Positions 1-64,000 of a DNA stretch of 64,000 nucleotides are shown piece after piece; within the stretch, counting starts at the first letter, position 1, and each line of letters starts with the position of its first letter. The stretch lies in contig CAKTWW010000005.1 of the NCBI GenBank assembly GCA_934630855.1, forward strand, positions 1 to 64,000, given 5' to 3'. The notes beneath the pieces are model-generated. The model did no database searches, was not told where the DNA came from, and was given only the letters and a program-made list of their open reading frames with translations. Origin of the DNA: an uncultured Collinsella sp. (GTDB lineage Bacteria; Actinomycetota; Coriobacteriia; Coriobacteriales; Coriobacteriaceae). The translations under genes were made by a program, and so were the position numbers.

Positions 1-1355
<1,355 letters not shown>

Positions 1356-1754
1356 ATACCCCTCTCCTCTCATATAGGTATACAGGCCCCGGCGATCGCC
1401 GGGATGTTGGCGTGATGGGATTTTCGTTGTTGCTTCCAATCATCTGGCAGGCAGACTCAGCAGCAGGTACATGGCGTGGAGAGAAGGCATGCCAAGGCGA
1501 GGGGCGGCTGTACGCGCTCCACAGGCCCAGCTACCCGTCTTGCACATGACCGAGCGCCGCAAAGGCCGCATGCCGGATGCTCCCGGGCACGCCCCGGCGA
1601 AGGGAAGCGCCCGCAACGGAAATCCGCATGCGGGTTTATTGTACCCCGCCGTCAAGTGTAATTTCGACAAATATAGGTGGGCGGTAAAGGTTTACCTCGG
1701 GTGACTATCGAGGGGCAAAACGGTCCCTTGGGGCGGAAAGATCGCGGGCCGTAT
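1356..1754. other. Long non-coding leader/intergenic region upstream of nifJ
   Basis: No convincing gene is seen here. The short open frames on both strands have no ribosome binding site and a composition unlike proteins. The minus strand contains several GC-rich self-complementary stretches around 1560-1640, for example CCGCATGCGG near 1624, and TACAAT near 1641 could be a -10 element for nifJ without a good -35. I recognise no riboswitch, SRP RNA or 6S RNA. Confidence 0.4.
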
Positions 1755-1820
1755 TGAGCGTGGATTTTCTCCCGGTTTTGACCTGCATCTTGGCCAAAAC
1801 CGGGAGATAATCCACGCTCA
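1755..1820. repeat. Inverted repeat, 26-bp arms
   Basis: Arms at 1755-1780 and 1795-1820 are reverse complements with one mismatch and a 14-bp loop. The arm begins TGAGCGTGGATTTTCTCCCG. A further partial copy of the TCCACGCTC end recurs at about 1861-1870. The element sits between nifJ and the convergent end of an FHA gene. It has no strong T-tract, so it reads as a mobile palindrome (REP or MITE-like) rather than a classical terminator. Confidence 0.75.
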
Positions 1821-1898
1821 TTCGTCGTGCATCCAAAAATCCCCTCTCGTGCGTCCGGAAATCCACGCTCGTTTCTCCGTCGCCATGGACCACTTGAG

Positions 1899-1961
1899 TT
1901 GCGGTGAAATAGTTCCTGGATAGCCGTCTAGGGGGCCTATCCAGGAACTATTTCACCGCAA
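1899..1961. repeat. Perfect palindrome, family A (GCGGTGAAATAGTTCC)
   Basis: Arms at 1899-1923 and 1937-1961 are perfect 25-bp reverse complements around a 13-bp loop. The arm core GCGGTGAAATAGTTCC recurs, again as an inverted repeat, at 31673-31734. It lies 18 bp beyond the stop codon of the FHA gene at 1979, so it may also serve as that gene's 3' hairpin. Confidence 0.85.
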
Positions 1962-1978
1962 GTTATTTGGGGGATGAG

Positions 1979-2917
1979 TTAGAGGGCGCCGAGGAGGATG
2001 GCGTAGGTGGTGGATTCGCCGAGCTTGAGCTCGTCGCCGGGATTGAGCTGGGCGGAGCGGCCGGGCTCGACCTGGACACAGACGCTCGTGGCCCCGTTTA
2101 CCACCACGGTTCCGTTGGTAGATGACAAATCCTCAACATGCCAGACATTTTGAGCATCGCACCAGATATGGGCATGACGGGCCGAGACATCGTCGCCGAC
2201 ATCGGTGATGTCGCCCTCCCCCGTTGCCAGCGCGCCGATCTCGACGCCCTCCTCGCTCGGTTGAATCCAGCGCGGGGCGCTCACCACGTAGCCGTTTTGC
2301 ACACGCAACAGCCCCAGCGGATGCGCCGGCGCGGCATCGTGCTCGCCCGCGACCGAAGACGTACTCAACGAGCGCGGCGTCGACGTGGCGCCGCCACAGG
2401 TCGCATGCGCGTAATCGATGGCATAGGTCACCGACGAGCGAACATCTGCCGAACAGCCCACGGCAACGAACAGCACCAGGATGGCCTCGGCGCGCTCCGC
2501 GGGCATGAGCTCCGCCGCCTGCGACAGGCGCTCGAGCGCATTGCGATAGAGATTCGTGTCCTGATGGCACTCCTCGAGAGCCCGCACCATGGGTTCGCCA
2601 GCAGGCCCGCACACCATATTGGTCACCGCCGCGGCGTCCATGGGATTGCGGCGGCGCAGGGCCAGCTGCGACATAATACGCGCGGCCGAGGTGCCGTAAT
2701 CGGCAAAATAGCGCTCCTGCAGCGTGCCGACCGGCGCGCGCACGATAAAGCGCGAAACCCAGGAGCGATCGGCGGCACGACTCTGCGGGCTACGGCCGTC
2801 GGCGAGCGGACGGCTCGAGAGCACCAGGCCACACAGCTCGATATGGCTCAGGTGCGCCGCGCGCTTAAAGATGTCAAACATTGCCCCGCACGGGGTGAGC
2901 TCGGTTTGAGAAGCCAT
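1979..2917 (-). CDS. FHA-domain protein of a kinase cassette
   Basis: This 312-residue cytoplasmic protein carries a C-terminal forkhead-associated domain at about residues 215-310. The FHA signature is visible as VSARHAHIW followed by VEDLSSTNGTVVVNG, which is the phosphothreonine-binding fold. Residues 1-200 are helical with no family I recognise. The gene starts 4 bp after the stop of a membrane Ser/Thr kinase (2922-4763), and that kinase overlaps a secreted or membrane protein gene. All three are probably one transcript read from 5668 downwards. The inference is that this FHA protein docks onto phosphorylated threonines made by its neighbour kinase. The N-terminal half could be an effector or scaffold, and nothing in it points to catalysis. 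Confidence 0.8.
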   Translation of the reverse strand: MASQTELTPCGAMFDIFKRAAHLSHIELCGLVLSSRPLADGRSPQSRAADRSWVSRFIVRAPVGTLQERYFADYGTSAARIMSQLALRRRNPMDAAAVTNMVCGPAGEPMVRALEECHQDTNLYRNALERLSQAAELMPAERAEAILVLFVAVGCSADVRSSVTYAIDYAHATCGGATSTPRSLSTSSVAGEHDAAPAHPLGLLRVQNGYVVSAPRWIQPSEEGVEIGALATGEGDITDVGDDVSARHAHIWCDAQNVWHVEDLSSTNGTVVVNGATSVCVQVEPGRSAQLNPGDELKLGESTTYAILLGAL

Positions 2918-2921
2918 GAGC

Positions 2922-4763
2922 TTAACCCTCCTTGGTCACAGAGATGGCGTCGGATACTTCGTCAGGCCCGCCAAAGGCGCGGACTGCTGCGGCTCCGCCG
3001 ACAAGCGGCATCGCCATGGGAATTTTTGCGCGTCGCGCTGACACGACGGGAAGCTCGAAGGCAAATCCCATCGCCAGCAAAAACCACGTGAGCGCATAGG
3101 TTGCAATTAAGGCAGCCACCAGGCCGACCGCCACGGCGTGCTGGGAAAACGCTGTGCATGCGAGCGCGACCAGAGCCGGAACCTCGTAGGCAGAAAGGGC
3201 CAGCACGCCCTGCAAGAACCCCGCGCGACGATTGCGCGCCAAGGCCCCGGCGGCAATACCCGCCACGCCCGGCAGTGCCAACGCCAGCGCGGCGACAACG
3301 CCCGGCAGCTTTCCGGACCACATAAGCGGCCCCGCGGCAAACGTCACATGGGCACCCGACGCCAGCAGCGCCGCCGATACCACGACCGCAGCCCAAAGCA
3401 CACTGCAGACCGCCGTTGCGCCAACCATCGCCGCGCGTCGCATCGCGCGGCCCGACACCTCCATCGGGCACGGCATGAGCGGCTCAGCGCGAAGCGAGCG
3501 ACCGACATTTTGCGCATAGTGGTCGCAAAACGCCGAGAGCGCCGCCTCCACCGCAGCCGGCTCGGGACGATCCTCCTGGTGGCAAGAAAGACAGGCCATC
3601 ACCACGTCAAACAGCTGGGCATCGACAAACGCCAGCGCATCGCGCAGGTCCTCGGAATCGGGATCGAGTCCCAGTTGCTGAGCTTGCTCTGCCGCGGCAA
3701 GTGCCACATAGGGCTCGCGTCGCAGCAGCTGCGTCAAGTCGCAACCGGGCGCATGGGCGCCGACAGGATAGTCGGGCAGCGTATCCATCTTGAGACGGTA
3801 GGGACTGGCGATATCACGCGTCTTTTTGCGCGAGCCCGAGGACCCCGACGCGCCCGGTGCCGCCTCATACGGCGCGACGCCGGCGATGAGCTCGTAGACC
3901 GTGCTCGCCGCGGCATATACGTCAATCGCCGGCGACGTGCGCAAAACGCGCAGGTCGGGAATATCGTCGGTGAGCATCTCAGGTGGGGCATAGGCAACCG
4001 TCGCGCGGCGCAACGTGGCATAGCGCTCCGTAAACGACGCCTTGCCGCCGGTTCCCGCCACCGCAGAGGCAGGCTCGAGTGCCAGCGACGAGCCAAAGTC
4101 GATCAGGCACAGGTCGAAGGCGCCCTCGGCAAGCTGTCGGTCGAGCGGCAGGCGCGCCGTGCGCACCATAATATTGGCAGGCGAGATATCGCGATGGACA
4201 AAGCCCTCGCCTACCAAGCTCATACGGCAGAGCAAATCGAACAGGTCGCGACCCAGGCGTGCCGCCACAAGCGGCGACAGGCGGCCGGCATCATCCACGG
4301 CAAGGCGCGAGCGCAGACGAGCCAGCGTCTCGCCCTCGACCCACTCCATAACGATCGCAGGCACGCCGTCGACCTCGCCCCATCCATAGAGGCGAGGAAA
4401 GCCCTTAAGGCCCGAAAGGGCGCGATGGCACTCGTATTCCTCGCGAAATGCCGCCTTAAACTTAGCGACCAGCGCCTCGTGGCCTGCATCGTCGTCAAAC
4501 TCATCGCGCGCCGGCAAGATAAGCTGTTTGAGCGCCACGGCCTCGCCTTGCGCGTTGACGGCACGCGTCACGCGGCCGATGCCGCCGCGGCGCATGGTGG
4601 CGTCGTCGGCAAACAGCATCGTAAAACGGCGCAGGTAGGCGGGAAGCTCGTCCGTGCCCAGGGCGACGGCAGGCTCAAACCCGTCGACGCGCGCCAGGCG
4701 CAGACCCACCATGGGATCGTGGGCAAGCGATTGGGTTGTGGCAGAAACAAGATCGGTCATCAT
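2922..4763 (-). CDS. Membrane-anchored Ser/Thr protein kinase
   Basis: The 613-residue protein has an N-terminal eukaryotic-type kinase domain (about residues 45-400) and four predicted membrane spans near residues 455-585. Catalytic elements are intact: the ATP-binding lysine in AVALKQL (K79), HRDISPANIM (HRD 190-192) and IDFGSS (DFG 222-224). An insertion rich in Ser, Gly and Lys (around SGSSGSRKKTRD) interrupts the C-lobe. The start at 4763 overlaps the upstream stop by ATGA, implying translational coupling to the Gly/Ser-rich protein, and the FHA gene follows after 4 bp. There is no PASTA or other extracellular sensor, so signals probably come from the partner protein or the membrane segment. 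Confidence is high for the kinase assignment; the substrate is unknown. Confidence 0.9.
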   Translation of the reverse strand: MMTDLVSATTQSLAHDPMVGLRLARVDGFEPAVALGTDELPAYLRRFTMLFADDATMRRGGIGRVTRAVNAQGEAVALKQLILPARDEFDDDAGHEALVAKFKAAFREEYECHRALSGLKGFPRLYGWGEVDGVPAIVMEWVEGETLARLRSRLAVDDAGRLSPLVAARLGRDLFDLLCRMSLVGEGFVHRDISPANIMVRTARLPLDRQLAEGAFDLCLIDFGSSLALEPASAVAGTGGKASFTERYATLRRATVAYAPPEMLTDDIPDLRVLRTSPAIDVYAAASTVYELIAGVAPYEAAPGASGSSGSRKKTRDIASPYRLKMDTLPDYPVGAHAPGCDLTQLLRREPYVALAAAEQAQQLGLDPDSEDLRDALAFVDAQLFDVVMACLSCHQEDRPEPAAVEAALSAFCDHYAQNVGRSLRAEPLMPCPMEVSGRAMRRAAMVGATAVCSVLWAAVVVSAALLASGAHVTFAAGPLMWSGKLPGVVAALALALPGVAGIAAGALARNRRAGFLQGVLALSAYEVPALVALACTAFSQHAVAVGLVAALIATYALTWFLLAMGFAFELPVVSARRAKIPMAMPLVGGAAAVRAFGGPDEVSDAISVTKEG

Positions 4764-5668
4764 AAGGCGATCGCCGCCACATTGTTATTGAAGTTGTTGA
4801 GCGCGACGTTATCGTCGCCGTAATGCCCGACCCATTGACACAGGTTGGTGTAGCAACCCCAAAGGTTGGCGAATTGCCGATACCACTTTGACCGGATAGG
4901 AAACGTCTGCCGGCCAAACTCGGCACGGATGACAAACATGTCATTGACCAGGCTATCGCACGGTCCGGTGTCGCCCGTGGAATTGTAAGTCGCCACCACG
5001 CTATTGGCGCGAGCGACATAGCCATCGAGCATGTTGTATTTGGTCACGAGCCAGCTATGAATGCTCTCCTCCTCGGCAGCCGAAAGACCTCCCGAGTTTG
5101 TGTCGCTGCCGGCGCCACCGCCCGTCGAGCCACCGCTCGCGGACCCACCGCCAGACGTGGAGCCCGAACCGGAGCCGCCGCCCGTGCCCGTCGATCCGGT
5201 GCCGGAACCGGACCCATCCGAGCCGCCGGGCTTGCCCGCCTGCTGTGTATCCTGTTCCTTCTGCTGCTCGGCCTTGTTTACGACAGACGCCACGCTGTTG
5301 TTGGATAGCTTCGTGATGACCTTGGTGTTGGTGAGCACGATGGTCTTGCCGTTTGCCAGCGTGACCTCGTTGTCCGGCGCTTCGCCCTCGTCCGCGGGGT
5401 CGGCACCAAACACAACATGCGAGACCACGCTCGCCCACGCATACCCGGTTGTCGTTCCCAGGTCGCTCTTGGCTTTGCGCCCGATATGCAGCTCACGTGC
5501 AGCATGTGCCTGCACCATGGACGGCACCGTCATGCCGTAGGCAAAGACGCCGGCAACGACGAGCACCAGCGAGCAGGACAGCAGCACATATGCCCGAGGC
5601 GCCAGGCCCAGCCGGCGTCGCATGCGCACCGCGGCGCCATGCTTTGTCTGAGTGCCCCCGGGCCGCAT
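4760..5668 (-). CDS. Single-pass membrane protein with Gly/Ser-rich linker
   Basis: I do not recognise a family. The 302-residue protein has a basic N-terminus, one transmembrane segment at about residues 27-47, an outside segment, and a long Gly/Ser/Thr linker (about residues 150-198). A C-terminal domain of about 100 residues is rich in Asn, Tyr and Trp and holds three cysteines. The start at 5668 is chosen because GGAGGAGAACGC lies directly before the ATG; an in-frame extension to 5857 would run through the upstream terminator and is unlikely. It is the first gene of the cassette with the kinase and FHA gene and overlaps the kinase by 4 bp. The layout suggests an extracellular sensor or cell-wall-facing partner feeding the kinase, which is an inference. 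Confidence 0.7.
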   Translation of the reverse strand: MRPGGTQTKHGAAVRMRRRLGLAPRAYVLLSCSLVLVVAGVFAYGMTVPSMVQAHAARELHIGRKAKSDLGTTTGYAWASVVSHVVFGADPADEGEAPDNEVTLANGKTIVLTNTKVITKLSNNSVASVVNKAEQQKEQDTQQAGKPGGSDGSGSGTGSTGTGGGSGSGSTSGGGSASGGSTGGGAGSDTNSGGLSAAEEESIHSWLVTKYNMLDGYVARANSVVATYNSTGDTGPCDSLVNDMFVIRAEFGRQTFPIRSKWYRQFANLWGCYTNLCQWVGHYGDDNVALNNFNNNVAAIAL

Positions 5669-5682
5669 GCGTTCTCCTCCAA

Positions 5683-5708
5683 CAAAAACACGCCGCTCAA
5701 GAGCGGCG
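5683..5708 (-). terminator. Rho-independent terminator after recR
   Basis: The perfect 8-bp stem CGCCGCTC/GAGCGGCG (5691-5708, 2-nt loop) is followed on the minus strand by GTGTTTTTG. It ends the dnaX-ybaB-recR direction of transcription and lies just before the start of the 4760-5668 gene. Confidence 0.8.
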
Positions 5709-5911
5709 CATTCATACATATCCATAGTTGAGTGTATCAGCGAACCCAAAAGGTTGCGCAACGAATGGCAAAATATGGGACGCAAGCGAACCCGTCCACG
5801 CGATAAGCGGATACGGAGCAGGTTTGTTGTGCAACAAACGCACGAACGCGAGCCCAATTATGGGCACCCCGTGCGACAGGGCGGCAAGCCATGCCGCGGA
5901 GCACCCGGCGG

Positions 5912-6508
5912 CTAGATCGCGCGACGGGCCTCGATGGCGCGTCCGAGCGTAAGCTCGTCGGCATACTCCAGGTCGCCGCCCACGGGCAGGCCACTCGCCA
6001 GACGCGACACCTCAACGCCCAGCGGCTTGATGGTACGGGCCAGGTAGCTCGCCGTGGTCTCGCCCTCAATGTTGGGGTTGGTGGCGATAATGACCTCGTG
6101 GATATCCTCGTGGCCCAAGCGCGCCAGCAGCTCGCGAATATGCAGCTGCTCGGGGCCGATCTTGTCCATGGGGCTGATCACGCCGCCCAGCACATGGTAG
6201 AGACCATGGTAGCTGCCCGTGCGCTCGATCGCCTGAACGTCGCGCGGCTCGCCCACCACGCAAATGCGGGTGGTGTCGCGCATCGAATCCTGGCAGATGG
6301 AGCACTCGTCGGCAGTGGCGTAGTTAAAGCAGCGGCTACAAAAGTGAACCTCCTGCTTAACCTCCAGGATAGCCTCGGCTAGGCGGCGGGCCTCCTCGGC
6401 ATCGGCCTCGAGCAGGTAATAGGCGATGCGCTGGGCCGACTTGGGGCCAATGCCCGGCAGGCGGCCCAGCTCATCAAGCAATTTTTGCAGACTGTGGTTG
6501 GCACTCAT
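5912..6508 (-). CDS. recR: Recombination protein RecR
   Basis: RecR loads RecA at gaps together with RecO and RecF in recombinational repair. The 198-residue protein matches the usual RecR length. It shows the helix-hairpin-helix [16 protein letters not shown], the zinc finger [16 protein letters not shown], and a Toprim domain starting [17 protein letters not shown]. The start at 6508 ([19 protein letters not shown]) fits RecR N-termini; the longer frame to 6565 would overlap the ybaB end. It lies 13 bp after ybaB and downstream of dnaX, the widely conserved dnaX-ybaB-recR order. Confidence 0.96.
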
Positions 6509-6521
6509 ATATATGCGCGTC

Positions 6522-6842
6522 TTAGAACGGCATGCCCGGGATGTTGAGGCCACCGGTAATGGCACCCATCTGCTTGTTGGCGAGCTCGTTGACGCCGCGA
6601 ACGGCCTCGTTGACGGCAGCCATGATCATGTCCTGCAGCATATCGACGTCCTCGGGATCGAGCGCATCGGGATCGATGGTGAGGTTGACAAGCTCCATCT
6701 CGCCGTTGACAGTCACCTTGACCATGCCGCCGCCGGCAGAGGCGTCGACGGTCTGGGACTTGAGGTTCTCCTGCGCGGCGGCAAGCTGCTCCTGCATCTT
6801 GCGGGCCTGCTTCATCATCTGCTGCATGTTCATACCGGCCAT
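6522..6842 (-). CDS. ybaB: YbaB/EbfC-family nucleoid-associated protein
   Basis: This small (106 residues) dimeric DNA-binding protein is typically encoded between dnaX and recR. Family features are the Met/Gln-rich N-terminal helix ([20 protein letters not shown]), the central strand region [22 protein letters not shown] and a C-terminal helix ending in a Gly/Met-rich tail. It is separated from dnaX by 227 bp. On the plus strand, 7013-7045 of that gap holds ATTATGCA and GAATTATTCAC, an AT-rich patch that could be a promoter or operator for ybaB-recR. The role of YbaB in Coriobacteriia is not established. Confidence 0.93.
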
Positions 6843-7069
6843 GATGGCTCCTTTACGTGCGGTCGCGTGACGAGCTGCGAGGGCAGCCGGAACGCGGCGG
6901 GACTTTCAAACTCAAAAATCGTACCACGGCGCGGGGCAAGCAAGCGGGGCGGACACGCTACCTCAGTCGATATACATGTCCTGGAGTGCGACATGCCACC
7001 CCAAGATTATGCAAAGTCGAATTATTCACGCTTGCATCATTATTCCAGCGCGTATACCTGCCCGCGCAG

Positions 7070-9541
7070 CTACTCCACCGGTTTGAAGATGGTGGCTTGG
7101 CCGAAGACGCTTCGGATGAGAGCTTTGGCCTCGTCCTCGGTCTGCGGGATGCTCGGGGCTGCGCCCTGGTGGCCGAAGGGACTGCCGGCTCCGGGGTTGG
7201 ACTCCCAGGGAACCGCGGGGGCGTCGTCGCCGGCAGGGGCAGGCGTGGCAGGTTTGGGCGCCGGAGCCGCGCCGGGCACGTCGAACGGGGGCAGATCGTC
7301 CCCGCCCGCATCGGAAGCGAAGCCGCCGACCATGGCGTCGTCATAGGGTACCTGCTCGGATTCCCACGGCGCGGACTGCGCGGCAGGCTGAGCCTTGGGG
7401 GCGGCAGAGCGCTCGGGTGCACGAGGCGCGGGCTCGGTGGGCAGTTTGCCCGTAGCGGGAGCGCCGGCGGGGTTGTCGGAACGCAGCCAGGGAGCCTTGC
7501 CCAGGCCGGATGACTTGGGGGCAGGAGCGGCAGCGGGCTTGGATGCCGGAGCCGAAGCAGCCGGTTTTGGCGTAGCGGGCTTAGGCGCCGACGGGGTCGT
7601 CGCTGCTGCCGGTGTCGTCTGTTGTTGCGTTGCGCTGGCGCTCGAGGATACAGGGGCCGCCGAGGACACGGGTTGCGGGTCCGCAGATACCGCAGCCCGT
7701 GCAGATGGAGAATGCTCCTCATGTTGAGGAGCCGGCGTGCCACCCCCATCCAGGACATAGTCGACGGTGCGACGACCGAAGACCGCGCAGACCGTCGGCA
7801 GGACCACCGACTGCGTGTCGGCGCGACCGAGCATCTTGATAGCAAAAGTCGAGCCCGCGGGGAACGAGACCGTGAGCTTGGAGCCGTCGTCTGCTGTGGC
7901 GCGGGCGTTAAGCAAAAGCCCTGCGTAGGAGGCCTGACGGGCCTTGACGCGCTCGACGACCTCGGCCCATTTACGCTGGAGCTCACCGGCGTCCTCGACC
8001 GCGGGGGTCTCGGCGGCGCCGGCGGCAGCAACCTGAGCGGCAGTGTTGGGCTTGGACACCGGCACGGTCGATGCAGCAGGCGCGGGAGCCGGAGCCGTAA
8101 CGGGTTGAGGTGCAGGCGTTACAGGTTTGGGCGCGGGAGCCGGAGCCGCGGACTTGGGCGCAGGCTGGGCAGCCGGAACAGCAGCGCCGCGGTCCCAAGG
8201 CATACCACCCTGATGCGCGGACGTAGCAGCGGGGGCGGCGGTCGCCGCAGGAGTAGCAGCTCGGGCACCCGAGATCAGCGTCGGCTGCTGTGCCGTCGCA
8301 GGCGCAGCCGCAACGGCCGCCGGGGCGGCCTGAGCAGCAGCCACGCTCGCCGGAACGGCGGCGTTGGCAACCATGGCCTCCAAGCGCGCCACGCGCTCGG
8401 CCAGGGCCTCAATGGTCAGATCGGCCTCGGGACGTGCCAGACGCGTGCAGGCGATCTCGAGCACCAAGCGCACATCACTCGCGCCCCTCATCTCCAATGC
8501 GGCGTCGTCGAGCACCGTCAGTACGCGAGCCAGACGGTCGGCAGGATGCTCGCCAAAGGCAGCAGACTCGGCCGCAAGCGCCTCGGCCTGCTCGGAGCCG
8601 CCCTCAAACAGCTCGGCACGGGCACCGGCAACGCAGGCAACATACACGTCGCGCACGTGCGCCACCAGGTCGCGCGTCAACTCCAGCAGGTCGTTGCCCT
8701 CCTCGACCTGCGCGCGAATGAGCCCATAGAGCTCAGCGACATCGCGCTCGGCGATGGCATGGGCAAACTCGCCCAGAATCTGATCCGAGACCTCGCCCAA
8801 AAGCGAGCGGGCATCGTCCACATGAACGGAGCCGTTGCCAAAAACGCTCAGCTGCTCCAGTGTGGAGAGCGCGTCGCGCATGCCGCCCTTGGCATGGCGC
8901 GCCACGATGGCCAGTGCCTCGTCGTCGTAGTCGAAGCCCTCCTGCTCGCACACGTAGGCCAGGCGACGCTCGATATCCTCGTTACCGATACGGTGGAAAT
9001 CGAAGCGCTGGCAGCGCGAGAGGATGGTCTCCAGAATCTTTTGCGGATCGGTGGTGCACAGCACAAAGATCACGTGTGCCGGCGGTTCCTCGAGCGTCTT
9101 GAGCAGCGCGTTGAACGCCGCCGTCGTGAGCATGTGGACCTCGTCGATGATATAGATCTTGTACTTGCCGCGCACCGGGGCAAAGTTGACGGAGTTGATG
9201 ATCTCCTCGCGTACGTTGTCCACGCCCGTACGGCTTGCGGCATCGAGCTCGTAGACATCGGGGTGGTTGCCCTCGGCGATAAGTTCGCACTCCTCGCAGG
9301 TACCGTCGGGCATGCAACCGCTCGCGCCCTCGGCACGCGCCGCCTCGGCATTGCGGCACAGCAGCGCCTTGGCAAGGATGCGCGCCATAGTGGTCTTGCC
9401 CGTGCCGCGCGGTCCGCAGAACAGGTACGCATGGGACAGACGCCCCTCGGTGATGGCGTGCTCGAGCGTCGAGACGATATGCTGCTGGCCCACCACGGAG
9501 TCGAAGGTGAGCGGGCGATACTTTCGGTACAACGATTCCAT
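7070..9541 (-). CDS. dnaX: DNA polymerase III subunit gamma/tau
   Basis: DnaX is the clamp-loader ATPase of the replisome. The protein of 823 residues begins MESLYRKYRPLTFDSVVGQQ. It has the Walker A motif GPRGTGKT at 43-50, zinc-binding cysteines at 62, 76, 82 and 85, DEVHM for Walker B, and the sensor region TLEEPPAHVIFVLCTTD. The zinc module is longer than the common C-x8-C-x2-C-x2-C spacing because of an Ala/Glu/Gly insert. Residues about 400-823 are a very Ala/Pro-rich tau-like extension. I saw no clear slippery heptamer, so a frameshifted gamma form is not evident. The start at 9541 follows GGGGGAG and matches the conserved N-terminus; the frame extends upstream to 9748 without support. 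It is divergent from the YcxB-like gene. Confidence 0.95.
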   Translation of the reverse strand: MESLYRKYRPLTFDSVVGQQHIVSTLEHAITEGRLSHAYLFCGPRGTGKTTMARILAKALLCRNAEAARAEGASGCMPDGTCEECELIAEGNHPDVYELDAASRTGVDNVREEIINSVNFAPVRGKYKIYIIDEVHMLTTAAFNALLKTLEEPPAHVIFVLCTTDPQKILETILSRCQRFDFHRIGNEDIERRLAYVCEQEGFDYDDEALAIVARHAKGGMRDALSTLEQLSVFGNGSVHVDDARSLLGEVSDQILGEFAHAIAERDVAELYGLIRAQVEEGNDLLELTRDLVAHVRDVYVACVAGARAELFEGGSEQAEALAAESAAFGEHPADRLARVLTVLDDAALEMRGASDVRLVLEIACTRLARPEADLTIEALAERVARLEAMVANAAVPASVAAAQAAPAAVAAAPATAQQPTLISGARAATPAATAAPAATSAHQGGMPWDRGAAVPAAQPAPKSAAPAPAPKPVTPAPQPVTAPAPAPAASTVPVSKPNTAAQVAAAGAAETPAVEDAGELQRKWAEVVERVKARQASYAGLLLNARATADDGSKLTVSFPAGSTFAIKMLGRADTQSVVLPTVCAVFGRRTVDYVLDGGGTPAPQHEEHSPSARAAVSADPQPVSSAAPVSSSASATQQQTTPAAATTPSAPKPATPKPAASAPASKPAAAPAPKSSGLGKAPWLRSDNPAGAPATGKLPTEPAPRAPERSAAPKAQPAAQSAPWESEQVPYDDAMVGGFASDAGGDDLPPFDVPGAAPAPKPATPAPAGDDAPAVPWESNPGAGSPFGHQGAAPSIPQTEDEAKALIRSVFGQATIFKPVE

Positions 9542-9656
9542 GGGTGCTCCCCCGGGTATACTGAGTCTTGTTGCCGCGGCGGCCATGCGGTCGCACGGCA
9601 TACTGCATCCATAATAACCCGTACGGCGAGCCCGCCGCGATAGGAGTCCAAAGAGC

Positions 9657-10376
9657 ATGGCAGACGCAGAGAGCAACCTCGTTCCCTCCGAAGCAGCCGA
9701 CCAAGTCGAGGTCGCGCTCGAGGCGCAAGCCGCAGCCGATGACGGCATCCTCTACCTTAACGAATACCAATACGAAAACGACCTCGTCACCGACTTCGCA
9801 CGTCTGGTCGCCTCGCCCAGGCGCCGTGGCTCCCTGTACGTCGCTGCCGCCATCTCCGCCCTGCTGGGTGTTGGCATGCTGGTGGCCGGCGGAAACTGGA
9901 TCAAGTTCGGCGTCGTCCTGATCGTATTCGGCGCTTTTTTGGCCTGGTGGAGCAAGAATCTGCACCACACGCTCGCCCGCGACTTTATCGATGCCGTCGA
10001 GGCCGACGAGTCCATGGGCGGCCGCTACCGCCGCGTCGCCGCCAACGAGGACGGCCTGATGGTGTGGGGCAAGAGCGGCAAATCGCAGTTCTTCCCGTTT
10101 GAGAAGCTCGACCATGTGCTCGACGGCGAGCGCATCTTTGTGGCCATGTTCGCCGACCAGGGCGTGACGATTCCTAAAGACACCTTCGTCCGTGGCGATG
10201 CCGAGCAGTTTGGCCCCTTCCTCAAGGCGCGTATCAACAAAAAACTCCGCATCGAGACCAAAAAGAAGAAGATGAAGGCCGAGAAGGCTGCCGCCGAGGC
10301 CAAGCAGGAAAGCGAACCCAAGGACGGCAAAGGCAAGCAGCGCAAGCAGAAGAAGGACAAGAAGAAGAAGCGCTAA
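9657..10376 (+). CDS. YcxB-like membrane protein with Lys-rich tail
   Basis: The 239-residue protein has two adjacent membrane spans (about residues 62-102, SLYVAAAISALLGVGMLVAG and the following FGVVLIVFGAFLAWW). A soluble YcxB-like domain follows (KSQFFPFEKLDHVLDGERIF, then IPKDTF and FGPFLKARI), and the last 40 residues are strongly lysine-rich. The family has no known enzymatic function. The start at 9657 has AGGAG 10 bp upstream. The gene is transcribed away from dnaX and ends 148 bp before the kinase of the next cluster. The basic tail could bind nucleic acid or acidic phospholipid; this is inference. Confidence 0.7.
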   Translation: MADAESNLVPSEAADQVEVALEAQAAADDGILYLNEYQYENDLVTDFARLVASPRRRGSLYVAAAISALLGVGMLVAGGNWIKFGVVLIVFGAFLAWWSKNLHHTLARDFIDAVEADESMGGRYRRVAANEDGLMVWGKSGKSQFFPFEKLDHVLDGERIFVAMFADQGVTIPKDTFVRGDAEQFGPFLKARINKKLRIETKKKKMKAEKAAAEAKQESEPKDGKGKQRKQKKDKKKKR

Positions 10377-10413
10377 GCAAACCGCGGGGCACAAACCCCA
10401 GACGGAGCTTAAA

Positions 10414-10444
10414 TTGAATGTCGCCCACCTGAGCGTGCTACACT
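10414..10444 (+). promoter_or_regulatory. Possible promoter of the kinase/FHA/RodA cluster
   Basis: TTGAAT at 10414-10419 and TACACT at 10439-10444 are 19 bp apart, upstream of the kinase start at 10525. Spacing is long, so this is tentative. Confidence 0.35.
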
Positions 10445-10524
10445 AGCAGCATCTATGCCACCGCGAACGGCCCGGCCCCGCGCCCGCCGCTCGCAAACGA
10501 ACTTTAAACGCACGAGGGTTGGCC

Positions 10525-12378
10525 ATGCCGCTTTTCTCGCAACATACCGCCCGGTTCTCGCCGGACGCTCCCTTGGAGGGCACCAGCTCTCGCGACCTGC
10601 TCAAGCGGTACCAGCCGCTCGAGACGCTCGCGACCGGCGGTTTTGGCTCCATCGAGATCTGCCGCGACACGCATCTGCGCCGCCGCGTCGCCATTAAGCG
10701 CATTCCCCTCACGGGCGGCGCCGGCATGCCCGCCAGCGACATCATGGATGTGCTGCGCGAGGCCCACACCGCCGCCATGCTTCAGCATCCCAATATCGTG
10801 CAGGTTATCGACTTTACGCACGACACCGCCTATGCCTACTTGGTCATGGAATATGTCGACGGCATGTCGTTGGCCGAGTTCCTGCATCGCGTGGACGGCC
10901 ATTCGCTCACCTTTGACGAGGCAGCCGCCATTGCCGACGCACTGAGCCAGGCGCTCGCCTTCGCCCACAGCAACGGCGTACTTCACCTGGACATAAAACC
11001 CGCCAACGTGCTCATCGACCACTCGGGCAACGTAAAGCTCACCGACTTTGGCATGGCACGGCTGTCGTCTGCCGGCGGCTTTGGCGGCTCGCGCGGCGGC
11101 ACCATCGGCTACATGCCACCCGAGCAGCTCGATATCGAAACCGGCACGGTCGACGAACGCGCCGACGTCTTTGCCCTCGCCTGCGTCATCTACGAGGGCC
11201 TGTGCGGCAGCGCCCCCTTTATGGCGGCAACGCCCGGCGACTCGCTCGGCCGCATCATCCGCGGCGCCACCTACCCCAGCGAGCTGATCCCGCACTTTCC
11301 CCCAGGGGCCGAGGCCGCGCTGATGAGCGCGCTCTCCCCCATGCCGCAGGACCGGCCCAACAGCATCGAGGCCTTTTGCGACCAGCTGCTCGCCGGCCTG
11401 GGTAGCGTGCGCGAGGGTCGCCGCAGCCTGGAGCAGATGGTGGGCGAGTTGTCGGACGACGAACACACGGCAGACGATATCGAATCACTACCCTACGAGG
11501 ACGATGTCATCGAAGTCGACCCCACGCTCGGCTGGGCGGGCACGCGCTGGAACCATGCACGCGATTACGCCATGCGCGTCATCTCGGCGCTTGCGTGCGG
11601 CACCTTTAGCTTTTTGCTGATGCAAACGGCCGGCGTCGCGACGCTTCCCGGACTTATCGCCGCGGCCATCGCGATCGGAGCGGCCGCCGGCCTGGCCCCG
11701 CAGATTGGATCTGCCATCTCGGCCGTGGGCTTTTTGGTGCTTATGGCAAACGCCACCATGCAGGCGCAGGGCATCCTGTCGATGCTGCCCGTTGCGGTAA
11801 TCTTTGCCGCCGCCATGTCCGGCTGGTGGATCGCCTGGGGCCGCACCGAGGCCGCCGCGAGCACCGCACTCACCTGCGCGCTTGCACTTGGCTGTCTAAC
11901 TGGCGACGTCCTCCTTGCCGCCGGGGTCGCCGGCGGCATCGCGGCCTTTTGGCTCGGCCCGGCAAGTGCTGCCGCCGCCACGGGAATGGGTGCGCTTTTT
12001 GCCCGCCTGGCCACGGTCGCGCTTTCCGCTGGAGGCGTGCTGGGACTCGGCAACGTCGCCGCGGCGCTGGGCGACGCGTTCCTCTGGGCCGCCATTGTAC
12101 TCGTCTCGGCGACAGCTGCACTGACATCCCTGCTGCTCAACGCCCATGCCAAGCGTGCTGAGCAGGGCTCAAACCTTGCCGCCATCGCCGCCATCGCCGT
12201 CTGCGGCATCGGCTGCGCGGCGTCGCTTTGTCTTGCACACCATATGGAAATTGCCGGCCTTGCGGCCGCGGTCGTCGTCAAGGCGGCGGTTGCGGGAATC
12301 CTATCCTCTATAATCGTTGGGATATGCCTATATTTGCTCGGATACCAAAGAACCTATACGGAGAGTGATCTTTCGTGA
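10525..12378 (+). CDS. Multi-pass membrane Ser/Thr protein kinase
   Basis: The 617-residue protein has an N-terminal kinase domain (about residues 28-275): glycine loop ATGGFGSI, VAIK lysine (K58), HLDIKPANVL in the catalytic loop (154-163) and DFG at 174-176. The HRD arginine is replaced by leucine, so it is a non-RD kinase, but the catalytic Asp and Lys are kept. From about residue 345 onward it is almost entirely hydrophobic, with about nine membrane spans. An acidic linker (residues about 305-335) separates the halves. The start at 10525 has GAGGG six bases upstream; a TTG two codons earlier is the alternative. It overlaps the FhaA-like gene by four bases (GTGA), so it heads the cell-envelope cluster and may phosphorylate the FHA proteins. 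Confidence 0.9.
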   Translation: MPLFSQHTARFSPDAPLEGTSSRDLLKRYQPLETLATGGFGSIEICRDTHLRRRVAIKRIPLTGGAGMPASDIMDVLREAHTAAMLQHPNIVQVIDFTHDTAYAYLVMEYVDGMSLAEFLHRVDGHSLTFDEAAAIADALSQALAFAHSNGVLHLDIKPANVLIDHSGNVKLTDFGMARLSSAGGFGGSRGGTIGYMPPEQLDIETGTVDERADVFALACVIYEGLCGSAPFMAATPGDSLGRIIRGATYPSELIPHFPPGAEAALMSALSPMPQDRPNSIEAFCDQLLAGLGSVREGRRSLEQMVGELSDDEHTADDIESLPYEDDVIEVDPTLGWAGTRWNHARDYAMRVISALACGTFSFLLMQTAGVATLPGLIAAAIAIGAAAGLAPQIGSAISAVGFLVLMANATMQAQGILSMLPVAVIFAAAMSGWWIAWGRTEAAASTALTCALALGCLTGDVLLAAGVAGGIAAFWLGPASAAAATGMGALFARLATVALSAGGVLGLGNVAAALGDAFLWAAIVLVSATAALTSLLLNAHAKRAEQGSNLAAIAAIAVCGIGCAASLCLAHHMEIAGLAAAVVVKAAVAGILSSIIVGICLYLLGYQRTYTESDLS

Positions 12379-13382
12379 ACTTCCTGAACATCTTCGAGGA
12401 CCACGTGGCCGGCATCTTCGGTGCCACCCGTGCCCCGTTCTCCTTTAAGAAGCTTGCCAAGCAGGCCGCTCGCGACATGGAGGATCAGACTCTGGTGATC
12501 AACGGCGTCAACACCGCGCCGGCACTCTATACCATCCTGATCGCCGCCGATGACGATCCCATGCTCGCCCCGTTCTACCCCGAGCTTTCGCGCGAGGTCC
12601 GCGAGTTTGTGAAGGCACAGGCCGAGAAGCGCCGCTACGTCTTTGTCGGTGAGCCCCTCGTTCGCTTTATGATCGACCCGCAGCTGCGCGCCGGCAAGTT
12701 CTCGGTCTTTGCCGAGAACGTCGATGCTCCCACGCTCGGCCGCCTGTACGAGGAAGAGCGCGCCTACCAAAATGGCCTGGGCCAGAACAACTCTGCCGCA
12801 AGCCGCGCCGCAAGCGCTCCCCGCGCCGGCAAGCAGCAGTTCGCCGCTCCGCAGCAGCACCCCGCTGCCATGCCCCAGCAGCCGGCACCCCGTGCCGCCG
12901 CTCCCGACCCGCTCGCCGTGGCCGACCCCTTTGCGCCCAACGTCCCCGACCCCGCCGCCGCGCCTATCCCCGTGCCGCAGACCGTCTCCCGTGACGCACT
13001 CGCCGGTATGGGCGGAGCCGCCGCGACCGGTGCCGCCGTGGGCCTTGGCGCCGCAGCCGGCATCGCCGCCAACATGGCAAACCCCCGCACTCCGCAGCGT
13101 CCGCTCGCCCAGCTTGTCGACGTTGTGAGTGGCGAGAGCCACAGCATCACCTCCGCGCAGGTGACCATCGGTCGCGAGCGCTCGGTTTCGGATATCGCCC
13201 TGCGCGACCCCAACGTCTCTCGCCGTCACGCCCAGCTCACCTTTACCGGCTCGGACTGGTCGATCGAAGACCTCAACTCCACCAACGGCACGCTCGTCAA
13301 CAACCGCCGCATCACGCGCTGCCCGCTGCGCAACGGCGACCTGCTGACGTTTGGCCTGAGCACCTTTGAATTTAGGGGATAG
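12375..13382 (+). CDS. FhaA-like protein (DUF3662 + FHA)
   Basis: The 335-residue cytoplasmic protein has the N-terminal domain typical of actinobacterial FhaA (DUF3662, about residues 1-115). An Ala/Pro/Gln-rich linker follows (about 130-250), then a C-terminal FHA domain with GRERSVSDIALRDPNVSRRHAQ and IEDLNSTNGTLVNNRRI. In actinobacteria FhaA binds phosphothreonines on kinases and lipid II flippase partners, linking PknB signalling to peptidoglycan synthesis. It starts at a GTG overlapping the stop of the kinase and is followed after 6 bp by the FhaB-like gene. Gene order here matches the conserved fhaA-fhaB-pstP-rodA-pbpA-pknB block. Confidence 0.92.
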   Translation: MNFLNIFEDHVAGIFGATRAPFSFKKLAKQAARDMEDQTLVINGVNTAPALYTILIAADDDPMLAPFYPELSREVREFVKAQAEKRRYVFVGEPLVRFMIDPQLRAGKFSVFAENVDAPTLGRLYEEERAYQNGLGQNNSAASRAASAPRAGKQQFAAPQQHPAAMPQQPAPRAAAPDPLAVADPFAPNVPDPAAAPIPVPQTVSRDALAGMGGAAATGAAVGLGAAAGIAANMANPRTPQRPLAQLVDVVSGESHSITSAQVTIGRERSVSDIALRDPNVSRRHAQLTFTGSDWSIEDLNSTNGTLVNNRRITRCPLRNGDLLTFGLSTFEFRG

Positions 13383-13388
13383 TCGCTT

Positions 13389-13805
13389 ATGAACATCGAT
13401 ATCGTCCTTTTTGCAGGCCGCATCGTCCTGGTCGCCCTGCTCTACATCTTCCTGTTCGCCGTTATGAAAACCGGCGTGGGACTCGTGCGCGGCCAGCGTC
13501 GCGACTCCGCTATCTGGACGATCGATGTGGACAAGGGCCCCCGCGGCATCCGCGGCATCCATGTGGACATGCTCGGCCCCGTCATCGTCGGCCGCTCGCC
13601 GTCTTCGGACATCTGCATCAACGAACCGTTTGTCTCGGCCTCGCATGCACGCTTTTCGTTGCAGGGCCCGGCACTCATCATCGAAGACCTCAACTCGCTT
13701 AACGGCACGCTCGTCAACGGTCGCCAGCTCGTGGAGCCCGCGACGCTGCGCGAAGGCGACGAGGTCCAGATTGGCGACGTGGTCATGAAGGTGAACCGTC
13801 GATGA
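13389..13805 (+). CDS. FhaB-like membrane-anchored FHA protein
   Basis: The 138-residue protein has one N-terminal membrane span (about residues 5-28) and a cytoplasmic FHA domain (about 55-136). The signature is GRSPSSDICINEPFVSASHA and IEDLNSLNGTLVNGRQL. Size and topology match the FhaB/FipA proteins of the actinobacterial pknB locus, which read out kinase activity at division sites. It overlaps the downstream phosphatase by ATGA at 13802, indicating coupled expression of the phospho-reader and the phosphatase. Confidence 0.9.
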   Translation: MNIDIVLFAGRIVLVALLYIFLFAVMKTGVGLVRGQRRDSAIWTIDVDKGPRGIRGIHVDMLGPVIVGRSPSSDICINEPFVSASHARFSLQGPALIIEDLNSLNGTLVNGRQLVEPATLREGDEVQIGDVVMKVNRR

Positions 13806-15649
13806 TCGACGAGGAGAACAAATCCGCAACCATGCCCGAGACGCCGGCTGCCCCCGCAGCCGCGCCGGCTCATGCCGCTCCGGCGCGCCCCGCGGCCGTG
13901 GAGCCCGAGGACACGGTGTTCTCCCTGCCTCTTTCGCATGTAACTCAAGATTATTCGGCGCTTACCGATGACAGCGACGCTGACACCGAGCAGCTCGACG
14001 CCCCTATCGGCGCGCATGCTGCCGAGCAGCCCGCCGTATCGGAAACGACGCCCGCGCCGGCTCATTTTGCCGAGCCCGTCGCCGAGGCGATCAACGAGAG
14101 CGAAGCGGTGTTCGCTGCGCCCGAGCCCGCCGCGCCGGTCTTTCCCGTCGCGCCATCGCCCGAGGCGACGGCCGCGCCCGCCCCGAGACCCGAGTCCGCG
14201 CCGTCGCACTTCGCGACGCCGGAGCCCATCGCAGTGGAGCCGCAGAAGGCCGACGAGACCCCCAATGACCCCGGCTCGACCATCCCGACCCTCGATAAGC
14301 CCATCGAGGAGCCCGGCACCGAGCCGCTCGACGCCGGCGACAGCGTCTCCCCCGGCGACACCGCCGAGATCGACGTCGCCGCCGTGGAGGCAAAACTCAA
14401 AGACCCCGGCTCGACCATGAGCTTTGAGCCGCTGACCGATGAACGTATCGAGACCGACTCGACCTATGACGCCGGCACCACCACGCAACTCATGTGGGGC
14501 GCCCGCTCCGACGTCGGCTGCGTGCGCCCGCACAACGAAGATTCCTACCTGGTGCAGTCGCCGCTCTTTTGCGTATGCGACGGCATGGGAGGACATGCCG
14601 CCGGCGAGGTGGCGTCCTCTATCGCCGTCGAAACCATAGCCAAGACGGCACCGCAGTCCGCCGACGCCGCACGCCTGGCCGCAGCCGTCGAGGCCGCCAA
14701 CGCCGCCGTTATCGAGGCCGCCCTCAACGGTTTGGGCAAGCCCGGCATGGGCTGCACGGCCACCTGCGCCTACATCGAAAACGATACCCTCGCCATCGCC
14801 CATGTGGGCGACTCGCGCGCCTACCTGCTCCACGAGGGCACGCTGATTCGCGTGACCCGCGATCACTCCTACGTGGAGGAGCTCGTGGATGCCGGCGAGA
14901 TTACGGCCGACGAGGCACGCGTCCACCCCAACCGCTCGGTCATCACCCGCGCGCTGGGCTCGGACCCCGCCATGTATGCCGACCACTTTACCCTGCATAT
15001 CGAGGAAGGCGACCGCCTGATCCTATGCTCCGACGGCCTTTCGAGCATGATTCCCGATAGCGATATCGAAAACATCGCCACGCAGTCCTCGACCGCGCAG
15101 ATTTGCGTCGACAACCTGGTAGACGCGGCACTCGCCGCCGGCGGCCACGACAACGTGACCGTGGTGGTGGTCGATTTGGTCGACGATGGCGTCATGCGTG
15201 AGGCAAAACGCGTCCGTCGCCGCAACGTCACCATCGCCGCCGTCCTGGCCCTTGTCTTTGTGCTGGCGGCGGGCATCTGGGCGTACACGGGCATCACCGG
15301 CTCGTACTACTTGGGTACCTACCACGGCAACGTCGCCGTTTGGCGCGGCCTGCCTGGCGAGACGCTTGGATTCAAGCTCCACTGGCTCGAGAGCGAAACC
15401 AGTATCAAGCTGTCCGACCTGCCCGAAGACACGCAGAACCGCCTGAAGGCGGGCATTCCGCAAACGAGCGTCGACGATGCGCAGGACACCATCTCCAAGT
15501 ACCGTCACCAGATCGACGAGGAGCAGACCCGTCAGGTGATTGACGCGCAAACGATTCGCGACAACACCGACCAGGAATCGACTTCCGAGTCGGATTCCGA
15601 GAAAACCGCCGAACAGTCCGCCGAGGCCGAAGCCTCCGATAAGAATTAG
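13802..15649 (+). CDS. pstP: PP2C-family Ser/Thr phosphatase (PstP-like) with long N-terminal tail
   Basis: This is a metal-dependent phosphatase opposing the cluster kinases. The 615-residue protein has an unusual disordered Ala/Pro/Glu-rich N-terminal tail (1-230), a PP2C domain at about 233-465, one membrane span near 480-500 and an outer C-terminal tail. Catalytic motifs are SDVGCVRPHNEDSYL (ED 246-247), CDGMGGHAAGEVAS, VGDSRAYL, CSDGLSSMI and GGHDNVTVVVVDL. The tail carries the repeated sequence DPGST twice (residues 156-160 and 201-205), possibly phospho-acceptor or FHA docking sites. Canonical PstP lacks such a tail. It overlaps fhaB by 4 bp and precedes the RodA-PBP fusion by 16 bp. 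Confidence 0.93.
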   Translation: MIDEENKSATMPETPAAPAAAPAHAAPARPAAVEPEDTVFSLPLSHVTQDYSALTDDSDADTEQLDAPIGAHAAEQPAVSETTPAPAHFAEPVAEAINESEAVFAAPEPAAPVFPVAPSPEATAAPAPRPESAPSHFATPEPIAVEPQKADETPNDPGSTIPTLDKPIEEPGTEPLDAGDSVSPGDTAEIDVAAVEAKLKDPGSTMSFEPLTDERIETDSTYDAGTTTQLMWGARSDVGCVRPHNEDSYLVQSPLFCVCDGMGGHAAGEVASSIAVETIAKTAPQSADAARLAAAVEAANAAVIEAALNGLGKPGMGCTATCAYIENDTLAIAHVGDSRAYLLHEGTLIRVTRDHSYVEELVDAGEITADEARVHPNRSVITRALGSDPAMYADHFTLHIEEGDRLILCSDGLSSMIPDSDIENIATQSSTAQICVDNLVDAALAAGGHDNVTVVVVDLVDDGVMREAKRVRRRNVTIAAVLALVFVLAAGIWAYTGITGSYYLGTYHGNVAVWRGLPGETLGFKLHWLESETSIKLSDLPEDTQNRLKAGIPQTSVDDAQDTISKYRHQIDEEQTRQVIDAQTIRDNTDQESTSESDSEKTAEQSAEAEASDKN

Positions 15650-15665
15650 GAAGGGAGTGCCGCTT

Positions 15666-18536
15666 ATGAGTCGCCGCAACACCGAACTGCTTTTGCTCAT
15701 CGCCTCGGCGTTCCCCGTCATCCTGCTGTATGCGATGTACGTGCTCACCGCGGGCGCCACGATTTCCTTTGAGACGCTTGCCGTGCCGATCGGCCTCTTT
15801 GCCGCCTTCGCCGCAGCGCATATCGCCGTGCGCATCCTGGCGCCCGGCGCCGACCCCGCCATCCTGCCCATCGTCTTTGTGCTCTCGGGCATCGGCATCA
15901 CATTCGTGACGCGCCTTGCCCCCGACCTTGCCATCTCGCAGCTCATCATCCTGTTTATCTCGGTGGCATTGATGGTGGGAACCCTCGCGCTGGTCAAGAA
16001 CCTCGACGTGGTCATGCGCTACAAATACACCTTTGGCATCATCGGCATCATTTTGCTGATGCTGCCCATCTTTATCGGCACCACGATCTCGGGCTCCAAG
16101 CTGTGGATTCGCATTGCGGGCTTTACTATCCAGCCCGGCGAGTTCGCCAAGGTCTTTATCGTGCTGTTCCTGGCCGGCTACCTGGCCGAGAATCGCGAGT
16201 TGCTCTCTATCTCCAACCGCAAGATTCTGGGCCTCAAGATCCCGCGCTTCCGCCTGCTGCTGCCTCTGTTTGCCGTGTGGGGCGTGTGCCTGCTCGTCGT
16301 CGTCTTCGAACGCGACCTGGGTTCGGCCGTGCTGTTCTACACCATCTTCTTGCTGATGCTCTACGTTGCCACGGGACGTTTTTCGTACGTCATCATCGGC
16401 CTTGCGCTGCTTGCCGTTGGAGCCGTGGGCGCCTACAAGTTCCTGTCGCACGTTCAGGTGCGTTTCCAGATTTGGGCCGACCCGTTTAAGGATGCCCAGG
16501 GCCAGGGCTACCAGATCGTGCAGTCGCTCTTCTCGCTCGCCGACGGCGGCCTGGTGGGCGTCGGTATCGGCAACGGCATGGCAAACAACATCCCCGTCGT
16601 CGAGTCCGACTTTATCTTCTCGGCCATCGGCGAGGAAATGGGCCTTTTGGGTGGCGGCGCCGTACTCATCCTGTTTATGCTCTTCGCCGTGCGCGGCCTC
16701 ACCACGGCCGCTCGCGCCAAGTCCGACCTTGCTGCCTTTAGCGCCACCGGCCTTACGGCAGCCATCAGCTTCCAGGCCTTCTTGATCGTGGGCGGCGTAA
16801 CCCGCTTGATCCCGCTGACCGGCGTCACCCTGCCCTTCATGAGCCAGGGTGGCTCCTCGCTGCTGGCGAGCTTTATCATCGTCGCGCTGCTGTTGCGCGC
16901 CGGCGACGAGGCGACCGGACGCGAAGCCGAGCTCACCGGAACCGGCACCATGGCCGCCATCACCGATGACCAGGTCGCATCAGCCGCAGCCCCGACCGGC
17001 ACGCGCTTTGCCACCTCGTCTTCCTATGGCCGAGGCAGCCACTCCGCCGGTTCGCGCATGCGCCGTCGCCTGCTCGACACGCCCGAGTCCGGCGTACTTG
17101 GCCGCGTGGCGCTTGCAAACCGCCTCACCCGCGCCGTGTTCGCCTTTACGGCGCTGTTCGCCATCCTTATCGGCAACCTCACCTATGTCCAGGTCATCAA
17201 GGCCAAGGACTACCAGGACATGCCGACCAACAACCACACCATCGCCCGCTCCAAGTACATCCAACGCGGCTCCATCATCACGTCCGACGGCGTGACGCTG
17301 GCCGAGTCGCTGCAGCAGGAGGACGGCACCTACGCCCGCTCCTATCCCAACGGCAATATGGCCGCGCACGTGGTGGGCTACGTGAGCCAGCAGTACGGCA
17401 CCGCCGGTATCGAGAGCGTCATGAACGACACGCTCACCGGCTCCAAGGATTACTCCAGCTGGAACAACGCCATCGCATCGCTCGCGGGCCAGACCCAGCC
17501 GGGCAACACCGTCAAGCTCACGATCGACTCGCGTATCCAAACGGCTGCCGAGCAGGCGCTCAAGGGCTTTAAGGGCGCCGTCGTCGTCATGGACCCGCGT
17601 ACCGGTGCGGTCCTTGCATGCGCCAGCTCGCCTACCTACGACAACACCAACATCGACGCCCTACTGCAGGCGGGCGGCGGTGAGGACGGCTCCTTGTACG
17701 ACCGCGCCATGGACGCACTGTACACCCCGGGCTCGACGTTTAAGGTCGTCACGCTTGCCGCGGCGCTCGAGACCGGCACTGCCACGCTTTCGAGCACCTA
17801 CCAGGCGCCCGGCTCCATGGATATCGGCAACGCGCCGGTCACCAACTACGACAACGAGAGCTACGGCACCATCAGCCTACAGCAGGCCTTCGCCGTGTCG
17901 TCCAACGTCGTCTTTGGCCAGGTGGCCAACGAGGTCGGCCCCAGCTCGCTGGTACAGTTTGCCAACGCCTTTGGCTATGGGCAAAAGCTGGGCCAGGACC
18001 TTACCTCCGCCGCCTCCATCATGGCCGACCCGTCGCTCATGACCGAGTGGGAGACCGCTTGGGCAGGCGCCGGCCAGCCCGTCGGCATGGACCACACGCC
18101 CGGCCCGCAGACCACGGTCATGCAAAACGCCGTGATTGCCGCAGCCATCGCCAACAGCGGCGTGGTCATGGATCCGTTCTTTGTATCCCAGGTGCTCGCC
18201 CCGGACGGAACCGTGGTTAAGACCACGCAGTCCCGTTCGCTGGGCCAGGCCGTCAGCTCGGCCACGGCTGACCAGGTCAAGCAGGCCATGCTCGCCGTCG
18301 TCCAGTCCGGTACCGGTACCGATGCCCAGATTCCGGGCGTCAAGGTCGCCGGCAAGACCGGCTCGGCCGAGACCGGCGGCACCAACGTCAACTCCATGTT
18401 CGTTGGCTTTGCACCTTATGATTCACCCACGGTTGCCATCTCGGTAGCCCTGGAGGATTACGACAAACACGACGTCAAGGCGGCCAAGATCGCCGGCATC
18501 GTCCTGACCGCGGCACTTGCCGCACAGGGAGCGTGA
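15666..18536 (+). CDS. Single-chain RodA/FtsW (SEDS) - class B penicillin-binding protein fusion
   Basis: One uninterrupted frame of 956 residues joins two enzymes that are normally separate. Residues about 1-430 form a multi-pass SEDS glycosyltransferase (LLLIASAFPVILLYAMYVLT at the start; GSKLWIRIAGFTIQPGEFAKVF; VFERDLGSAVLFY; GVTLPFMSQGGSSLLASF). A linker of about 60 residues follows, then a membrane span near 487-505. The rest is a class B transpeptidase with STFK (690-693), SSN (745-747) and KTG (897-899). It would polymerise lipid II and cross-link glycan during elongation or division. The start at 15666 is preceded by GGAAGGGAG; the frame reaches back to 15540 without a site. In other actinobacteria rodA and pbpA are adjacent genes in the same position, so this is a fusion of neighbours. 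No frameshift or stop separates the parts. Confidence 0.95.
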   Translation: MSRRNTELLLLIASAFPVILLYAMYVLTAGATISFETLAVPIGLFAAFAAAHIAVRILAPGADPAILPIVFVLSGIGITFVTRLAPDLAISQLIILFISVALMVGTLALVKNLDVVMRYKYTFGIIGIILLMLPIFIGTTISGSKLWIRIAGFTIQPGEFAKVFIVLFLAGYLAENRELLSISNRKILGLKIPRFRLLLPLFAVWGVCLLVVVFERDLGSAVLFYTIFLLMLYVATGRFSYVIIGLALLAVGAVGAYKFLSHVQVRFQIWADPFKDAQGQGYQIVQSLFSLADGGLVGVGIGNGMANNIPVVESDFIFSAIGEEMGLLGGGAVLILFMLFAVRGLTTAARAKSDLAAFSATGLTAAISFQAFLIVGGVTRLIPLTGVTLPFMSQGGSSLLASFIIVALLLRAGDEATGREAELTGTGTMAAITDDQVASAAAPTGTRFATSSSYGRGSHSAGSRMRRRLLDTPESGVLGRVALANRLTRAVFAFTALFAILIGNLTYVQVIKAKDYQDMPTNNHTIARSKYIQRGSIITSDGVTLAESLQQEDGTYARSYPNGNMAAHVVGYVSQQYGTAGIESVMNDTLTGSKDYSSWNNAIASLAGQTQPGNTVKLTIDSRIQTAAEQALKGFKGAVVVMDPRTGAVLACASSPTYDNTNIDALLQAGGGEDGSLYDRAMDALYTPGSTFKVVTLAAALETGTATLSSTYQAPGSMDIGNAPVTNYDNESYGTISLQQAFAVSSNVVFGQVANEVGPSSLVQFANAFGYGQKLGQDLTSAASIMADPSLMTEWETAWAGAGQPVGMDHTPGPQTTVMQNAVIAAAIANSGVVMDPFFVSQVLAPDGTVVKTTQSRSLGQAVSSATADQVKQAMLAVVQSGTGTDAQIPGVKVAGKTGSAETGGTNVNSMFVGFAPYDSPTVAISVALEDYDKHDVKAAKIAGIVLTAALAAQGA

Positions 18537-18668
18537 TGCCCGTGATCGAAGCGGTTACTCGAGGCGCGCCGCGGCCAATGAGCTAGCGGCAACGCGCCAC
18601 ACGGCCCCAGCGGCCACACATTTGGTACTACACACATCGTTGAGCGAATAGTTATGTTAGGAGCAGGA

Positions 18669-20606
18669 ATGGAACAGAGGGTCCTCGGGGGAAGATACCT
18701 CCTCAAGGATAAGGTGGGAACGGGCGGTATGGCGACCGTCTTCCGTGCACAGGATCAGGTCCTCGACCGCACGGTTGCCGTCAAGATCATGCTGCCGCAG
18801 TATGCCGGCGACGCCACCTTCGCCGCCCGCTTTAAGCAGGAGGCCCAGGCAGCTGCCGGCCTGTCCTCCCCCTATATCGTGGGCGTCTACGACTGGGGCA
18901 AGGACGGCGACACCTATTACATCGTCATGGAGTACCTGCGCGGCACCGACCTCAAGAGCGGCATCAAGAGCCACGGTGCCCTCGATCCCAAGAAGGTCGC
19001 GCAGATCGGCTCGCAGATCAGCTCCGCGCTTTCGGTCGCACACAAGCACGAGATCATCCACCGCGACATCAAGCCGCAAAACATCATGGTGCTGCCCGAC
19101 GGCAACATCAAGGTGATGGACTTTGGCATCGCGCGCGCCAAGAACAGCCACCTCACGCAGGACAACAACGTGCTGGGCACCGCCCACTACGTAAGCCCCG
19201 AGCAGACCCGCGGTCAGGACCTTGGCCCCACTTCGGATATCTACTCGCTGGGCGTCGTCATGTACGAGTGCGCTACCGGCCGCGTGCCCTTCGACGGCGA
19301 CGACGCCATCTCGGTCGCGCTCAAGCAGGTCAACGAGCTGCCCATCCCGCCGAGCCAGATCAACTCCGGCGTCGATGCCGACCTGGAGCGCATCATCCTC
19401 AAGTGTATGGAGAAGGATCCGGCAAACCGCTTCCAGACGGCCGACGAGCTGCGCCAGGTGCTCAACAGCTACCTGTCCGGCCGCGCCGTCAACGTCTCGG
19501 AGCCCACGCGCATCATCGGCGCCGCCGGCGACCTGGGCGCCACCAAGACCCGCGAGCTTTCCGAGACGACGCGTGCCATGGTTCGCCCCGTCTCGGGCGT
19601 GAGCGGCCAGACCAACCCCCGCAGCGCCGTCTCGGGTTCCACCGGCTCCTATGAGGCCGAGAGGCCCAAGTCCAACAAGAACAAGATCATTGCCGCCGTG
19701 GTGGCCGCTGTCGCCGTCATCGGCATCGTCGTGGCTTTTGCCAGCGGCATGTTCAGCGGCGACCAGGTAACGGTCCCCGACGTGTTGGGCAAAGACCAGG
19801 AGACCGCCGTCGAGCTGATCCAGGAGGCCGGCCTGGAGGTCGGTACCGTCGACCAGAGCTACAACGACGATGTCGACGAGGGTAAGGTCGCCGAGCAGAC
19901 CCCCAACGGCAACACCAAGAAGCCCAAGGGCACGAGGGTGAACCTGGTGATCTCCAAGGGCCCCAAGCCCTCCGAGAAGGTTGAGGTCCCGCAACTTGTC
20001 GGATTGACCAAGGACCAGGCCGAGGCCGCGCTGGCAAGCGTGGGCCTGAAGGGCAGCGCTTCCGAGGAGGCCAACGAGGCCGAAGAGGGCCAGGTCTTTG
20101 AGCAGGGCACTGCCGCCGGCAAGGAGGTCGAGAAAGGCACGACCATCTCGTACAAGGTCTCCAGCGGCCCGGACACCACCTCGGTGCCCGACCTGACCGA
20201 TATGACCGAGGCCCAGGCGCGCAACGCCCTCGATATGGCAGGCTTTGGCGTCGACGTGAGCTACCAGGAAAACGACTCGGTTTCCGAGGGCACTGTAATT
20301 AGCTGGAACCCCAGCGGCAAGCAGAAGCCCGGTGCCACGATCACCGTCGTCATCGCCAAGAAGTCCGGCAAGGCCAGCGTCCCGGGCAACCTGTACGGCA
20401 AGAGCATCTCCGCCGCCGTCACCGCGCTCAACAACGCCGGCTTTTACAACATCGCCTTCTGCGATCAGAACGGTAACCCCGTGAGCGGCAACGAGAACGC
20501 CACCGTTACGGGCGTCTCCCCCACCGGCAAGCAGTCCACCGACAGCACGATCACACTGACGGTTTCCATCTCCGGCTCCGGAGACGACTCCGAGTCCAGC
20601 AACTAG
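18669..20606 (+). CDS. pknB: PASTA-domain Ser/Thr protein kinase (PknB/StkP type)
   Basis: The 645-residue transmembrane sensor kinase detects peptidoglycan fragments or lipid II through its extracellular PASTA repeats and controls growth and division. The kinase domain spans residues about 8-270 with VAVKIM (K39), IIHRDIKPQNIM (HRD 131-133) and DFGIAR (151-156). A juxtamembrane segment with many Thr follows, then a single span at about 340-358. Four PASTA domains begin near residues 366, 437, 503 and 570, the last being more divergent. The start at 18669 is preferred over 18654 because AGGAG lies 5 bases before it. It is the last gene of the cluster and is followed by a strong terminator. 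Confidence 0.95.
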   Translation: MEQRVLGGRYLLKDKVGTGGMATVFRAQDQVLDRTVAVKIMLPQYAGDATFAARFKQEAQAAAGLSSPYIVGVYDWGKDGDTYYIVMEYLRGTDLKSGIKSHGALDPKKVAQIGSQISSALSVAHKHEIIHRDIKPQNIMVLPDGNIKVMDFGIARAKNSHLTQDNNVLGTAHYVSPEQTRGQDLGPTSDIYSLGVVMYECATGRVPFDGDDAISVALKQVNELPIPPSQINSGVDADLERIILKCMEKDPANRFQTADELRQVLNSYLSGRAVNVSEPTRIIGAAGDLGATKTRELSETTRAMVRPVSGVSGQTNPRSAVSGSTGSYEAERPKSNKNKIIAAVVAAVAVIGIVVAFASGMFSGDQVTVPDVLGKDQETAVELIQEAGLEVGTVDQSYNDDVDEGKVAEQTPNGNTKKPKGTRVNLVISKGPKPSEKVEVPQLVGLTKDQAEAALASVGLKGSASEEANEAEEGQVFEQGTAAGKEVEKGTTISYKVSSGPDTTSVPDLTDMTEAQARNALDMAGFGVDVSYQENDSVSEGTVISWNPSGKQKPGATITVVIAKKSGKASVPGNLYGKSISAAVTALNNAGFYNIAFCDQNGNPVSGNENATVTGVSPTGKQSTDSTITLTVSISGSGDDSESSN

Positions 20607-20659
20607 TGCCAGCCGCTTGTTGTTCCTAGCGGTTTAGGCCGCAACCATATTCGCTCAGA

Positions 20660-20695
20660 AGCGCCCGCTTGCTCCCCCGGCAAGCGGGCGCTTTT
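20660..20695 (+). terminator. Rho-independent terminator after pknB
   Basis: The stem AGCGCCCGCTTG/CAAGCGGGCGCT with a 9-nt loop runs into TTTTT. It closes the kinase cluster. Confidence 0.93.
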
Positions 20696-20753
20696 TGTGT
20701 CTCAGTAGACATCGGTAGGGCCCCCGCGCGGACAGGATTTGATTTTTGTAATA

Positions 20754-20783
20754 TGGACGAATTCCTCATCAGGAGGGTAAAAT
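20754..20783 (+). promoter_or_regulatory. Putative promoter of the antisense RNA
   Basis: TGGACG (20754-20759) and TAAAAT (20778-20783) are separated by 18 bp. Transcription would start near 20790 and run toward the toxin gene's 3' end. Confidence 0.5.
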
Positions 20784-20789
20784 AGTGCC

Positions 20790-20876
20790 GACGGCAGCCC
20801 AAGTTGTAGTGAGCTGGGCAGAGCCGTTGCTTAACGAAGTTAGGTCATCGTCTTAGCGACGGTGGCCTTTCTTTTT
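20790..20876 (+). ncRNA. Putative antisense RNA antitoxin
   Basis: A short transcript of about 85 nt is predicted from the promoter at 20754-20783 to a very good terminator. Stem AGGTCATCGTC (20842-20852) pairs with GACGGTGGCCT (20858-20868) using a few G-U pairs and is followed by TTCTTTTT. The terminator stem overlaps the last codons of the micro-toxin gene on the other strand, as in type I systems of the Fst/TxpA kind. The body contains a second hairpin, GCCCA/TGGGC (20797-20815). The RNA is inferred from signals only. Confidence 0.6.
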
Positions 20877-20978
20877 GGGCTTCGAACCCTGCTTGAGTGC
20901 CTTGGAAAGGCCGACAAGGGCCGTGAGGAGCGAGACCATAGCGGTCAGGAGCTTCACGAACTCAGTAAAATCGGTCAT
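20853..20978 (-). CDS. Small single-span type I toxin-like peptide
   Basis: This 41-residue peptide begins MTDFTEFVKLLTAMVSLLTA and continues with a hydrophobic segment (residues about 7-28) and a strongly basic tail (KPKKKGHRR). Size, one membrane span and charged C-terminus resemble holin-like type I toxins (TxpA/Fst style), which insert in the inner membrane. I recognise the architecture, not a named family. The ATG at 20978 has GGGAGGTG six bases upstream; an ATG at 20984 is too close to that site. The 3' end overlaps a convergent antisense transcript with a shared terminator region. The gene sits at the edge of the defence island, as such addiction modules often do. Confidence 0.7.
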   Translation of the reverse strand: MTDFTEFVKLLTAMVSLLTALVGLSKALKQGSKPKKKGHRR

Positions 20979-21041
20979 GGGCATCACCTCCCATCGGATG
21001 GAGGGCTCTGCCCGGCACGAGGACTGCCGCCAGCAAGGACG

Positions 21042-21073
21042 ATTCTATCAGAGCGGCTGGTCCCGCCGGTCAA
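21042..21073 (-). promoter_or_regulatory. Putative toxin promoter
   Basis: On the minus strand TTGACC (21068-21073) precedes TAGAAT (21042-21047). The spacing is 20 bp, or 18 bp if GATAGA is used as the -10. This would give a leader of about 57 nt containing GGGCAGAGCC, which is also present in the antisense RNA at 20813-20822. Confidence 0.45.
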
Positions 21074-21219
21074 TTCATACTCCACACCCTCGCCGAATTG
21101 CGAGCATGGCAGAATCGGCACTGGATGGCAGCGCGCTAGGGCACCGACGATGAGCTTTCCAAAACTAGCGAGGGATCGGCCGCGAAGCCGATTGCTACAC
21201 CCTCGCGCAAGCGGCCGAG

Positions 21220-22155
21220 CTAGAAATCAATCGTCCCGGCGACGTTCTCAACGTTCTTCCTATAGGCTGCCCGGGAGGTCTCTTCACGCGCTCGGCGCTT
21301 TTGTTCCCTCTCAAGGTATTCGGCCTCAAGCCTGTTGGCTTCTTTCACGCACAGGATGAGAGTATCGCGGTGGTAGTCCCTCACCTCTTCGATGGTGGTC
21401 CCGTTGAGGACTATTTCGTCGCCGACAACCGATGCGATACCAGGTCTGTGCATAGAGGTAAATCTCGGCGGACAGCTCCAGGTCCTCACAAACAGTTCGA
21501 TCCATAAGGGACTGGGATGTCGTGACAGCTTGAACGGCACTTTGTAAAGAGCGCTCCCCCTCGTCCCATCGTTTCTTGGCTCTCCAACCTCATCGACCAC
21601 GATACCGATGATTCTGACGGGCTCAAATTCACCGTCTTCTTGTTGTTTTTCCGAGAACGTCTGAGGGATGCGGCGCTTGGGCGCAACCGACGGCTTCTTC
21701 TTGGCCCCATAAAGGGTCGCAAGCAAATCGTCATAGCCACGAGACTCGACCCCATCGCCCAAGTCGACCGCCAGTTTCCCCTTGAGGAAGGTCGGGAGGC
21801 TTTCCCCAACGCCCCCTTCCTTTATTACCGGGATAAACTTCCTCTCATTATGCCCAGAGAACAGTTCCCCGCTGATGATATGACCCTCGTATCCAACCCC
21901 ACCGATTCTTGCATCGGCCTTCTGCTTATATACTGGGGTGCAAACGATAAGAACATAGTCCGACGACCTGACCGACTGCTCCATGAACTGAGGCAACCTG
22001 TCGCCGAGCTCAAGGTCATATTGATCCACAATTGCCTCGATACCATCGGCTAGCAGACGGTCTGCCAGTGCCTTTACCCATGCACGATGTTCTTCGCTCT
22101 CCCATGCGTAGGATATGAAAACCTTCGTCACTTCAGCCCCCAATCGCAGGTTCAC
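21220..22155 (-). CDS. SEFIR/TIR-like domain protein, last gene of defence operon
   Basis: The 311-residue protein opens with a SEFIR/TIR-like fold: KVFISYAWESEEHRAWVKAL, then DGIEAIVDQYDLELGD, SSDYVLIVCTP and GGVGYEGHIISGEL. In bacteria these domains act in signalling or as NADase effectors of abortive-infection systems. The C-terminal 150 residues are unfamiliar and end in an Arg/Glu-rich helix. The frame starts at GTG 22155; a GTG at 22131 preceded by GGGGG is equally plausible and would give the compact N-terminus VTKVFISY. It follows the DUF262/HNH gene by 9 bp, so it is co-transcribed with the restriction genes. It is probably an effector or sensor (inference). Confidence 0.8.
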   Translation of the reverse strand: MNLRLGAEVTKVFISYAWESEEHRAWVKALADRLLADGIEAIVDQYDLELGDRLPQFMEQSVRSSDYVLIVCTPVYKQKADARIGGVGYEGHIISGELFSGHNERKFIPVIKEGGVGESLPTFLKGKLAVDLGDGVESRGYDDLLATLYGAKKKPSVAPKRRIPQTFSEKQQEDGEFEPVRIIGIVVDEVGEPRNDGTRGSALYKVPFKLSRHPSPLWIELFVRTWSCPPRFTSMHRPGIASVVGDEIVLNGTTIEEVRDYHRDTLILCVKEANRLEAEYLEREQKRRAREETSRAAYRKNVENVAGTIDF

Positions 22156-22164
22156 AGCGCAAGC

Positions 22165-23934
22165 CTAAAGCCGCTCGTAGGCCCTCTTCACAAGCTCGCC
22201 CATAAGCTGCCTTCGCTTGCTGACGAACTCCTCGTAATCGAGGCCCTCGAACCCAACGGGCAGGGCGTGCTCCTCGCAGTTGCGGCGATACTCGTCCTCC
22301 CCCAGCGCGTCGCGATACCTACGAACGTACTCATTCGGGGCATCATCCGAGATGTAGATGTTGTTCTGGTAGTCAACGAGGGTGAAGTTACCTCGGTTGC
22401 TGCGCTGCGAAAGGTAGCCCTTGGTCCTCAGGTAGTTATCTGGAAACAGATGGTGCTTGTCCAGGGCCTTCTTAGAACCCGACGAACCGGTAAGCAGCAG
22501 CTGAGAAAGGGGGGCCGTGCTGAACAGTGCCTTGGCACCGAGCACAACCTGAGCCGCGACGAAGCCCCACCAGGTCGGACCCGTCGCCTCGTTTGCATCG
22601 AGGGAGCTGGGCAGCGTAATGGAGAAATAATCGTCCGTCATGATGGCGGCGAGCCTACGGTCGAAGTACGCTTGGAACTCGTCGGCAGTATCAAGGCGCG
22701 AGACATCGTTAAGCTGCTGTTCGAACTCGGATTCGAAGGATCCCACATAGAGCCCCGTTATGGCTGCGGCGAAATACCAGCGCCGCACGAGCCTGCGCGC
22801 AGCCAGTGGCTCCATGTCGAACTCATAGCGCCCGATAAGGTAGAACGCATAGCAGAACATGAGTGCGTTGCCCGACCCCACCTGGTCGGAGCAGACGTAG
22901 CCCGCCTCCGCTAGCGTGTTGATGAAGGCATGCCAGTTGTTCAGGTCAAGCACGAGATCGAGAGCGCGACCGAACGTGGCAAAGTTCTCGGCCCGCGTCT
23001 CGGGCGTCGTTTCCTTTGTCTTGAGATCTCGCCCGCGAAGAATCTGATAGGCATAACGCAGGCGACCCCTCTTGAACCCCACGCCCACCGTGGCGCGGAT
23101 GATATGCGTCGGCGAGACGGTCATGAGCGGGTTGTACGAGGTGCCCTTTGCAGGCGCATAGCTCATGGCGCAGAACTCCTCTATGCGCTCCCTCATGGCA
23201 GGTTCGTAGACCGAAAGCAGGGTCATGATGAAGTCATCCTGCTTAAGCGCCTGCCCTTGCGAGTTCACACGCACAAAGATGTCCGATACGGTCTCCTCGT
23301 CAGCCGATTCGGAAATCTCCAGCGTCGGCAAAAGATAACGCTCAAGCCCGAGCAATGCGTTGAGCCCGCTCTCGACGGCATCCTCACCGTCATCGTCGAG
23401 TTCGGGTTCGCCCTTTTTGGCATTCGTCTCGTTAAGGCGCTTGATGAACGCCCTGCGATAGGCGCTCAGCTTGTTGTCGTGGTTCGCCGCGAAGGCCTCG
23501 GATACGTCCGGCACATAGCGCGAATCCCTCTCGGTCGAGGCGTCGGCATTCTTGAATGCGCGCGCGATGGGGTCGTAGGCGATCCTCACCGTACGCTCCT
23601 TGAAGTTCTTGTCGCGCACGGGTACGCCGTACAGAGAGCTCAAGAGAGCAGTGAGCCTCTGCTGTCCGTCGATGACAAGGGACTTGGGGACGGCATATGC
23701 CTTCTGGTTCGAGCCTATGGCAGACCTCTTGCCCGCGTCGTCGCTCGGAGAGTCCCACAGCATCACATAGCCGATAGGGTATCCGCGAAGCATGGAATCA
23801 AGCAGATCGCGAACCTTTTCATTGCCCCACACGAAAGGTCGTTGCAGGTCGGGCAGGCCGATTTTGCCCGTCTGAACATCCTTCAGGATGTTACCAACCT
23901 CCAGCGATATGGGGGTATAAATGGAGTTAGGCAT
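22165..23934 (-). CDS. DUF262 + C-terminal HNH nuclease (GmrSD-like) protein
   Basis: The 589-residue protein joins an N-terminal DUF262 (ParB-like NTPase, GmrS type) with QRPFVWGNEKVRDLLDSMLR and the catalytic DGQQRLTAL (DGQQR 89-93) to a C-terminal HNH/DUF1524-like region. That region carries KHHLFPDNYL (HH 494-495) followed by RSNRGNFTLVDYQNN. GmrSD is a type IV restriction enzyme that cleaves modified phage DNA, and related proteins act in several defence islands. The start at 23934 overlaps the upstream small gene (ATGCCTAA), implying coupling. No motif is missing, so it is probably active. The target (modified DNA or a partner) is not deducible. Confidence 0.88.
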   Translation of the reverse strand: MPNSIYTPISLEVGNILKDVQTGKIGLPDLQRPFVWGNEKVRDLLDSMLRGYPIGYVMLWDSPSDDAGKRSAIGSNQKAYAVPKSLVIDGQQRLTALLSSLYGVPVRDKNFKERTVRIAYDPIARAFKNADASTERDSRYVPDVSEAFAANHDNKLSAYRRAFIKRLNETNAKKGEPELDDDGEDAVESGLNALLGLERYLLPTLEISESADEETVSDIFVRVNSQGQALKQDDFIMTLLSVYEPAMRERIEEFCAMSYAPAKGTSYNPLMTVSPTHIIRATVGVGFKRGRLRYAYQILRGRDLKTKETTPETRAENFATFGRALDLVLDLNNWHAFINTLAEAGYVCSDQVGSGNALMFCYAFYLIGRYEFDMEPLAARRLVRRWYFAAAITGLYVGSFESEFEQQLNDVSRLDTADEFQAYFDRRLAAIMTDDYFSITLPSSLDANEATGPTWWGFVAAQVVLGAKALFSTAPLSQLLLTGSSGSKKALDKHHLFPDNYLRTKGYLSQRSNRGNFTLVDYQNNIYISDDAPNEYVRRYRDALGEDEYRRNCEEHALPVGFEGLDYEEFVSKRRQLMGELVKRAYERL

Positions 23935-24370
23935 TGGCAGTATTCCTATCTCTACACTTGTATAGCTCGTCGCTCAATTCTTGATTTCTGTCGATGAAGG
24001 AGCAGAGCAGTTCACGGTCAATCTGGTATTGATAGTTTGGGCGTTCTTTGTCCTTGGCCTTAACCTTCGTTCGGAGCTCCTGTCGCCCATCATGCGTCAC
24101 CGGAAAACTGTGAATGATTCTGTTCCTCTCATTTCCAAGATCACAGAGCAGTTCCAGGATTCTAACGTCCTCTTCATTCACAAGCCATTTCTTTCCTTCG
24201 TCCTTGAGCCGCCCCGTCATCATGTCGGTAAGCCCGCACCAATCGGGAGCCCCGGCGTGCATAAGATTCTCCACAAAGAAGGAGACGTTCGAGTTGAATA
24301 CGTATACCGCCTCCCCAAGAAGGGTCAGGTACGCCTCGTCAGGCAAGGAGAAACGCGTGGGGTGGATCAT
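23927..24370 (-). CDS. Small HEPN-like protein of the defence operon
   Basis: The 147-residue all-helical protein has no family I recognise by name. Residues 82-87 read RNRIIH, which fits the R-N-x3-H (Rx4H) catalytic motif of HEPN RNases. Its place between a restriction enzyme and a DUF262 nuclease agrees with a HEPN ribonuclease or toxin component. It overlaps the upstream methyltransferase by ATGA (24367-24370) and the downstream DUF262 gene by 8 bp, so the stoichiometry is likely coupled. One motif is weak evidence; a structural match would decide. Confidence 0.65.
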   Translation of the reverse strand: MIHPTRFSLPDEAYLTLLGEAVYVFNSNVSFFVENLMHAGAPDWCGLTDMMTGRLKDEGKKWLVNEEDVRILELLCDLGNERNRIIHSFPVTHDGRQELRTKVKAKDKERPNYQYQIDRELLCSFIDRNQELSDELYKCRDRNTANA

Positions 24371-27198
24371 TCGCTATCACCGACCTTCTTGGCGTATAGG
24401 TTGAAAAGATGGGCGACTATCTTCTCCTCGTCCCCACCGAAGTCGACGCCATAGGCAGCCTCAACAGCAGCGTCGAGCGCCTTATGCGCAGACATAAGCT
24501 CGGGAAAGAACGTCTCGTTCTTTGGATCGTACATGTCCGCGAGCGTCGCACCCTCTTGGGCGTCACGGGCATCGAGCACGGCCTGGGCGCAGCGCTTGAC
24601 TTCCTCGCGTTGCGATTCCGTTGGGTCAGGCCAGACGAAATTGTTGTAGTCAATACCAGCTGAATACTGATAATCATCTTTCAGTCTTCCGGTCACGACT
24701 CTAACCCATGCATTGTGCAATTGAGACTGCAGTACCCCATATTGATAGAGGGTTGCATTTGGGATAAGGCGAACTTTATTGCTACAGAAAACTGAGGAGT
24801 CAACGAACCCCATTGGGATGTATCGCCTTCGGCTTGATGAAACCTCTGGTATCAAGATCGAATCTGTATCCGACAGGATTTCAGTTCCAAAATGCGCAGG
24901 ACGCTCCGCGGCTTTAACGGTCTGGCTTCTCTTGCTCTTGAGCCGATACTGGCGCACCGCCTCAACCCTTTCCCTGCATATAGGCAGATTCTTCAGCTCA
25001 TCCCATTTTGCATTCCCGAGCCACAAACACCAACGGCTTTTGCCGCGTATAAATTCTTGTGATCCAAGCCACTTGTGGAAGAATTTCTTTGCCCCAGGTT
25101 CACGCTGCAAGAATTCATTTTTCTGTTCATCTGTAAAGAGATAATTGCCGTCGTCTATGGGCTGAGAACCTATGCCCATCTCTGGAACATCTGATATTGG
25201 CTTACTCTTGCTGTAGATAAAGACATCTGGAGCATCCTTCAGATACGAATTGATGCGATTCATGGAAATCAGTTCTTCGTCAGAATCGGGCGTCGCATGA
25301 TAGAAGAGCGTCTTGCTTCCTGCCTCACGAGAGAACCCGACGATGACGCAAAAGACATGCGCCTTATCTGCCGCCTCGTTGTCCCACCTGAACGTGTTGT
25401 GCGCAAAGTCGATGTGGATACCCAGGTCGTGCAGGGGTTTCCAGAGGTTGGCGACCTGCTCGCCCTGACATATCGAGTTGGTAGAGACCAGGGCACAGCG
25501 CGTGTGCTTTCCCTGCGTGAACCTCGCGGCCTTCATGTACCAGGCCCCGCAGTAGTCGATGTTGCCCGCGTTCTTCGCTCCGTCGAAGACCTCAAGGAGC
25601 TCTGCCTTCTGCTCTTTGGACTGGTTACGGGCCCCGAGAAAGGGCGGGTTGCCCACGAGGTACGTGAGGTCATCGGGAAACACCTCAGACCAATCGGTCT
25701 TGAGCGCGTTGCCCTCATGGAGATTGCTGAGGCTCCTAAGCGGCAGGAAGTCGAAGTCGTAGTCGACGTATATCTCCTGCGTCTTGCGCAGCATCTGCTC
25801 CTCTGTGATCCACAGGGCGGTCTTAGCGACCGAGACGGCGAAGTCGTTTATCTCGATACCGTACAGCTGATCCAGGGACACGCGGACAGGGCTATCCTGC
25901 GCAATGACGAAGGATGTCTGTCCCGCGTTGCCGGTCTCCTCGCTGAGCTCGTCCTCGATGATTCGGTTCTCGATGGCGCGCAGCTGCCGGTACGCCTCGG
26001 TAAGGAAGTTGCCCGAACCGCATGCCGGGTCGCCGATGGTGATGGAGGCCACCTTGTCGTGCAGCCTCGCCAGGGCCTGCTTGCGTTTCGCCGCCGTCCT
26101 CTCGCCCTCGGCCTCGTGCAGTTCGTCCCACAGCTCGTCGAGGAAGAGCGGCTTGAGGCAGCGCTCGATGTTCTCCACGCTCGTGTAGTGCATGCCCCCG
26201 GCATGGCGGGTCTCGGGGTTCAACGTCCCCTCGAACACGCCGCCGAAGATGACGCCCGAGATCTCACGCCAATCGAAGTCCTGGGACGCGTCGGTGATGG
26301 CCTCGAGGATTTCCGGAGTCATCTGCGGAACGATAATGGAGGAGTCGGCGAACAGCCCACCGTTCACGTACGGGAAGACCGCGAGGTCCTCGTCCATGTA
26401 CTCGTCCCGCTTATCCAGGGGCGTGTCGATCGCCTCGAACAGGTCCACCAGCTTGCGGCGGAGCTTGGCAGGGTCACCGTCGCAGTACCTACCGAACGCC
26501 TGGTGCGATTGCAGGAGGTCGGCGTCCTCGGCGTAGAGCAGGAAGATGATTCGGGTGATGAGCACGTTGAGCGAGCGCTGCTCCTCCTGCGCGCGCTCGT
26601 CCTTCTCCTCGATGTGGTGGTACTGCTTGGCGAGGGCATCGTAGAGCCTGGAAACGTAGGCCCCGGCCTCGATAGAGAGCTGCTGCTCCTTGTGCAGGCG
26701 GCTCGTCTCGTTGGAGGTCAGGAAGGACAGGAGATACAGGCTGTCTGGGAGCTCTTCCAAGGAGAACTCCTGCACGGTGTCCTCGGGCCTCTCGTTGTCG
26801 AGGTCGTAGAGGTGGAATGTCCCGAAGTTGCACGTCATCACCCAGCGGGGGCGCTCGGAGTACGGCAGGTGTCGCGCGTACCACATGGCCTGCTGGAGCG
26901 GTGTCTCCATGCCGCCGTTCCTGGGTTCGGGCTTGTCGAGGTCGATGCCCCACGACTTCTGCTCGCAGAGGAAGTTGTGGTCGGAGACGAACACGTCGAT
27001 GCGACGACCTCTCACCTTGCGTTCGAAGTCGACGAAGCTGTCTATGGTGTTGGACGGGATGCCCAGGACGTTGATGAGCAGGTCGACCCAGAACTTCTGC
27101 GTATCCTGCTGCTCGTTGTTGGAGCCAGCGGGGATGGCACCGAGGCGTTTCTTCCACCGCTTGACGAACTCCTTTGCCTCTTTCTTGCTGGCAGGCAT
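24367..27198 (-). CDS. MmeI-like type IIL restriction-modification enzyme
   Basis: This 943-residue single-chain enzyme combines endonuclease, adenine methyltransferase and specificity domain. The N-terminal PD-(D/E)xK-like site is IDVFV with D68, then E79-Q-K81. An MmeI helical spacer follows, then methyltransferase motif I DPACGSGNF (390-398) and motif IV NPPF (517-520). The target recognition domain lies after about residue 640. Length matches MmeI (about 920). The ATG at 27198 has a full AGGAGG site. The recognition region (DNA about 24640-25260) looks clearly AT-richer than the rest, suggesting exchange of specificity. It heads an overlapping four-gene operon. It would methylate host sites and cut unmethylated DNA. 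Confidence 0.9.
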   Translation of the reverse strand: MPASKKEAKEFVKRWKKRLGAIPAGSNNEQQDTQKFWVDLLINVLGIPSNTIDSFVDFERKVRGRRIDVFVSDHNFLCEQKSWGIDLDKPEPRNGGMETPLQQAMWYARHLPYSERPRWVMTCNFGTFHLYDLDNERPEDTVQEFSLEELPDSLYLLSFLTSNETSRLHKEQQLSIEAGAYVSRLYDALAKQYHHIEEKDERAQEEQRSLNVLITRIIFLLYAEDADLLQSHQAFGRYCDGDPAKLRRKLVDLFEAIDTPLDKRDEYMDEDLAVFPYVNGGLFADSSIIVPQMTPEILEAITDASQDFDWREISGVIFGGVFEGTLNPETRHAGGMHYTSVENIERCLKPLFLDELWDELHEAEGERTAAKRKQALARLHDKVASITIGDPACGSGNFLTEAYRQLRAIENRIIEDELSEETGNAGQTSFVIAQDSPVRVSLDQLYGIEINDFAVSVAKTALWITEEQMLRKTQEIYVDYDFDFLPLRSLSNLHEGNALKTDWSEVFPDDLTYLVGNPPFLGARNQSKEQKAELLEVFDGAKNAGNIDYCGAWYMKAARFTQGKHTRCALVSTNSICQGEQVANLWKPLHDLGIHIDFAHNTFRWDNEAADKAHVFCVIVGFSREAGSKTLFYHATPDSDEELISMNRINSYLKDAPDVFIYSKSKPISDVPEMGIGSQPIDDGNYLFTDEQKNEFLQREPGAKKFFHKWLGSQEFIRGKSRWCLWLGNAKWDELKNLPICRERVEAVRQYRLKSKRSQTVKAAERPAHFGTEILSDTDSILIPEVSSSRRRYIPMGFVDSSVFCSNKVRLIPNATLYQYGVLQSQLHNAWVRVVTGRLKDDYQYSAGIDYNNFVWPDPTESQREEVKRCAQAVLDARDAQEGATLADMYDPKNETFFPELMSAHKALDAAVEAAYGVDFGGDEEKIVAHLFNLYAKKVGDSE

Positions 27199-27246
27199 AC
27201 CGGACCTCCTGCGTCGTCGTCTCTTTCGGACAATTTTAAGGGGTTA

Positions 27247-27260
27247 GGGTGGTACCGCGG
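27247..27260 (+). promoter_or_regulatory. Isolated T-box core sequence (probable remnant)
   Basis: The plus strand reads AGGGTGGTACCGCG, the hallmark 14-nt T-box antiterminator element of tRNA-sensing leaders. It points away from the restriction operon and no gene follows on that strand before the tRNA. The 50 bp upstream are occupied by the start of the restriction gene, so no stem I fits. It looks like the 3' half of a leader left behind by an insertion or deletion. Chance occurrence of a 14-mer is unlikely, but function is doubtful. Confidence 0.55.
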
Positions 27261-27267
27261 ACGGAAG

Positions 27268-27345
27268 GGCGAATTTTCAACGATCCCCGGTGTCGGAGGT
27301 CCCGAGTAAAACCCGGAGACGCCGAGGACTGTTGGAAACTCGCCC
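27268..27345. repeat. Imperfect inverted repeat upstream of the restriction operon
   Basis: GGGCGAATTTTCAAC (from 27268) and GTTGGAAACTCGCCC (ending 27345) are imperfect reverse complements, and pairing continues inward through CCCCGGTGTC/GACGCCGAGG. It could be a regulatory hairpin for the operon or a mobile palindrome. Confidence 0.6.
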
Positions 27346-27368
27346 ATCTCGCAGCAACGTCAACCTAG

Positions 27369-27437
27369 GTTTTCAACGCTTTCCATAACCGAAGGGCCTA
27401 CATCCAACCCGTAGGCTGTGGGAAGGGTTGAAAACCG
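27369..27437. repeat. Nested hairpin with GGTTTTCAAC arms
   Basis: Outer arms GGTTTTCAAC (27369-27378) and GTTGAAAACC (27428-27437) pair perfectly. An inner stem GCCTAC/GTAGGC (27397-27402, 27412-27417) closes the middle. The TTTTCAAC word is shared with the neighbouring inverted repeat at 27268-27345, so the operon's upstream region carries four related half-sites. Confidence 0.6.
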
Positions 27438-27537
27438 GCCCTGAGGATAAAATATGAAGTTGAGATGATTTCACCATAGAAAGAACTTTCACCCTATTTC
27501 ACCCCTCAATCGAGTTTCGCCCCTATTTATACAGAAA

Positions 27538-27575
27538 CAGGTCAGACGATTTACACCGTCTGACCTGCGATTTTT
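27538..27575 (+). terminator. Hairpin terminator next to tRNA-Arg
   Basis: The perfect 10-bp stem CAGGTCAGAC/GTCTGACCTG is followed by CGATTTTT on the plus strand. On the minus strand it lies 9 bp beyond the tRNA 3' end, where it may act as the tRNA terminator with a weaker T-tract (TTTCTG). Confidence 0.65.
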
Positions 27576-27576
27576 C

Positions 27577-27652
27577 TGGTGCCCCCGGGCGGATTCGAAC
27601 CGTCGACACCCGCTTTAGGAGAGCGGTGCTCTATCCCCTGAGCTACGGAGGC
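27577..27652 (-). tRNA. tRNA-Arg, anticodon CCU
   Basis: The minus strand folds as a 76-nt tRNA with encoded CCA. The acceptor GCCTCCG pairs with CGGGGGC, the D-arm is GCTCAGGGGATAGAGC, the anticodon stem-loop has CTCCTAA in the loop (anticodon CCT), and the T-arm is CGACGGTTCGAATCCG. It reads AGG arginine codons. It borders the accessory island at 20.7-27.5 kb. Confidence 0.96.
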
Positions 27653-27730
27653 ATGTTGTACTAGTGTAGCAGATTTACGCCGCTGCCATACAGCGCATAG
27701 CCACTCTTCGAAGTTGAGGCTAAATAGCTT

Positions 27731-27943
27731 TCCGGAAAGCGTATCCCACTATCCGGGCGAATTCTGGTCCCCAGTTTCCCAATGAGGCCCCTCCGGGAAA
27801 CTACGTCCCAGAATTTGCGCCTGGAACGGGGTGCGGTTTCCCAAACGGGCCCGTTCCGGAAACTGTGTCCCGGAATGCGCGCTCAAACTGGGATGCAGGT
27901 TTCCGAATCGAAGCCCTGCGGGAAAATGCGTCCCAGTTTGAGG
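27731..27943. repeat. Cluster of GGAAA-N-GCG-N-CCC repeats, family D
   Basis: Four related words occur at about 60-bp intervals: CCGGAAAGCGTATCCCACTA, CCGGGAAACTACGTCCCAGA, CCGGAAACTGTGTCCCGGAA and CGGGAAAATGCGTCCCAGTT. They alternate with inverted counterparts such as GGGGTGCGGTTTCCC. The same family appears at 51675-51786. No gene is seen in this 300-bp gap between the tRNA and the DUF956 gene. Confidence 0.65.
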
Positions 27944-27952
27944 GAATGCAGG

Positions 27953-28013
27953 TAGTCATTGGGGACGTTCTTTAATGACTAGTCGTTTAAGAACGTCGCA
28001 GGAGACTAGTTGT
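27953..28013. repeat. Dispersed repeat, family B (TGGGGACGTTCTT)
   Basis: TAGTCATTGGGGACGTTCTT (27953-27972) is followed by a central GACTAGTC and a partial inverse copy AAGAACGTC. The identical 20-mer recurs at 31607-31626 with the same central palindrome. The repeat overlaps the stop codon of the DUF956 gene at 28006. Confidence 0.8.
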
Positions 28014-28404
28014 CCCTGTGGAAGAGGCTTTTGATAGCGCTGGGGATGCTCTTGGCGCCCTTGGCCGTCACGTCGATGAAGTCGGGCGAACGCACGAGTT
28101 TATCCTCGTCTACGTACTTGCGCACCGCGCGAAGCGTCTCTTTGTCGTCGCGCGTCGAAAACGTAAAGTGACCGTTATCCTTGGTAAAGATGGCAAAGCG
28201 CGTGATCTTCTTGGTGCCGCGCAAAACCTCGGCCGCGATGTAGTCGACCTCGTCCCACGGGATTTGAATATAATCCTCGGGGTTGCGCTCGTTGTAGTAC
28301 TCAAATGCCTTATTGCCCACCATCACGTTGCCGTGGCTGGTCAGCCCCATCAGGCAGGTTGCCGGCGTTGCCAGATCGACCGTGCTGTTCTGAGATTGCG
28401 CCAT
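28006..28404 (-). CDS. DUF956 (ManO-like) protein of the mannose PTS operon
   Basis: This 132-residue cytoplasmic protein belongs to DUF956, which is nearly always the last gene of mannose-family PTS operons and is thought to modulate the transporter. Visible features are the N-terminal ATCLMGLTSHGNVMVGNKAF and the conserved PEDYIQIPWDEVDYI and GKFTF-like strand (GHFTFSTRDDKE). The start at 28404 follows GGAGGGCGAGG; the frame extends to 28443. It lies 121 bp after the IID gene. Its 3' end runs into a dispersed repeat. Confidence 0.88.
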   Translation of the reverse strand: MAQSQNSTVDLATPATCLMGLTSHGNVMVGNKAFEYYNERNPEDYIQIPWDEVDYIAAEVLRGTKKITRFAIFTKDNGHFTFSTRDDKETLRAVRKYVDEDKLVRSPDFIDVTAKGAKSIPSAIKSLFHRDN

Positions 28405-28525
28405 GCGCGCCTCGCCCTCCAAATAAAACAAATCGGACCGCATCCAGTGTACCCACCGGGTGCGGTCCGTTTCAATGACTCAAAAGCCCTTGCTCAGCAA
28501 ACCTCGGTCTTAAGCCGAAGCGTGC

Positions 28526-29446
28526 TTACATGAAGCCGCAGACGCGACCGATGATGCCGACGGCGAAGAGAGCCAGGATGATGACAATCGGGCTGACCTT
28601 CTTCTTGAGGAGCTTGCAGACCAGAAGCGTCAGGCACACGGCGGCAAGGCCGGGGATGAGCTGATCGAGGTTAGCCTGAAGCGTGGTGACCTTCACCTGA
28701 TCAAGGGCGGTGGCACCGACGGAGTTGTACATCGTCAGCGCTTCCTTGACGCCCTCGGAACCGGAGGGCAGGTTGGCCCAGTCAATGAAGGCGCCGGCAG
28801 ACTGCGTGACCTTGGAGACGACCGGGGTGAAGGAGATGGACACCCAGCGCTCGACCAGGGCACCGATGATGAACATACCCAGGATGGAAGCACCCTCGGT
28901 GACCTTGCCCATCAGACCGCCGGAGAGGTCCTTGGCGATGGAGGAGCCGACCTTGTAGCCAAACTCCTGCGTGTACCACAGGAAAGCGTAACGGATGATG
29001 TTCCACGCGAAGAAGAACAGCAGCGGGCCGGCAATGCTGCCGGACAGGGCCATGGAAGCACCCAGAGCACCCAGGATCGGGCGAAGGGTGAACCAGAAGG
29101 CAGGGTCGCCGACGCCGGCGAGCGGGCCCATCATACCGACCTTAACGCCCTGGATGGCGACGTCGTCAATCGGAGCACCGTTGGCGCGCTCCTCCTCGAG
29201 AGCGAGGGTAACGCCAATGACGGGGGCGGAAACATAGGGGTGGGTGTTATAGAACTCCAGGTGGCGCTTAAGAGCGGCAATCTGGTCATCCTTGCTGGTG
29301 TAGAGCTTCTTGATCGCAGGGATCATTGCGAAGCACCAGCCGCCATTCTGCATACGCTCGTAGTTCCACGAGCCCTGAAGGAACTGATGACGGAAGCAAA
29401 CCTTCTTGCGGTCAGCCTTGGTAAGCTGAATCTTGTTCTCTGCCAT
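28526..29446 (-). CDS. manZ: PTS mannose-family transporter subunit IID
   Basis: This is the membrane component of a mannose/glucose-type phosphotransferase permease that translocates the sugar with IIC. The 306-residue protein shows the IID pattern: LTKADRKKVCFRHQFLQGSWNYERMQNGGW near the N-terminus, the amphipathic region GVKVGMMGPLAGVGDPAFW, and hydrophobic spans at the C-terminus. The ATG at 29446 has GGGGAG upstream. It follows the IIC gene by 16 bp. Confidence 0.95.
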   Translation of the reverse strand: MAENKIQLTKADRKKVCFRHQFLQGSWNYERMQNGGWCFAMIPAIKKLYTSKDDQIAALKRHLEFYNTHPYVSAPVIGVTLALEEERANGAPIDDVAIQGVKVGMMGPLAGVGDPAFWFTLRPILGALGASMALSGSIAGPLLFFFAWNIIRYAFLWYTQEFGYKVGSSIAKDLSGGLMGKVTEGASILGMFIIGALVERWVSISFTPVVSKVTQSAGAFIDWANLPSGSEGVKEALTMYNSVGATALDQVKVTTLQANLDQLIPGLAAVCLTLLVCKLLKKKVSPIVIILALFAVGIIGRVCGFM

Positions 29447-29462
29447 ATGTATCACTCCCCTC

Positions 29463-30281
29463 CTACTCGTAATCGTTCAGAATGTCGCCGAGCGGGTCGC
29501 CGGAGCCACCGCCCATGCCGCCACCCTGCTTGGCCAGATCCTTAAGGCCAAGGTAGATAAGGGCAAGGGAGATGCCGATGAGGCCCAGGGCGATCAGCGT
29601 GAGCTGAGGGATGGCAGCAAGGACAAAGCCGAGGATGAAGAACGGCCAGGTCTCCTTGGTGGCCATCATGTTGATGACCATGGCGTAACCGACGGAAGCG
29701 ACCATGCCGCCGCCGACAGCCATGCCGCCGGACAGCCAGTCAGGCATAGCGTTGAGCGCGTTGGTAACGGCCTCGGCCGGGATGATGCACAGCAGGACGG
29801 CCGGGATGGCGATACGAAGGCCCTGCATGAGGATGGCAGCGTACTGCCAGCGCTCGATGCCGGCGAAATCGCCTTTCTCGGCGCAACCGTCCATGGCGTG
29901 TGCGATAGCGGTAGCCAGGGTACGGCAGATCATGGTCAGGAACAGGCCGGCGACCGACAGCGGGACGGCGACGGCGATGGCTGCGGTAACGGCCTTCGAC
30001 GGATCGGTAGCGCCGCCGTTGAGGGCGAGCACCATGATGATCGAAGAAGCGACCGATGCCAGAGCAGCGTCAGGCGCGACGGCGGCGCCGACGTTAGCCC
30101 AGCCAAGGGCCATCATCTGGAGCGAACCGCCCAGGAGGATGCCCTCCTGAAGGTGACCGGTTACGAGACCGATAAGCGTGCATGCCACGAGCGGCTGATG
30201 GAACTGGAACTCATCCAGAATGCCTTCCATACCGGCAAGCAACGCGACAATCGCAACAAGCAGAATAGTGATTGCAGACAT
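29463..30281 (-). CDS. manY: PTS mannose/sorbose-family subunit IIC
   Basis: This is the channel-forming permease subunit (272 residues, about seven spans), starting MSAITILLVAIVALLAGMEG. It contains the family region LVACTLIGLVTGHLQEGILL and ALGWANVGAAVAPDAALAS. It lies between the IIAB and IID genes with spacings of 18 and 16 bp, as in the standard manXYZ order. Confidence 0.95.
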   Translation of the reverse strand: MSAITILLVAIVALLAGMEGILDEFQFHQPLVACTLIGLVTGHLQEGILLGGSLQMMALGWANVGAAVAPDAALASVASSIIMVLALNGGATDPSKAVTAAIAVAVPLSVAGLFLTMICRTLATAIAHAMDGCAEKGDFAGIERWQYAAILMQGLRIAIPAVLLCIIPAEAVTNALNAMPDWLSGGMAVGGGMVASVGYAMVINMMATKETWPFFILGFVLAAIPQLTLIALGLIGISLALIYLGLKDLAKQGGGMGGGSGDPLGDILNDYE

Positions 30282-30299
30282 GTATCGGACCCTCCTTTA

Positions 30300-31289
30300 C
30301 TATGCTTGAGCGGCCAGTTCGGCCTTAGCTTTCTTCAACATGGCGTCGAGGTCCTCGGAGGAATCCGAAGGAACCTTGCGGACCTCGAACTTGACGCCCT
30401 TGGCCTTGAGGGCCTCGAGAGTCTTGACGTCGTCATCGCCCATAGCGACGGCGTTGGTGACGACGACCTTGCCCTTGGAGTGGGCCATGGAGCCGATGTT
30501 GACTTCCTTGATGTCGACGCCGGCCTCGATGGCCTTGAGCAGATCCTGCGGGTTCTCAAAGAGCAGCATGGCCTTGGTATCACCAAAGCGCGTGTCCTTG
30601 ACGACCTCGGCCATCTTCTTGATGGGCACGACGTTGGCATGGACTCCCGGAGGGGCAGCCTGCTCGATCATGGTCTTGCGGAGCTCGTCGTGAGCAACGC
30701 CGTCGGAAACCACGATGATGCGGTTGGGGTTGATCTGCTTGGTCCACGTGGTGGCCACCTGACCATGAAGCAGACGGGTGTCGATACGGACGTGGGCAAT
30801 CTTGATGTGCCCGTCGCCGATGACGGTTCCCGGAGGGATGGCGCCTGCAGGAGCAGCGGCGGCCGCAGCCGGCTTCTTCTCCTCGGGCTCCAGAGACTCG
30901 GGCTTGACGCGCACGCCAGCCTTAGCCTCAGTCACGAGATGTTTTGCGATCGCATGTGCAGTGTTCTTTGCGTCAAAGCGCTGCGAATATGCCTCGATGA
31001 GCATAGGCAGGTTGACACCGGTGACGATAGCCCAGGAATCGTGGCCCTCGATGAGCCCGCTGATCTGGTTGAACGGCGTGCCGCCCCACAGATCAACGAG
31101 GAAGAGCACCTGCTCCTGGTCCTCGAAGGAAGCGACTGCTTCCTCGACCTTGGCACGGAAGTCGTCGGGGCCCATGCTCGGCTCGAGCGAGACCACGGCT
31201 ACAGACGGCTGATCGCCAAAGACCATCGAGCCCGTCTGCTTGATTCCAGCTGCCAAGTCCCCGTGGCTAGCAAGAACAATACTTACCAT
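30300..31289 (-). CDS. manX: PTS mannose-family fused IIAB
   Basis: This cytoplasmic phosphotransfer subunit relays phosphate from HPr to the incoming sugar. The IIA domain (about 1-125) has the active histidine in VLASHGD (H9). An Ala/Pro-rich hinge (about 135-155) leads to the IIB domain with IDTRLLHGQVATTW (H175). The 329-residue length fits fused ManX proteins. The ATG at 31289 sits 7 bases after AGGAGG; a GTG just before it is an alternative. First gene of the operon, preceded by an AT-rich upstream region. Specificity for mannose, glucose or other hexoses cannot be read from the sequence. Confidence 0.95.
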   Translation of the reverse strand: MVSIVLASHGDLAAGIKQTGSMVFGDQPSVAVVSLEPSMGPDDFRAKVEEAVASFEDQEQVLFLVDLWGGTPFNQISGLIEGHDSWAIVTGVNLPMLIEAYSQRFDAKNTAHAIAKHLVTEAKAGVRVKPESLEPEEKKPAAAAAAPAGAIPPGTVIGDGHIKIAHVRIDTRLLHGQVATTWTKQINPNRIIVVSDGVAHDELRKTMIEQAAPPGVHANVVPIKKMAEVVKDTRFGDTKAMLLFENPQDLLKAIEAGVDIKEVNIGSMAHSKGKVVVTNAVAMGDDDVKTLEALKAKGVKFEVRKVPSDSSEDLDAMLKKAKAELAAQA

Positions 31290-31560
31290 CACATAACCTC
31301 CTTTTTGTCTACGTAATTCCTACACGACATGAAAGGAGTATACCTGTTTGTCTTGTGAAATTATAGGGGAAACCGCAAAAGGTTGGATTATTTGTTTAAA
31401 CGTCTAGATTTGTTACAAGTTGATTACATAGCTGATTTTTAGCTCATTACCTGCTTAATCGTGGCTTATTGATCGATATTTTGACATATACAGGCACACT
31501 GTTCATTAATACCGATTTTTAGTCGATCAGAATGCGCTCAATCCGGCGCAATTTTGTTTA
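31290..31560 (-). promoter_or_regulatory. AT-rich control region of the mannose PTS operon
   Basis: This 270-bp stretch is markedly AT-rich against its surroundings. On the minus strand a perfect TATAAT lies at 31360-31365 without a good -35, which suggests activator dependence. TTGTTTAAAC occurs twice, at 31392-31401 and 31554-31563, as candidate operator half-sites. No sigma-54 -24/-12 pair is visible. Confidence 0.5.
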
Positions 31561-31606
31561 AACAGACTGAGCTTGACTATTTGCATGGCTTATGCTCTAG
31601 CACAAG

Positions 31607-31660
31607 TAGTCATTGGGGACGTTCTTGTTTGACTAGTCATGTAAGAACGTCTCCAACGAC
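31607..31660. repeat. Dispersed repeat, family B, second copy
   Basis: TAGTCATTGGGGACGTTCTT (31607-31626), GACTAGTC, then AAGAACGTCTCCAACGACGA in inverse orientation form an imperfect palindrome. The first 20 bases are identical to 27953-27972. Confidence 0.8.
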
Positions 31661-31672
31661 GAGTCAAAAAAG

Positions 31673-31734
31673 TTGCGGTGGAATAGTTCCCGTTGGGGGC
31701 CTAGGGGCCGATTTTAGGAACTATTTCACCGCAA
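31673..31734. repeat. Palindrome family A, second copy
   Basis: Arms at 31673-31690 and 31717-31734 (TTGCGGTGGAATAGTTCC and its inverse, one G-T mismatch) match the arms of 1899-1961. The loop differs (26 bp against 13 bp) but both loops contain GGGGGCCTA or a close variant. It lies 12 bp beyond the hypA stop. Confidence 0.82.
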
Positions 31735-31745
31735 CCGATGAGGGG

Positions 31746-32165
31746 CTAGGCGATGTGGAGGGGATTGGCGGCATCGACGGCATCGGGGGTGTCGACGGGA
31801 GCGGCGTCCGCGGGTTCCTCGTCCGGAGTCTCGATCTGCTTGATCATGACCTCCTGGCCTTGCAGCAGATAGGTCTCGCCGCTGCCGCAATGGGGACAGG
31901 TCTTGCCGTGCTCGACCGTCGCGTAGTCGCGGCCGCACGCCTCGCAGTGCGTCACGGCCTCGACAGGCTCCACGACAAGCTCCGCACCCTGCGTGATGGG
32001 CTTTTTATCTGCCGCCCAGCGCCAAGCATCGAGCAGCAGATCGGGAACGACGCCCGAGACCTCGCCCAACAGCAACGTCACGCTCGAGACGCGACTCACG
32101 CCGTTGGCGCGCGCCACATTCTCAACATCGCGAATGATGTGATAGACGATTCCAAGTTCATGCAA
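31746..32165 (-). CDS. hypA: Hydrogenase nickel-incorporation protein HypA
   Basis: HypA is the nickel metallochaperone for [NiFe]-hydrogenase maturation. The 139-residue protein begins MHELGIVYHI; His2 is the nickel ligand. It has the zinc site C74-x2-C77 ... C90-x2-C93 (HCEACGRD and TCPHCGSG), plus a C-terminal acidic/proline extension of about 25 residues. Because the mature N-terminus must be M-H-E, the start codon has to be TTG at 32165 (the nearby ATG is out of frame), with AAAGGG seven bases upstream. No hydrogenase structural genes are in the window, so it stands alone here. Confidence 0.92.
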   Translation of the reverse strand: MHELGIVYHIIRDVENVARANGVSRVSSVTLLLGEVSGVVPDLLLDAWRWAADKKPITQGAELVVEPVEAVTHCEACGRDYATVEHGKTCPHCGSGETYLLQGQEVMIKQIETPDEEPADAAPVDTPDAVDAANPLHIA

Positions 32166-32207
32166 GGTAAAACCCTTTCGACAATAAACGATTCGAGGGT
32201 AGGCGAA

Positions 32208-32326
32208 GTCAGCGAGCGGCGATCCAGGTGCCCCAGGTTGCCCCGAAACAAGGCGTCCGCTGGGCTTTTGCCCGCGGCGCCGAAGTTGAGGGGCAAGATG
32301 GGGTGCCTGGGCGCCGCGCAGCGTCG
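32208..32326 (+). repeat. Structured repeat element, copy 1 (possible ncRNA)
   Basis: This 119-nt element begins GTCAGCGAG and ends GCAGCGTCG. Stems: P1 32216-32221/32312-32317 and 32224-32235/32299-32310, P2 TTGCCCC/GGGGCAA (32238-32244/32290-32296), P3 32252-32265/32270-32281 around TTTT. Two P1 pairs are G-U only if the plus strand is the RNA. Copies 2 and 3 (46956-47072, 52319-52435) keep the same stems with different sequence. It points at the 3' end of the gene ending at 32362. Confidence 0.7.
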
Positions 32327-32361
32327 GCAGTGCCGCCGTTCGTTAGAACGGCGGAACCTAT

Positions 32362-35139
32362 CTATTTGCGACCAAACTTAATTTTGATGGCGCGCTTGAG
32401 GGCGTACTTGCCCAGGCTGGGGAGCTTTTGCTCGTATTTGACCATGGTGGAGCACTCGGGGCGGTCGCGATCGAGGTGGATGGCGTCGAACGCGCACTTA
32501 GTAGTGCACAGACCGCAGCCGATGCACTTGTTGGGATCGACGATCGAGGCGCCGCAGCCCAGGCAGCGGGCGGTCTCGGCACGCACCTGCTCCTCGGTAA
32601 AGGTCTCGACGTACTCGCTAAACGGCGCAGCCTTCTCGCGCTCACGGTCGACGCGCGCGACCTCGCGGCTCGCGTTGTCGTAGCTCTCGATCACAATATC
32701 GTCGCGGTCGAGCGCAGTATAGCGGCGCTGGTTACGGCCGATGGTGAGCGTAGAGCCCGGCTGCACAAAGCGATGGATGGACACGGCGGCCTCGTGGCCG
32801 GCGGCGATGGCATCGATGGCAAAACTCGGACCGGTGTAGACGTCGCCGCCCACAAAGATGTCGGGCTCGGCGGTCTGATAGGTCTTGGGATCGGCGAGAG
32901 CGCCCTGGCCGCGGCCAAGCTCCACCTTGGAACCGGCCAGCAGGTCGCCCCACACGATGGACTGACCAATCGACATGACCACGCGGTCGGCGTCGACACG
33001 ACGCAGGTCGTTCTCGTCGTACTCGGGCGCAAAACGGCCCTCGTCGTCCGTGACACGCGTGCAGCGTTTAAAGGTGATGCCGCACACACGACCAGCCTCG
33101 TCCAGGTGGACCTCCTTGGGGCCCCAACCGCAGCTGATGTGCGCGCCGTCCTCGATGGCCTCGCGACGCTCTTCCTCGCTGGCGGGCATCTGAGCCTCGC
33201 TCTCCAGGCAGAACATCTCAACGTGCTCGGAGCCCAGACGGCAGGCGTTGCGGGCGACGTCGATGGCCACGTTGCCGCCGCCCACCACGATGGTGCGACC
33301 GGGCAGCGCGTCGACTTTACCGCTGTTGACCTCACGCAAGAAGTCGACGGCAACGGTCACGTCCTCGGCATCCTCGCCCGGAATACCGGCAAGGCGGCCG
33401 CCCTGGCAGCCGATGGCCACGTAGAAGGCCTTAAAGCCCTGCGCGCGCAGCTCGTCGAGCGTCACATCGCGGCCGACCTCCACACCGTAGCGGAACTCGG
33501 CGCCCATCAGGCGAATGACCTCAACCTCGGCCTCGATGACATCTTTCTGCAGCTTAAAGCTGAGGATGCCGTAGGTGAGCATGCCGCCCGGGCGCTCGTT
33601 CTTCTCGAACACGACGGGCTTGTAGCCCTTCTCGGCCAGGTAGAAGGCGCAGGACAGGCCGGCCGGACCGGCACCGATGATGGCGATCTTCTGGTCGAAG
33701 CCGCCGGCGCGCGTCGGGGTCACCACAGGCGGGACATAGCGGGTCGCGGCGTCCAGATCACGCTGGGCGATGAACTTCTTGACCTCGTCGATAGCCACGG
33801 CCGCGTCCACACGACCGCGGGTGCAGGCGTCCTCGCAGCGGCGGTTGCATACGCGGCCGCAGATAGCGGGCAGCGGGTTCTCGCGCTTGATGAGCGCCAG
33901 GGCCTCGTCATAGCGGCCCTGGGCCGCGAGCTTCAAATAACCCTGAACGGCGACATGCGCAGGGCAGGCCGTCTTGCAGGGGGCCGTGCCGGACTCATGC
34001 GTCTCGATACGGTTGTCGTTGCGGTAGTTGGGCGACCACTTGGTGTGATCCCACTTGGTGGCGTCGGGCAGCTCCTGGCGCGGATACTCGGGCACGCGCC
34101 CGCCGGCCTTTTTGCTGCAGAGCTTCTGGCCCAGCTTGGCGGCACCGGCCGGACACACCTCAACGCAGCGGCCGCACGCCACGCACTTGTCCTTCTCGAC
34201 CTTGGCGACGTAGGCCGAACGCGACAGGTTGGGCGTGTTGAACAGCTGCGAGGTGCGCAGGGCGTAGCACACGTTGACGTTGCAGTTGCAGATGGCGAAG
34301 ATCTTGTTCTCGCCGTCGATATTGGTGATCTGGTGCACAAAGCCGTTGTCCTCGGCCTGGCGCAGGATATCGTAGACCTCGTCGCGCGTCACGTAATGGC
34401 CGCGGTCAGTCTCGACCACGTAATCGGCCATATCGCCCACGGCGATGCACCAGTCGGCCGGATCATCAGCGCAGCCCTCGCCCATCACGCGACGGCTCGC
34501 ACGGCAGCTGCAGGTGCTGGCGGCATACTTGCCCTCGTATTTGTCGAGCCAGTGCTCGATATGCTCAATGGGCACCGAGGTGCTCGTGGCGTCGATGGCC
34601 TTCTCGACCGGAATGACGTGCATGCCGATGCCGGCGCCTCCGGGCGGCACCATCGGCGTGGCTTTGGACAGCGGGCCCTTGGATGCCTGCTCAAAGAACT
34701 TGGCGTAGACCGGATGCTCCTCGAGCTGGCTCACGCGCATGTTGAGGAACTCGGCAGAACCCGGCACCAGCATGGGCAGCACCCACTGCTTGGCGCGCTT
34801 GGGGTTTTCCCAGTTGTACTCGAGCAAGCCCGTGTAGCTCATGTCGTCGAGCATCTTCTCGATATCGGCCTCGGGCATGCCGGTGAGCTTGACCATCTCG
34901 GGCAGCGTATAGGGACGACGCATCTTCATCTTGCAAAGCACTTCAGCCTGCTCGTCGGTCGCGGCCTCGGCAAACGACCAGTACTCGTAGCCCAGCAGCT
35001 CGTCGCGATGGAGCAGACGGTTGGTGCAGTGCTCGCACAGCTTGACGATGGCCTCGCGCGGATGCTCCGGTATCGGCGACACAAACTCCGCACCGATGTC
35101 GGGCTCGGTATAGCTAATCCCCGGTCCGTTGAGAATCAT
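32362..35139 (-). CDS. Multidomain Fe-S flavoprotein oxidoreductase (GltD/DPD-like)
   Basis: The 925-residue protein is built of several redox modules. Residues 1-310 form an N-terminal domain with cysteine clusters STCSCRASR and CNCNVNVC, and 319-330 hold a 4Fe-4S site CVACGRCVEVCP. A GltD-type Fe-S domain covers 385-450 (CKTACPAHVAVQGY, ICGRVCNRRCEDAC). The FAD fold starts at IAIIGAGPAGLSCAFYL (485-501) and the NAD(P) fold at IVVGGGNVAIDVARNA (617-632). A C-terminal ferredoxin motif CIGCGLCTTKCAFDAIHL ends the chain. It probably shuttles electrons between NAD(P)H and ferredoxin or an unknown substrate. The ATG at 35139 follows AAGGGAC. It is divergent from a TetR gene whose operators overlap its promoter. 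Confidence 0.85.
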   Translation of the reverse strand: MILNGPGISYTEPDIGAEFVSPIPEHPREAIVKLCEHCTNRLLHRDELLGYEYWSFAEAATDEQAEVLCKMKMRRPYTLPEMVKLTGMPEADIEKMLDDMSYTGLLEYNWENPKRAKQWVLPMLVPGSAEFLNMRVSQLEEHPVYAKFFEQASKGPLSKATPMVPPGGAGIGMHVIPVEKAIDATSTSVPIEHIEHWLDKYEGKYAASTCSCRASRRVMGEGCADDPADWCIAVGDMADYVVETDRGHYVTRDEVYDILRQAEDNGFVHQITNIDGENKIFAICNCNVNVCYALRTSQLFNTPNLSRSAYVAKVEKDKCVACGRCVEVCPAGAAKLGQKLCSKKAGGRVPEYPRQELPDATKWDHTKWSPNYRNDNRIETHESGTAPCKTACPAHVAVQGYLKLAAQGRYDEALALIKRENPLPAICGRVCNRRCEDACTRGRVDAAVAIDEVKKFIAQRDLDAATRYVPPVVTPTRAGGFDQKIAIIGAGPAGLSCAFYLAEKGYKPVVFEKNERPGGMLTYGILSFKLQKDVIEAEVEVIRLMGAEFRYGVEVGRDVTLDELRAQGFKAFYVAIGCQGGRLAGIPGEDAEDVTVAVDFLREVNSGKVDALPGRTIVVGGGNVAIDVARNACRLGSEHVEMFCLESEAQMPASEEERREAIEDGAHISCGWGPKEVHLDEAGRVCGITFKRCTRVTDDEGRFAPEYDENDLRRVDADRVVMSIGQSIVWGDLLAGSKVELGRGQGALADPKTYQTAEPDIFVGGDVYTGPSFAIDAIAAGHEAAVSIHRFVQPGSTLTIGRNQRRYTALDRDDIVIESYDNASREVARVDREREKAAPFSEYVETFTEEQVRAETARCLGCGASIVDPNKCIGCGLCTTKCAFDAIHLDRDRPECSTMVKYEQKLPSLGKYALKRAIKIKFGRK

Positions 35140-35232
35140 GGTTGTCCCTTCTCTTGCCGCAGCCCGGCGAGACCGCGGCGCCCCTCTTTTTTGCAGGTCG
35201 GGCACGCCTCCCATGCCGTTCACCCGCCGTTG

Positions 35233-35270
35233 TTGACATTGTGTCAAAAATAGTATTGACGAACCGTCAA
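35233..35270. promoter_or_regulatory. Two TTGAC-N5-GTCAA dyads, candidate TetR operators
   Basis: TTGAC-ATTGT-GTCAA (35233-35247) and TTGAC-GAACC-GTCAA (35256-35270) are identical in their arms. Their centres are 23 bp apart, about two helical turns. They lie between the divergent oxidoreductase and TetR genes and overlap TACTAT, a possible minus-strand -10. Such dyads fit dimer pairs of the adjacent regulator. Confidence 0.75.
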
Positions 35271-35311
35271 CAATATTCAAGACTGTTAGGCGAACGGTTA
35301 GGCAAAAGCGG

Positions 35312-36010
35312 ATGAAAGGCGGCAAGCGCATGAACAACAACACGGCAGATACCTCTGTGGTCGATGCTGTCCCCGCCGTCGATGCCACCGCGACAGCCGA
35401 CGGCGCGGCAAAGCGCATGACGGGTGACGAACGCCGCCGCGAGATCCTCGATGCCGTGCGCACCGTAAGCTCCGAGCTGGGCGTATCCCACCTTTCGGTG
35501 TCGGCCGTGACCAAGCGGGCCGGCTGCACGCGCTCGCTGTTCTACCACTACTTTGCCGATATGGACGCCGCCGTCACCGCCGTTATGGACGAGGCGATCG
35601 ACGGCTTTATCTCCGAGCTCGAGCAGTGGAACGCCAGCCGCACCGTCGGCGATATCGAGGGCGCGCTCGACACCGTCGCACCGCTCTTTAAGCGCCTGGT
35701 CGCCAGCGGCCACGAGCTGCCGCACACCCTGACCAGTAACAGTGGCGCGCTCTACGGCGGCTTTTTGCACAACGTGGTCCAGCGCGTGGCACAGTACATC
35801 TGCGACACCACCGTAGTAGACTTTGTCGCCCATCACGACCTGCGCATCGACCATGTCTACGAAACGTTCTACACCCTCATCATGGGTCTTTTGATGTATA
35901 TCCGCACGCACCCCGATGTGCCCGACGAGACGGTCAAGGAAATCATCGCCTCGACGCTCCACATCGAGGGCTACACCGCCAAGTATCCCGAGCGCAGGCC
36001 CGGGAACTGA
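35312..36010 (+). CDS. TetR-family transcriptional regulator
   Basis: The 232-residue protein has a disordered N-terminal extension (about 35 residues), then a TetR helix-turn-helix: ERRREILDAVRTVSSELGVS followed by LSVSAVTKRAGCTRSLFYHYF. A ligand-binding helical domain makes up the rest. ATG 35330 (MNNNTADTS) is an alternative start with AAGGCGG upstream. It is probably a repressor of the divergent oxidoreductase and of its downstream membrane gene, acting on the two dyads at 35233-35270. The ligand is unknown. Confidence 0.88.
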   Translation: MKGGKRMNNNTADTSVVDAVPAVDATATADGAAKRMTGDERRREILDAVRTVSSELGVSHLSVSAVTKRAGCTRSLFYHYFADMDAAVTAVMDEAIDGFISELEQWNASRTVGDIEGALDTVAPLFKRLVASGHELPHTLTSNSGALYGGFLHNVVQRVAQYICDTTVVDFVAHHDLRIDHVYETFYTLIMGLLMYIRTHPDVPDETVKEIIASTLHIEGYTAKYPERRPGN

Positions 36011-36073
36011 CGACATTTGGCCAAACTGCCCGCGATCGGAAGAGGGGCCGCGGGCGTGTGAAAGGAGAGCAGC

Positions 36074-37081
36074 ATGCTGTTCGATGTTTGGGGTAGCGAT
36101 ACCCTTATCCACTGGGCCGGCTGGGCCATGGTCTTTATTGGCCTGATCGTGCTCAACGAGGTCGGCCGCCGCACCAAGCTGGGCGCGGCCATCATCTTTG
36201 GCGTGGCTCCGCTGGCCATGACCATCTACTGCGTCGCCATCGCCATCGGCGTTTCGCAGGGCGCCGAGTGGGCGCTCACCAACCCCACCCACGTGTACCA
36301 GAACAGCTGGTTCCACTACGCCAAGGTGTACGCGGCGCTGGCCGGCTGCTGGGGCTTTATCGCCATTAAGTACCAGTGGGGCAAGATCGGCAAGGCGCAC
36401 TGGTTCCGCGCATGGCCGTTTGTGATCGTCGCCATCAACATCATGATCGCCGTCGTGTCCGACTTCGAGAGCGCCTATCACTTCTTTGTCCTGGGCGAAT
36501 CCACCTGGGTCACTTCCGAGGGCGCCACGCAGCTCGCCGGCTGGAACAACGTGTTCAACGGCATCGCCGGCATCATCAACATCTTCTGCATGACCGGTTG
36601 GTGGAGCGTCTACGCCTCCGAGGACAAGACCGACATGCTGTGGCCCGACATGACCTGGGTCTATATCATCGCCTACGATATCTGGAACTTCTGCTACACC
36701 TACAACTGCCTGCCCACCCACTCCTGGTTCTGCGGCTTTGCGCTGCTGCTGGCGCCCACCGTCGCCGCCTTTATCTGGAACAAGGGCGGCTGGATCCAGA
36801 ACCGCGCCTTTACGCTGGCCATTTGGTGCATGTTTGCCCAGGTGTTCCCGTACTTCCAGGAGGAGTCCATCTTTGTGACCCACTCCACGCTCGACCCCAC
36901 CGCCGCCACCGCGGTCTCGATCGCCGCGCTGATCGCCAACGTCGCCGCGATCATCTACATCGTCTACCGCGCCAAGAAGCTCGGCCGCAACCCCTACAAG
37001 CAGGATGTCTTTGAGGGCACCAGCGATTGGGAGAAGGCAACCGCCCGCCGCGCCAAGGTCGATTACGCGCACGCCGAGTAA
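36074..37081 (+). CDS. DUF5692-family multi-pass membrane protein
   Basis: The 335-residue protein has about eight to nine membrane spans and a short hydrophilic tail rich in Lys, Arg and Ala. Trp and Tyr are abundant in the loops. I place it in DUF5692 from its overall pattern, with no known function. The ATG at 36074 has GGAGAGCAGC upstream. It follows tetR by 63 bp and is probably co-transcribed. Together with the divergent flavoprotein it may form a regulated import-and-reduce or efflux unit (inference). Confidence 0.7.
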   Translation: MLFDVWGSDTLIHWAGWAMVFIGLIVLNEVGRRTKLGAAIIFGVAPLAMTIYCVAIAIGVSQGAEWALTNPTHVYQNSWFHYAKVYAALAGCWGFIAIKYQWGKIGKAHWFRAWPFVIVAINIMIAVVSDFESAYHFFVLGESTWVTSEGATQLAGWNNVFNGIAGIINIFCMTGWWSVYASEDKTDMLWPDMTWVYIIAYDIWNFCYTYNCLPTHSWFCGFALLLAPTVAAFIWNKGGWIQNRAFTLAIWCMFAQVFPYFQEESIFVTHSTLDPTAATAVSIAALIANVAAIIYIVYRAKKLGRNPYKQDVFEGTSDWEKATARRAKVDYAHAE

Positions 37082-37148
37082 CGTGTTGGTCGTCGTTGGC
37101 ACCTGGGCGTAGTCCCGCTTGCCAGGCTTTCGATCCAATGCCTCGCGC

Positions 37149-37188
37149 AGCCCCCGGAACGCGATTCGCTCGCGTTCCGGGGGCTTTT
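37149..37188 (+). terminator. Rho-independent terminator
   Basis: The stem GCCCCCGGAACGCG/CGCGTTCCGGGGGC is followed by TTTTT. It ends the tetR-DUF5692 transcript. Confidence 0.93.
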
Positions 37189-37308
37189 TGGTGCCGCAAT
37201 TTCGGACCGGGCTTGCTCTCAAATTAAATTGGGTTTCAAATTGTGCGGCGGCTCTATATGGCACCGATTTTGGGTACAGTGTTGAGCCGACATTGCATTG
37301 GGGGATAT

Positions 37309-38817
37309 ATGAGTGACGAGACGATGGGCCCAGAGGATGCGGCTCAAGATGCAGAAGCGTGTGCCGAGGCCCTGGAGAGCCTCGACCGAATCGCGCTGGG
37401 CGAGATTTCGTTTGACGATGCGGGGGCCGACGCACAGGCAGAACTCGACGCGCAGGGCGAATCGGAAGCCAATGGCGAACAAGATGCCGACGATGATACT
37501 GAGCTTGCCGAAGATGAAGCGGGGCACGAGGACCCCGAAAGCGAGGCCGACGACCAACCCGAATCCGACACGGGCGAGGAAACCGTCCTGCTCGACAGCT
37601 TGCCGGCCGAGGATTCGCTAACCCGCGAGCTCCCTGGCCTAGGCTCCGCTCCTGTCGTAGATGAGACCATCGCCATGGGCGATATTCCCCTGCCGTCCGT
37701 TCCCTCGGCGCGTGAGGCCGAGGTTCGCCATCGCAAGATGTCGCCCAAGCGTCGCAATCTGATGGTGGCCGGCGTTGTGGCCGTCGCGCTCGTTGCCGGG
37801 GGCGCAGGCTATGCCGCCTGGAACGGGTATCAGCAAGAACAGGCAGCCGCTGTTGCCGCCAATGCGCACACCATGATGTCGGTGCAGATTGACGTTCGCG
37901 CCGCGGGGCTCGACTGCTCGACCGGCTCCAAGATCCCCGTGCAGGTGAGCGGGCAGGATTCCGACGGTTCTTCCGTGAGCGAGACGCTCTATATTGATGA
38001 GCATGGTCGCGGCATTAAGTTGCTGCCCGGAGATTACACACTCTCCATCGCCGCCTCCCCCATCGCGGCAGACGGCACCATCTACACCGTCCCGACAACC
38101 AAGGCGCAGGTCACCGTTAAGAGCGACGGGCAGGATTTGAGTGCCCAGGCCGCCTTTAAGCTCAAGGTGCCTTCGGCCGACACAGTGACTGACGATCAGA
38201 TCGATGCCGCCGCCAAGTATGCTGAAGAGGGCGGCGCGAGTTCTGCCGCCGCGGCAAAGATACTTCAGCAGGCGGCAATCACGCGCCGCGATGCCGCCGT
38301 CAACGCCGTAAGCGCAAGCGAGGCACAGTCCGCCCGCGATGCCGACGCTCGACACAAGGCGACGAATCTATATCAGCTCGATATCCCGGTTGAGTGGTAT
38401 GGCAGGGTCGCAACCTGGCAAAACGGCAGCACGCTGTGCATTTATCTGGACAGCGACACCAACACGCCGCTCGTGACGCTCGTCGCGGTGCGCGACGGCG
38501 AGACCTTTACCCCCGACGACGGCGATACGGTTTTGGGCACGGTCAGCCTGGGCAACGGCTACACCGTCTATGCTAGCGGTCCTGTCTATCCGTATGTAAT
38601 TCCGCAAACCATCAACGGGCGCACACAGGATCCCGTGTCGACCTACCCCATGGATACGGCGATTGAGCTTGTCGAGCTCACAACCGGCAACCGCTACACA
38701 TACAGCCAGATCAAGAACGACCTGGTCGGCAAAGATGGCAACACCGACGCCGCGACCAAACTCGAGACCGACTACCTCGCCCAGATTCTCCTGCCAAGCA
38801 TCAAAGCGCAGGACTAG
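37309..38817 (+). CDS. Single-pass membrane protein with acidic cytoplasmic domain
   Basis: The family is unrecognised. The 502-residue protein has a very acidic N-terminal region (residues 1-140, rich in Asp, Glu, Ala), then RHRKMSPKRRN and a membrane span at about 151-172. A large outside domain follows, with beta-rich stretches (VQIDVRAAGLDCSTGSKIPV, KVPSADTVTDDQID). The start at 37309 follows GGGGGATAT. The upstream promoter is unclear. The topology resembles extracytoplasmic sensors or anchors controlled by cytoplasmic phosphorylation, but there is no kinase next to it. Confidence 0.72.
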   Translation: MSDETMGPEDAAQDAEACAEALESLDRIALGEISFDDAGADAQAELDAQGESEANGEQDADDDTELAEDEAGHEDPESEADDQPESDTGEETVLLDSLPAEDSLTRELPGLGSAPVVDETIAMGDIPLPSVPSAREAEVRHRKMSPKRRNLMVAGVVAVALVAGGAGYAAWNGYQQEQAAAVAANAHTMMSVQIDVRAAGLDCSTGSKIPVQVSGQDSDGSSVSETLYIDEHGRGIKLLPGDYTLSIAASPIAADGTIYTVPTTKAQVTVKSDGQDLSAQAAFKLKVPSADTVTDDQIDAAAKYAEEGGASSAAAAKILQQAAITRRDAAVNAVSASEAQSARDADARHKATNLYQLDIPVEWYGRVATWQNGSTLCIYLDSDTNTPLVTLVAVRDGETFTPDDGDTVLGTVSLGNGYTVYASGPVYPYVIPQTINGRTQDPVSTYPMDTAIELVELTTGNRYTYSQIKNDLVGKDGNTDAATKLETDYLAQILLPSIKAQD

Positions 38818-38828
38818 CACCAGCGTCC

Positions 38829-38957
38829 CAGGGTAGCTAATTTGGGACGGGGCTTTTTAACTACCCTTTGTCCGCCGACGAATTATCTGGGCTGAGATAG
38901 ATATCAACTGACGTATAGGGATAGTTAAAAATGCCCCGTCCCAAATTAGCTACCCTG
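38829..38957. repeat. Long inverted repeat between convergent genes
   Basis: Arms at 38829-38867 and 38917-38957 match with two small insertions (CAGGGTAGCTAATTTGGGAC at the outer end). The loop is about 49 bp. The left arm includes GGGGCTTTTTAA and the right arm TTAAAAATGCCCC, so the element could end transcription from both sides. Its size and clean ends also fit a mobile palindrome. Confidence 0.8.
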
Positions 38958-38967
38958 CGGGGGGGGG

Positions 38968-39162
38968 CTATCGCCACGGGTCGGCTTCGAACATCGGCTC
39001 GCGCTCGGGGCGGCGATCGCTGTAGGGATCGTAGCCGTCGTCGTCCTCGTTCTCGGCACGGATGTAGGGGTCGCGCGGCTTTGGCGCCGGCTTAGGCGCA
39101 GGTTTGGGTGTCGCGGGCACCGTCTCGGTCGCCGGTTTGTTCGTCTTGTCCTCGTCGTTCAT
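38968..39162 (-). CDS. Small proline-rich, acidic protein
   Basis: This 64-residue, low-complexity protein has a PKPAPKPAPKPRDPYI centre and an acidic/Tyr end (DDDGYDPYSDRRPE). The start at 39162 is chosen for AAGGAG eight bases before; in-frame ATGs upstream have no site. No domain is recognised. It is followed by the inverted repeat at 38829-38957. It could be a real small protein because the ribosome site and codon use look good, but the function is unknown. Confidence 0.55.
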   Translation of the reverse strand: MNDEDKTNKPATETVPATPKPAPKPAPKPRDPYIRAENEDDDGYDPYSDRRPEREPMFEADPWR

Positions 39163-39214
39163 CTGCATATCTCCTTGCCGTGCAATCATGTTCAACATCA
39201 TCGATTGTCGCACG

Positions 39215-39252
39215 AAAAAGGGCGGCGGACCCGATTTGGATCCGCCGCCCTT
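39215..39252 (-). terminator. Terminator after clpB
   Basis: On the minus strand AGGGCGGCGGATCC/GGGTCCGCCGCCCT is followed by TTTTT. A second hairpin, GTAGATTTT/AAAATCTAC (39271-39301), overlaps the clpB stop codon. Confidence 0.9.
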
Positions 39253-39297
39253 GGCGTTCGGCGTGAAAAGGTAGATTTTAAGGCATGTCCCAAAAAT

Positions 39298-41925
39298 CTA
39301 CTCGGCGTCGGGGACCTCGTAGGTGGCCGCCGGCGTGTTATCGCACACGACGGTAAAGCCGCCGTCCTTGTCGACGTCGACCGTCACCTGATCGCCCTCG
39401 CGCACCGTGCCGTCGATGATAGCGGCGGCGATGGCGTCCACGACCTCGCGCTGGACCAGGCGCTTGAGCGGACGGGCACCGAACACGGGGTCCAGGCCAC
39501 CCACGGCGAGCATCTGTTTGGCCGCCGGGGTGATGGCAAGCGTCATGCGCTCCTTGGCCAAGCGTGCGCGGACGTCGGCGAGCTGGATGTCGACGATCTT
39601 CTCGATCTGCGCCATGCCGAGCGGATGGAACACCACGATATCGTCGATACGATTGAGGAACTCGGGGCGGAAGGTCTGAGCCATGGCCGCGTCGACCTGA
39701 TGGCGCATCTCCTCCTCGTCCTTGCCGGAAAGCTCGGCGATAGCCTTGGAGCCCACGTTAGACGTCATGATGATGATCGTGTTCTTGAAGGACACCTGGC
39801 GACCCTGGCCATCGGTCAAACGGCCGTCGTCGAGCACCTGCAGCAGCACGTTAAAGACATCTGGGTGAGCCTTCTCCATCTCGTCGAGCAAGATCACGGA
39901 GTACGGACGACGGCGCACGGCCTCGGTAAGCTGACCGCCCTCGTCATAGCCCACGTATCCCGGAGGCGCACCGATCAGACGCTGGACGCTGAACTTCTCC
40001 ATGTACTCGGACATGTCAATACGTACGAGCGCGCGCTCGTCGTCGAACAGGCACTCGGCCAGCGCCTTGGCGAGCTCGGTCTTGCCCACGCCGGTGGGGC
40101 CCAGGAAGAAGAAGCTGCCGATGGGCTTGTCCGGATCGGAGAGGCCCGCACGGCTGCGGCGCACGGCCGCGGCCACGGCGGAGACTGCCTCGTCCTGGCC
40201 GATGACGCGCTTGTGCAGCTCACCCTCCAGGCCCTTCAGCTTGTCGAGCTCGCCCTGCATCATCTTGGAGACGGGCACGCCGGTCCAGGCGCTCACGACC
40301 TCGGCGATCTCATCGGAGGTCACCTGCTCGTTGAGGCCTTCGCCATTCTGCTCCTTCTGCGCCTCGAGCGCGGCCTCGGACTCCTGAATCTGCTGCTGCA
40401 GACCCGGGATCACAGCGTAGCGCAGCTCGGACGCACGGCCCAGATCGCCGTTGCGCGTCGCGCGCTCCTCCTCGCTCTTGGCCTCGTCGAGCTGGCCCTT
40501 GAGCTCCTGCACGTGGTCGATGGCGTTCTTTTGGTTGAGCCAGCCGGCCTTTTGCACGTTGAGCTTTTCCTGGACCTCGGCGATCTCCTGGCGCAGGGCC
40601 TCCAGGCGCTCCTTGGAGGCGTCGTCGGTCTCCTTCATGAGCGCCTGCTCCTCGATCTGCAGTTGGGTAAGCTGACGCGTGGTGGCGTCGATCTCGACCG
40701 GCATGCTGTCGAGCTCCATGCGCAGGCGGCTTGCGGCCTCATCGACCAGGTCGATGGCCTTGTCGGGCAGGAAGCGGTCGGCGATGTAGCGATCGGAGAG
40801 ATCGGCAGCCGCCACGAGCGCGCCATCGGTGATGTGCACGCCGTGGAAGATCTCGTATTTTTCCTTGAGGCCACGCAGAATCGAGATGGTGTCCTCGACG
40901 GTAGGCTCGCTCACCAGAACGGTCTGGAAACGACGAGCGAGCGCCGCGTCCTTCTCGATGTACTTGCGGTATTCGTCGAGCGTGGTTGCGCCGATCGCAT
41001 GCAGGTCGCCACGGGCGAGCGCCGGCTTGAGGATGTTGCCGGCGTCCATAGAGCCCTCGGTGGCACCCGCGCCCACGATGGTGTGGAGCTCATCGATGAA
41101 TAGGATGACCTTGCCCTCGGACTTCTGCACCTCCTTGAGCACGGCCTTCAAGCGGTCCTCGAACTCGCCGCGGTACTTGGCGCCGGCGACCAGCGCGCTC
41201 ATGTCGAGCTCGATGAGATCGCGGTCGCGCAGGGTACTCGGCACGTCGCCGGCCACGATACGCTGGGCGATGCCCTCAACGATGGCCGTCTTGCCGACGC
41301 CCGGCTCGCCGATGAGCACGGGGTTGTTCTTGGTGCGGCGGGACAGGACCTGGATGGTGCGACGGATCTCGTCGGTACGGCCGATGACCGGGTCGAGCTT
41401 GCCGGCGCGGGCGAGGTCGCAGATGTTACGACCGTACTGCTCCAGCGCCTCAAACTGGGTCTTGTCCTCGGCAGACGTCACGCGGTCATCGCCACGCAGC
41501 TCCTCGTAGACCTGCTCGATGCGCTCCTTGGTAACGCCGGCGTCGCGCAGCACGCGGCCCGCCTCGCCCTTGTCCTCGGCAAGCGCCATGAGCAGATGCT
41601 CGGTCACCACAAAGCTGTCGCCCATCTTGGTGGCCTTCTTTTCGGCCTTTTCGATGACGCGGACGAGTTCGTTGGAAAGACCCATCTGCTGGCCCTCGCC
41701 CGAAACCTTGGGCGCATGGTCGATGGCATCCTGCGTAGAGCGCGCGAGCTGGGCGGGATCGGCGCCAATGCGCTCGATGATCACGGAAATGTTGCGCTCG
41801 CCGGCACCGAGCAGGGCAGACAGTAGGTGAATCGGTTCCACCGCACCGGCCTGCGCATCGGCAGCAGTGCCCATGGCGGTCTGCAGCGCCTCGCGCGACG
41901 TCATTGCTAGCTTATCGATTCTCAT
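39298..41925 (-). CDS. clpB: ATP-dependent chaperone ClpB
   Basis: ClpB is a hexameric AAA+ disaggregase that works with DnaK/DnaJ/GrpE. The 875-residue protein has an N-terminal Clp repeat domain (1-145), a first AAA module with [13 protein letters not shown], a coiled-coil middle domain at about 405-530, and a second AAA module with [14 protein letters not shown]. All nucleotide motifs are intact. The start follows GAGAGGTGATTCC. A 27-bp operator identical in its outer 11-bp blocks to the one before dnaK lies at 42015-42041, indicating shared heat-shock control. Confidence 0.97.
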
Positions 41926-42014
41926 GGAATCACCTCTCTTGGGGCGGCCACCCTACGGGGCGGCTTCACGTTGTTCGAGAAGTATTGTTGCCAGCTTTAC
42001 GCGTTCTTATACAC

Positions 42015-42041
42015 AAATCTAAGTCTCTATATATAAGATTT
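42015..42041 (-). promoter_or_regulatory. Candidate HspR operator upstream of clpB
   Basis: The sequence is AAATCTAAGTC-N5-ATATAAGATTT, with AAATCT/AGATTT as inverted ends. The same 22 conserved bases occur at 51513-51539 upstream of dnaK. TATAAG (complement of 42006-42011) beside it may be the -10. Confidence 0.75.
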
Positions 42042-42102
42042 TCTGAGTGATTGAAGGATAGGATACTGAGACGTCGACCCACTGCATCCCCAACAACCAA
42101 CC

Positions 42103-42320
42103 GTCTCGATCTGTAACATCTAGCAGCCGTTTTTGGTCCTAGGTGTTACAGAATGAGATGAAGTGCTCGGCGGCGCCCGTTTATCTAAATCTGTAACAAC
42201 AACTCGACAAATAAGGGTCTACCCGTTACAAATCGAGACAAACGGAAGATGCCTGAACCGATAATCTAAATCTGTAACACCAAGCCCACTTTTAGCGGCC
42301 CAGATGTTACAGATCGAGAC
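42103..42320. repeat. Array of three palindromic GTAACA...TGTTAC units, family C
   Basis: Units at 42103-42158, 42183-42239 and 42264-42320 recur with an 80-81 bp period. Each has ATCTGTAACA on one side and GTTACA-AATCGAGA (or a variant) on the other around a variable centre of about 25 bp. The third unit is an inverted version of the first. No gene is seen in 41926-42372. Confidence 0.8.
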
Positions 42321-42330
42321 AGACCGAAAA

Positions 42331-42363
42331 CCACCACAAAAGGGACAGGCACCTTTGTGATGG
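42331..42363. repeat. Family E palindrome (ACAGGCACCTTTGTG), copy 1
   Basis: CCACCACAAAAGG and CCTTTGTGATGG form inverted arms around GACAGGCA. It sits directly between the family C array and the stop codon of the gene at 42373. Confidence 0.7.
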
Positions 42364-42372
42364 TCGCAATCT

Positions 42373-43044
42373 CTACTCTTTTGCCGAGCCCGTGCTTCCC
42401 GATTCGGCATTCCAGGGCATCTCATCCTCGAACAGCCACGTACGGGCAGACCCACTATCGCGTGCAGTCTGCGGGTCGGGCAAGCAGGTCTGTTCATAGG
42501 CATCTTGGATACACTGGGCCATAAAATCGTTGAGCTCGGTCTGGTCGCCCTCCATGACATAGGCAGCATCGCCGTCCATGATGTAGATGCCCGGACCCTC
42601 ATTGCCCTCGTAACCCGGATCGTACGAAACATCACATAGCTTGGTGCCGTTCGCAGTGTCCAACTCGATGGATGAGTGACACCCGCCAACCATGTCGTTC
42701 GCTTTTGCCCGATAGGACGCATAGCCGTACCAACGCTTAAAGGTTTTGCCCTTGAGTAGCTCGGACGCCCTATCAATTAGACTCGCGTCCATGGTGTAGC
42801 GCATGGCTCCAAGCTGAATGCGCGGATAATTGCTAATACCAAGCACAACTGGCTGCTCATTAAAATCGACGGTAATGGTCTCGGGCTTATCGTCACCGGT
42901 CAGGAGTTCGACTGATTGAGTCACAGGCTTAACCACCGGCTCCGTCACCGCAGCAGGTAGAAATGCCATACCGACAACGCCCACACCAACCACGGCGATC
43001 GCAAGCGCCAGAGCAATCAATCCGAATCGGGCAGGATGTCTCAC
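42373..43044 (-). CDS. Membrane-anchored protein of unknown function
   Basis: The 223-residue protein has one N-terminal membrane span (about residues 7-28), then an exported soluble domain with three cysteines and an acidic C-terminus. No family is recognised. The GTG at 43044 (RHPARFGLIALALAI) is chosen because AGGTG lies seven bases upstream; GTG codons further out to 43083 remain possible. It faces away from another anchored protein (43284-43952), and both are framed by repeat arrays. Confidence 0.65.
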   Translation of the reverse strand: MRHPARFGLIALALAIAVVGVGVVGMAFLPAAVTEPVVKPVTQSVELLTGDDKPETITVDFNEQPVVLGISNYPRIQLGAMRYTMDASLIDRASELLKGKTFKRWYGYASYRAKANDMVGGCHSSIELDTANGTKLCDVSYDPGYEGNEGPGIYIMDGDAAYVMEGDQTELNDFMAQCIQDAYEQTCLPDPQTARDSGSARTWLFEDEMPWNAESGSTGSAKE

Positions 43045-43140
43045 GGCAAAACACCTCACAATGTAAACCTTCGCCACCTGCACTAATAATACCGCCAGCT
43101 AACACTATCACCAAAAGAAGCCGCCCGTCCCCCACCCCCC

Positions 43141-43171
43141 CCACACAAAGGAGACAGACACCTTTGTGGTG
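43141..43171. repeat. Family E palindrome, copy 2
   Basis: CCACACAAAGG and CCTTTGTGGTG flank AGACAGACA. It lies in the divergent promoter region between the two unknown membrane proteins. Confidence 0.65.
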
Positions 43172-43283
43172 AGTTTCGACGCTAACGGTCGACCATCTCA
43201 CGCCATGAGATTAAACTTAATTTGTTATCTGAATTTATCTATTTCTATCTATCCTCAACAGCTTTTTGTCTCGGGGAGATCAT

Positions 43284-43952
43284 ATGAAGCCGTCTCATTC
43301 CACCGGTCGCAACGTCATCGCCATTCTCGCCATACCCATCGTGATGCTCTTCTTTATCGTCGTCACGCCCTTTTCTTTTGGTATCGCCTCGCCCTTCGAT
43401 CTTTGCGGGATGATCGACGCCGGCTCGCGTGCCACCTCGCTCTCCTTTGTCTGCCGCGGTGTGTTCTACGAAGATATGATTCCCACCGGAATTTGGCAGT
43501 CCAAGTTGCCACTGCTCGGTCAGATCGACGGATGCTCCCCCTATTTCTGCCTTGAACCTCAGGCGCTAAACTATCTGATCGACGACCAGCCACTCGACTC
43601 CATCACCCTCGCCTACGACTACGCACCAAACACCGATGAGCGCCACATGAACCAAGTCCTCGACAAGATGCTTAGACAGTGTGGGCTCACCGAGGAGGCC
43701 GGTCGAACCATCTATAGCAACCAAAAATTGAAGCGAACAGAACTCCGCCGTGTCGGAAAAATCAAAGGGCGAAGTGGGGCCGCCTACTGGCAGGCCTGGG
43801 CAATACGCGACAAGTGCGAATTCGGACACAGCACCTATATGGTCACCGTCTATACCAAGGATGGGATCAAAGAAAATGTTGACGATTTCGCGTCATCCAA
43901 ACTCGGCATCCCAAAAACAACCAAACCCGCCACCCCAGATGAAATCCTGTAG
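43284..43952 (+). CDS. Membrane-anchored protein of unknown function
   Basis: The 222-residue protein has a hydrophobic segment (about residues 10-34, VIAILAIPIVMLFFIVVTPF) and an exported domain with several cysteines (LCGM, FVCRG, GCSPYFC). The C-terminus is Thr/Pro-rich (KTTKPATPDEI). No family is recognised. The ATG at 43284 has GGGGAG five bases upstream. It resembles its divergent neighbour in size and topology, but I could not align the two convincingly. Confidence 0.65.
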   Translation: MKPSHSTGRNVIAILAIPIVMLFFIVVTPFSFGIASPFDLCGMIDAGSRATSLSFVCRGVFYEDMIPTGIWQSKLPLLGQIDGCSPYFCLEPQALNYLIDDQPLDSITLAYDYAPNTDERHMNQVLDKMLRQCGLTEEAGRTIYSNQKLKRTELRRVGKIKGRSGAAYWQAWAIRDKCEFGHSTYMVTVYTKDGIKENVDDFASSKLGIPKTTKPATPDEIL

Positions 43953-44009
43953 AGACGCTCATTAGAATGTCGTTCAGCGAGCACGGCAGCATCGAGCTCG
44001 CCCCCACCT

Positions 44010-44036
44010 CCACGAAAGGGACAGGCACCTTTGTGG
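44010..44036. repeat. Family E palindrome, copy 3
   Basis: CCACGAAAGG and CCTTTGTGG flank GACAGGCA, immediately before the second family C array. Confidence 0.7.
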
Positions 44037-44062
44037 CGATTTTCGGCTCCGGCGCTCATCTG

Positions 44063-44198
44063 TCTCGATCTGTAACATCTAGCGGCCGTTTTTGACCCCA
44101 GATGTTACAGATCGAGATGCAATGCTCAGCAGCTCCCGTTTATCTCAATCTGTAACAACTACTCGGCAAATAAAGGTCTTCCTGTTACAAATCGAGAC
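44063..44198. repeat. Array of two palindromic GTAACA...TGTTAC units, family C
   Basis: Units at 44063-44118 and 44142-44198 (79-bp period) closely match the first two units of the array at 42103, including their different centres. The pair therefore appears duplicated as a block, about 1.96 kb apart in the same orientation. Confidence 0.8.
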
Positions 44199-44208
44199 AA
44201 ACCATGAA

Positions 44209-44262
44209 CCACCACAAAGGTGCCTGTCCCCAATGTGGTGGTCCGTCCCCAATGTGGTGGTC
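44209..44262. repeat. Family E palindrome, copy 4, with a tandem CCCCAATGTGGTGGTCCG
   Basis: CCACCACAAAGG and its partners are followed by two direct copies of CCCCAATGTGGTGGTCCG. It borders the second family C array on its right. A further hairpin, GCCGCC/GGCGGC, lies at 44274-44296. Confidence 0.65.
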
Positions 44263-44353
44263 CGAACAAAGAAGCCGCCCCAATAAAAGAGGCGGCATCA
44301 AGCAGGTCTATTTTTAGCGTCCCTCAAGGCCCAACGAGAACGCAGAAATGTAG

Positions 44354-44425
44354 CCCGGGGCTTACCCTTTCCCGAACGCGACCCTCGCGAAGCGCGTGAG
44401 CGGGCGGGAAAGGGTAAGCCCCGGG
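44354..44425. repeat. Perfect 21-bp inverted repeat downstream of the hydratase
   Basis: CCCGGGGCTTACCCTTTCCC (from 44354) pairs perfectly with 44405-44425 across a 30-bp GC-rich loop. It lies 16 bp beyond the stop of the minus-strand hydratase and may act as its 3' hairpin, although no T-tract is present. Confidence 0.75.
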
Positions 44426-44441
44426 CGGACAATTAAGTGCG

Positions 44442-46844
44442 TTACTCGGCAGCGGCCTTGAACTTGTTGTAGTTGATCAGGCAGCCGGCCTTGACGATGG
44501 CACGCTCCTCGGCCGTCATATCGGCAATATAGAGCTCAATCTGCTCAACCGCACCGTCGGTACGCACCACGTAGGCAGCGATGTTCTGCAGATCGCCATC
44601 GAGCGCGGCGCTGATGCCCGGCACGAAGACGTAGTCGCCCACCTCAAAGTTGGGCTCGGCCTCCATCTGGAAGGGCACCATGCCCCAGTTCATCACGTTG
44701 GAGCGATAGCGCTTGGTGGCGTACTCGTGGACGATATTGGCCAGGCCGCCGATCACGCGCTGGCAGCTTGCAGCCTGCTCGCGGGCGGAGCCGTCGCCCG
44801 GCTTCTTGGCGTAGAGCATGGAGCCGTACTCGGTAGTCTTGGCGTCAGCCGCGACACCTGCGCCGGCCAGTGCCTCAAACACACCGGCAAGCTCGGCATC
44901 AAGCTCGGCCAAGTCGCCCGCAGCCTCACCGGCAACACGGCGCTTCTCCACGGCATCGACCTCCTTGGAGCGACCCACGTAGGCAGGGTCGCGACGGCTG
45001 AGCGTAAACTCGGCCAGGCCCAGCGGGTTGGAGCGGAAGGAGCTCGTCTCGCCCGAGGGAATGAGCTCGTCGGTCGTGGTGACCGGGTCCATAATCTTGG
45101 AGCACACCTTGAGCAGGATGTCGTCGCCGAGCGGCTCCATCGCGGGCCACGGCTTGATGTTGGGTCCCTCGACCAGCTCGTCGGCAGGCTCAGCCTTGCC
45201 AAAGCCCCAGTACACGCGCTTCTTGTACGGCGCGTCGTCGAAGGTGTACTCGCAGGCCTCGTCCCAGGTCTCCTCGGGCAGGTCGGTCGCCGGCGTCAGG
45301 ACGCCGCCGTTGGCCGCCGTCGCCGCAATGGAGCGGGCGTCCATCAGGGCCACGGCGCTCAGCTGGCCATTGCCCGGCTTGGAACCCTCACGGTTGGGGA
45401 AGTTGCGCGTGGTGTGGCGGATGGACAGGCCGTTGTTAGCGGGCGTGTCGCCGGCGCCAAAGCACGGACCGCAGAACGCCGTGCGCACGATCGCGCCGGC
45501 CTCCATAAGGTCGTAGATGTAGCCGCGGCGCGTGAGCTCGAGCGCCACGGGCTGGCTCGTGGGATAGACCGACAGCGAGAACTCGCCGCAGCCGGTGTTG
45601 GCGCCCTTGAGCACGCGGGCCGCCTGCACCACGGAGTCGTAGTTGCCGCCCGAGCAGCCGGCGATAACGCCCTGCTGCACGTGCAGCTTGCCGTCGACGA
45701 CCTTGTCGAGCAGGCTAAAGTGCGTCTTGCCCTCGCCGATCTTGGCGGCCTCGAGCTCGACCTCGTGCAGGATATCCTCGAGATTCTCGTTGAGCTCGTC
45801 GATCTCAAAGCCGTTGGAGGGATGGAACGGCAGGGCGATCATGGGCTTGATGCTCGAAAGGTCGACCTCGACGCAGCCGTCGTAGTAGGCGACATCGGCG
45901 GGCTTGAGCTCGCGATAGTCGCCGCCGCGGCCGTGCATGGTCAAAAACGCGTGCGTGTCCTCGTCGGTGGCCCAAATGGAGGAAAGGCAGGTGGTCTCGG
46001 TGGTCATAACGTCAACGCCGTTGCGGTAGTCGGTCGTCATGCTCGCAATGCCGGGGCCCACGAACTCCATGACCTTGTTCTTGACGTAGCCCTTGGCAAA
46101 GACGGCGCGGATGATGGCGAGTGCCACGTCGTGCGGGCCGACGCCGGGGCGCGGGGCACCAGTGAGGTAGATGGCCACGACGCCGGGATAGGCGACGTCG
46201 TAGGTGTCGCGCAGGAGCTGCTTTGCCAGCTCGCCGCCGCCCTCGCCCACGGCCATGGTGCCCAGGGCGCCGTAGCGGGTGTGCGAGTCGGAACCCAGGA
46301 TCATCTTGCCGCAGCCGGCGAAGTTCTCACGCATAAAGGAGTGGATGACCGCGATGTGGGGCGGGACGAAAATGCCGCCGTACTTCTTGGCAGCCGACAG
46401 GCCAAAGACGTGGTCGTCCTCGTTGATGGTGCCGCCCACGGCACACAGCGAGTTATGGCAGTTGGTGAGCACGTAGGGCAGCGGGAACTGCTCCATGCCC
46501 GAGGCGCGCGCCGTCTGAATAATACCGACGAAGGTGATGTCGTGGCTCGCCATGGCGTCGAAGCGGATCTTGAGTGCTTCGGGGTCGCCCGACGTGTTAT
46601 GTGCCTGAAGAATCGAATAAGCGATGGTGCCGCGCTTGGCATCCTCGGGCGTCTGAGCAATGCCGCGCTCCGCGGCCTCGGCCGCAGGCACAACCTCGCT
46701 GCCACCACGCAGGTAGATGCCGTCCTCGTACAGCTTGACCATTCTGTCTCCCACTCTGCCCGAAAGACTCGGGCGCATAGCATGCATTCGTTCAATATCG
46801 TGCCATAGAACGATTGCCAGCGGGTTACGAATCTCGTCGTTCAC
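44442..46844 (-). CDS. Aconitase-superfamily hydratase (YbhJ-like)
   Basis: The 800-residue protein is of the aconitase fold. It shows the aconitase-type [20 protein letters not shown] and the iron-sulfur cysteines in [11 protein letters not shown] and [17 protein letters not shown]-terminal swivel domain follows ([14 protein letters not shown], with the active-site-like RSN). It is closest in pattern to the YbhJ group, whose substrate is unknown, rather than to AcnA/AcnB. The start is GTG at 46844, giving [20 protein letters not shown], with only a weak TGAGAT upstream. It is a single-gene unit. Confidence 0.85.
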
Positions 46845-46884
46845 TTTATCTCAGTAAAGTACAGGGCGGTATCGGCGCAAGGAG

Positions 46885-46928
46885 TGTCCCCAAGTGCCGG
46901 CACAAAAGGAACGTCCCCAAGTGCCAAC
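46885..46928. repeat. Direct repeat GTCCCCAAGTGCC
   Basis: Two copies of GTCCCCAAGTGCC about 27 bp apart, separated by GGCACAAAAGGAAC. It looks like the same genre of short repeats as family E (GGGAC core). Confidence 0.55.
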
Positions 46929-46955
46929 CAAAGCAACGTCGCAGGTTGAGGACGG

Positions 46956-47072
46956 ACAGCGAGCGGGCCGCATTTGAGACAAAGTGACGTGAAACGAAAG
47001 GGCGCTGACCTTCTGGTCGCGCCCTTGAAGTTGAACGTCAGATTGTCCAAATGCGGCCCGCGCAGCGTCGAG
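46956..47072 (+). repeat. Structured repeat element, copy 2 (possible ncRNA)
   Basis: This 117-nt element starts ACAGCGAG and ends GCAGCGTCGAG. P1 is a perfect 14-bp stem (46963-46976/47048-47061), P2 TGACGT/ACGTCA (46985-46990/47035-47040), P3 AAGGGCG/CGCCCTT with GACC/GGTC inside (46998-47026). GAAAC follows P2 as in copy 1. It is preceded by GCAGGTTGAG (shared with copy 3) and followed by a hairpin (47075-47102) overlapping the hspR stop codon. Confidence 0.72.
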
Positions 47073-47101
47073 CCGTTACGCGGTTTGGTAAAACCGCGTA
47101 A

Positions 47102-47518
47102 CTACAAATCCCCTCCGGCGCCCAGCAGCTTGCGCATGACTTGCTCGGGGTTGACCGAGCCGTCGCGCGGGGCCAGGGCGGTAATCTTCTTCTGCATCTT
47201 GTACTCGTGCAGCTCTTCCTCGAGCTGACGCACGCGGGCGCGGAGCTTTTCGTTCTCGCGCTCGCGCTCCTCGGCGCGTTCCTTCATATCGAGGATGCGC
47301 ACCACGCCGGCAAGGTTGATGCCCTCGTCGGTGAGCTGGTTGATAAGCTCCAGACGTTCGATATCGGCACGCGAATACAGACGCGTGTTGCCGCCCGAGC
47401 GCTGGGGATTCACCAAGCCCTTGGACTCGTAGACGCGCAGAGTCTGCGGGTGCATGCCGGTCAGCTCGGCCGCCACGCTGATCATGTACAGCGGTTTGTT
47501 CCTATTGTCCTCGGCCAT
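47102..47518 (-). CDS. hspR: MerR-family heat-shock repressor HspR
   Basis: The 138-residue protein has an N-terminal MerR helix-turn-helix (MISVAAELTGMHPQTLRVYE, then GLVNPQRSGGNTRLYSRADI) and a coiled coil at about residues 65-110. In actinobacteria HspR is the last gene of the dnaK operon, represses dnaK and clpB, and uses DnaK as co-repressor. Start at 47518 (MAEDNRNKPLYM) with AGGTAGC upstream. It follows dnaJ by 73 bp. The matching 27-bp dyads before dnaK and clpB are its likely targets. Confidence 0.92.
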   Translation of the reverse strand: MAEDNRNKPLYMISVAAELTGMHPQTLRVYESKGLVNPQRSGGNTRLYSRADIERLELINQLTDEGINLAGVVRILDMKERAEERERENEKLRARVRQLEEELHEYKMQKKITALAPRDGSVNPEQVMRKLLGAGGDL

Positions 47519-47591
47519 GCTACCTGACCCCTTTCCGTCTCGCACATCTCCATCATAAGCCTGCGGCCAGCCCGTGGGCCGCGCGGCCCAA

Positions 47592-48557
47592 CTAGTACGT
47601 CGCCTTGTAACGGTTGACCTTCTCGCGATAGTCGCGCGTATCGGCCTCGCGCAGCTTGGTCATAGCATCGCGCTCGTCATCGGACAGGTTCGTGGGAACC
47701 TGCACCTTAATCTCGACGAGCAGCGCGCCCGTGCGGCCGCGATGCTTAACGTCGGGCGCACCCATCTCCTTAAAGCGGAACTTCTTGCCCGTCTGGGTAC
47801 CCGCGGGCACCTTCAGGCGGACCGTTGCGCCACCAGGCGTGGGCACGTCGACCGTGCAGCCAAGCGCCGCCTCGTAGACCGAGATCGGCACCTCCATGGT
47901 CACGTCGGCACCCTTGCGCTTAAACAGCGGGTGCTCCTCCACGTGCGTGGTCACGACCAGGTCGCCGCGCTCGCCTCCGGCAACGCCGTACTCGCCGCGG
48001 CGCTTGTAGCGCAGCTTGCCGCCGTCGACCGCGCCCGCGGGCACCGAGACCGTAATGGTCTGCTGCTCGCCCGTCGAGGGAATGCGATAGGTGACCTTGT
48101 GCGTCACGCCGCGGAACGCGTCCTCGGCCGTCACGTCGACGGTCAGCGACAGGTCGCCACCCTTGCGCGCACGATTGCGGCCCGCGCCCGCACCGGCAGC
48201 GCCCGCGGCCCCTGCAAAGCCCGAGCCCCAATCGCTACCCCAGGCGCCGTTGCCGCTAAAGATGCTGTCGAAAATATCGCCCCAGCCGCTCGCGCCAGCA
48301 CCGGCACCATAGCCGCCGCCATACGCGCCGCCCGCGCCCGGCATGCCGCCGAACATGAGCATCTGGTCGTACTCTTTGCGCTTCTTCTCGTCCGAAAGCG
48401 TCTCATAGGCCTCGCTAATCTCCTTAAACTTGGCCTCGTCGCCGCCGGCATCGGGGTGATATTTTTGCGCGAGCTTGCGAAACGCGCTCTTGATCTCTTT
48501 GTCGGAGGCGCTCTTGGATACGCCCAGGATGTCATAGAAGGTTTTGCCTGCAGCCAT
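47592..48557 (-). CDS. dnaJ: DnaJ-family co-chaperone lacking the zinc finger
   Basis: The 321-residue J-protein stimulates DnaK ATPase. The J domain (1-70) carries the HPD motif ([12 protein letters not shown]). A Gly/Ala/Phe-rich linker (about 75-135) leads straight to the C-terminal substrate-binding beta domains ([18 protein letters not shown]). None of the four CxxCxGxG zinc repeats is present, so it is of the CbpA/DnaJ2 type, in keeping with its dnaK-operon position in Actinobacteria. GGAGCTACG precedes the ATG. Confidence 0.92.
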
Positions 48558-48630
48558 CGTAGCTCCTCTCCTGTTTCATCCGCCGCCCCTGCGGACGACG
48601 GCTCATGCTTTCATATGGCACTAGGCCAGA

Positions 48631-48660
48631 AAGGGCCCCGGGTGTTGCCCCGGGGCCCTT
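48631..48660 (-). terminator. Hairpin between grpE and dnaJ
   Basis: The stem AAGGGCCCCGG/CCGGGGCCCTT (minus strand followed by TCTGG) is a weak terminator or attenuator. It may lower dnaJ-hspR expression relative to dnaK-grpE. Confidence 0.65.
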
Positions 48661-48665
48661 CTCAA

Positions 48666-49508
48666 TTACTCCTCGGTGCTCTCGGCCGTATCGGCCGCAG
48701 CATCCTCGGGCGCCGCTTCGGGCTCCGGCGCGGGGCGCTTCTCGCCACCGTACGTCACCGTCACCATCGCGGAGCGCAGGATGCGGTCCGCCATGCGGTA
48801 GCCCTTCTGGTACACGTCGTTGACGGTCTCGTCGTACTGCGATGCGTCCTCGACACGTCCCACGGCCTGGTGCTCGAGCGGATTGAATGCCTCGCCCTTG
48901 GGGTCGATAGGCTCAACGCCCTCGTGCGCAAACACGTCGAGCAGCTTGGCATGCACCGCGTCAACGCCATCGACGAACTGCTTAAAGTCGTCGGAAAGCT
49001 CCTGGCCGCGGGCATGGTCGATCGCACGCTCGATATCGTCGACCACCGGCAGCAGCGCGGTAACGAGCTTCTCGGTCGCACGCTCGCGCTCGGCAATCCG
49101 CTCGTTGGCGGTGCGGCGGCGGAAGTTCTCCCAGTCGGCCTGCAGACGGGCGGTGCGCTCGGTGGCGTCCTTCGCCTTGTCCTCGGCGGCCTTCTGAGCC
49201 TCTGCCGCAGCCTCGAGTTCATGGCGCACGTCGGCAAGCTCCTTCTGGGCCTGCTCGAACTTGAGCTTAAAGTCGTTGTCGGCGGCTTCCTCACCGGCGC
49301 GGATAGCGGCTTCCACCATCTCGTCCTCGGTCATCGTCGCCTCCTTGTTGGAATCCTCTACCTGGTTCTCGGCAGCCTCAGCGGCCTCGGCCTCATTGGC
49401 CTCGGTATCGTCGACGGCCTCTACGGGAATCTTCACGTCCTTCTCCTCAGAGTCAACGGGGGCGGCGCCAGCGGCAGCCGCCTCCGTGCGAGCTTTACGG
49501 GCGGACAT
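48666..49508 (-). CDS. grpE: Nucleotide exchange factor GrpE
   Basis: GrpE releases ADP from DnaK. The protein of 280 residues is longer than usual because of an acidic, Ala/Glu-rich N-terminal tail (about 1-75). The long coiled coil (about 85-150, with LQADWENFRRRTANERIAERE) and the beta-wing domain (FNPLEHQAVGRVEDASQY) are typical. It starts 2 bp after the dnaK stop. Confidence 0.95.
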   Translation of the reverse strand: MSARKARTEAAAAGAAPVDSEEKDVKIPVEAVDDTEANEAEAAEAAENQVEDSNKEATMTEDEMVEAAIRAGEEAADNDFKLKFEQAQKELADVRHELEAAAEAQKAAEDKAKDATERTARLQADWENFRRRTANERIAERERATEKLVTALLPVVDDIERAIDHARGQELSDDFKQFVDGVDAVHAKLLDVFAHEGVEPIDPKGEAFNPLEHQAVGRVEDASQYDETVNDVYQKGYRMADRILRSAMVTVTYGGEKRPAPEPEAAPEDAAADTAESTEE

Positions 49509-49510
49509 GA

Positions 49511-51403
<1,893 letters not shown>

Positions 51404-51512
51404 TAGAAATTCCCTCTCTCTTGTGCGTTCGCGCCGCGTCGGCGGACTGCCGCGCGACGCTTCGGCTTGTCTTTCAGGATGTAGTGTATCCCCTTATGGG
51501 CCGGAATATACA

Positions 51513-51539
51513 AAATCTAAGTCAATTCATATAAGATTT
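51513..51539 (-). promoter_or_regulatory. Candidate HspR operator upstream of dnaK
   Basis: AAATCTAAGTC-N5-ATATAAGATTT, identical in all 22 fixed positions to 42015-42041 upstream of clpB. TATATT (minus strand, 51504-51509) may be the -10. The known HspR box (HAIR, CTTGAGT-N7-ACTCAAG) is different, so this would be a diverged form. Confidence 0.75.
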
Positions 51540-51674
51540 CTTATCTCCGCGAGTTTAGGTTCTCAAAAGCGCAGGTAGATGGGCTGTTTGAGTTCTGAGC
51601 AGATCTATCGAGATCTATGTAGAGTTGACTGAGGCTTGGGTCTGGAGCCGCGCAGGGCGGCTTTGGGGCGACCC

Positions 51675-51786
51675 CGGGGAAAGCGCGACCCGTTTTGAGC
51701 GCCGATTCCGGGATACGCTTTCCGCTTGAAGGCTCAACCGGAAAATGCGACCCGTTCTGGGCGGCGATTCTGGGATGCGCTTTCCG
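51675..51786. repeat. Family D repeats (GGAAA-N-GCG-N-CCC), second locus
   Basis: GGGGAAAGCGCGACCCGTTT and CCGGAAAATGCGACCCGTTC are each followed by an inverse copy (GGGATACGCTTTCCG, GGGATGCGCTTTCCG). They are related to 27731-27943. The rest of 51404-52009 shows no gene; a possible ferredoxin promoter (TTGCAA 51921-51926, TATGTT 51943-51948) lies near its end. Confidence 0.65.
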
Positions 51787-52009
51787 CAAGCACGCTCAAT
51801 CGCTCTTTATTTCAAGTCACCTTTAGCTAACATTTGCGCAGTTCAACGGCCCCACCTGCGTGTTTTTTAGTAAGCCGTGGCATACTCGGCGAACGGTATG
51901 AAGATGCCGGTCAGAGGGTATTGCAAACGGTCGCCGCCGTGGTATGTTTTTGCCCGAATCAAACCGACGCACATCGCCTGTAGCGTCGGTCAACAGAGAG
52001 GAAACTACC

Positions 52010-52195
52010 ATGGCTCATCCCGTAATTGATGCCGACGAGTGCATCGCTTGTGGCGTTTGCGTCGACTCCTGCCCCGCTGGCGTCCTGGAGCTCCAGGACG
52101 TCGCTACCGTCGCTGACGAGGACTCCTGCGTCGCCTGTGGCGCTTGCCAGGACGCTTGCCCCGCTGGCGCGATCACCGAGATCGTCGAGGAGTAA
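52010..52195 (+). CDS. 2[4Fe-4S] ferredoxin
   Basis: This 61-residue clostridial-type ferredoxin has cysteines at 11, 14, 17, 21 (CIACGVCVDSCP) and 40, 43, 46, 50 (CVACGACQDACP). It carries electrons at low potential, for instance from pyruvate:ferredoxin oxidoreductase. The ATG at 52010 follows GAGAGG; the longer frame is ignored. It is monocistronic with its own terminator. Confidence 0.96.
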   Translation: MAHPVIDADECIACGVCVDSCPAGVLELQDVATVADEDSCVACGACQDACPAGAITEIVEE

Positions 52196-52229
52196 CAACT
52201 CCCCCACTTGCACACTCAAAAGTACACCG

Positions 52230-52280
52230 TGCACAAAAAGGAGGCCTCCGCATCGCCGCGGAGGTCTCCTTTTTTGTGCA
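52230..52280. terminator. Bidirectional terminator after the ferredoxin gene
   Basis: The long stem GTGCACAAAAAGGAGGCCTC pairs with GAGGTCTCCTTTTTTGTGCAC minus its last base. Both strands carry a T-tract. Confidence 0.9.
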
Positions 52281-52318
52281 CGGGCAGCCACTATAGTAAC
52301 ACCGCAGGTTGAGCATAA

Positions 52319-52435
52319 GTCAGCGAAAACGCCCCTAAGCGAGTAAGGTGACGTGAAAGAGGAGGGAAGCGTACTTTGGTACGCGACCGACGATTGAACG
52401 TCAGATTGCCCAAATGGGGCGTTTGCAGCGTCGAG
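52319..52435 (+). repeat. Structured repeat element, copy 3 (possible ncRNA)
   Basis: This 117-nt element starts GTCAGCGA and ends GCAGCGTCGAG right at the niaR stop codon. P1 AAACGCCCC/GGGGCGTTT (52327-52335/52416-52424), P2 TGACGT/ACGTCA (52349-52354/52398-52403), P3 GCGTAC/GTACGC (52369-52374/52379-52384). P1 and P3 sequences differ from copy 2 but remain paired. TGAAAG after P2 and TTGAACGTCAGATTG are shared. Confidence 0.72.
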
Positions 52436-52981
52436 CTAGGACAAGTCGTCCTCATAGGGCATCAGATCGGCCAGATAGCCCTTCTCCTTGAGCAGTGCCT
52501 CGATCTCGTCGAGGGTTTGCTCGTCTTCTGCCGCGATGCGGTGGAAGTGATAGCCGCTGGTCACCGTCAGCAGCGGAAAGCTCTTGCCGCTGGCGATGTC
52601 GTGCAGGTAGCGCTCGATATCGCGGCGGTTGCGAATGTCCAGGTCGGCCGTAATCTTGCCGTACACGCGGTGGTTGACGATCACGTTGAGCACGGCGCCG
52701 CCCGCATCGACGATGCTCGTGAGCTCATCGCCCGCCTGCTCCACGCTGTGGCGCACCTTGACCAGGCGCGTGGGCACAGCCGGGCTGCTCTCGGCTTCCT
52801 GGAGCACGTAGCCGCGGTTGGTGGCGACGATATCGTGCCCGTCGGCGCGCAGCAGGGCGATGTCCTGCACCACGACCTGACGGCTCACGCCCACCTCGCG
52901 GGCAAGGGCGCTGCCCGAAACGGGATCTTTGGCCCCCTCGAGCACGGCCATGATGGAACGGCGACGCTCGCGGGCATTCAT
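52436..52981 (-). CDS. niaR: Niacin-responsive transcriptional repressor NiaR
   Basis: The 181-residue repressor of NAD synthesis responds to nicotinate. An N-terminal helix-turn-helix (SGSALAREVGVSRQVVVQDI) is followed by a 3H ligand-binding domain with conserved histidines (VIVNHRVYG, ERYLHDI, GYHFHRI). It is the last gene of nadA-nadB-nadC-niaR and starts at an ATG overlapping the nadC stop. It probably acts on the large dyad at 56345-56388, forming an autoregulated operon. Confidence 0.92.
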   Translation of the reverse strand: MNARERRRSIMAVLEGAKDPVSGSALAREVGVSRQVVVQDIALLRADGHDIVATNRGYVLQEAESSPAVPTRLVKVRHSVEQAGDELTSIVDAGGAVLNVIVNHRVYGKITADLDIRNRRDIERYLHDIASGKSFPLLTVTSGYHFHRIAAEDEQTLDEIEALLKEKGYLADLMPYEDDLS

Positions 52982-53841
52982 TATTTACCGTCCAGCAGAC
53001 GCAGGTGCTTAAGCGAAAGGTCGAGGATCGGCGCGGAGTGTGTCAGGGCGCCCGAGCTAATAAAGTCGACGCCCAGGTCGGCCAGGGCGCGAATGTTGTC
53101 GGCGTCCACGTTGCCCGAGCACTCGGTCTTGGCGCGGCCGTCGATAAGCTCGATGGCGGCGGCCATATCGTCGTGGGTCATGTTGTCGAACATGATGATG
53201 TCGGCGCCAGCCTCTACGGCCTCGTGCACCATGTCCAGATTCTCGCACTCGATCTCGACCGTCGTGGTGAAGGACGCATGGGCGCGCGCCATCTCGATCG
53301 CGCGCGCCACGCCGCCGGCGGCGTCGATATGGTTGTCCTTGAGCATGACAGCCGTCGACAGGTTGTAGCGGTGGTTGCTGCCGCCGCCGATCTCGACTGC
53401 CGCCTTCTCGAAGACACGCATGCCCGGCGTGGTCTTGCGCGTGTCGACGAGCACGGTCTTGGTGCCTTCGAGCGCCGCGGCCATCTGATGCGTATAGGTG
53501 GCGATACCGCTCATGCGCTGCAGGTAGTTGAGCGCCACGCGCTCGCCCGAAAGCAGTACGCGCGCATCGCCGCGCACCTGGCCCACGTGGTCGCCGGAAT
53601 GCACCTCGTCGCCATCCGCGACGTCGAACAGCACCGAGCTCTGCGAATCCAGCAGCTCAAAGGTGCGGGCGAACACGTCCAGACCGGCGATGATGCCGTC
53701 GGCCTTGGCGATGAGCTCAACGGTAGCGGGACGCGCCGTGGGGCACACGCTCGCCGTGCTCACGTCCTCAAACGTGATGTCCTCGCGCAGGGCCTGCAAA
53801 ATCAGATCATCGACGACGAGCTTCATGGTAATGGGATTCAT
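52981..53841 (-). CDS. nadC: Nicotinate-nucleotide diphosphorylase (quinolinate phosphoribosyltransferase)
   Basis: NadC converts quinolinate and PRPP to nicotinate mononucleotide with CO2 release. The 286-residue protein shows LNYLQRMSGIATYTHQMA, DTRKTTPGMRVFEKAAVEIG and the phosphate-binding region VEIECENLDMVHEAVEAGAD plus SGALTHSAPILDLSLK. It lies 3 bp after nadB. Confidence 0.96.
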   Translation of the reverse strand: MNPITMKLVVDDLILQALREDITFEDVSTASVCPTARPATVELIAKADGIIAGLDVFARTFELLDSQSSVLFDVADGDEVHSGDHVGQVRGDARVLLSGERVALNYLQRMSGIATYTHQMAAALEGTKTVLVDTRKTTPGMRVFEKAAVEIGGGSNHRYNLSTAVMLKDNHIDAAGGVARAIEMARAHASFTTTVEIECENLDMVHEAVEAGADIIMFDNMTHDDMAAAIELIDGRAKTECSGNVDADNIRALADLGVDFISSGALTHSAPILDLSLKHLRLLDGK

Positions 53842-53844
53842 GGT

Positions 53845-55221
53845 CTACTCCTCCACGGCCTGCGTGCCGGCGGCACGGGCCAAATCATCGATTGCAAGGG
53901 TATCGGCGCTCAGGGCGCGGTGACGTCCGTCGAGCGCGGGCTCGCCCGCCTGCTCCACGGCAAGCGACTCGCCGGTGCGCATACGCCAAGCGGCGCGGCG
54001 ACCCCAAACCAGGGACTCGAGCAGGCTGTTAGAAGCCAGGCGGTTCTTGCCGTGCACGCCGTTGCAGGCCGTCTCGCCCGCGGCGTAGAGCTCGGGCATC
54101 GAGGTGCGGCCGTCCTTGTCGACCCACACGCCGCCCATAAAGTAGTGCTGCGTGGGCGTGACGGGGATGGGCTCGTCCAAGATGTCGCGGCCGTCCTCCA
54201 GGCAGCGTGCGCGGATGTTGGCAAAGTGCCCAGTCACCACGTCGCGCTCGACGGGGGCAAAGCTCAGCCACTCGTGCTCGGTGCCGTCCTGCTTCATCTG
54301 CTCGCGGATGGCGGCGGCGACCACGTCTCGCGGCTGCAGCTCGTCGGTAAAGCGCTCGCCGGCGGCGTTGAGCAGAATCGCGCCCTCGCCGCGACAGCTC
54401 TCGCTGATCAGGAACGTGCGGCCCGGCTGCGGTGAGAACAGGCCCGTGGGGTGAATCTGCACGTAGTCCAGGTGCTCCATCGTAATGCCGTGCTCTTGGG
54501 CGATGAAGCAGGCGTCGCCCGTGAGCTGCGGGTAGTTGGTCGAATGGTCGTACACGCCACCGATACCGCCCGTCGCCCACAGCGTATGGCGGGCATGGAT
54601 CTTAAACGGCTCGCCGGCGTGCACGCCCTCGGCGGCATTTGCCAGCTCGTCGGCGGGACGAACCGAGTCGTCCTCATCCACGGGCACGGCGACGACACCG
54701 GTGCAAACCGTGGCGCCGTCGCACTCGTCGGTCAGGATATCGGTCATGGCCACGTGCTCAAGAATCTGCACGTTGTCCAGCTTGCGGACGGCCCGGAGCA
54801 GCTTGGTCGTGATCTCCTTGCCCGTAATATCGGCGTGGAAGGCGATACGCGGGCGGCTGTGCGCGCCCTCGCGGGTAAAGTCGAGGCTGCCGTCGGCCGT
54901 GCGCTCAAAGTCCACGCCCATCGCCAGCAGGTCGTTGATGACCGAGCGGCTCGAGCGAATCATGATGTCGACGCTCTCGCGGCGGTTCTCGTAATGACCG
55001 GCATGCATGGTGTCCTCAAAGAAGGCGTCGTAGTCCGAGCCCTCGGGCAGCACGCAGATGCCGCCCTGCGCGAGCATGGAATCGCACTCGTCGACGGCGC
55101 CCTTGGAGAGCATGATCACGCGCATGCTCGTCGGCAGATTGAGGGCCGCATACAGGCCCGCCACGCCGCAGCCGGCAATGACGACGTCGCACTCCATATT
55201 GGGGTATTGTTTGGTTTCCAC
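53845..55221 (-). CDS. nadB: L-aspartate oxidase
   Basis: This FAD enzyme oxidises aspartate to iminoaspartate, the substrate of NadA; in anaerobes fumarate serves as acceptor. The 458-residue protein has the FAD motif VVIAGCGVAGLYAALNL, LATGGI-type loop (LWATGGIGGVYDHSTNYPQLTGD), HPTGLF and the C-terminal ASNSLLESLVWGRRAA. The GTG at 55221 follows AGAGGATTCCT and gives METKQYPNMECDVV. It is slightly shorter than E. coli NadB (540) because the C-terminal helical domain is reduced. Confidence 0.94.
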   Translation of the reverse strand: METKQYPNMECDVVIAGCGVAGLYAALNLPTSMRVIMLSKGAVDECDSMLAQGGICVLPEGSDYDAFFEDTMHAGHYENRRESVDIMIRSSRSVINDLLAMGVDFERTADGSLDFTREGAHSRPRIAFHADITGKEITTKLLRAVRKLDNVQILEHVAMTDILTDECDGATVCTGVVAVPVDEDDSVRPADELANAAEGVHAGEPFKIHARHTLWATGGIGGVYDHSTNYPQLTGDACFIAQEHGITMEHLDYVQIHPTGLFSPQPGRTFLISESCRGEGAILLNAAGERFTDELQPRDVVAAAIREQMKQDGTEHEWLSFAPVERDVVTGHFANIRARCLEDGRDILDEPIPVTPTQHYFMGGVWVDKDGRTSMPELYAAGETACNGVHGKNRLASNSLLESLVWGRRAAWRMRTGESLAVEQAGEPALDGRHRALSADTLAIDDLARAAGTQAVEE

Positions 55222-55239
55222 AGGAATCCTCTCCCTTGT

Positions 55240-55275
55240 AATGTGGCATAAGGGACCGTCCCTCATGTCACATTG
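55240..55275. repeat. Small palindrome with AGGGAC-C-GTCCCT core
   Basis: AATGTGGCATAAGGGAC and GTCCCTCATGTCACATT form an imperfect inverted repeat in the nadA-nadB gap. It belongs to the GGGAC-core genre of short repeats seen elsewhere in the window. Confidence 0.6.
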
Positions 55276-55277
55276 TT

Positions 55278-56303
55278 TTAGCGCGCTGCGTACTCGAGCA
55301 TGCGGTCGAGCGTGAGCTTGGCCTGGTCGGCGGCCTCGTCCGATACGCCAATCTGCACCTCGCCCTCGCCCGTCTCCAGGCAGCACACGAGCTTTTCGAG
55401 CGTGATGAGATCCATGTTGACGCAGGTGGGCTGCACCGCGGGGAAGTAGAACTTCTTGCCGGTGCCTTGGCAGCGGCGCTCGAACTCGTAGAGCACGCCG
55501 CGGACCGTCACGATGATGAACTCGCTCGCGTCCGACTCTTCGGCGTACTTGATGATGCCAGCGGTGGAGCCAATGTAGTCGGCCTCGGCCAGGACGTCGG
55601 CCTTGCACTCGGGGTGCGCCAGCACGAGCGCGTCGGGGTGGGCCTCCGTCGCATCGACAATCTGCTCGACGGTGATGATGTGGTGACGCGGGCAGTAGCC
55701 CTTGTTGAGGATGACGTGCTTTTGCGGCACCTGCTCGGCTACGAAACGACCAAGGTTTTGGTCGGGAATGAACAGGATATGCTGCTGCGGCAGCTCGGAC
55801 ACGATCTTGACGGCGTTGGAACTGGTGACGCACACGTCACTCCAGCTCTTGATCTCGACCGTCGAGTTGACGTAGCAGACCACGGCCAGGTCGTCGCCAT
55901 ACTCGGCGCGGGCCTCGTCAACCGTCTCGCGTTTGACCATGTGCGCCATGGGGCAGTCCGCGCCCGGTTCGGGCAGCAGCACGGTCTTGGTGGGATTGAG
56001 CAGCTTGGCGCTCTCGCCCATAAACTCCACGCCACACAGCACGATGGTCTGCTGCGGCAGGCTCTTGGCAAGCTTTGCCAGGTAGAAGCTGTCGCCGACG
56101 TAATCGGCCACTGCCTGGACCTCGGGCGCCACGTAATAGTGCGCCAGGATCACCGCATCACGCTGGGTTTTTAGTTGCTGAATGGCCTCGACGAGCTCTG
56201 CCGGCACCAATGCCGCGCGCTCCGTTGCCGTCGTTGCCGATGCCAGGCCGGCCGCAATATCGCGTGCAAGCTCCGATGCATCCATGTTCGCGCTCTGTGC
56301 CAT
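55278..56303 (-). CDS. nadA: Quinolinate synthase
   Basis: This [4Fe-4S] enzyme condenses iminoaspartate with dihydroxyacetone phosphate to quinolinate. The 341-residue protein has AVILAHYYVAPEVQAVADYVGDSF, CGVEFMGESAKLLNP, ADCPMAHMV, HPEC and the C-terminal PTCVNMDLITLEKL. First gene of the operon. ATG 56303 is preferred over the adjacent TTG 56306; GAGAGGGG lies upstream. It is read from the operator-embedded promoter at 56339-56367. Confidence 0.96.
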   Translation of the reverse strand: MAQSANMDASELARDIAAGLASATTATERAALVPAELVEAIQQLKTQRDAVILAHYYVAPEVQAVADYVGDSFYLAKLAKSLPQQTIVLCGVEFMGESAKLLNPTKTVLLPEPGADCPMAHMVKRETVDEARAEYGDDLAVVCYVNSTVEIKSWSDVCVTSSNAVKIVSELPQQHILFIPDQNLGRFVAEQVPQKHVILNKGYCPRHHIITVEQIVDATEAHPDALVLAHPECKADVLAEADYIGSTAGIIKYAEESDASEFIIVTVRGVLYEFERRCQGTGKKFYFPAVQPTCVNMDLITLEKLVCCLETGEGEVQIGVSDEAADQAKLTLDRMLEYAAR

Positions 56304-56338
56304 CAAGGCCCCTCTCTTTTGGCGAATCTTGGGGCTTT

Positions 56339-56388
56339 AGTATGACACCTAGGTTTACAGCTGACAAGACAGCTGTAAACCTATGTGT
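56339..56388 (-). promoter_or_regulatory. nad operon promoter embedded in a large NiaR-type dyad
   Basis: The inverted repeat ACACCTAGGTTTACAGCTG (56345-56363) and its partner at 56370-56388 (one mismatch) have a 6-bp spacer. On the minus strand TTGTCA (56362-56367) and CATACT (56339-56344) are 17 bp apart, so a bound repressor would cover the -35 and spacer. It is the only such dyad seen, immediately upstream of nadA. Confidence 0.82.
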
Positions 56389-56510
56389 AAAGTTGTAATA
56401 AAGATTCAATTGCGGGTCGGGTCGCTTTCGAGCTGAAGGGCTGTAGATGGCCGAAAATGGACCTTGGTTAATATTCAACCCCCTGTTAACCGCCCCGGCA
56501 GAAGGCCTGT

Positions 56511-56716
56511 GGGCAAAAAAGGGCAAATATGAGTACTGTTACCAAATTAGTGGCAGCGATTTTCGACCTGCCAGGCCTACAAATCGCCCTGTTTGACTCC
56601 GAATCCGGCATCGTGCGCCCCAAAATCACGCTCGCGATGCCTCCTAGAGCCGTTTTGAGCCCTATTTCGCTGTTACTAAAATAGTGGCAGTACTCATATT
56701 TGGCATTTTTTGCCCA
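56511..56716. mobile_element. MITE-like element of 206 bp with 28-bp terminal inverted repeats
   Basis: Left end 56511-56538 and right end 56689-56716 match in 26 of 28 positions (GGGCAAAAAA outer, CAAATATGAGTACTG inner). Just inside both ends the word CTGTTAC-YAAA-WTAGTGGCAG is repeated in direct orientation. No coding frame lies inside. The rest of 56389-56510 and 56717-56736 holds nothing I can name. Confidence 0.7.
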
Positions 56717-56736
56717 CGAGGTCTCGCGGCGGCACA

Positions 56737-56772
56737 AAAAAGGGGCCCGGATGGCGAGATCCGGGGCCCCTT
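56737..56772 (-). terminator. Terminator of the giant surface protein gene
   Basis: On the minus strand AAGGGGCCCCGGA/TCCGGGCCCCTT is followed by TTTT. Confidence 0.92.
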
Positions 56773-56788
56773 GGGGATAAGGAAGCGA

Positions 56789-59700
56789 CTAGGCGCGGCG
56801 CTTCATGGCCCAAGCCAGCAGCAGAGCTGCCATGCCGGTTGCGAATACGCCGCCAGCCATGACGTATGCGCTGTCGCCGGACTCGGGCAACGTCTCCTTG
56901 CCAGCCTTCTTCTTGGACTTGGAAGTCGTAGTCGTGGTGGTCGTGGTGGTCTGGCCAGGAGCGGGCTTGGCAGCCTCGGTGACGGTAAAGGTCGTCTCGG
57001 CCGTACCCGTGGTCGAAACCACGCTCAGCTTATGCTCGCCCACGCCGAGCGTCTTTAGGAAGCTCGTCTTGAGCGTCACGATCGTGGAACCCTCGGTGAG
57101 CACGTAGTTCTCGGCAGCGACCTCCTTGTCGTCAACCAGCACCTTCTGGAAGAACTCAAGCGGCGCGTTCGAACGGAAGCTCAGGTCCTTGGCGGCGTCG
57201 ACCACCATCGTCTGACCTTTGCCGTCGATGATCTCGGGCGCCAGAATCGCGATCTCCTCGGACTTGCCCTTCTCGCCGCAAACCTTGCACTTCTGATACT
57301 TTTCGCCCTTGGCCTCGACGGTCGCCGGCGTGTCGACGACCCACTCGAAGGTGTGCTCGGCCTTGTCGAGGACCTCGCCACAGCGGCAGATATGCCAGTG
57401 GTTCTTGGCGTCGTGTGCCCAGCCAGAGCCATCGGGCTCGTGCTTGAGAACACCCTCGACCGTCACGTTCACGTCGCCCTCGACGTCCTTGAGCTCATAG
57501 GCGCCCTTGTCGGAAAGCTTAACGGATTTGCCGTTGACCTTAACGGCGTAGTCCTTGCCCGCAAAGTATGCGCTGTCGATGCTCATGGTGAGCGTTGCAG
57601 CCCCGCGCCAGTCGAGCTCGGTTGCCGTCGAGGTAAGCTTGTAGCCCACCTGGTTGCCCGGCAGCGACACGACCAGCTTGCGGCCGGCCGCCACGGTGAT
57701 CTCGGTGGCAGAAGAGGCATCGTAGTTGGTCTTGGCCTGGTAGCGTACCTCGTACACACCGGCGGCAAGGTCCTTGAGCTCGGTTACGCCCTCGCCCACG
57801 GCCTGGTACTCGGCGGTGCCTTGGGCGCGCCACTCCATGGTGGCGTCGACGCCCGTGATCTTGCCGTCCTTCTTGCCGCTCACAGTCTCGGCCTCGGCCT
57901 GGACCACCGGCGCGTCCTGCGGGGCGTTCTTGATGGAGAACTCGCATGTCAGACCCTCGACAGGCAGCGCGTAGTTGCCCGCAGCCTTGCCCGTCAGCTT
58001 CTTGTTAAGGGTCGCCGTGTAAGGACCACCGACCTCGGTCTGGGAGCCCTCGACGGTCGCGCCAAGGTCGTCCTTATCGATAACATTGCCGAGCTTCGCC
58101 TCGGGGCAGCGCTCCCTGCCGTCATAGATGAACTCAGTGGTGCCCCACGTCACGGTGAGCAGACGCTGGTTGATGGTGAACTTGCCGTCGCCAAACGTGA
58201 TGTTGTAGTTGGGGTTAGCGTCCTTGGCCTGCGTCAGGTGCAGAGCATAGCTGCCCGCGTCATCACAGTCATCGCGTTCGATCTTGAGACCCTGAAGCGT
58301 TTCGCCCGCGACGAGCTTGCCAGCGGTGACAGACCACTCAAACACAGGGTCTTCCTCGCCGTAGGTCTTGGAGGCGTCCTGGGCGGTGACCGTGATCGCA
58401 CGCTGCTTGACCTCGAGCGTCACCTTGCCCTCGGCCGTCACACCGTCGATCGTCACCTGGTAGGCAACTTCCAGCGTGCCGACATCCTTGATCTTGGGTG
58501 CGTCGGGGGACCAGTTCTTGCCGTCGGTGCTGTACTTGGCCGTCGCGCCCTTGGGTAGGCTCGACGCGTCGACGGTGTGATACGCACCGTCGTACTCGTC
58601 GGAGTAGCCAACAATGGCGGCAGCCGGAATCACGACCTCAGGCAGCTTGTGACCGCAGACCTTGCACTCCTGATGTTTGGAACCCACCTCGGTTGCCGTG
58701 GGAGCCTTGTCGACGACCCACTCAAAGTCGTGCTTGGCCTCGTCGATCTTGTCGCTCTTGTCGCCACAGGTGCACTCGTGCCAATGTGTGTTGTCGTCGG
58801 AGACCCACTTGTCATTCACGGCCTCGTGCTTGCGCACGCCCTCGACCGCAATGGTGGCGTTCTTCTCGACATTGCTCAGGACATACTTTCCGCTCTCGTT
58901 CTTCTCGAGAACTCCGCTGCTCGCCTTGACGGCAAAGTCGTCGCCCGCGTAGTAGCCATTGGAGATCTCTACCGAGAACTCCACGCTTCCGTGCCACTGC
59001 AGCTTGTTCGGGCTATGCCAAACAATCGAGTAAGCATCGTTTTTTGCAGGACCGCTGACGTACAGGTCCTTACCCTTCTTGACGCTTACCTCCACAGAAT
59101 TGGACCGCATGTAATTTTTAGTCTCGGCATACCAGACCTGATAATCGCCGCCGGCAAGATTCTCAATCGCACCGTCGTCGGAAACCATGGTCTCGCCATC
59201 GACGTTTCCGCTTTCGGTACGGAACAGGCGATAGGCGACGCCGCCGTGCGCGCCCTCAATCTTGCCGTCGCACTTGCCATGGATGGTCTCGTTGACAGCG
59301 CCCAGCCCCTGGGGCTTCTCCTGCTCTGCCTTATAGATCGTATAGGTAAACTCCAGGTTTTCGGTAGGAAGGGCATAGTTCTTGGTGACCTCGGGATCAC
59401 CGGCAAAGCCCGTCACCTTGGCCTTGTAGCTACCGGCATCGACGCCCGTCGCGTTCTCGACCGTATAGGAAACCTTGCCCTCGTCACGCTTGACAACGTT
59501 GTTGACCGTAACCTTGGGACCCTGAGGCTCGCCGTTGTAGGTACACGTTCCAATCTGCCAGCCAACACCAATCTGACGCTTGGTGATCTCGAACGTGCCA
59601 GTCTGGAACGTCAGGTCATAGTTCGCTCGATCGGTGTCATACAGCTCTCCGGCGTCCTTGTTATCCTCAATCGTCAGCTTGTAGGTACCAACGTTCTCGC

Positions 59701-62700
59701 CGGTTTCGCGGTTGATCTTGAACCAGGAGAGCGGATGGCCCTTGAGGATCGAGCCCTCGACAGCCTCGAGCTTGAAGTCCGGATCGTCGAGACCGTACAT
59801 CTTCGAAGCATCCGTGGGCTTCACCGTTATCGGGCGACGGCTTACTTTGAGCTCAACTTCGCCCTCGCAGGTGTCGCCAGACGCAAGGGTCGCCTTAAAC
59901 TCAACGGTCTTGGAACCGGCATTGCAGATGACCGGAGACTCGTCGCTCCACTTCTTCTCGCCCTGCTCGCGATACTGAATGGATGCAACGGTCTTAGTGT
60001 CGACCGTCACGCCATGCTTTTCACCATCGTAGACGCCCGAGTAACCCTTGATGCCGAAAGCGGGGATCTCAACGGGCTTGCGCTCATAGCCGCACGTCTT
60101 GCAGCGCTCGTGCTTGGAACCGGGCTTATCGGCCGTAGCGTCCTGGTCGACGACCCATTCAAAGTCATGCTTTGCGCGGTCAACGTCCTCCTTGCCACAG
60201 GTGCAGGTGTTCCAATGCTCAATGTCGTCGTGCTTCCAACCGGTGCCGTCAGCTTTCTTGGGGCCGTCCTTGACCTCAACCGTCACAGCTTCGGAGGCAT
60301 TATGGTTGCGATCCGCCTTAAGGCGGACGTTATATTTTCCAGCAGCAAGGCCCTTAACCGACGTCTCGCCCTCGGCAATCCACTGATAGTCGCTGGGCTC
60401 CTCGGCTTTCCACTCGTACGTACTGTCGAGCCCGTCGATACTGCCGTCTGCCAAGGTATGACCGGTCGCGGCCGTCGTCTTGACGTCCTTAGGAGCAGCT
60501 TGCTCGGCGGGAGCGATCTTGATCTCGAGCTCGCCCTCCACCGGAACGTAGTCGGGCGCTTTAATACGATATTTAATCGTCTCGGCGCATTCGTTGCCAT
60601 AGATATCGCGCGTGACATTGGTATAGGAGGGGATTCGGTCTTCGTACAGCGAGCCACCATCGACGCTATATTCGACCTGCATGCCCTCGGGTGCGTTGTC
60701 GACCGTCACCGACGGCGAGTGAGCCTTACCGTCGTATTTGCCATCAAAGCCCTTGGCCTGGACATTATCGAACTGTGTGCCGTAGATGGTCCAGTAGAAG
60801 CTCTGGCCATAAACAAAGTTGCCCAGACCCCACAGCCAGGTTCTATACGTACCGGGATCGGTGCCGTCTCGGTCTCCACGGTCTTGATCGAACTCGTAGT
60901 CCACACCCAACCTGAGGTCAACCGTCTCACCATCAACCGTCGCGGTCACCTTAAACTGTGGGGTGATCTTCTCACCCGTCCACTTGAACGCAGGCAGCTT
61001 ATTCTTGACCGTATCGTTATTGAGAACCTCGACTTTACAAGTATTTAGTCTAATTCCTTCAATCTTGAACACGCGCTCGAGCGTGACATCGTTCTGACCC
61101 TCGATGGCAACCGTCGCCACTACGCGATAGGTGCCCGCATCGCACGGCTGCGACCCCTCCATCTCGAAGCCCCTGGGATTATCGTCATCCACGCCTCTAT
61201 AGAACCGTGCGCTCACGATCTTTACCTTGCCCTGCACCACGGCGTTGTCCTTTTGAGACGGCTTGGTCGTAGCAAGCACGGCGTCGCGCTGCTTGCCGTT
61301 GTAGGTAAAGCTCAAATCGCCGCTCTTGGACGACATCAGTGAAATCGTCTCGCCGTCCCTGGAGTAGACGCAGTGCGAGGCCTCGTACTGGCCGCTGCAC
61401 GTAGCCGCGATGCTGTACCCGTCCTTGTTGACGGAGTAGTTCCACTCGTGCTCGTGCCTACGATGAAGGACCTTGACCTTGCCATCGGTGACCTCGTATG
61501 CAAGGTCGGCGTTGGCAAGTTTGAGCCTACTCGCGAGATCTTCCTGCGAAAGATCGCTCGTGCCAAGGTTCACATACTCATAGTAGTAGTACTGCTTATT
61601 GGACTCGGGATCGAACTTGGTATCGTCGACAGACAGAGCGGCTTCGCCCGTAAAAGACTTGTCGACGTGAACCTTGCCGTAGCTACCGGCATCGGAAGCG
61701 TCGACGCCCTTCGCCTTGGCCGTAGTGACCTTCGTGTTGCCAGCAAGCGTCACAGAACCGAGAGCGTAGACCGCGCAGCGCTGCGGATCCTGGACGTCGA
61801 GTTTTTGCCCGTAATTATTGTAAGAAGGCGACACATATAAGTCGTCGATCGTGGAGCTCTCGATGGTACAAGAGGCGTCTTTCGCTACCGCAATACCACT
61901 CGTCATGTGCATCTTGTAGTCTTTAATCATGTATTCGCAGGGGCCATCCCACGAAGTCGAGCCCGTATCCGGCGTAGATCGAATGCTGCAGTTCTTCACC
62001 GACAGGTCCGCATTTCTGACAACGATATTGCCCGAATGGACATGGTTGTCCTCGACCTTCAAGTAATCGCACGAAATCATCGACTGGCAATTATTTTCGA
62101 ACTTGCAACCGTTCAACGTCACGCGGGGCTTGGCGTTTCTTCCGACTACGCTCAAGGCGCCAACGCAGTCATCGGCGTTGTTGCTAAAGGTGCAATTGGT
62201 AAAGGTTGCATTAACCGCCACCTGCGAACCGCGAATAGTCACCGGGGCAGGAGATGCAGTGTAGATGTTCTTATCGTTGGAGTGATAATTCCAGGCATTC
62301 TTTGCACAGTTCCAATTACTGACGTTCACGTTGGTAAAGGTCGCTGTCTCGCCCTTGCCCATGGTTCCGTACAGCATAATTGCTCGGTCGCAATCACGGT
62401 TAAGGTTTGAGACGAGCGTCAGATCCTTCACAGTAAGGTTAAGCTTATTGCCGGTATTCGGCTTATCGGCGAGATATTGACTCCAGTTATCGCTATCGCC
62501 CAAGAACGTCTTGCCGTTGCAGATGACCTTTGTCGCGGCGCCCGAGTCGCCGATGAACTCGACGTATCCACCCGTAACCACAAAGAGTGGCAGTCTGTAG
62601 TACGTCTTATTACGCATGTCGGTCAGCGGACCGCCCAAGTAGCTGTCATTGCTAAAGTACAACCGGGTAGGCTTCTCCGCCGTGCCGCCTTTAACCTCGT

Positions 62701-62938
62701 AATAATCAATATCGACCTTGCCGGTAAGGACATAGTCCTTGCCAGCCTCAAGCACCACCGGCTTGTCTTTGTCATAGTAAGACAGGTCATCCTTCGACCT
62801 TGTTGGAAACTCCGCGCCCTGGGGATACGCCTCGGCCACCGTAGGTGCGACAAGCGTTGTCGCCGCGCCTCCGAGCGCCAGTGCTGCAGCCAGCACACAA
62901 GCAGCAAGTCTGCGCATCCCCATCTTCTTCTCCCTCAT
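56789..62938 (-). CDS. Giant cell-wall-anchored surface protein (beta-helix, MBG-type repeats, LPESG sorting signal)
   Basis: This 2,049-residue exported protein has a signal peptide at 1-36 (RRLAACVLAAALALGGAATT). A right-handed beta-helix-like region covers about 70-450 (ATFTNVNVSNWNC, TFTNCTFSNNADDC, VTLNGCKFENNCQS). Repeated Ig-like and MBG-type modules follow (ITVKPTDASKMYG near 1050, ITVTAQDASKTYG near 1516). Three Cys-rich modules lie near 900, 1380 and 1845 (CTCG ... KHDFEWVVD ... CKTCG). The C-terminus has Thr/Lys-rich wall spanner, LPESG at 2017-2021, a hydrophobic segment and KRRA. Sortase would link it to peptidoglycan; the Thr of LPxTG is Ser here. It is probably an adhesin or glycan-binding protein. 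The start at 62938 follows GGGAG. Confidence 0.9.
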   Translation of the reverse strand: MREKKMGMRRLAACVLAAALALGGAATTLVAPTVAEAYPQGAEFPTRSKDDLSYYDKDKPVVLEAGKDYVLTGKVDIDYYEVKGGTAEKPTRLYFSNDSYLGGPLTDMRNKTYYRLPLFVVTGGYVEFIGDSGAATKVICNGKTFLGDSDNWSQYLADKPNTGNKLNLTVKDLTLVSNLNRDCDRAIMLYGTMGKGETATFTNVNVSNWNCAKNAWNYHSNDKNIYTASPAPVTIRGSQVAVNATFTNCTFSNNADDCVGALSVVGRNAKPRVTLNGCKFENNCQSMISCDYLKVEDNHVHSGNIVVRNADLSVKNCSIRSTPDTGSTSWDGPCEYMIKDYKMHMTSGIAVAKDASCTIESSTIDDLYVSPSYNNYGQKLDVQDPQRCAVYALGSVTLAGNTKVTTAKAKGVDASDAGSYGKVHVDKSFTGEAALSVDDTKFDPESNKQYYYYEYVNLGTSDLSQEDLASRLKLANADLAYEVTDGKVKVLHRRHEHEWNYSVNKDGYSIAATCSGQYEASHCVYSRDGETISLMSSKSGDLSFTYNGKQRDAVLATTKPSQKDNAVVQGKVKIVSARFYRGVDDDNPRGFEMEGSQPCDAGTYRVVATVAIEGQNDVTLERVFKIEGIRLNTCKVEVLNNDTVKNKLPAFKWTGEKITPQFKVTATVDGETVDLRLGVDYEFDQDRGDRDGTDPGTYRTWLWGLGNFVYGQSFYWTIYGTQFDNVQAKGFDGKYDGKAHSPSVTVDNAPEGMQVEYSVDGGSLYEDRIPSYTNVTRDIYGNECAETIKYRIKAPDYVPVEGELEIKIAPAEQAAPKDVKTTAATGHTLADGSIDGLDSTYEWKAEEPSDYQWIAEGETSVKGLAAGKYNVRLKADRNHNASEAVTVEVKDGPKKADGTGWKHDDIEHWNTCTCGKEDVDRAKHDFEWVVDQDATADKPGSKHERCKTCGYERKPVEIPAFGIKGYSGVYDGEKHGVTVDTKTVASIQYREQGEKKWSDESPVICNAGSKTVEFKATLASGDTCEGEVELKVSRRPITVKPTDASKMYGLDDPDFKLEAVEGSILKGHPLSWFKINRETGENVGTYKLTIEDNKDAGELYDTDRANYDLTFQTGTFEITKRQIGVGWQIGTCTYNGEPQGPKVTVNNVVKRDEGKVSYTVENATGVDAGSYKAKVTGFAGDPEVTKNYALPTENLEFTYTIYKAEQEKPQGLGAVNETIHGKCDGKIEGAHGGVAYRLFRTESGNVDGETMVSDDGAIENLAGGDYQVWYAETKNYMRSNSVEVSVKKGKDLYVSGPAKNDAYSIVWHSPNKLQWHGSVEFSVEISNGYYAGDDFAVKASSGVLEKNESGKYVLSNVEKNATIAVEGVRKHEAVNDKWVSDDNTHWHECTCGDKSDKIDEAKHDFEWVVDKAPTATEVGSKHQECKVCGHKLPEVVIPAAAIVGYSDEYDGAYHTVDASSLPKGATAKYSTDGKNWSPDAPKIKDVGTLEVAYQVTIDGVTAEGKVTLEVKQRAITVTAQDASKTYGEEDPVFEWSVTAGKLVAGETLQGLKIERDDCDDAGSYALHLTQAKDANPNYNITFGDGKFTINQRLLTVTWGTTEFIYDGRERCPEAKLGNVIDKDDLGATVEGSQTEVGGPYTATLNKKLTGKAAGNYALPVEGLTCEFSIKNAPQDAPVVQAEAETVSGKKDGKITGVDATMEWRAQGTAEYQAVGEGVTELKDLAAGVYEVRYQAKTNYDASSATEITVAAGRKLVVSLPGNQVGYKLTSTATELDWRGAATLTMSIDSAYFAGKDYAVKVNGKSVKLSDKGAYELKDVEGDVNVTVEGVLKHEPDGSGWAHDAKNHWHICRCGEVLDKAEHTFEWVVDTPATVEAKGEKYQKCKVCGEKGKSEEIAILAPEIIDGKGQTMVVDAAKDLSFRSNAPLEFFQKVLVDDKEVAAENYVLTEGSTIVTLKTSFLKTLGVGEHKLSVVSTTGTAETTFTVTEAAKPAPGQTTTTTTTTTSKSKKKAGKETLPESGDSAYVMAGGVFATGMAALLLAWAMKRRA

Positions 62939-63180
62939 CGTGCAGCTCCCTTTATCCCTATGCTTCGCGATGTTTGGCATCGTTTGGCGCTGGCGGCTGG
63001 CATAATCCCCGGCCAGCCACCAGCATGTATTGACATGTTTATCCACGGAATATTTTGCGGCGGCGCCTTCTAACACCCTGCCGCTTGGCGCGAGTTGCAC
63101 GCCGTGGGGCGCAAATGGGATGCGCCTCGACAAGCGGTCCGCGCCCGATGTGGCAAAATCGAACTACTAAGGGGGCCCGA

Positions 63181-63903
63181 ATGCTCAAAATTATTGCCTG
63201 CGACGACGATGTCGCTTTTCTAGATAGACTGCACCGGATGATCGACCGCTGGTCGGCCGAGACGGGCACGGCGGTCGACGTTGCACTCGTCACGCGTGGC
63301 GAAGACCTGCTGGCCCGCCATGCCGCATCGCGCGCCGACGTCATCTTGCTCGACATGATCATGCCGCTCGTCAACGGCATGGACACCGCTCGCGAGCTGC
63401 GCCAGTCCGACACCGCCGCGCGCCTGGTGTTCCTCACCTCGTCGCCCGAATTTGCGCTGGAGTCCTACGAGGTCCGCGCCTTCGATTACCTGCTCAAACC
63501 CGTAGCCTACGAGCGCCTGGCAAAGCTGCTCGACGAGCTCTCGAGCATGCGTCCGTCGGCGACCGACGAGTTCGTCATCAAGACGTCTTTTGGCTACCAC
63601 GCCTTGCGCCTGTCCGACATTGAATATGCCGAAGCACGCAACAAGCACGTGGTCTTCCACCTGCGCGACGGACGCGACATCGAGGCGTTCGAGTCGTTCC
63701 GCAGCGTCGAGGACCGCCTGGCGCAAAACGCGGTCTTCTTTAAATGCCATCGCAGCTACCAGGTCAACCTGCGCAACATCGATCATTTCGACCGGACGGA
63801 GATCGTCATGCGCTCGGGCGCGAGCATTCCGCTTTCGCGCAGCAGCAAGCAAGGGTTCCAAGATGCCTACTTTGCGGTGCGCTTTGAGGGCGGGAGGCGC
63901 TGA
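63181..63903 (+). CDS. LytTR-family response regulator
   Basis: The 240-residue regulator has an N-terminal receiver (IIACDDDVAFLD acidic pocket, phosphoacceptor D58 in VILLDMIMP, lysine in YLLKPV). A C-terminal LytTR DNA-binding domain follows (FVIKTSFGYHALRLSDIEYAEARN, then FKCHRSYQVNLRNI). Such regulators control surface proteins and peptide-based signalling. It overlaps the next gene by TGATG. It is divergent from the giant surface protein, which may be its target (inference). Confidence 0.95.
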   Translation: MLKIIACDDDVAFLDRLHRMIDRWSAETGTAVDVALVTRGEDLLARHAASRADVILLDMIMPLVNGMDTARELRQSDTAARLVFLTSSPEFALESYEVRAFDYLLKPVAYERLAKLLDELSSMRPSATDEFVIKTSFGYHALRLSDIEYAEARNKHVVFHLRDGRDIEAFESFRSVEDRLAQNAVFFKCHRSYQVNLRNIDHFDRTEIVMRSGASIPLSRSSKQGFQDAYFAVRFEGGRR

Positions 63904-64000
63904 TGCCCGCATCGGTCGAAATGGTTCTTTGGGCGATTCACCACGCCACGACGCTGCTCTTTGGCGTTTTTGCCTCGGCGGCGCTGTGCGGCGTCGAAAT
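63903..64000 (+). CDS. Start of a membrane protein, probably the cognate sensor histidine kinase
   Basis: Only 32 residues are visible (MPASVEMVLWAIHHATTLLF and on), beginning a hydrophobic segment. The TGATG overlap with the LytTR regulator suggests the AgrC/GHKL-type kinase that normally follows. The frame runs off the right edge, so the identity rests on context. Confidence 0.6.
   Translation, partial: MPASVEMVLWAIHHATTLLFGVFASAALCGVE

Follow-up and report, generated by a model that had tools for sequence, protein, structure and literature searches.

A dispersed repeat family of Coriobacteriales with a predicted hairpin fold that abuts stop codons

REP/BIME repeats occur in mosaic arrangements, ERIC/YPAL-type repeats are imperfect palindromes of 100 bp or more that lie between genes and are possibly co-transcribed, and the attC sites of integrons are defined by the core sites RYYYAAC and GTTRRRY. 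Classical tagged REPs measure 20–40 bp and carry a GTAG or CGTC tag; those with the CGTC tag, reported from five other phyla, have stems of 8–9 bp with A/T first pairs and loops of 4–5 nt (passages of PMC3733652). REPINs consist of two inverted conserved REPs near a RAYT gene (passages of PMC3116915). In E. coli, about 11% of the predicted REPs lie within 15 nt of a stop codon, and an earlier study counted 260 of 496 near stops (passages of PMC12306157). Insertion sequences (IS) of the IS1111 group have a DEDD transposase and sub-terminal inverted repeats of 11–13 bp with extensions of 7 and 3 bp, and some members of the group target REPs and attC sites (passages of PMC11187229).

The window analysed here, a stretch of 64,000 nt from kin of the Collinsella aerofaciens group (order Coriobacteriales), carries three copies of a repeat whose coordinates are collected in Table 1. 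The copies were noticed in an initial annotation, and a covariance model finds all of them again on the plus strand; because this model was built from 22 copies, the three of the window among them, their scores are not independent of it. Fold z-scores, calculated for the plus strand against dinucleotide shuffles, place the predicted fold of the window copies far beyond chance. By their Pfam domains, the genes behind the three copies are unrelated to each other. The far-side neighbour of copy 1 is hypA.

Table 1 Features of the three repeat copies in the window
Feature	Position	Strand	Basis or remark
Copy 1 core	32209..32327	+	Covariance model match 90.5 bits; fold z −8.6
Copy 1 second hairpin H1, GTGCCGCCGTTC-GTTA-GAACGGCGGAAC	32330..32357	+	
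Copy 1 adjacent gene, Fe-S/FAD oxidoreductase	32362..35529	-	Pfam Pyr_redox_2, Fer4_20; ORF by longest start
Copy 2 leader CGCAGGTTGAG, upstream of core	46940..46950	+	
Copy 2 core: CAGCGA, long imperfect hairpin H2 (P1, two purine-rich internal loops, P2, P3), GCAGCGTCG	46956..47071	+	Covariance model match 122.5 bits; fold z −10.5
Copy 2 second hairpin H1, GTTACGCGGTTT-GGTA-AAACCGCGTAAC	47075..47102	+	12 bp stem
Copy 2 adjacent gene, MerR-family regulator	47102..47545	-	Pfam MerR_1 75.6 bits; stop codon abuts copy 2
Copy 3 leader CGCAGGTTGAG	52303..52313	+	Sequence
Copy 3 core, without H1	52320..52434	+	Covariance model match 97.4 bits, mismatched pairs marked; fold z −5.7
Copy 3 adjacent gene, HTH_11 and 3H domain regulator	52436..52981	-	Stop 1 bp from core

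The complete unit measures about 150 nt and consists of a short leader, the start motif (T)CAGCGA, a hairpin of 100 nt (H2), the motif GCAGCGTCG, a spacer of 3–5 nt and a second hairpin (H1). The core is 115–117 nt long in 115 of 141 copies. According to the upstream sequences of 86 Collinsella copies and 29 outer copies, most copies have a leader of loose conservation before CAGCGA, with the types CGCAGGTTGAG or CGCCGATGTTTTGGCAA in Collinsella and GGT...AAG in many outer copies; that of copy 1 is weak. H2 is predicted to comprise a hypervariable P1 of ~14 pairs, a 2x2 purine loop, P2 of 6–7 pairs, a second purine loop in which G-A faces G-A or G-G-A, and P3. The core is followed by H1 in 98 of the 141 copies; among the remaining 43, one runs into a contig end. 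H1 is a nearly perfect stem, typically of 12 pairs, that closes with a loop G-N-N-A or G-N-A. The loops of 96 of these 98 hairpins have the form G-N(N)-A, a type that would be expected to be exceptionally stable in DNA hairpins. Collinsella also contains a type B, which keeps the interior of H2, lacks H1 as well as the CAGCGA and GCAGCGTCG ends, and reaches into the gene end with its arms in some copies.

The boundaries drawn in the initial annotation were too tight: copies 1 and 2 run on into H1 next to the stop codon, and in copy 2 H1 ends with the C of CTA, the reverse complement of the TAG that stops the minus-strand gene. Distances of 36, 30 and 1 bp between core and minus-strand stop had been given for copies 1, 2 and 3, for which we measure 34, 30 and 1 bp. 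The base preceding CAGCGA, described as G or A, is A, T and T in copies 2, 3 and 1. The statement that three stems are kept in all copies stands as far as a predicted fold with compensatory changes is concerned and fails in copy 3, where the upper P1 is open because its two arms match different subtypes, the 5′ arm the TAAGCG type and the 3′ arm the CAAATG type. Copy 3 looks like a chimera, and with its open upper P1 it indicates that single copies can decay. Altogether the observation is confirmed and its interpretation borne out in part; the family is larger than described, and the second hairpin, the stop-codon rule and the mismatch-based evidence for the strand had been missed.

By sequence statistics, the shape of H2 appears to be kept while its letters change, which supports well the claim of compensatory changes in a conserved structure. 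In a first alignment, RNAalifold predicted 33 pairs, 23 of them with two-sided changes. The suggested check for covariation in a larger alignment gave a strong result: among 58 distinct sequences from the genus and the order, fitted to the structure in a way that favours it and with 17 rows of opposite-strand readings still counted, two-sided variation is found at each of the 33 pairs, 95.1% of the cells pair, and the covariation score is 0.771 versus 0.205 for shuffles and at most 0.134 for slid partners. A second alignment of 92 sequences, mostly from two Collinsella genomes, likewise fitted to the structure and with one such row, has two-sided changes in 30 of the 33 pairs and a score of 0.611 versus 0.162 shuffled and at most 0.101 slid.

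The hint that it is the plus strand which folds is upheld by the types of mismatches. In 79 dereplicated copies scored in a strand-neutral way, mismatches within the arms are 151 times G-T versus 47 times A-C, and G-A occurs 477 times versus 5 times for C-T. Among mismatches flanked by pairs, 68 G-T stand against 21 A-C (p = 6e-7, shared descent ignored). The plus strand is also predicted to be the more stable one in 76 of the 79 copies, under RNA and DNA parameters alike. Counts on a plain MAFFT alignment are weaker (140 G-T versus 78 A-C; in Collinsella alone 60 versus 52), probably due to misaligned variable arms, and the H1 stems are without asymmetry (4 G-T, 3 C-A). These mismatch types point to the plus strand as the folding strand. 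Because both G-T and G-A are tolerated by RNA and by single-stranded DNA, the asymmetry names the strand and not the chemistry.

The window copies belong to a large family whose members are scattered through genomes. Searching the nearest genome examined (G001) with a pattern that fixes the end motifs alone gives 21 matches, of which 20 resemble the element and one false match (L015) was dropped. At E ≤ 0.001, the covariance model gives 51 matches in G001 and 46 in a further genome of the genus (G025), which correspond to about 46 and 39 places after removal of opposite-strand readings; the weakest place in G001 is another palindrome. Within the genus, 39 of 43 genomes match the model (opposite-strand readings included), with 28–49 matches in each of 23 genomes, 15 in one genome that is 72% complete, and 0–14 in 19. 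In the order, 112 of 247 genomes have the element, and these matches are spread over 34 of 99 genera. When 396 genomes were drawn from the phylum and stricter filters applied, 18 matched, all within Coriobacteriales and none outside. By dropping 18 opposite-strand duplicates, 159 matches were reduced to a working set of 141 copies. Seven of these copies overlap a gene called by our own simple ORF caller, and the others are intergenic. Tandem copies (L130, L353) as well as truncated and possibly nested copies also occur. Remnants suggesting insertion into older copies were seen on the left at 7, on the right at 4 and on the wrong side at 0 of 103 loci; nested insertion was rejected as a general rule, being confined to few loci, and some of the 7 left remnants are probably due to chance. 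Viral spread was likewise dismissed, since the one exact match in viral_contigs comes without a model match across its 5.9 kb.

Compared with Rfam at cut-off, the window gives only a tRNA, copy 2 has its best sub-threshold match with STnc380 (17.5 of 60 bits), and 16 further loci give no family, relaxed thresholds having also been tried; this comparison covers the Collinsella-1 motif (RF01700) only if it is present in the copy of Rfam used. We found no description of the repeat family in the open-licence literature, and the passages of PMC8040213 and PMC2864571 consulted do not describe the element. The family looks like an undescribed one of small repeats that spread through genomes.

That the copies point into the 3′ end of minus-strand genes is true for the window and general in the family. 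Of the 141 non-overlapping copies, 121 have a minus-strand gene on the H1 side and 12 a plus-strand gene, and 8 are undecidable. In 121 of the 133 copies that can be decided, the element lies behind the stop of this gene and antisense to it. In 86 of the 121, the unit's outer edge is within −3 to +6 nt of the stop, and in 102 within −15 to +10 nt, counts which include orthologous, not fully independent copies and depend on our simple ORF caller; in a control of 40 other intergenic hairpins, 6 lie within −3 to +6 nt and the median distance is 59 nt. The abutting part is H1 or, where H1 is missing, GCAGCGTCG. At the far outliers L105, L114, L133, L137 and L172, an older H1 remnant lies in between and itself adjoins the stop. 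At two loci of the outer family f2 (L212, L214), the hairpin at the edge of the element contains the stop codon TGA in its 4-nt loop, which means that the reading frame ends inside this hairpin.

Stop usage beside the elements (70 TAG, 39 TAA, 12 TGA) resembles that of the surroundings (279, 204 and 54). Therefore no particular stop codon is the target, and stop-codon type was ruled out as the rule. Both neighbouring genes are read opposite to the element in 78 of the 141 copies, where the folding strand would be purely antisense; in the convergent context, found in 37 of 141, the plus strand would be 3′ UTR. Replication strand was considered as a cause of the orientation: in G025, 31 of 39 copies adjoin a leading-strand gene, compared with 205 of 326 sampled genes on that strand (p = 0.03), an effect too weak for 121 of 133. 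We also discarded H1 as an independent terminator hairpin, since three of the four hairpins with H1 sequence in the window and a sample of G025 lie right at the end of the core and the fourth resembles what a deletion would leave behind.

Occupancy differs between strains at the three orthologous sites, where the element is present, absent, inverted or re-typed. At site 3 (behind 52436–52981), 20 C. aerofaciens-like loci contain the element in 10 cases (one truncated), another palindrome in 7 and nothing long in 3. On a tree of 3 kb of adjacent genes, supported branches force at least 4 changes at this site; turnover or recombination is therefore fast. The fewest changes on this tree are 8 versus a shuffled mean of 7.4, that is, the labels are as scattered as shuffled ones, so that loss and recombination may outweigh new insertion. 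At site 2 (behind 47102), the element is present in 14 of the 20 closest loci, in several subtypes and always in the orientation of the window, and the other 6 contain different palindromes and element relics, some as short as GCAGCGTCG. It is absent from this site in 10 more distant Collinsella loci, 5 of which have weak matches on the neighbouring gene's far side. Site 1 (between 32362–35529 and hypA) was compared in 30 loci: the window orientation is found in L283 and L285, weak matches in the same orientation in L292 and L294, and the inverted element in seven (L268, L272, L277, L280, L281, L287, L291); reading by eye identified an empty site in L267 and deletion remnants in L269–L271, L273 and L276. 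Neither a clean target-site duplication nor the exact junction of an empty site could be pinned down at the orthologous sites examined; these sites are mosaics of several repeats.

Other repeats were encountered as well. A long palindrome (AAGTTGCGGTGAAATAGTTCCT...) at 1890–1970 of the window is found in other strains in the element's stop-adjacent place (L022–L025, L028, L035, L037). Near-perfect long hairpins, each different, lie directly behind the orthologous gene at site 2 of distant Collinsella (L257, L262, L264). Repeated stretches with TAGTCATTGGGGACGTTCTT are located at 27949–28010 and 31603–31664 of the window, and related stretches also occur upstream of several element copies in other genomes.

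The repeat is itself hit by an insertion sequence, one end of which abuts AGCGA-H2 at eight loci (L170:103-1224 and L176:103-1224 in G025; L239, L240, L025, L037, L040 and L347). The eight loci cover no fewer than three places, namely two in G025 and site 2 of other strains, and include a G007 contig that may or may not equal one of the two G025 places. In the two G025 copies, both ends of the 1.5 kb IS were read; it interrupts the element in CGAC/AGCGA, with the leader on one side and AGCGA-H2 on the other. Its 373-aa DEDD transposase (PF01548 and PF02371) and its ends, AGACACT-ATGACCCAATCC ... GGATTGGGTCAT-ATG, with extensions of 7 and 3 bp and sub-terminal repeats, place it in the IS1111 group. 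The element/IS pair is a natural target system for studying RNA-guided IS1111-type targeting. The initial annotation had allowed for the element being just an IS-derived terminal repeat. An IS1111-type IS does adjoin some copies, but it interrupts the element in both copies read through, which contradicts this explanation, and the element is widespread in the order. A degenerate IS end is thus hardly tenable; the repeat is the landing site of the IS.

No mobilising enzyme was found when RAYT/Y1_Tnp and reverse transcriptase genes were searched in the genus genomes, 36 of 42 of which have a Y1_Tnp match. Movement as a REPIN or REP by a REP-associated tyrosine transposase (RAYT) would agree with the distribution of the element: all 6 genus genomes without Y1_Tnp hold 0–4 element matches and 30 of the 36 with it hold at least 5 (Fisher p = 1.8e-4), an association confounded by kinship because the copy-rich genomes are close kin. 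However, among 30 Y1_Tnp loci read with ~1.5 kb of flank per side, only one has an element match, a weak one of 45.9 bits beside a gene that we take for IS200-like, and the element was never seen on the flanks of a RAYT gene. At three of 22 RAYT-size loci (L326, L328, L340), a palindrome unlike the element, with GGGACAGTCCC or GGGACTGTCCC as its core, lies nearby and may represent the REPs of Collinsella RAYTs. G028 has a Y1_Tnp match without the element. We rejected RAYT as the mover and regard this explanation as quite unlikely. A reverse transcriptase (group II intron, retron) was rejected, too: RVT_1 is present in 12 of 42 genus genomes and missing from the copy-rich G001 and G025, with ~40 copies each.

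With a probability of about 60%, we interpret the repeats as a non-autonomous, interspersed, REP/ERIC-like hairpin repeat family of Coriobacteriales. Of the two possibilities named in the initial annotation, a structured RNA or a hairpin-mobilised element, the latter is the best fit given the dispersal, the patchy orthologous sites and the inverted and tandem copies. Our proposal is that copies propagate, or did so formerly, by way of the folded plus strand, which an enzyme acting in trans would move. As the form that spreads, we lean slightly towards a single-stranded DNA hairpin, and an RNA intermediate seems rather doubtful. In the host, a copy may be chiefly a passive stem-loop obstacle downstream of the stop codon, with possible effects on translation termination, mRNA 3′ decay or read-through, as has been reported for E. 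coli REPs close to stop codons; we suggest this tentatively, at somewhat less than even odds. Against the interspersed repeat family stands that a passive mobile repeat alone does not account for the exact stop-codon position. Furthermore, there are 12 exceptions to the orientation rule among 133 copies, 7 of 30 loci have the element inverted at site 1, the mover was not found, a clean target-site duplication is missing, the site 3 labels are scattered as if shuffled, and the strand asymmetry is weaker on the plain MAFFT alignment. A bolder version would be a new kind of mobile element whose folded single strand (H2 plus H1) is delivered to reading-frame ends by a new recombinase or RNA-guided enzyme. 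We consider it unlikely. If true, the stop-codon abutment would be the targeting rule and the enzyme a new insertion tool, and to our knowledge this would be the first case of insertion tracking translation termination.

The strong covariation, the conserved unpaired words, the higher stability of the plus strand and its excess of G-T over A-C and of G-A over C-T are also compatible with a structured regulatory RNA, for which the plus strand would be transcribed and the folded RNA would act as antisense or trans RNA on the facing genes. However, folded single-stranded DNA would give equal asymmetry, a sigma-70-type scan of both strands around the window copies picked up nothing resembling a promoter, and minus-strand left neighbours start within 60 nt in 17 of 87 cases, which leaves little room for a promoter. 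Also, the 78 copies with both neighbours read against the element and the unrelated genes beside the window copies argue against a regulatory RNA, which is therefore improbable. An mRNA 3′-end device, in which H1 and H2, read in sense direction behind the stop, would protect the mRNA, modulate termination or stall ribosomes, is supported by the 86 of 121 copies whose edge lies at the stop. The sense strand folds well, too (z −9.2, −3.3 and −5.8 for copies 2, 3 and 1), and E. coli REPs less than 16 nt from a stop codon can reduce translation (passages of PMC12306157). Yet in 76 of 79 copies the sense strand is the one that folds less well, the C-T and A-C mismatches are on this strand, no terminator-like site scored at the elements themselves in the three window copies (a separate one lies beyond copy 3, at 52264–52245), and presence is not conserved at the orthologous genes examined; we hold such a device to be possible, if somewhat unlikely. 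Covariation can finally arise without selection on the fold by palindrome-correcting mutation, i.e. template switching between the arms. Frequent G-C to C-G swaps, as if one arm had been copied onto the other, and the extension of some type B arms into the gene end would be in line with it. But internal loops should then vanish, yet the purine loops are unpaired in the folded Collinsella and outer-family copies, and the mismatch types of the 79 copies are strongly one-sided, which makes this explanation very unlikely.

With the interspersed hairpin repeats, an order that includes common gut species gains a family with a defined predicted fold and a strikingly precise position behind stops. It makes testable whether such repeats are parasites, 3′-end devices or both, and what moves them.

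In size and as imperfect intergenic palindromes, the elements resemble ERIC/YPAL-type repeats, with which they were compared by description only. The hosts are unrelated, and we know of no comparable strand asymmetry or stop-codon rule in ERIC/YPAL. With attC sites they share a single-strand fold that appears conserved while the letters vary, and the core pair RYYYAAC/GTTRRRY was not seen by eye at the element ends in an alignment of 25 copies. Both attC sites and REPs are, like the element, targets of some IS1111-type insertion sequences (passages of PMC11187229). REP/BIME repeats of E. coli and others are also dispersed, high-copy extragenic palindromes of which a share lies close behind stop codons. 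In contrast to them, the Coriobacteriales unit is ~150 nt long, includes a 100-nt hairpin with predicted covarying pairs and abuts stops tightly; a tag directly at the stem is lacking, and CGTC is found a few nt before H1. H1 is nevertheless reminiscent of CGTC-tagged REPs, being preceded by GCAGCGTCG, which contains CGTC, and no dedicated transposase is known for these REPs (passages of PMC3733652) or for the element; it differs from them in its 12 bp stem, its G-N(N)-A loop of 3–4 nt and in being part of a larger unit. REPINs are similar in being hairpin-forming repeats that cluster when new copies insert into or beside older ones, and in their presumed mobilisation in trans (passages of PMC3116915). 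In the present family, however, the end motifs CAGCGA and GCAGCGTCG are direct, the outer stem is the most variable part, and the Y1_Tnp loci read show no RAYT gene flanked by the element. The position recalls REPs, the insertion beside older copies REPINs and the size ERIC; the defining features of REPINs and of tagged REPs are lacking.
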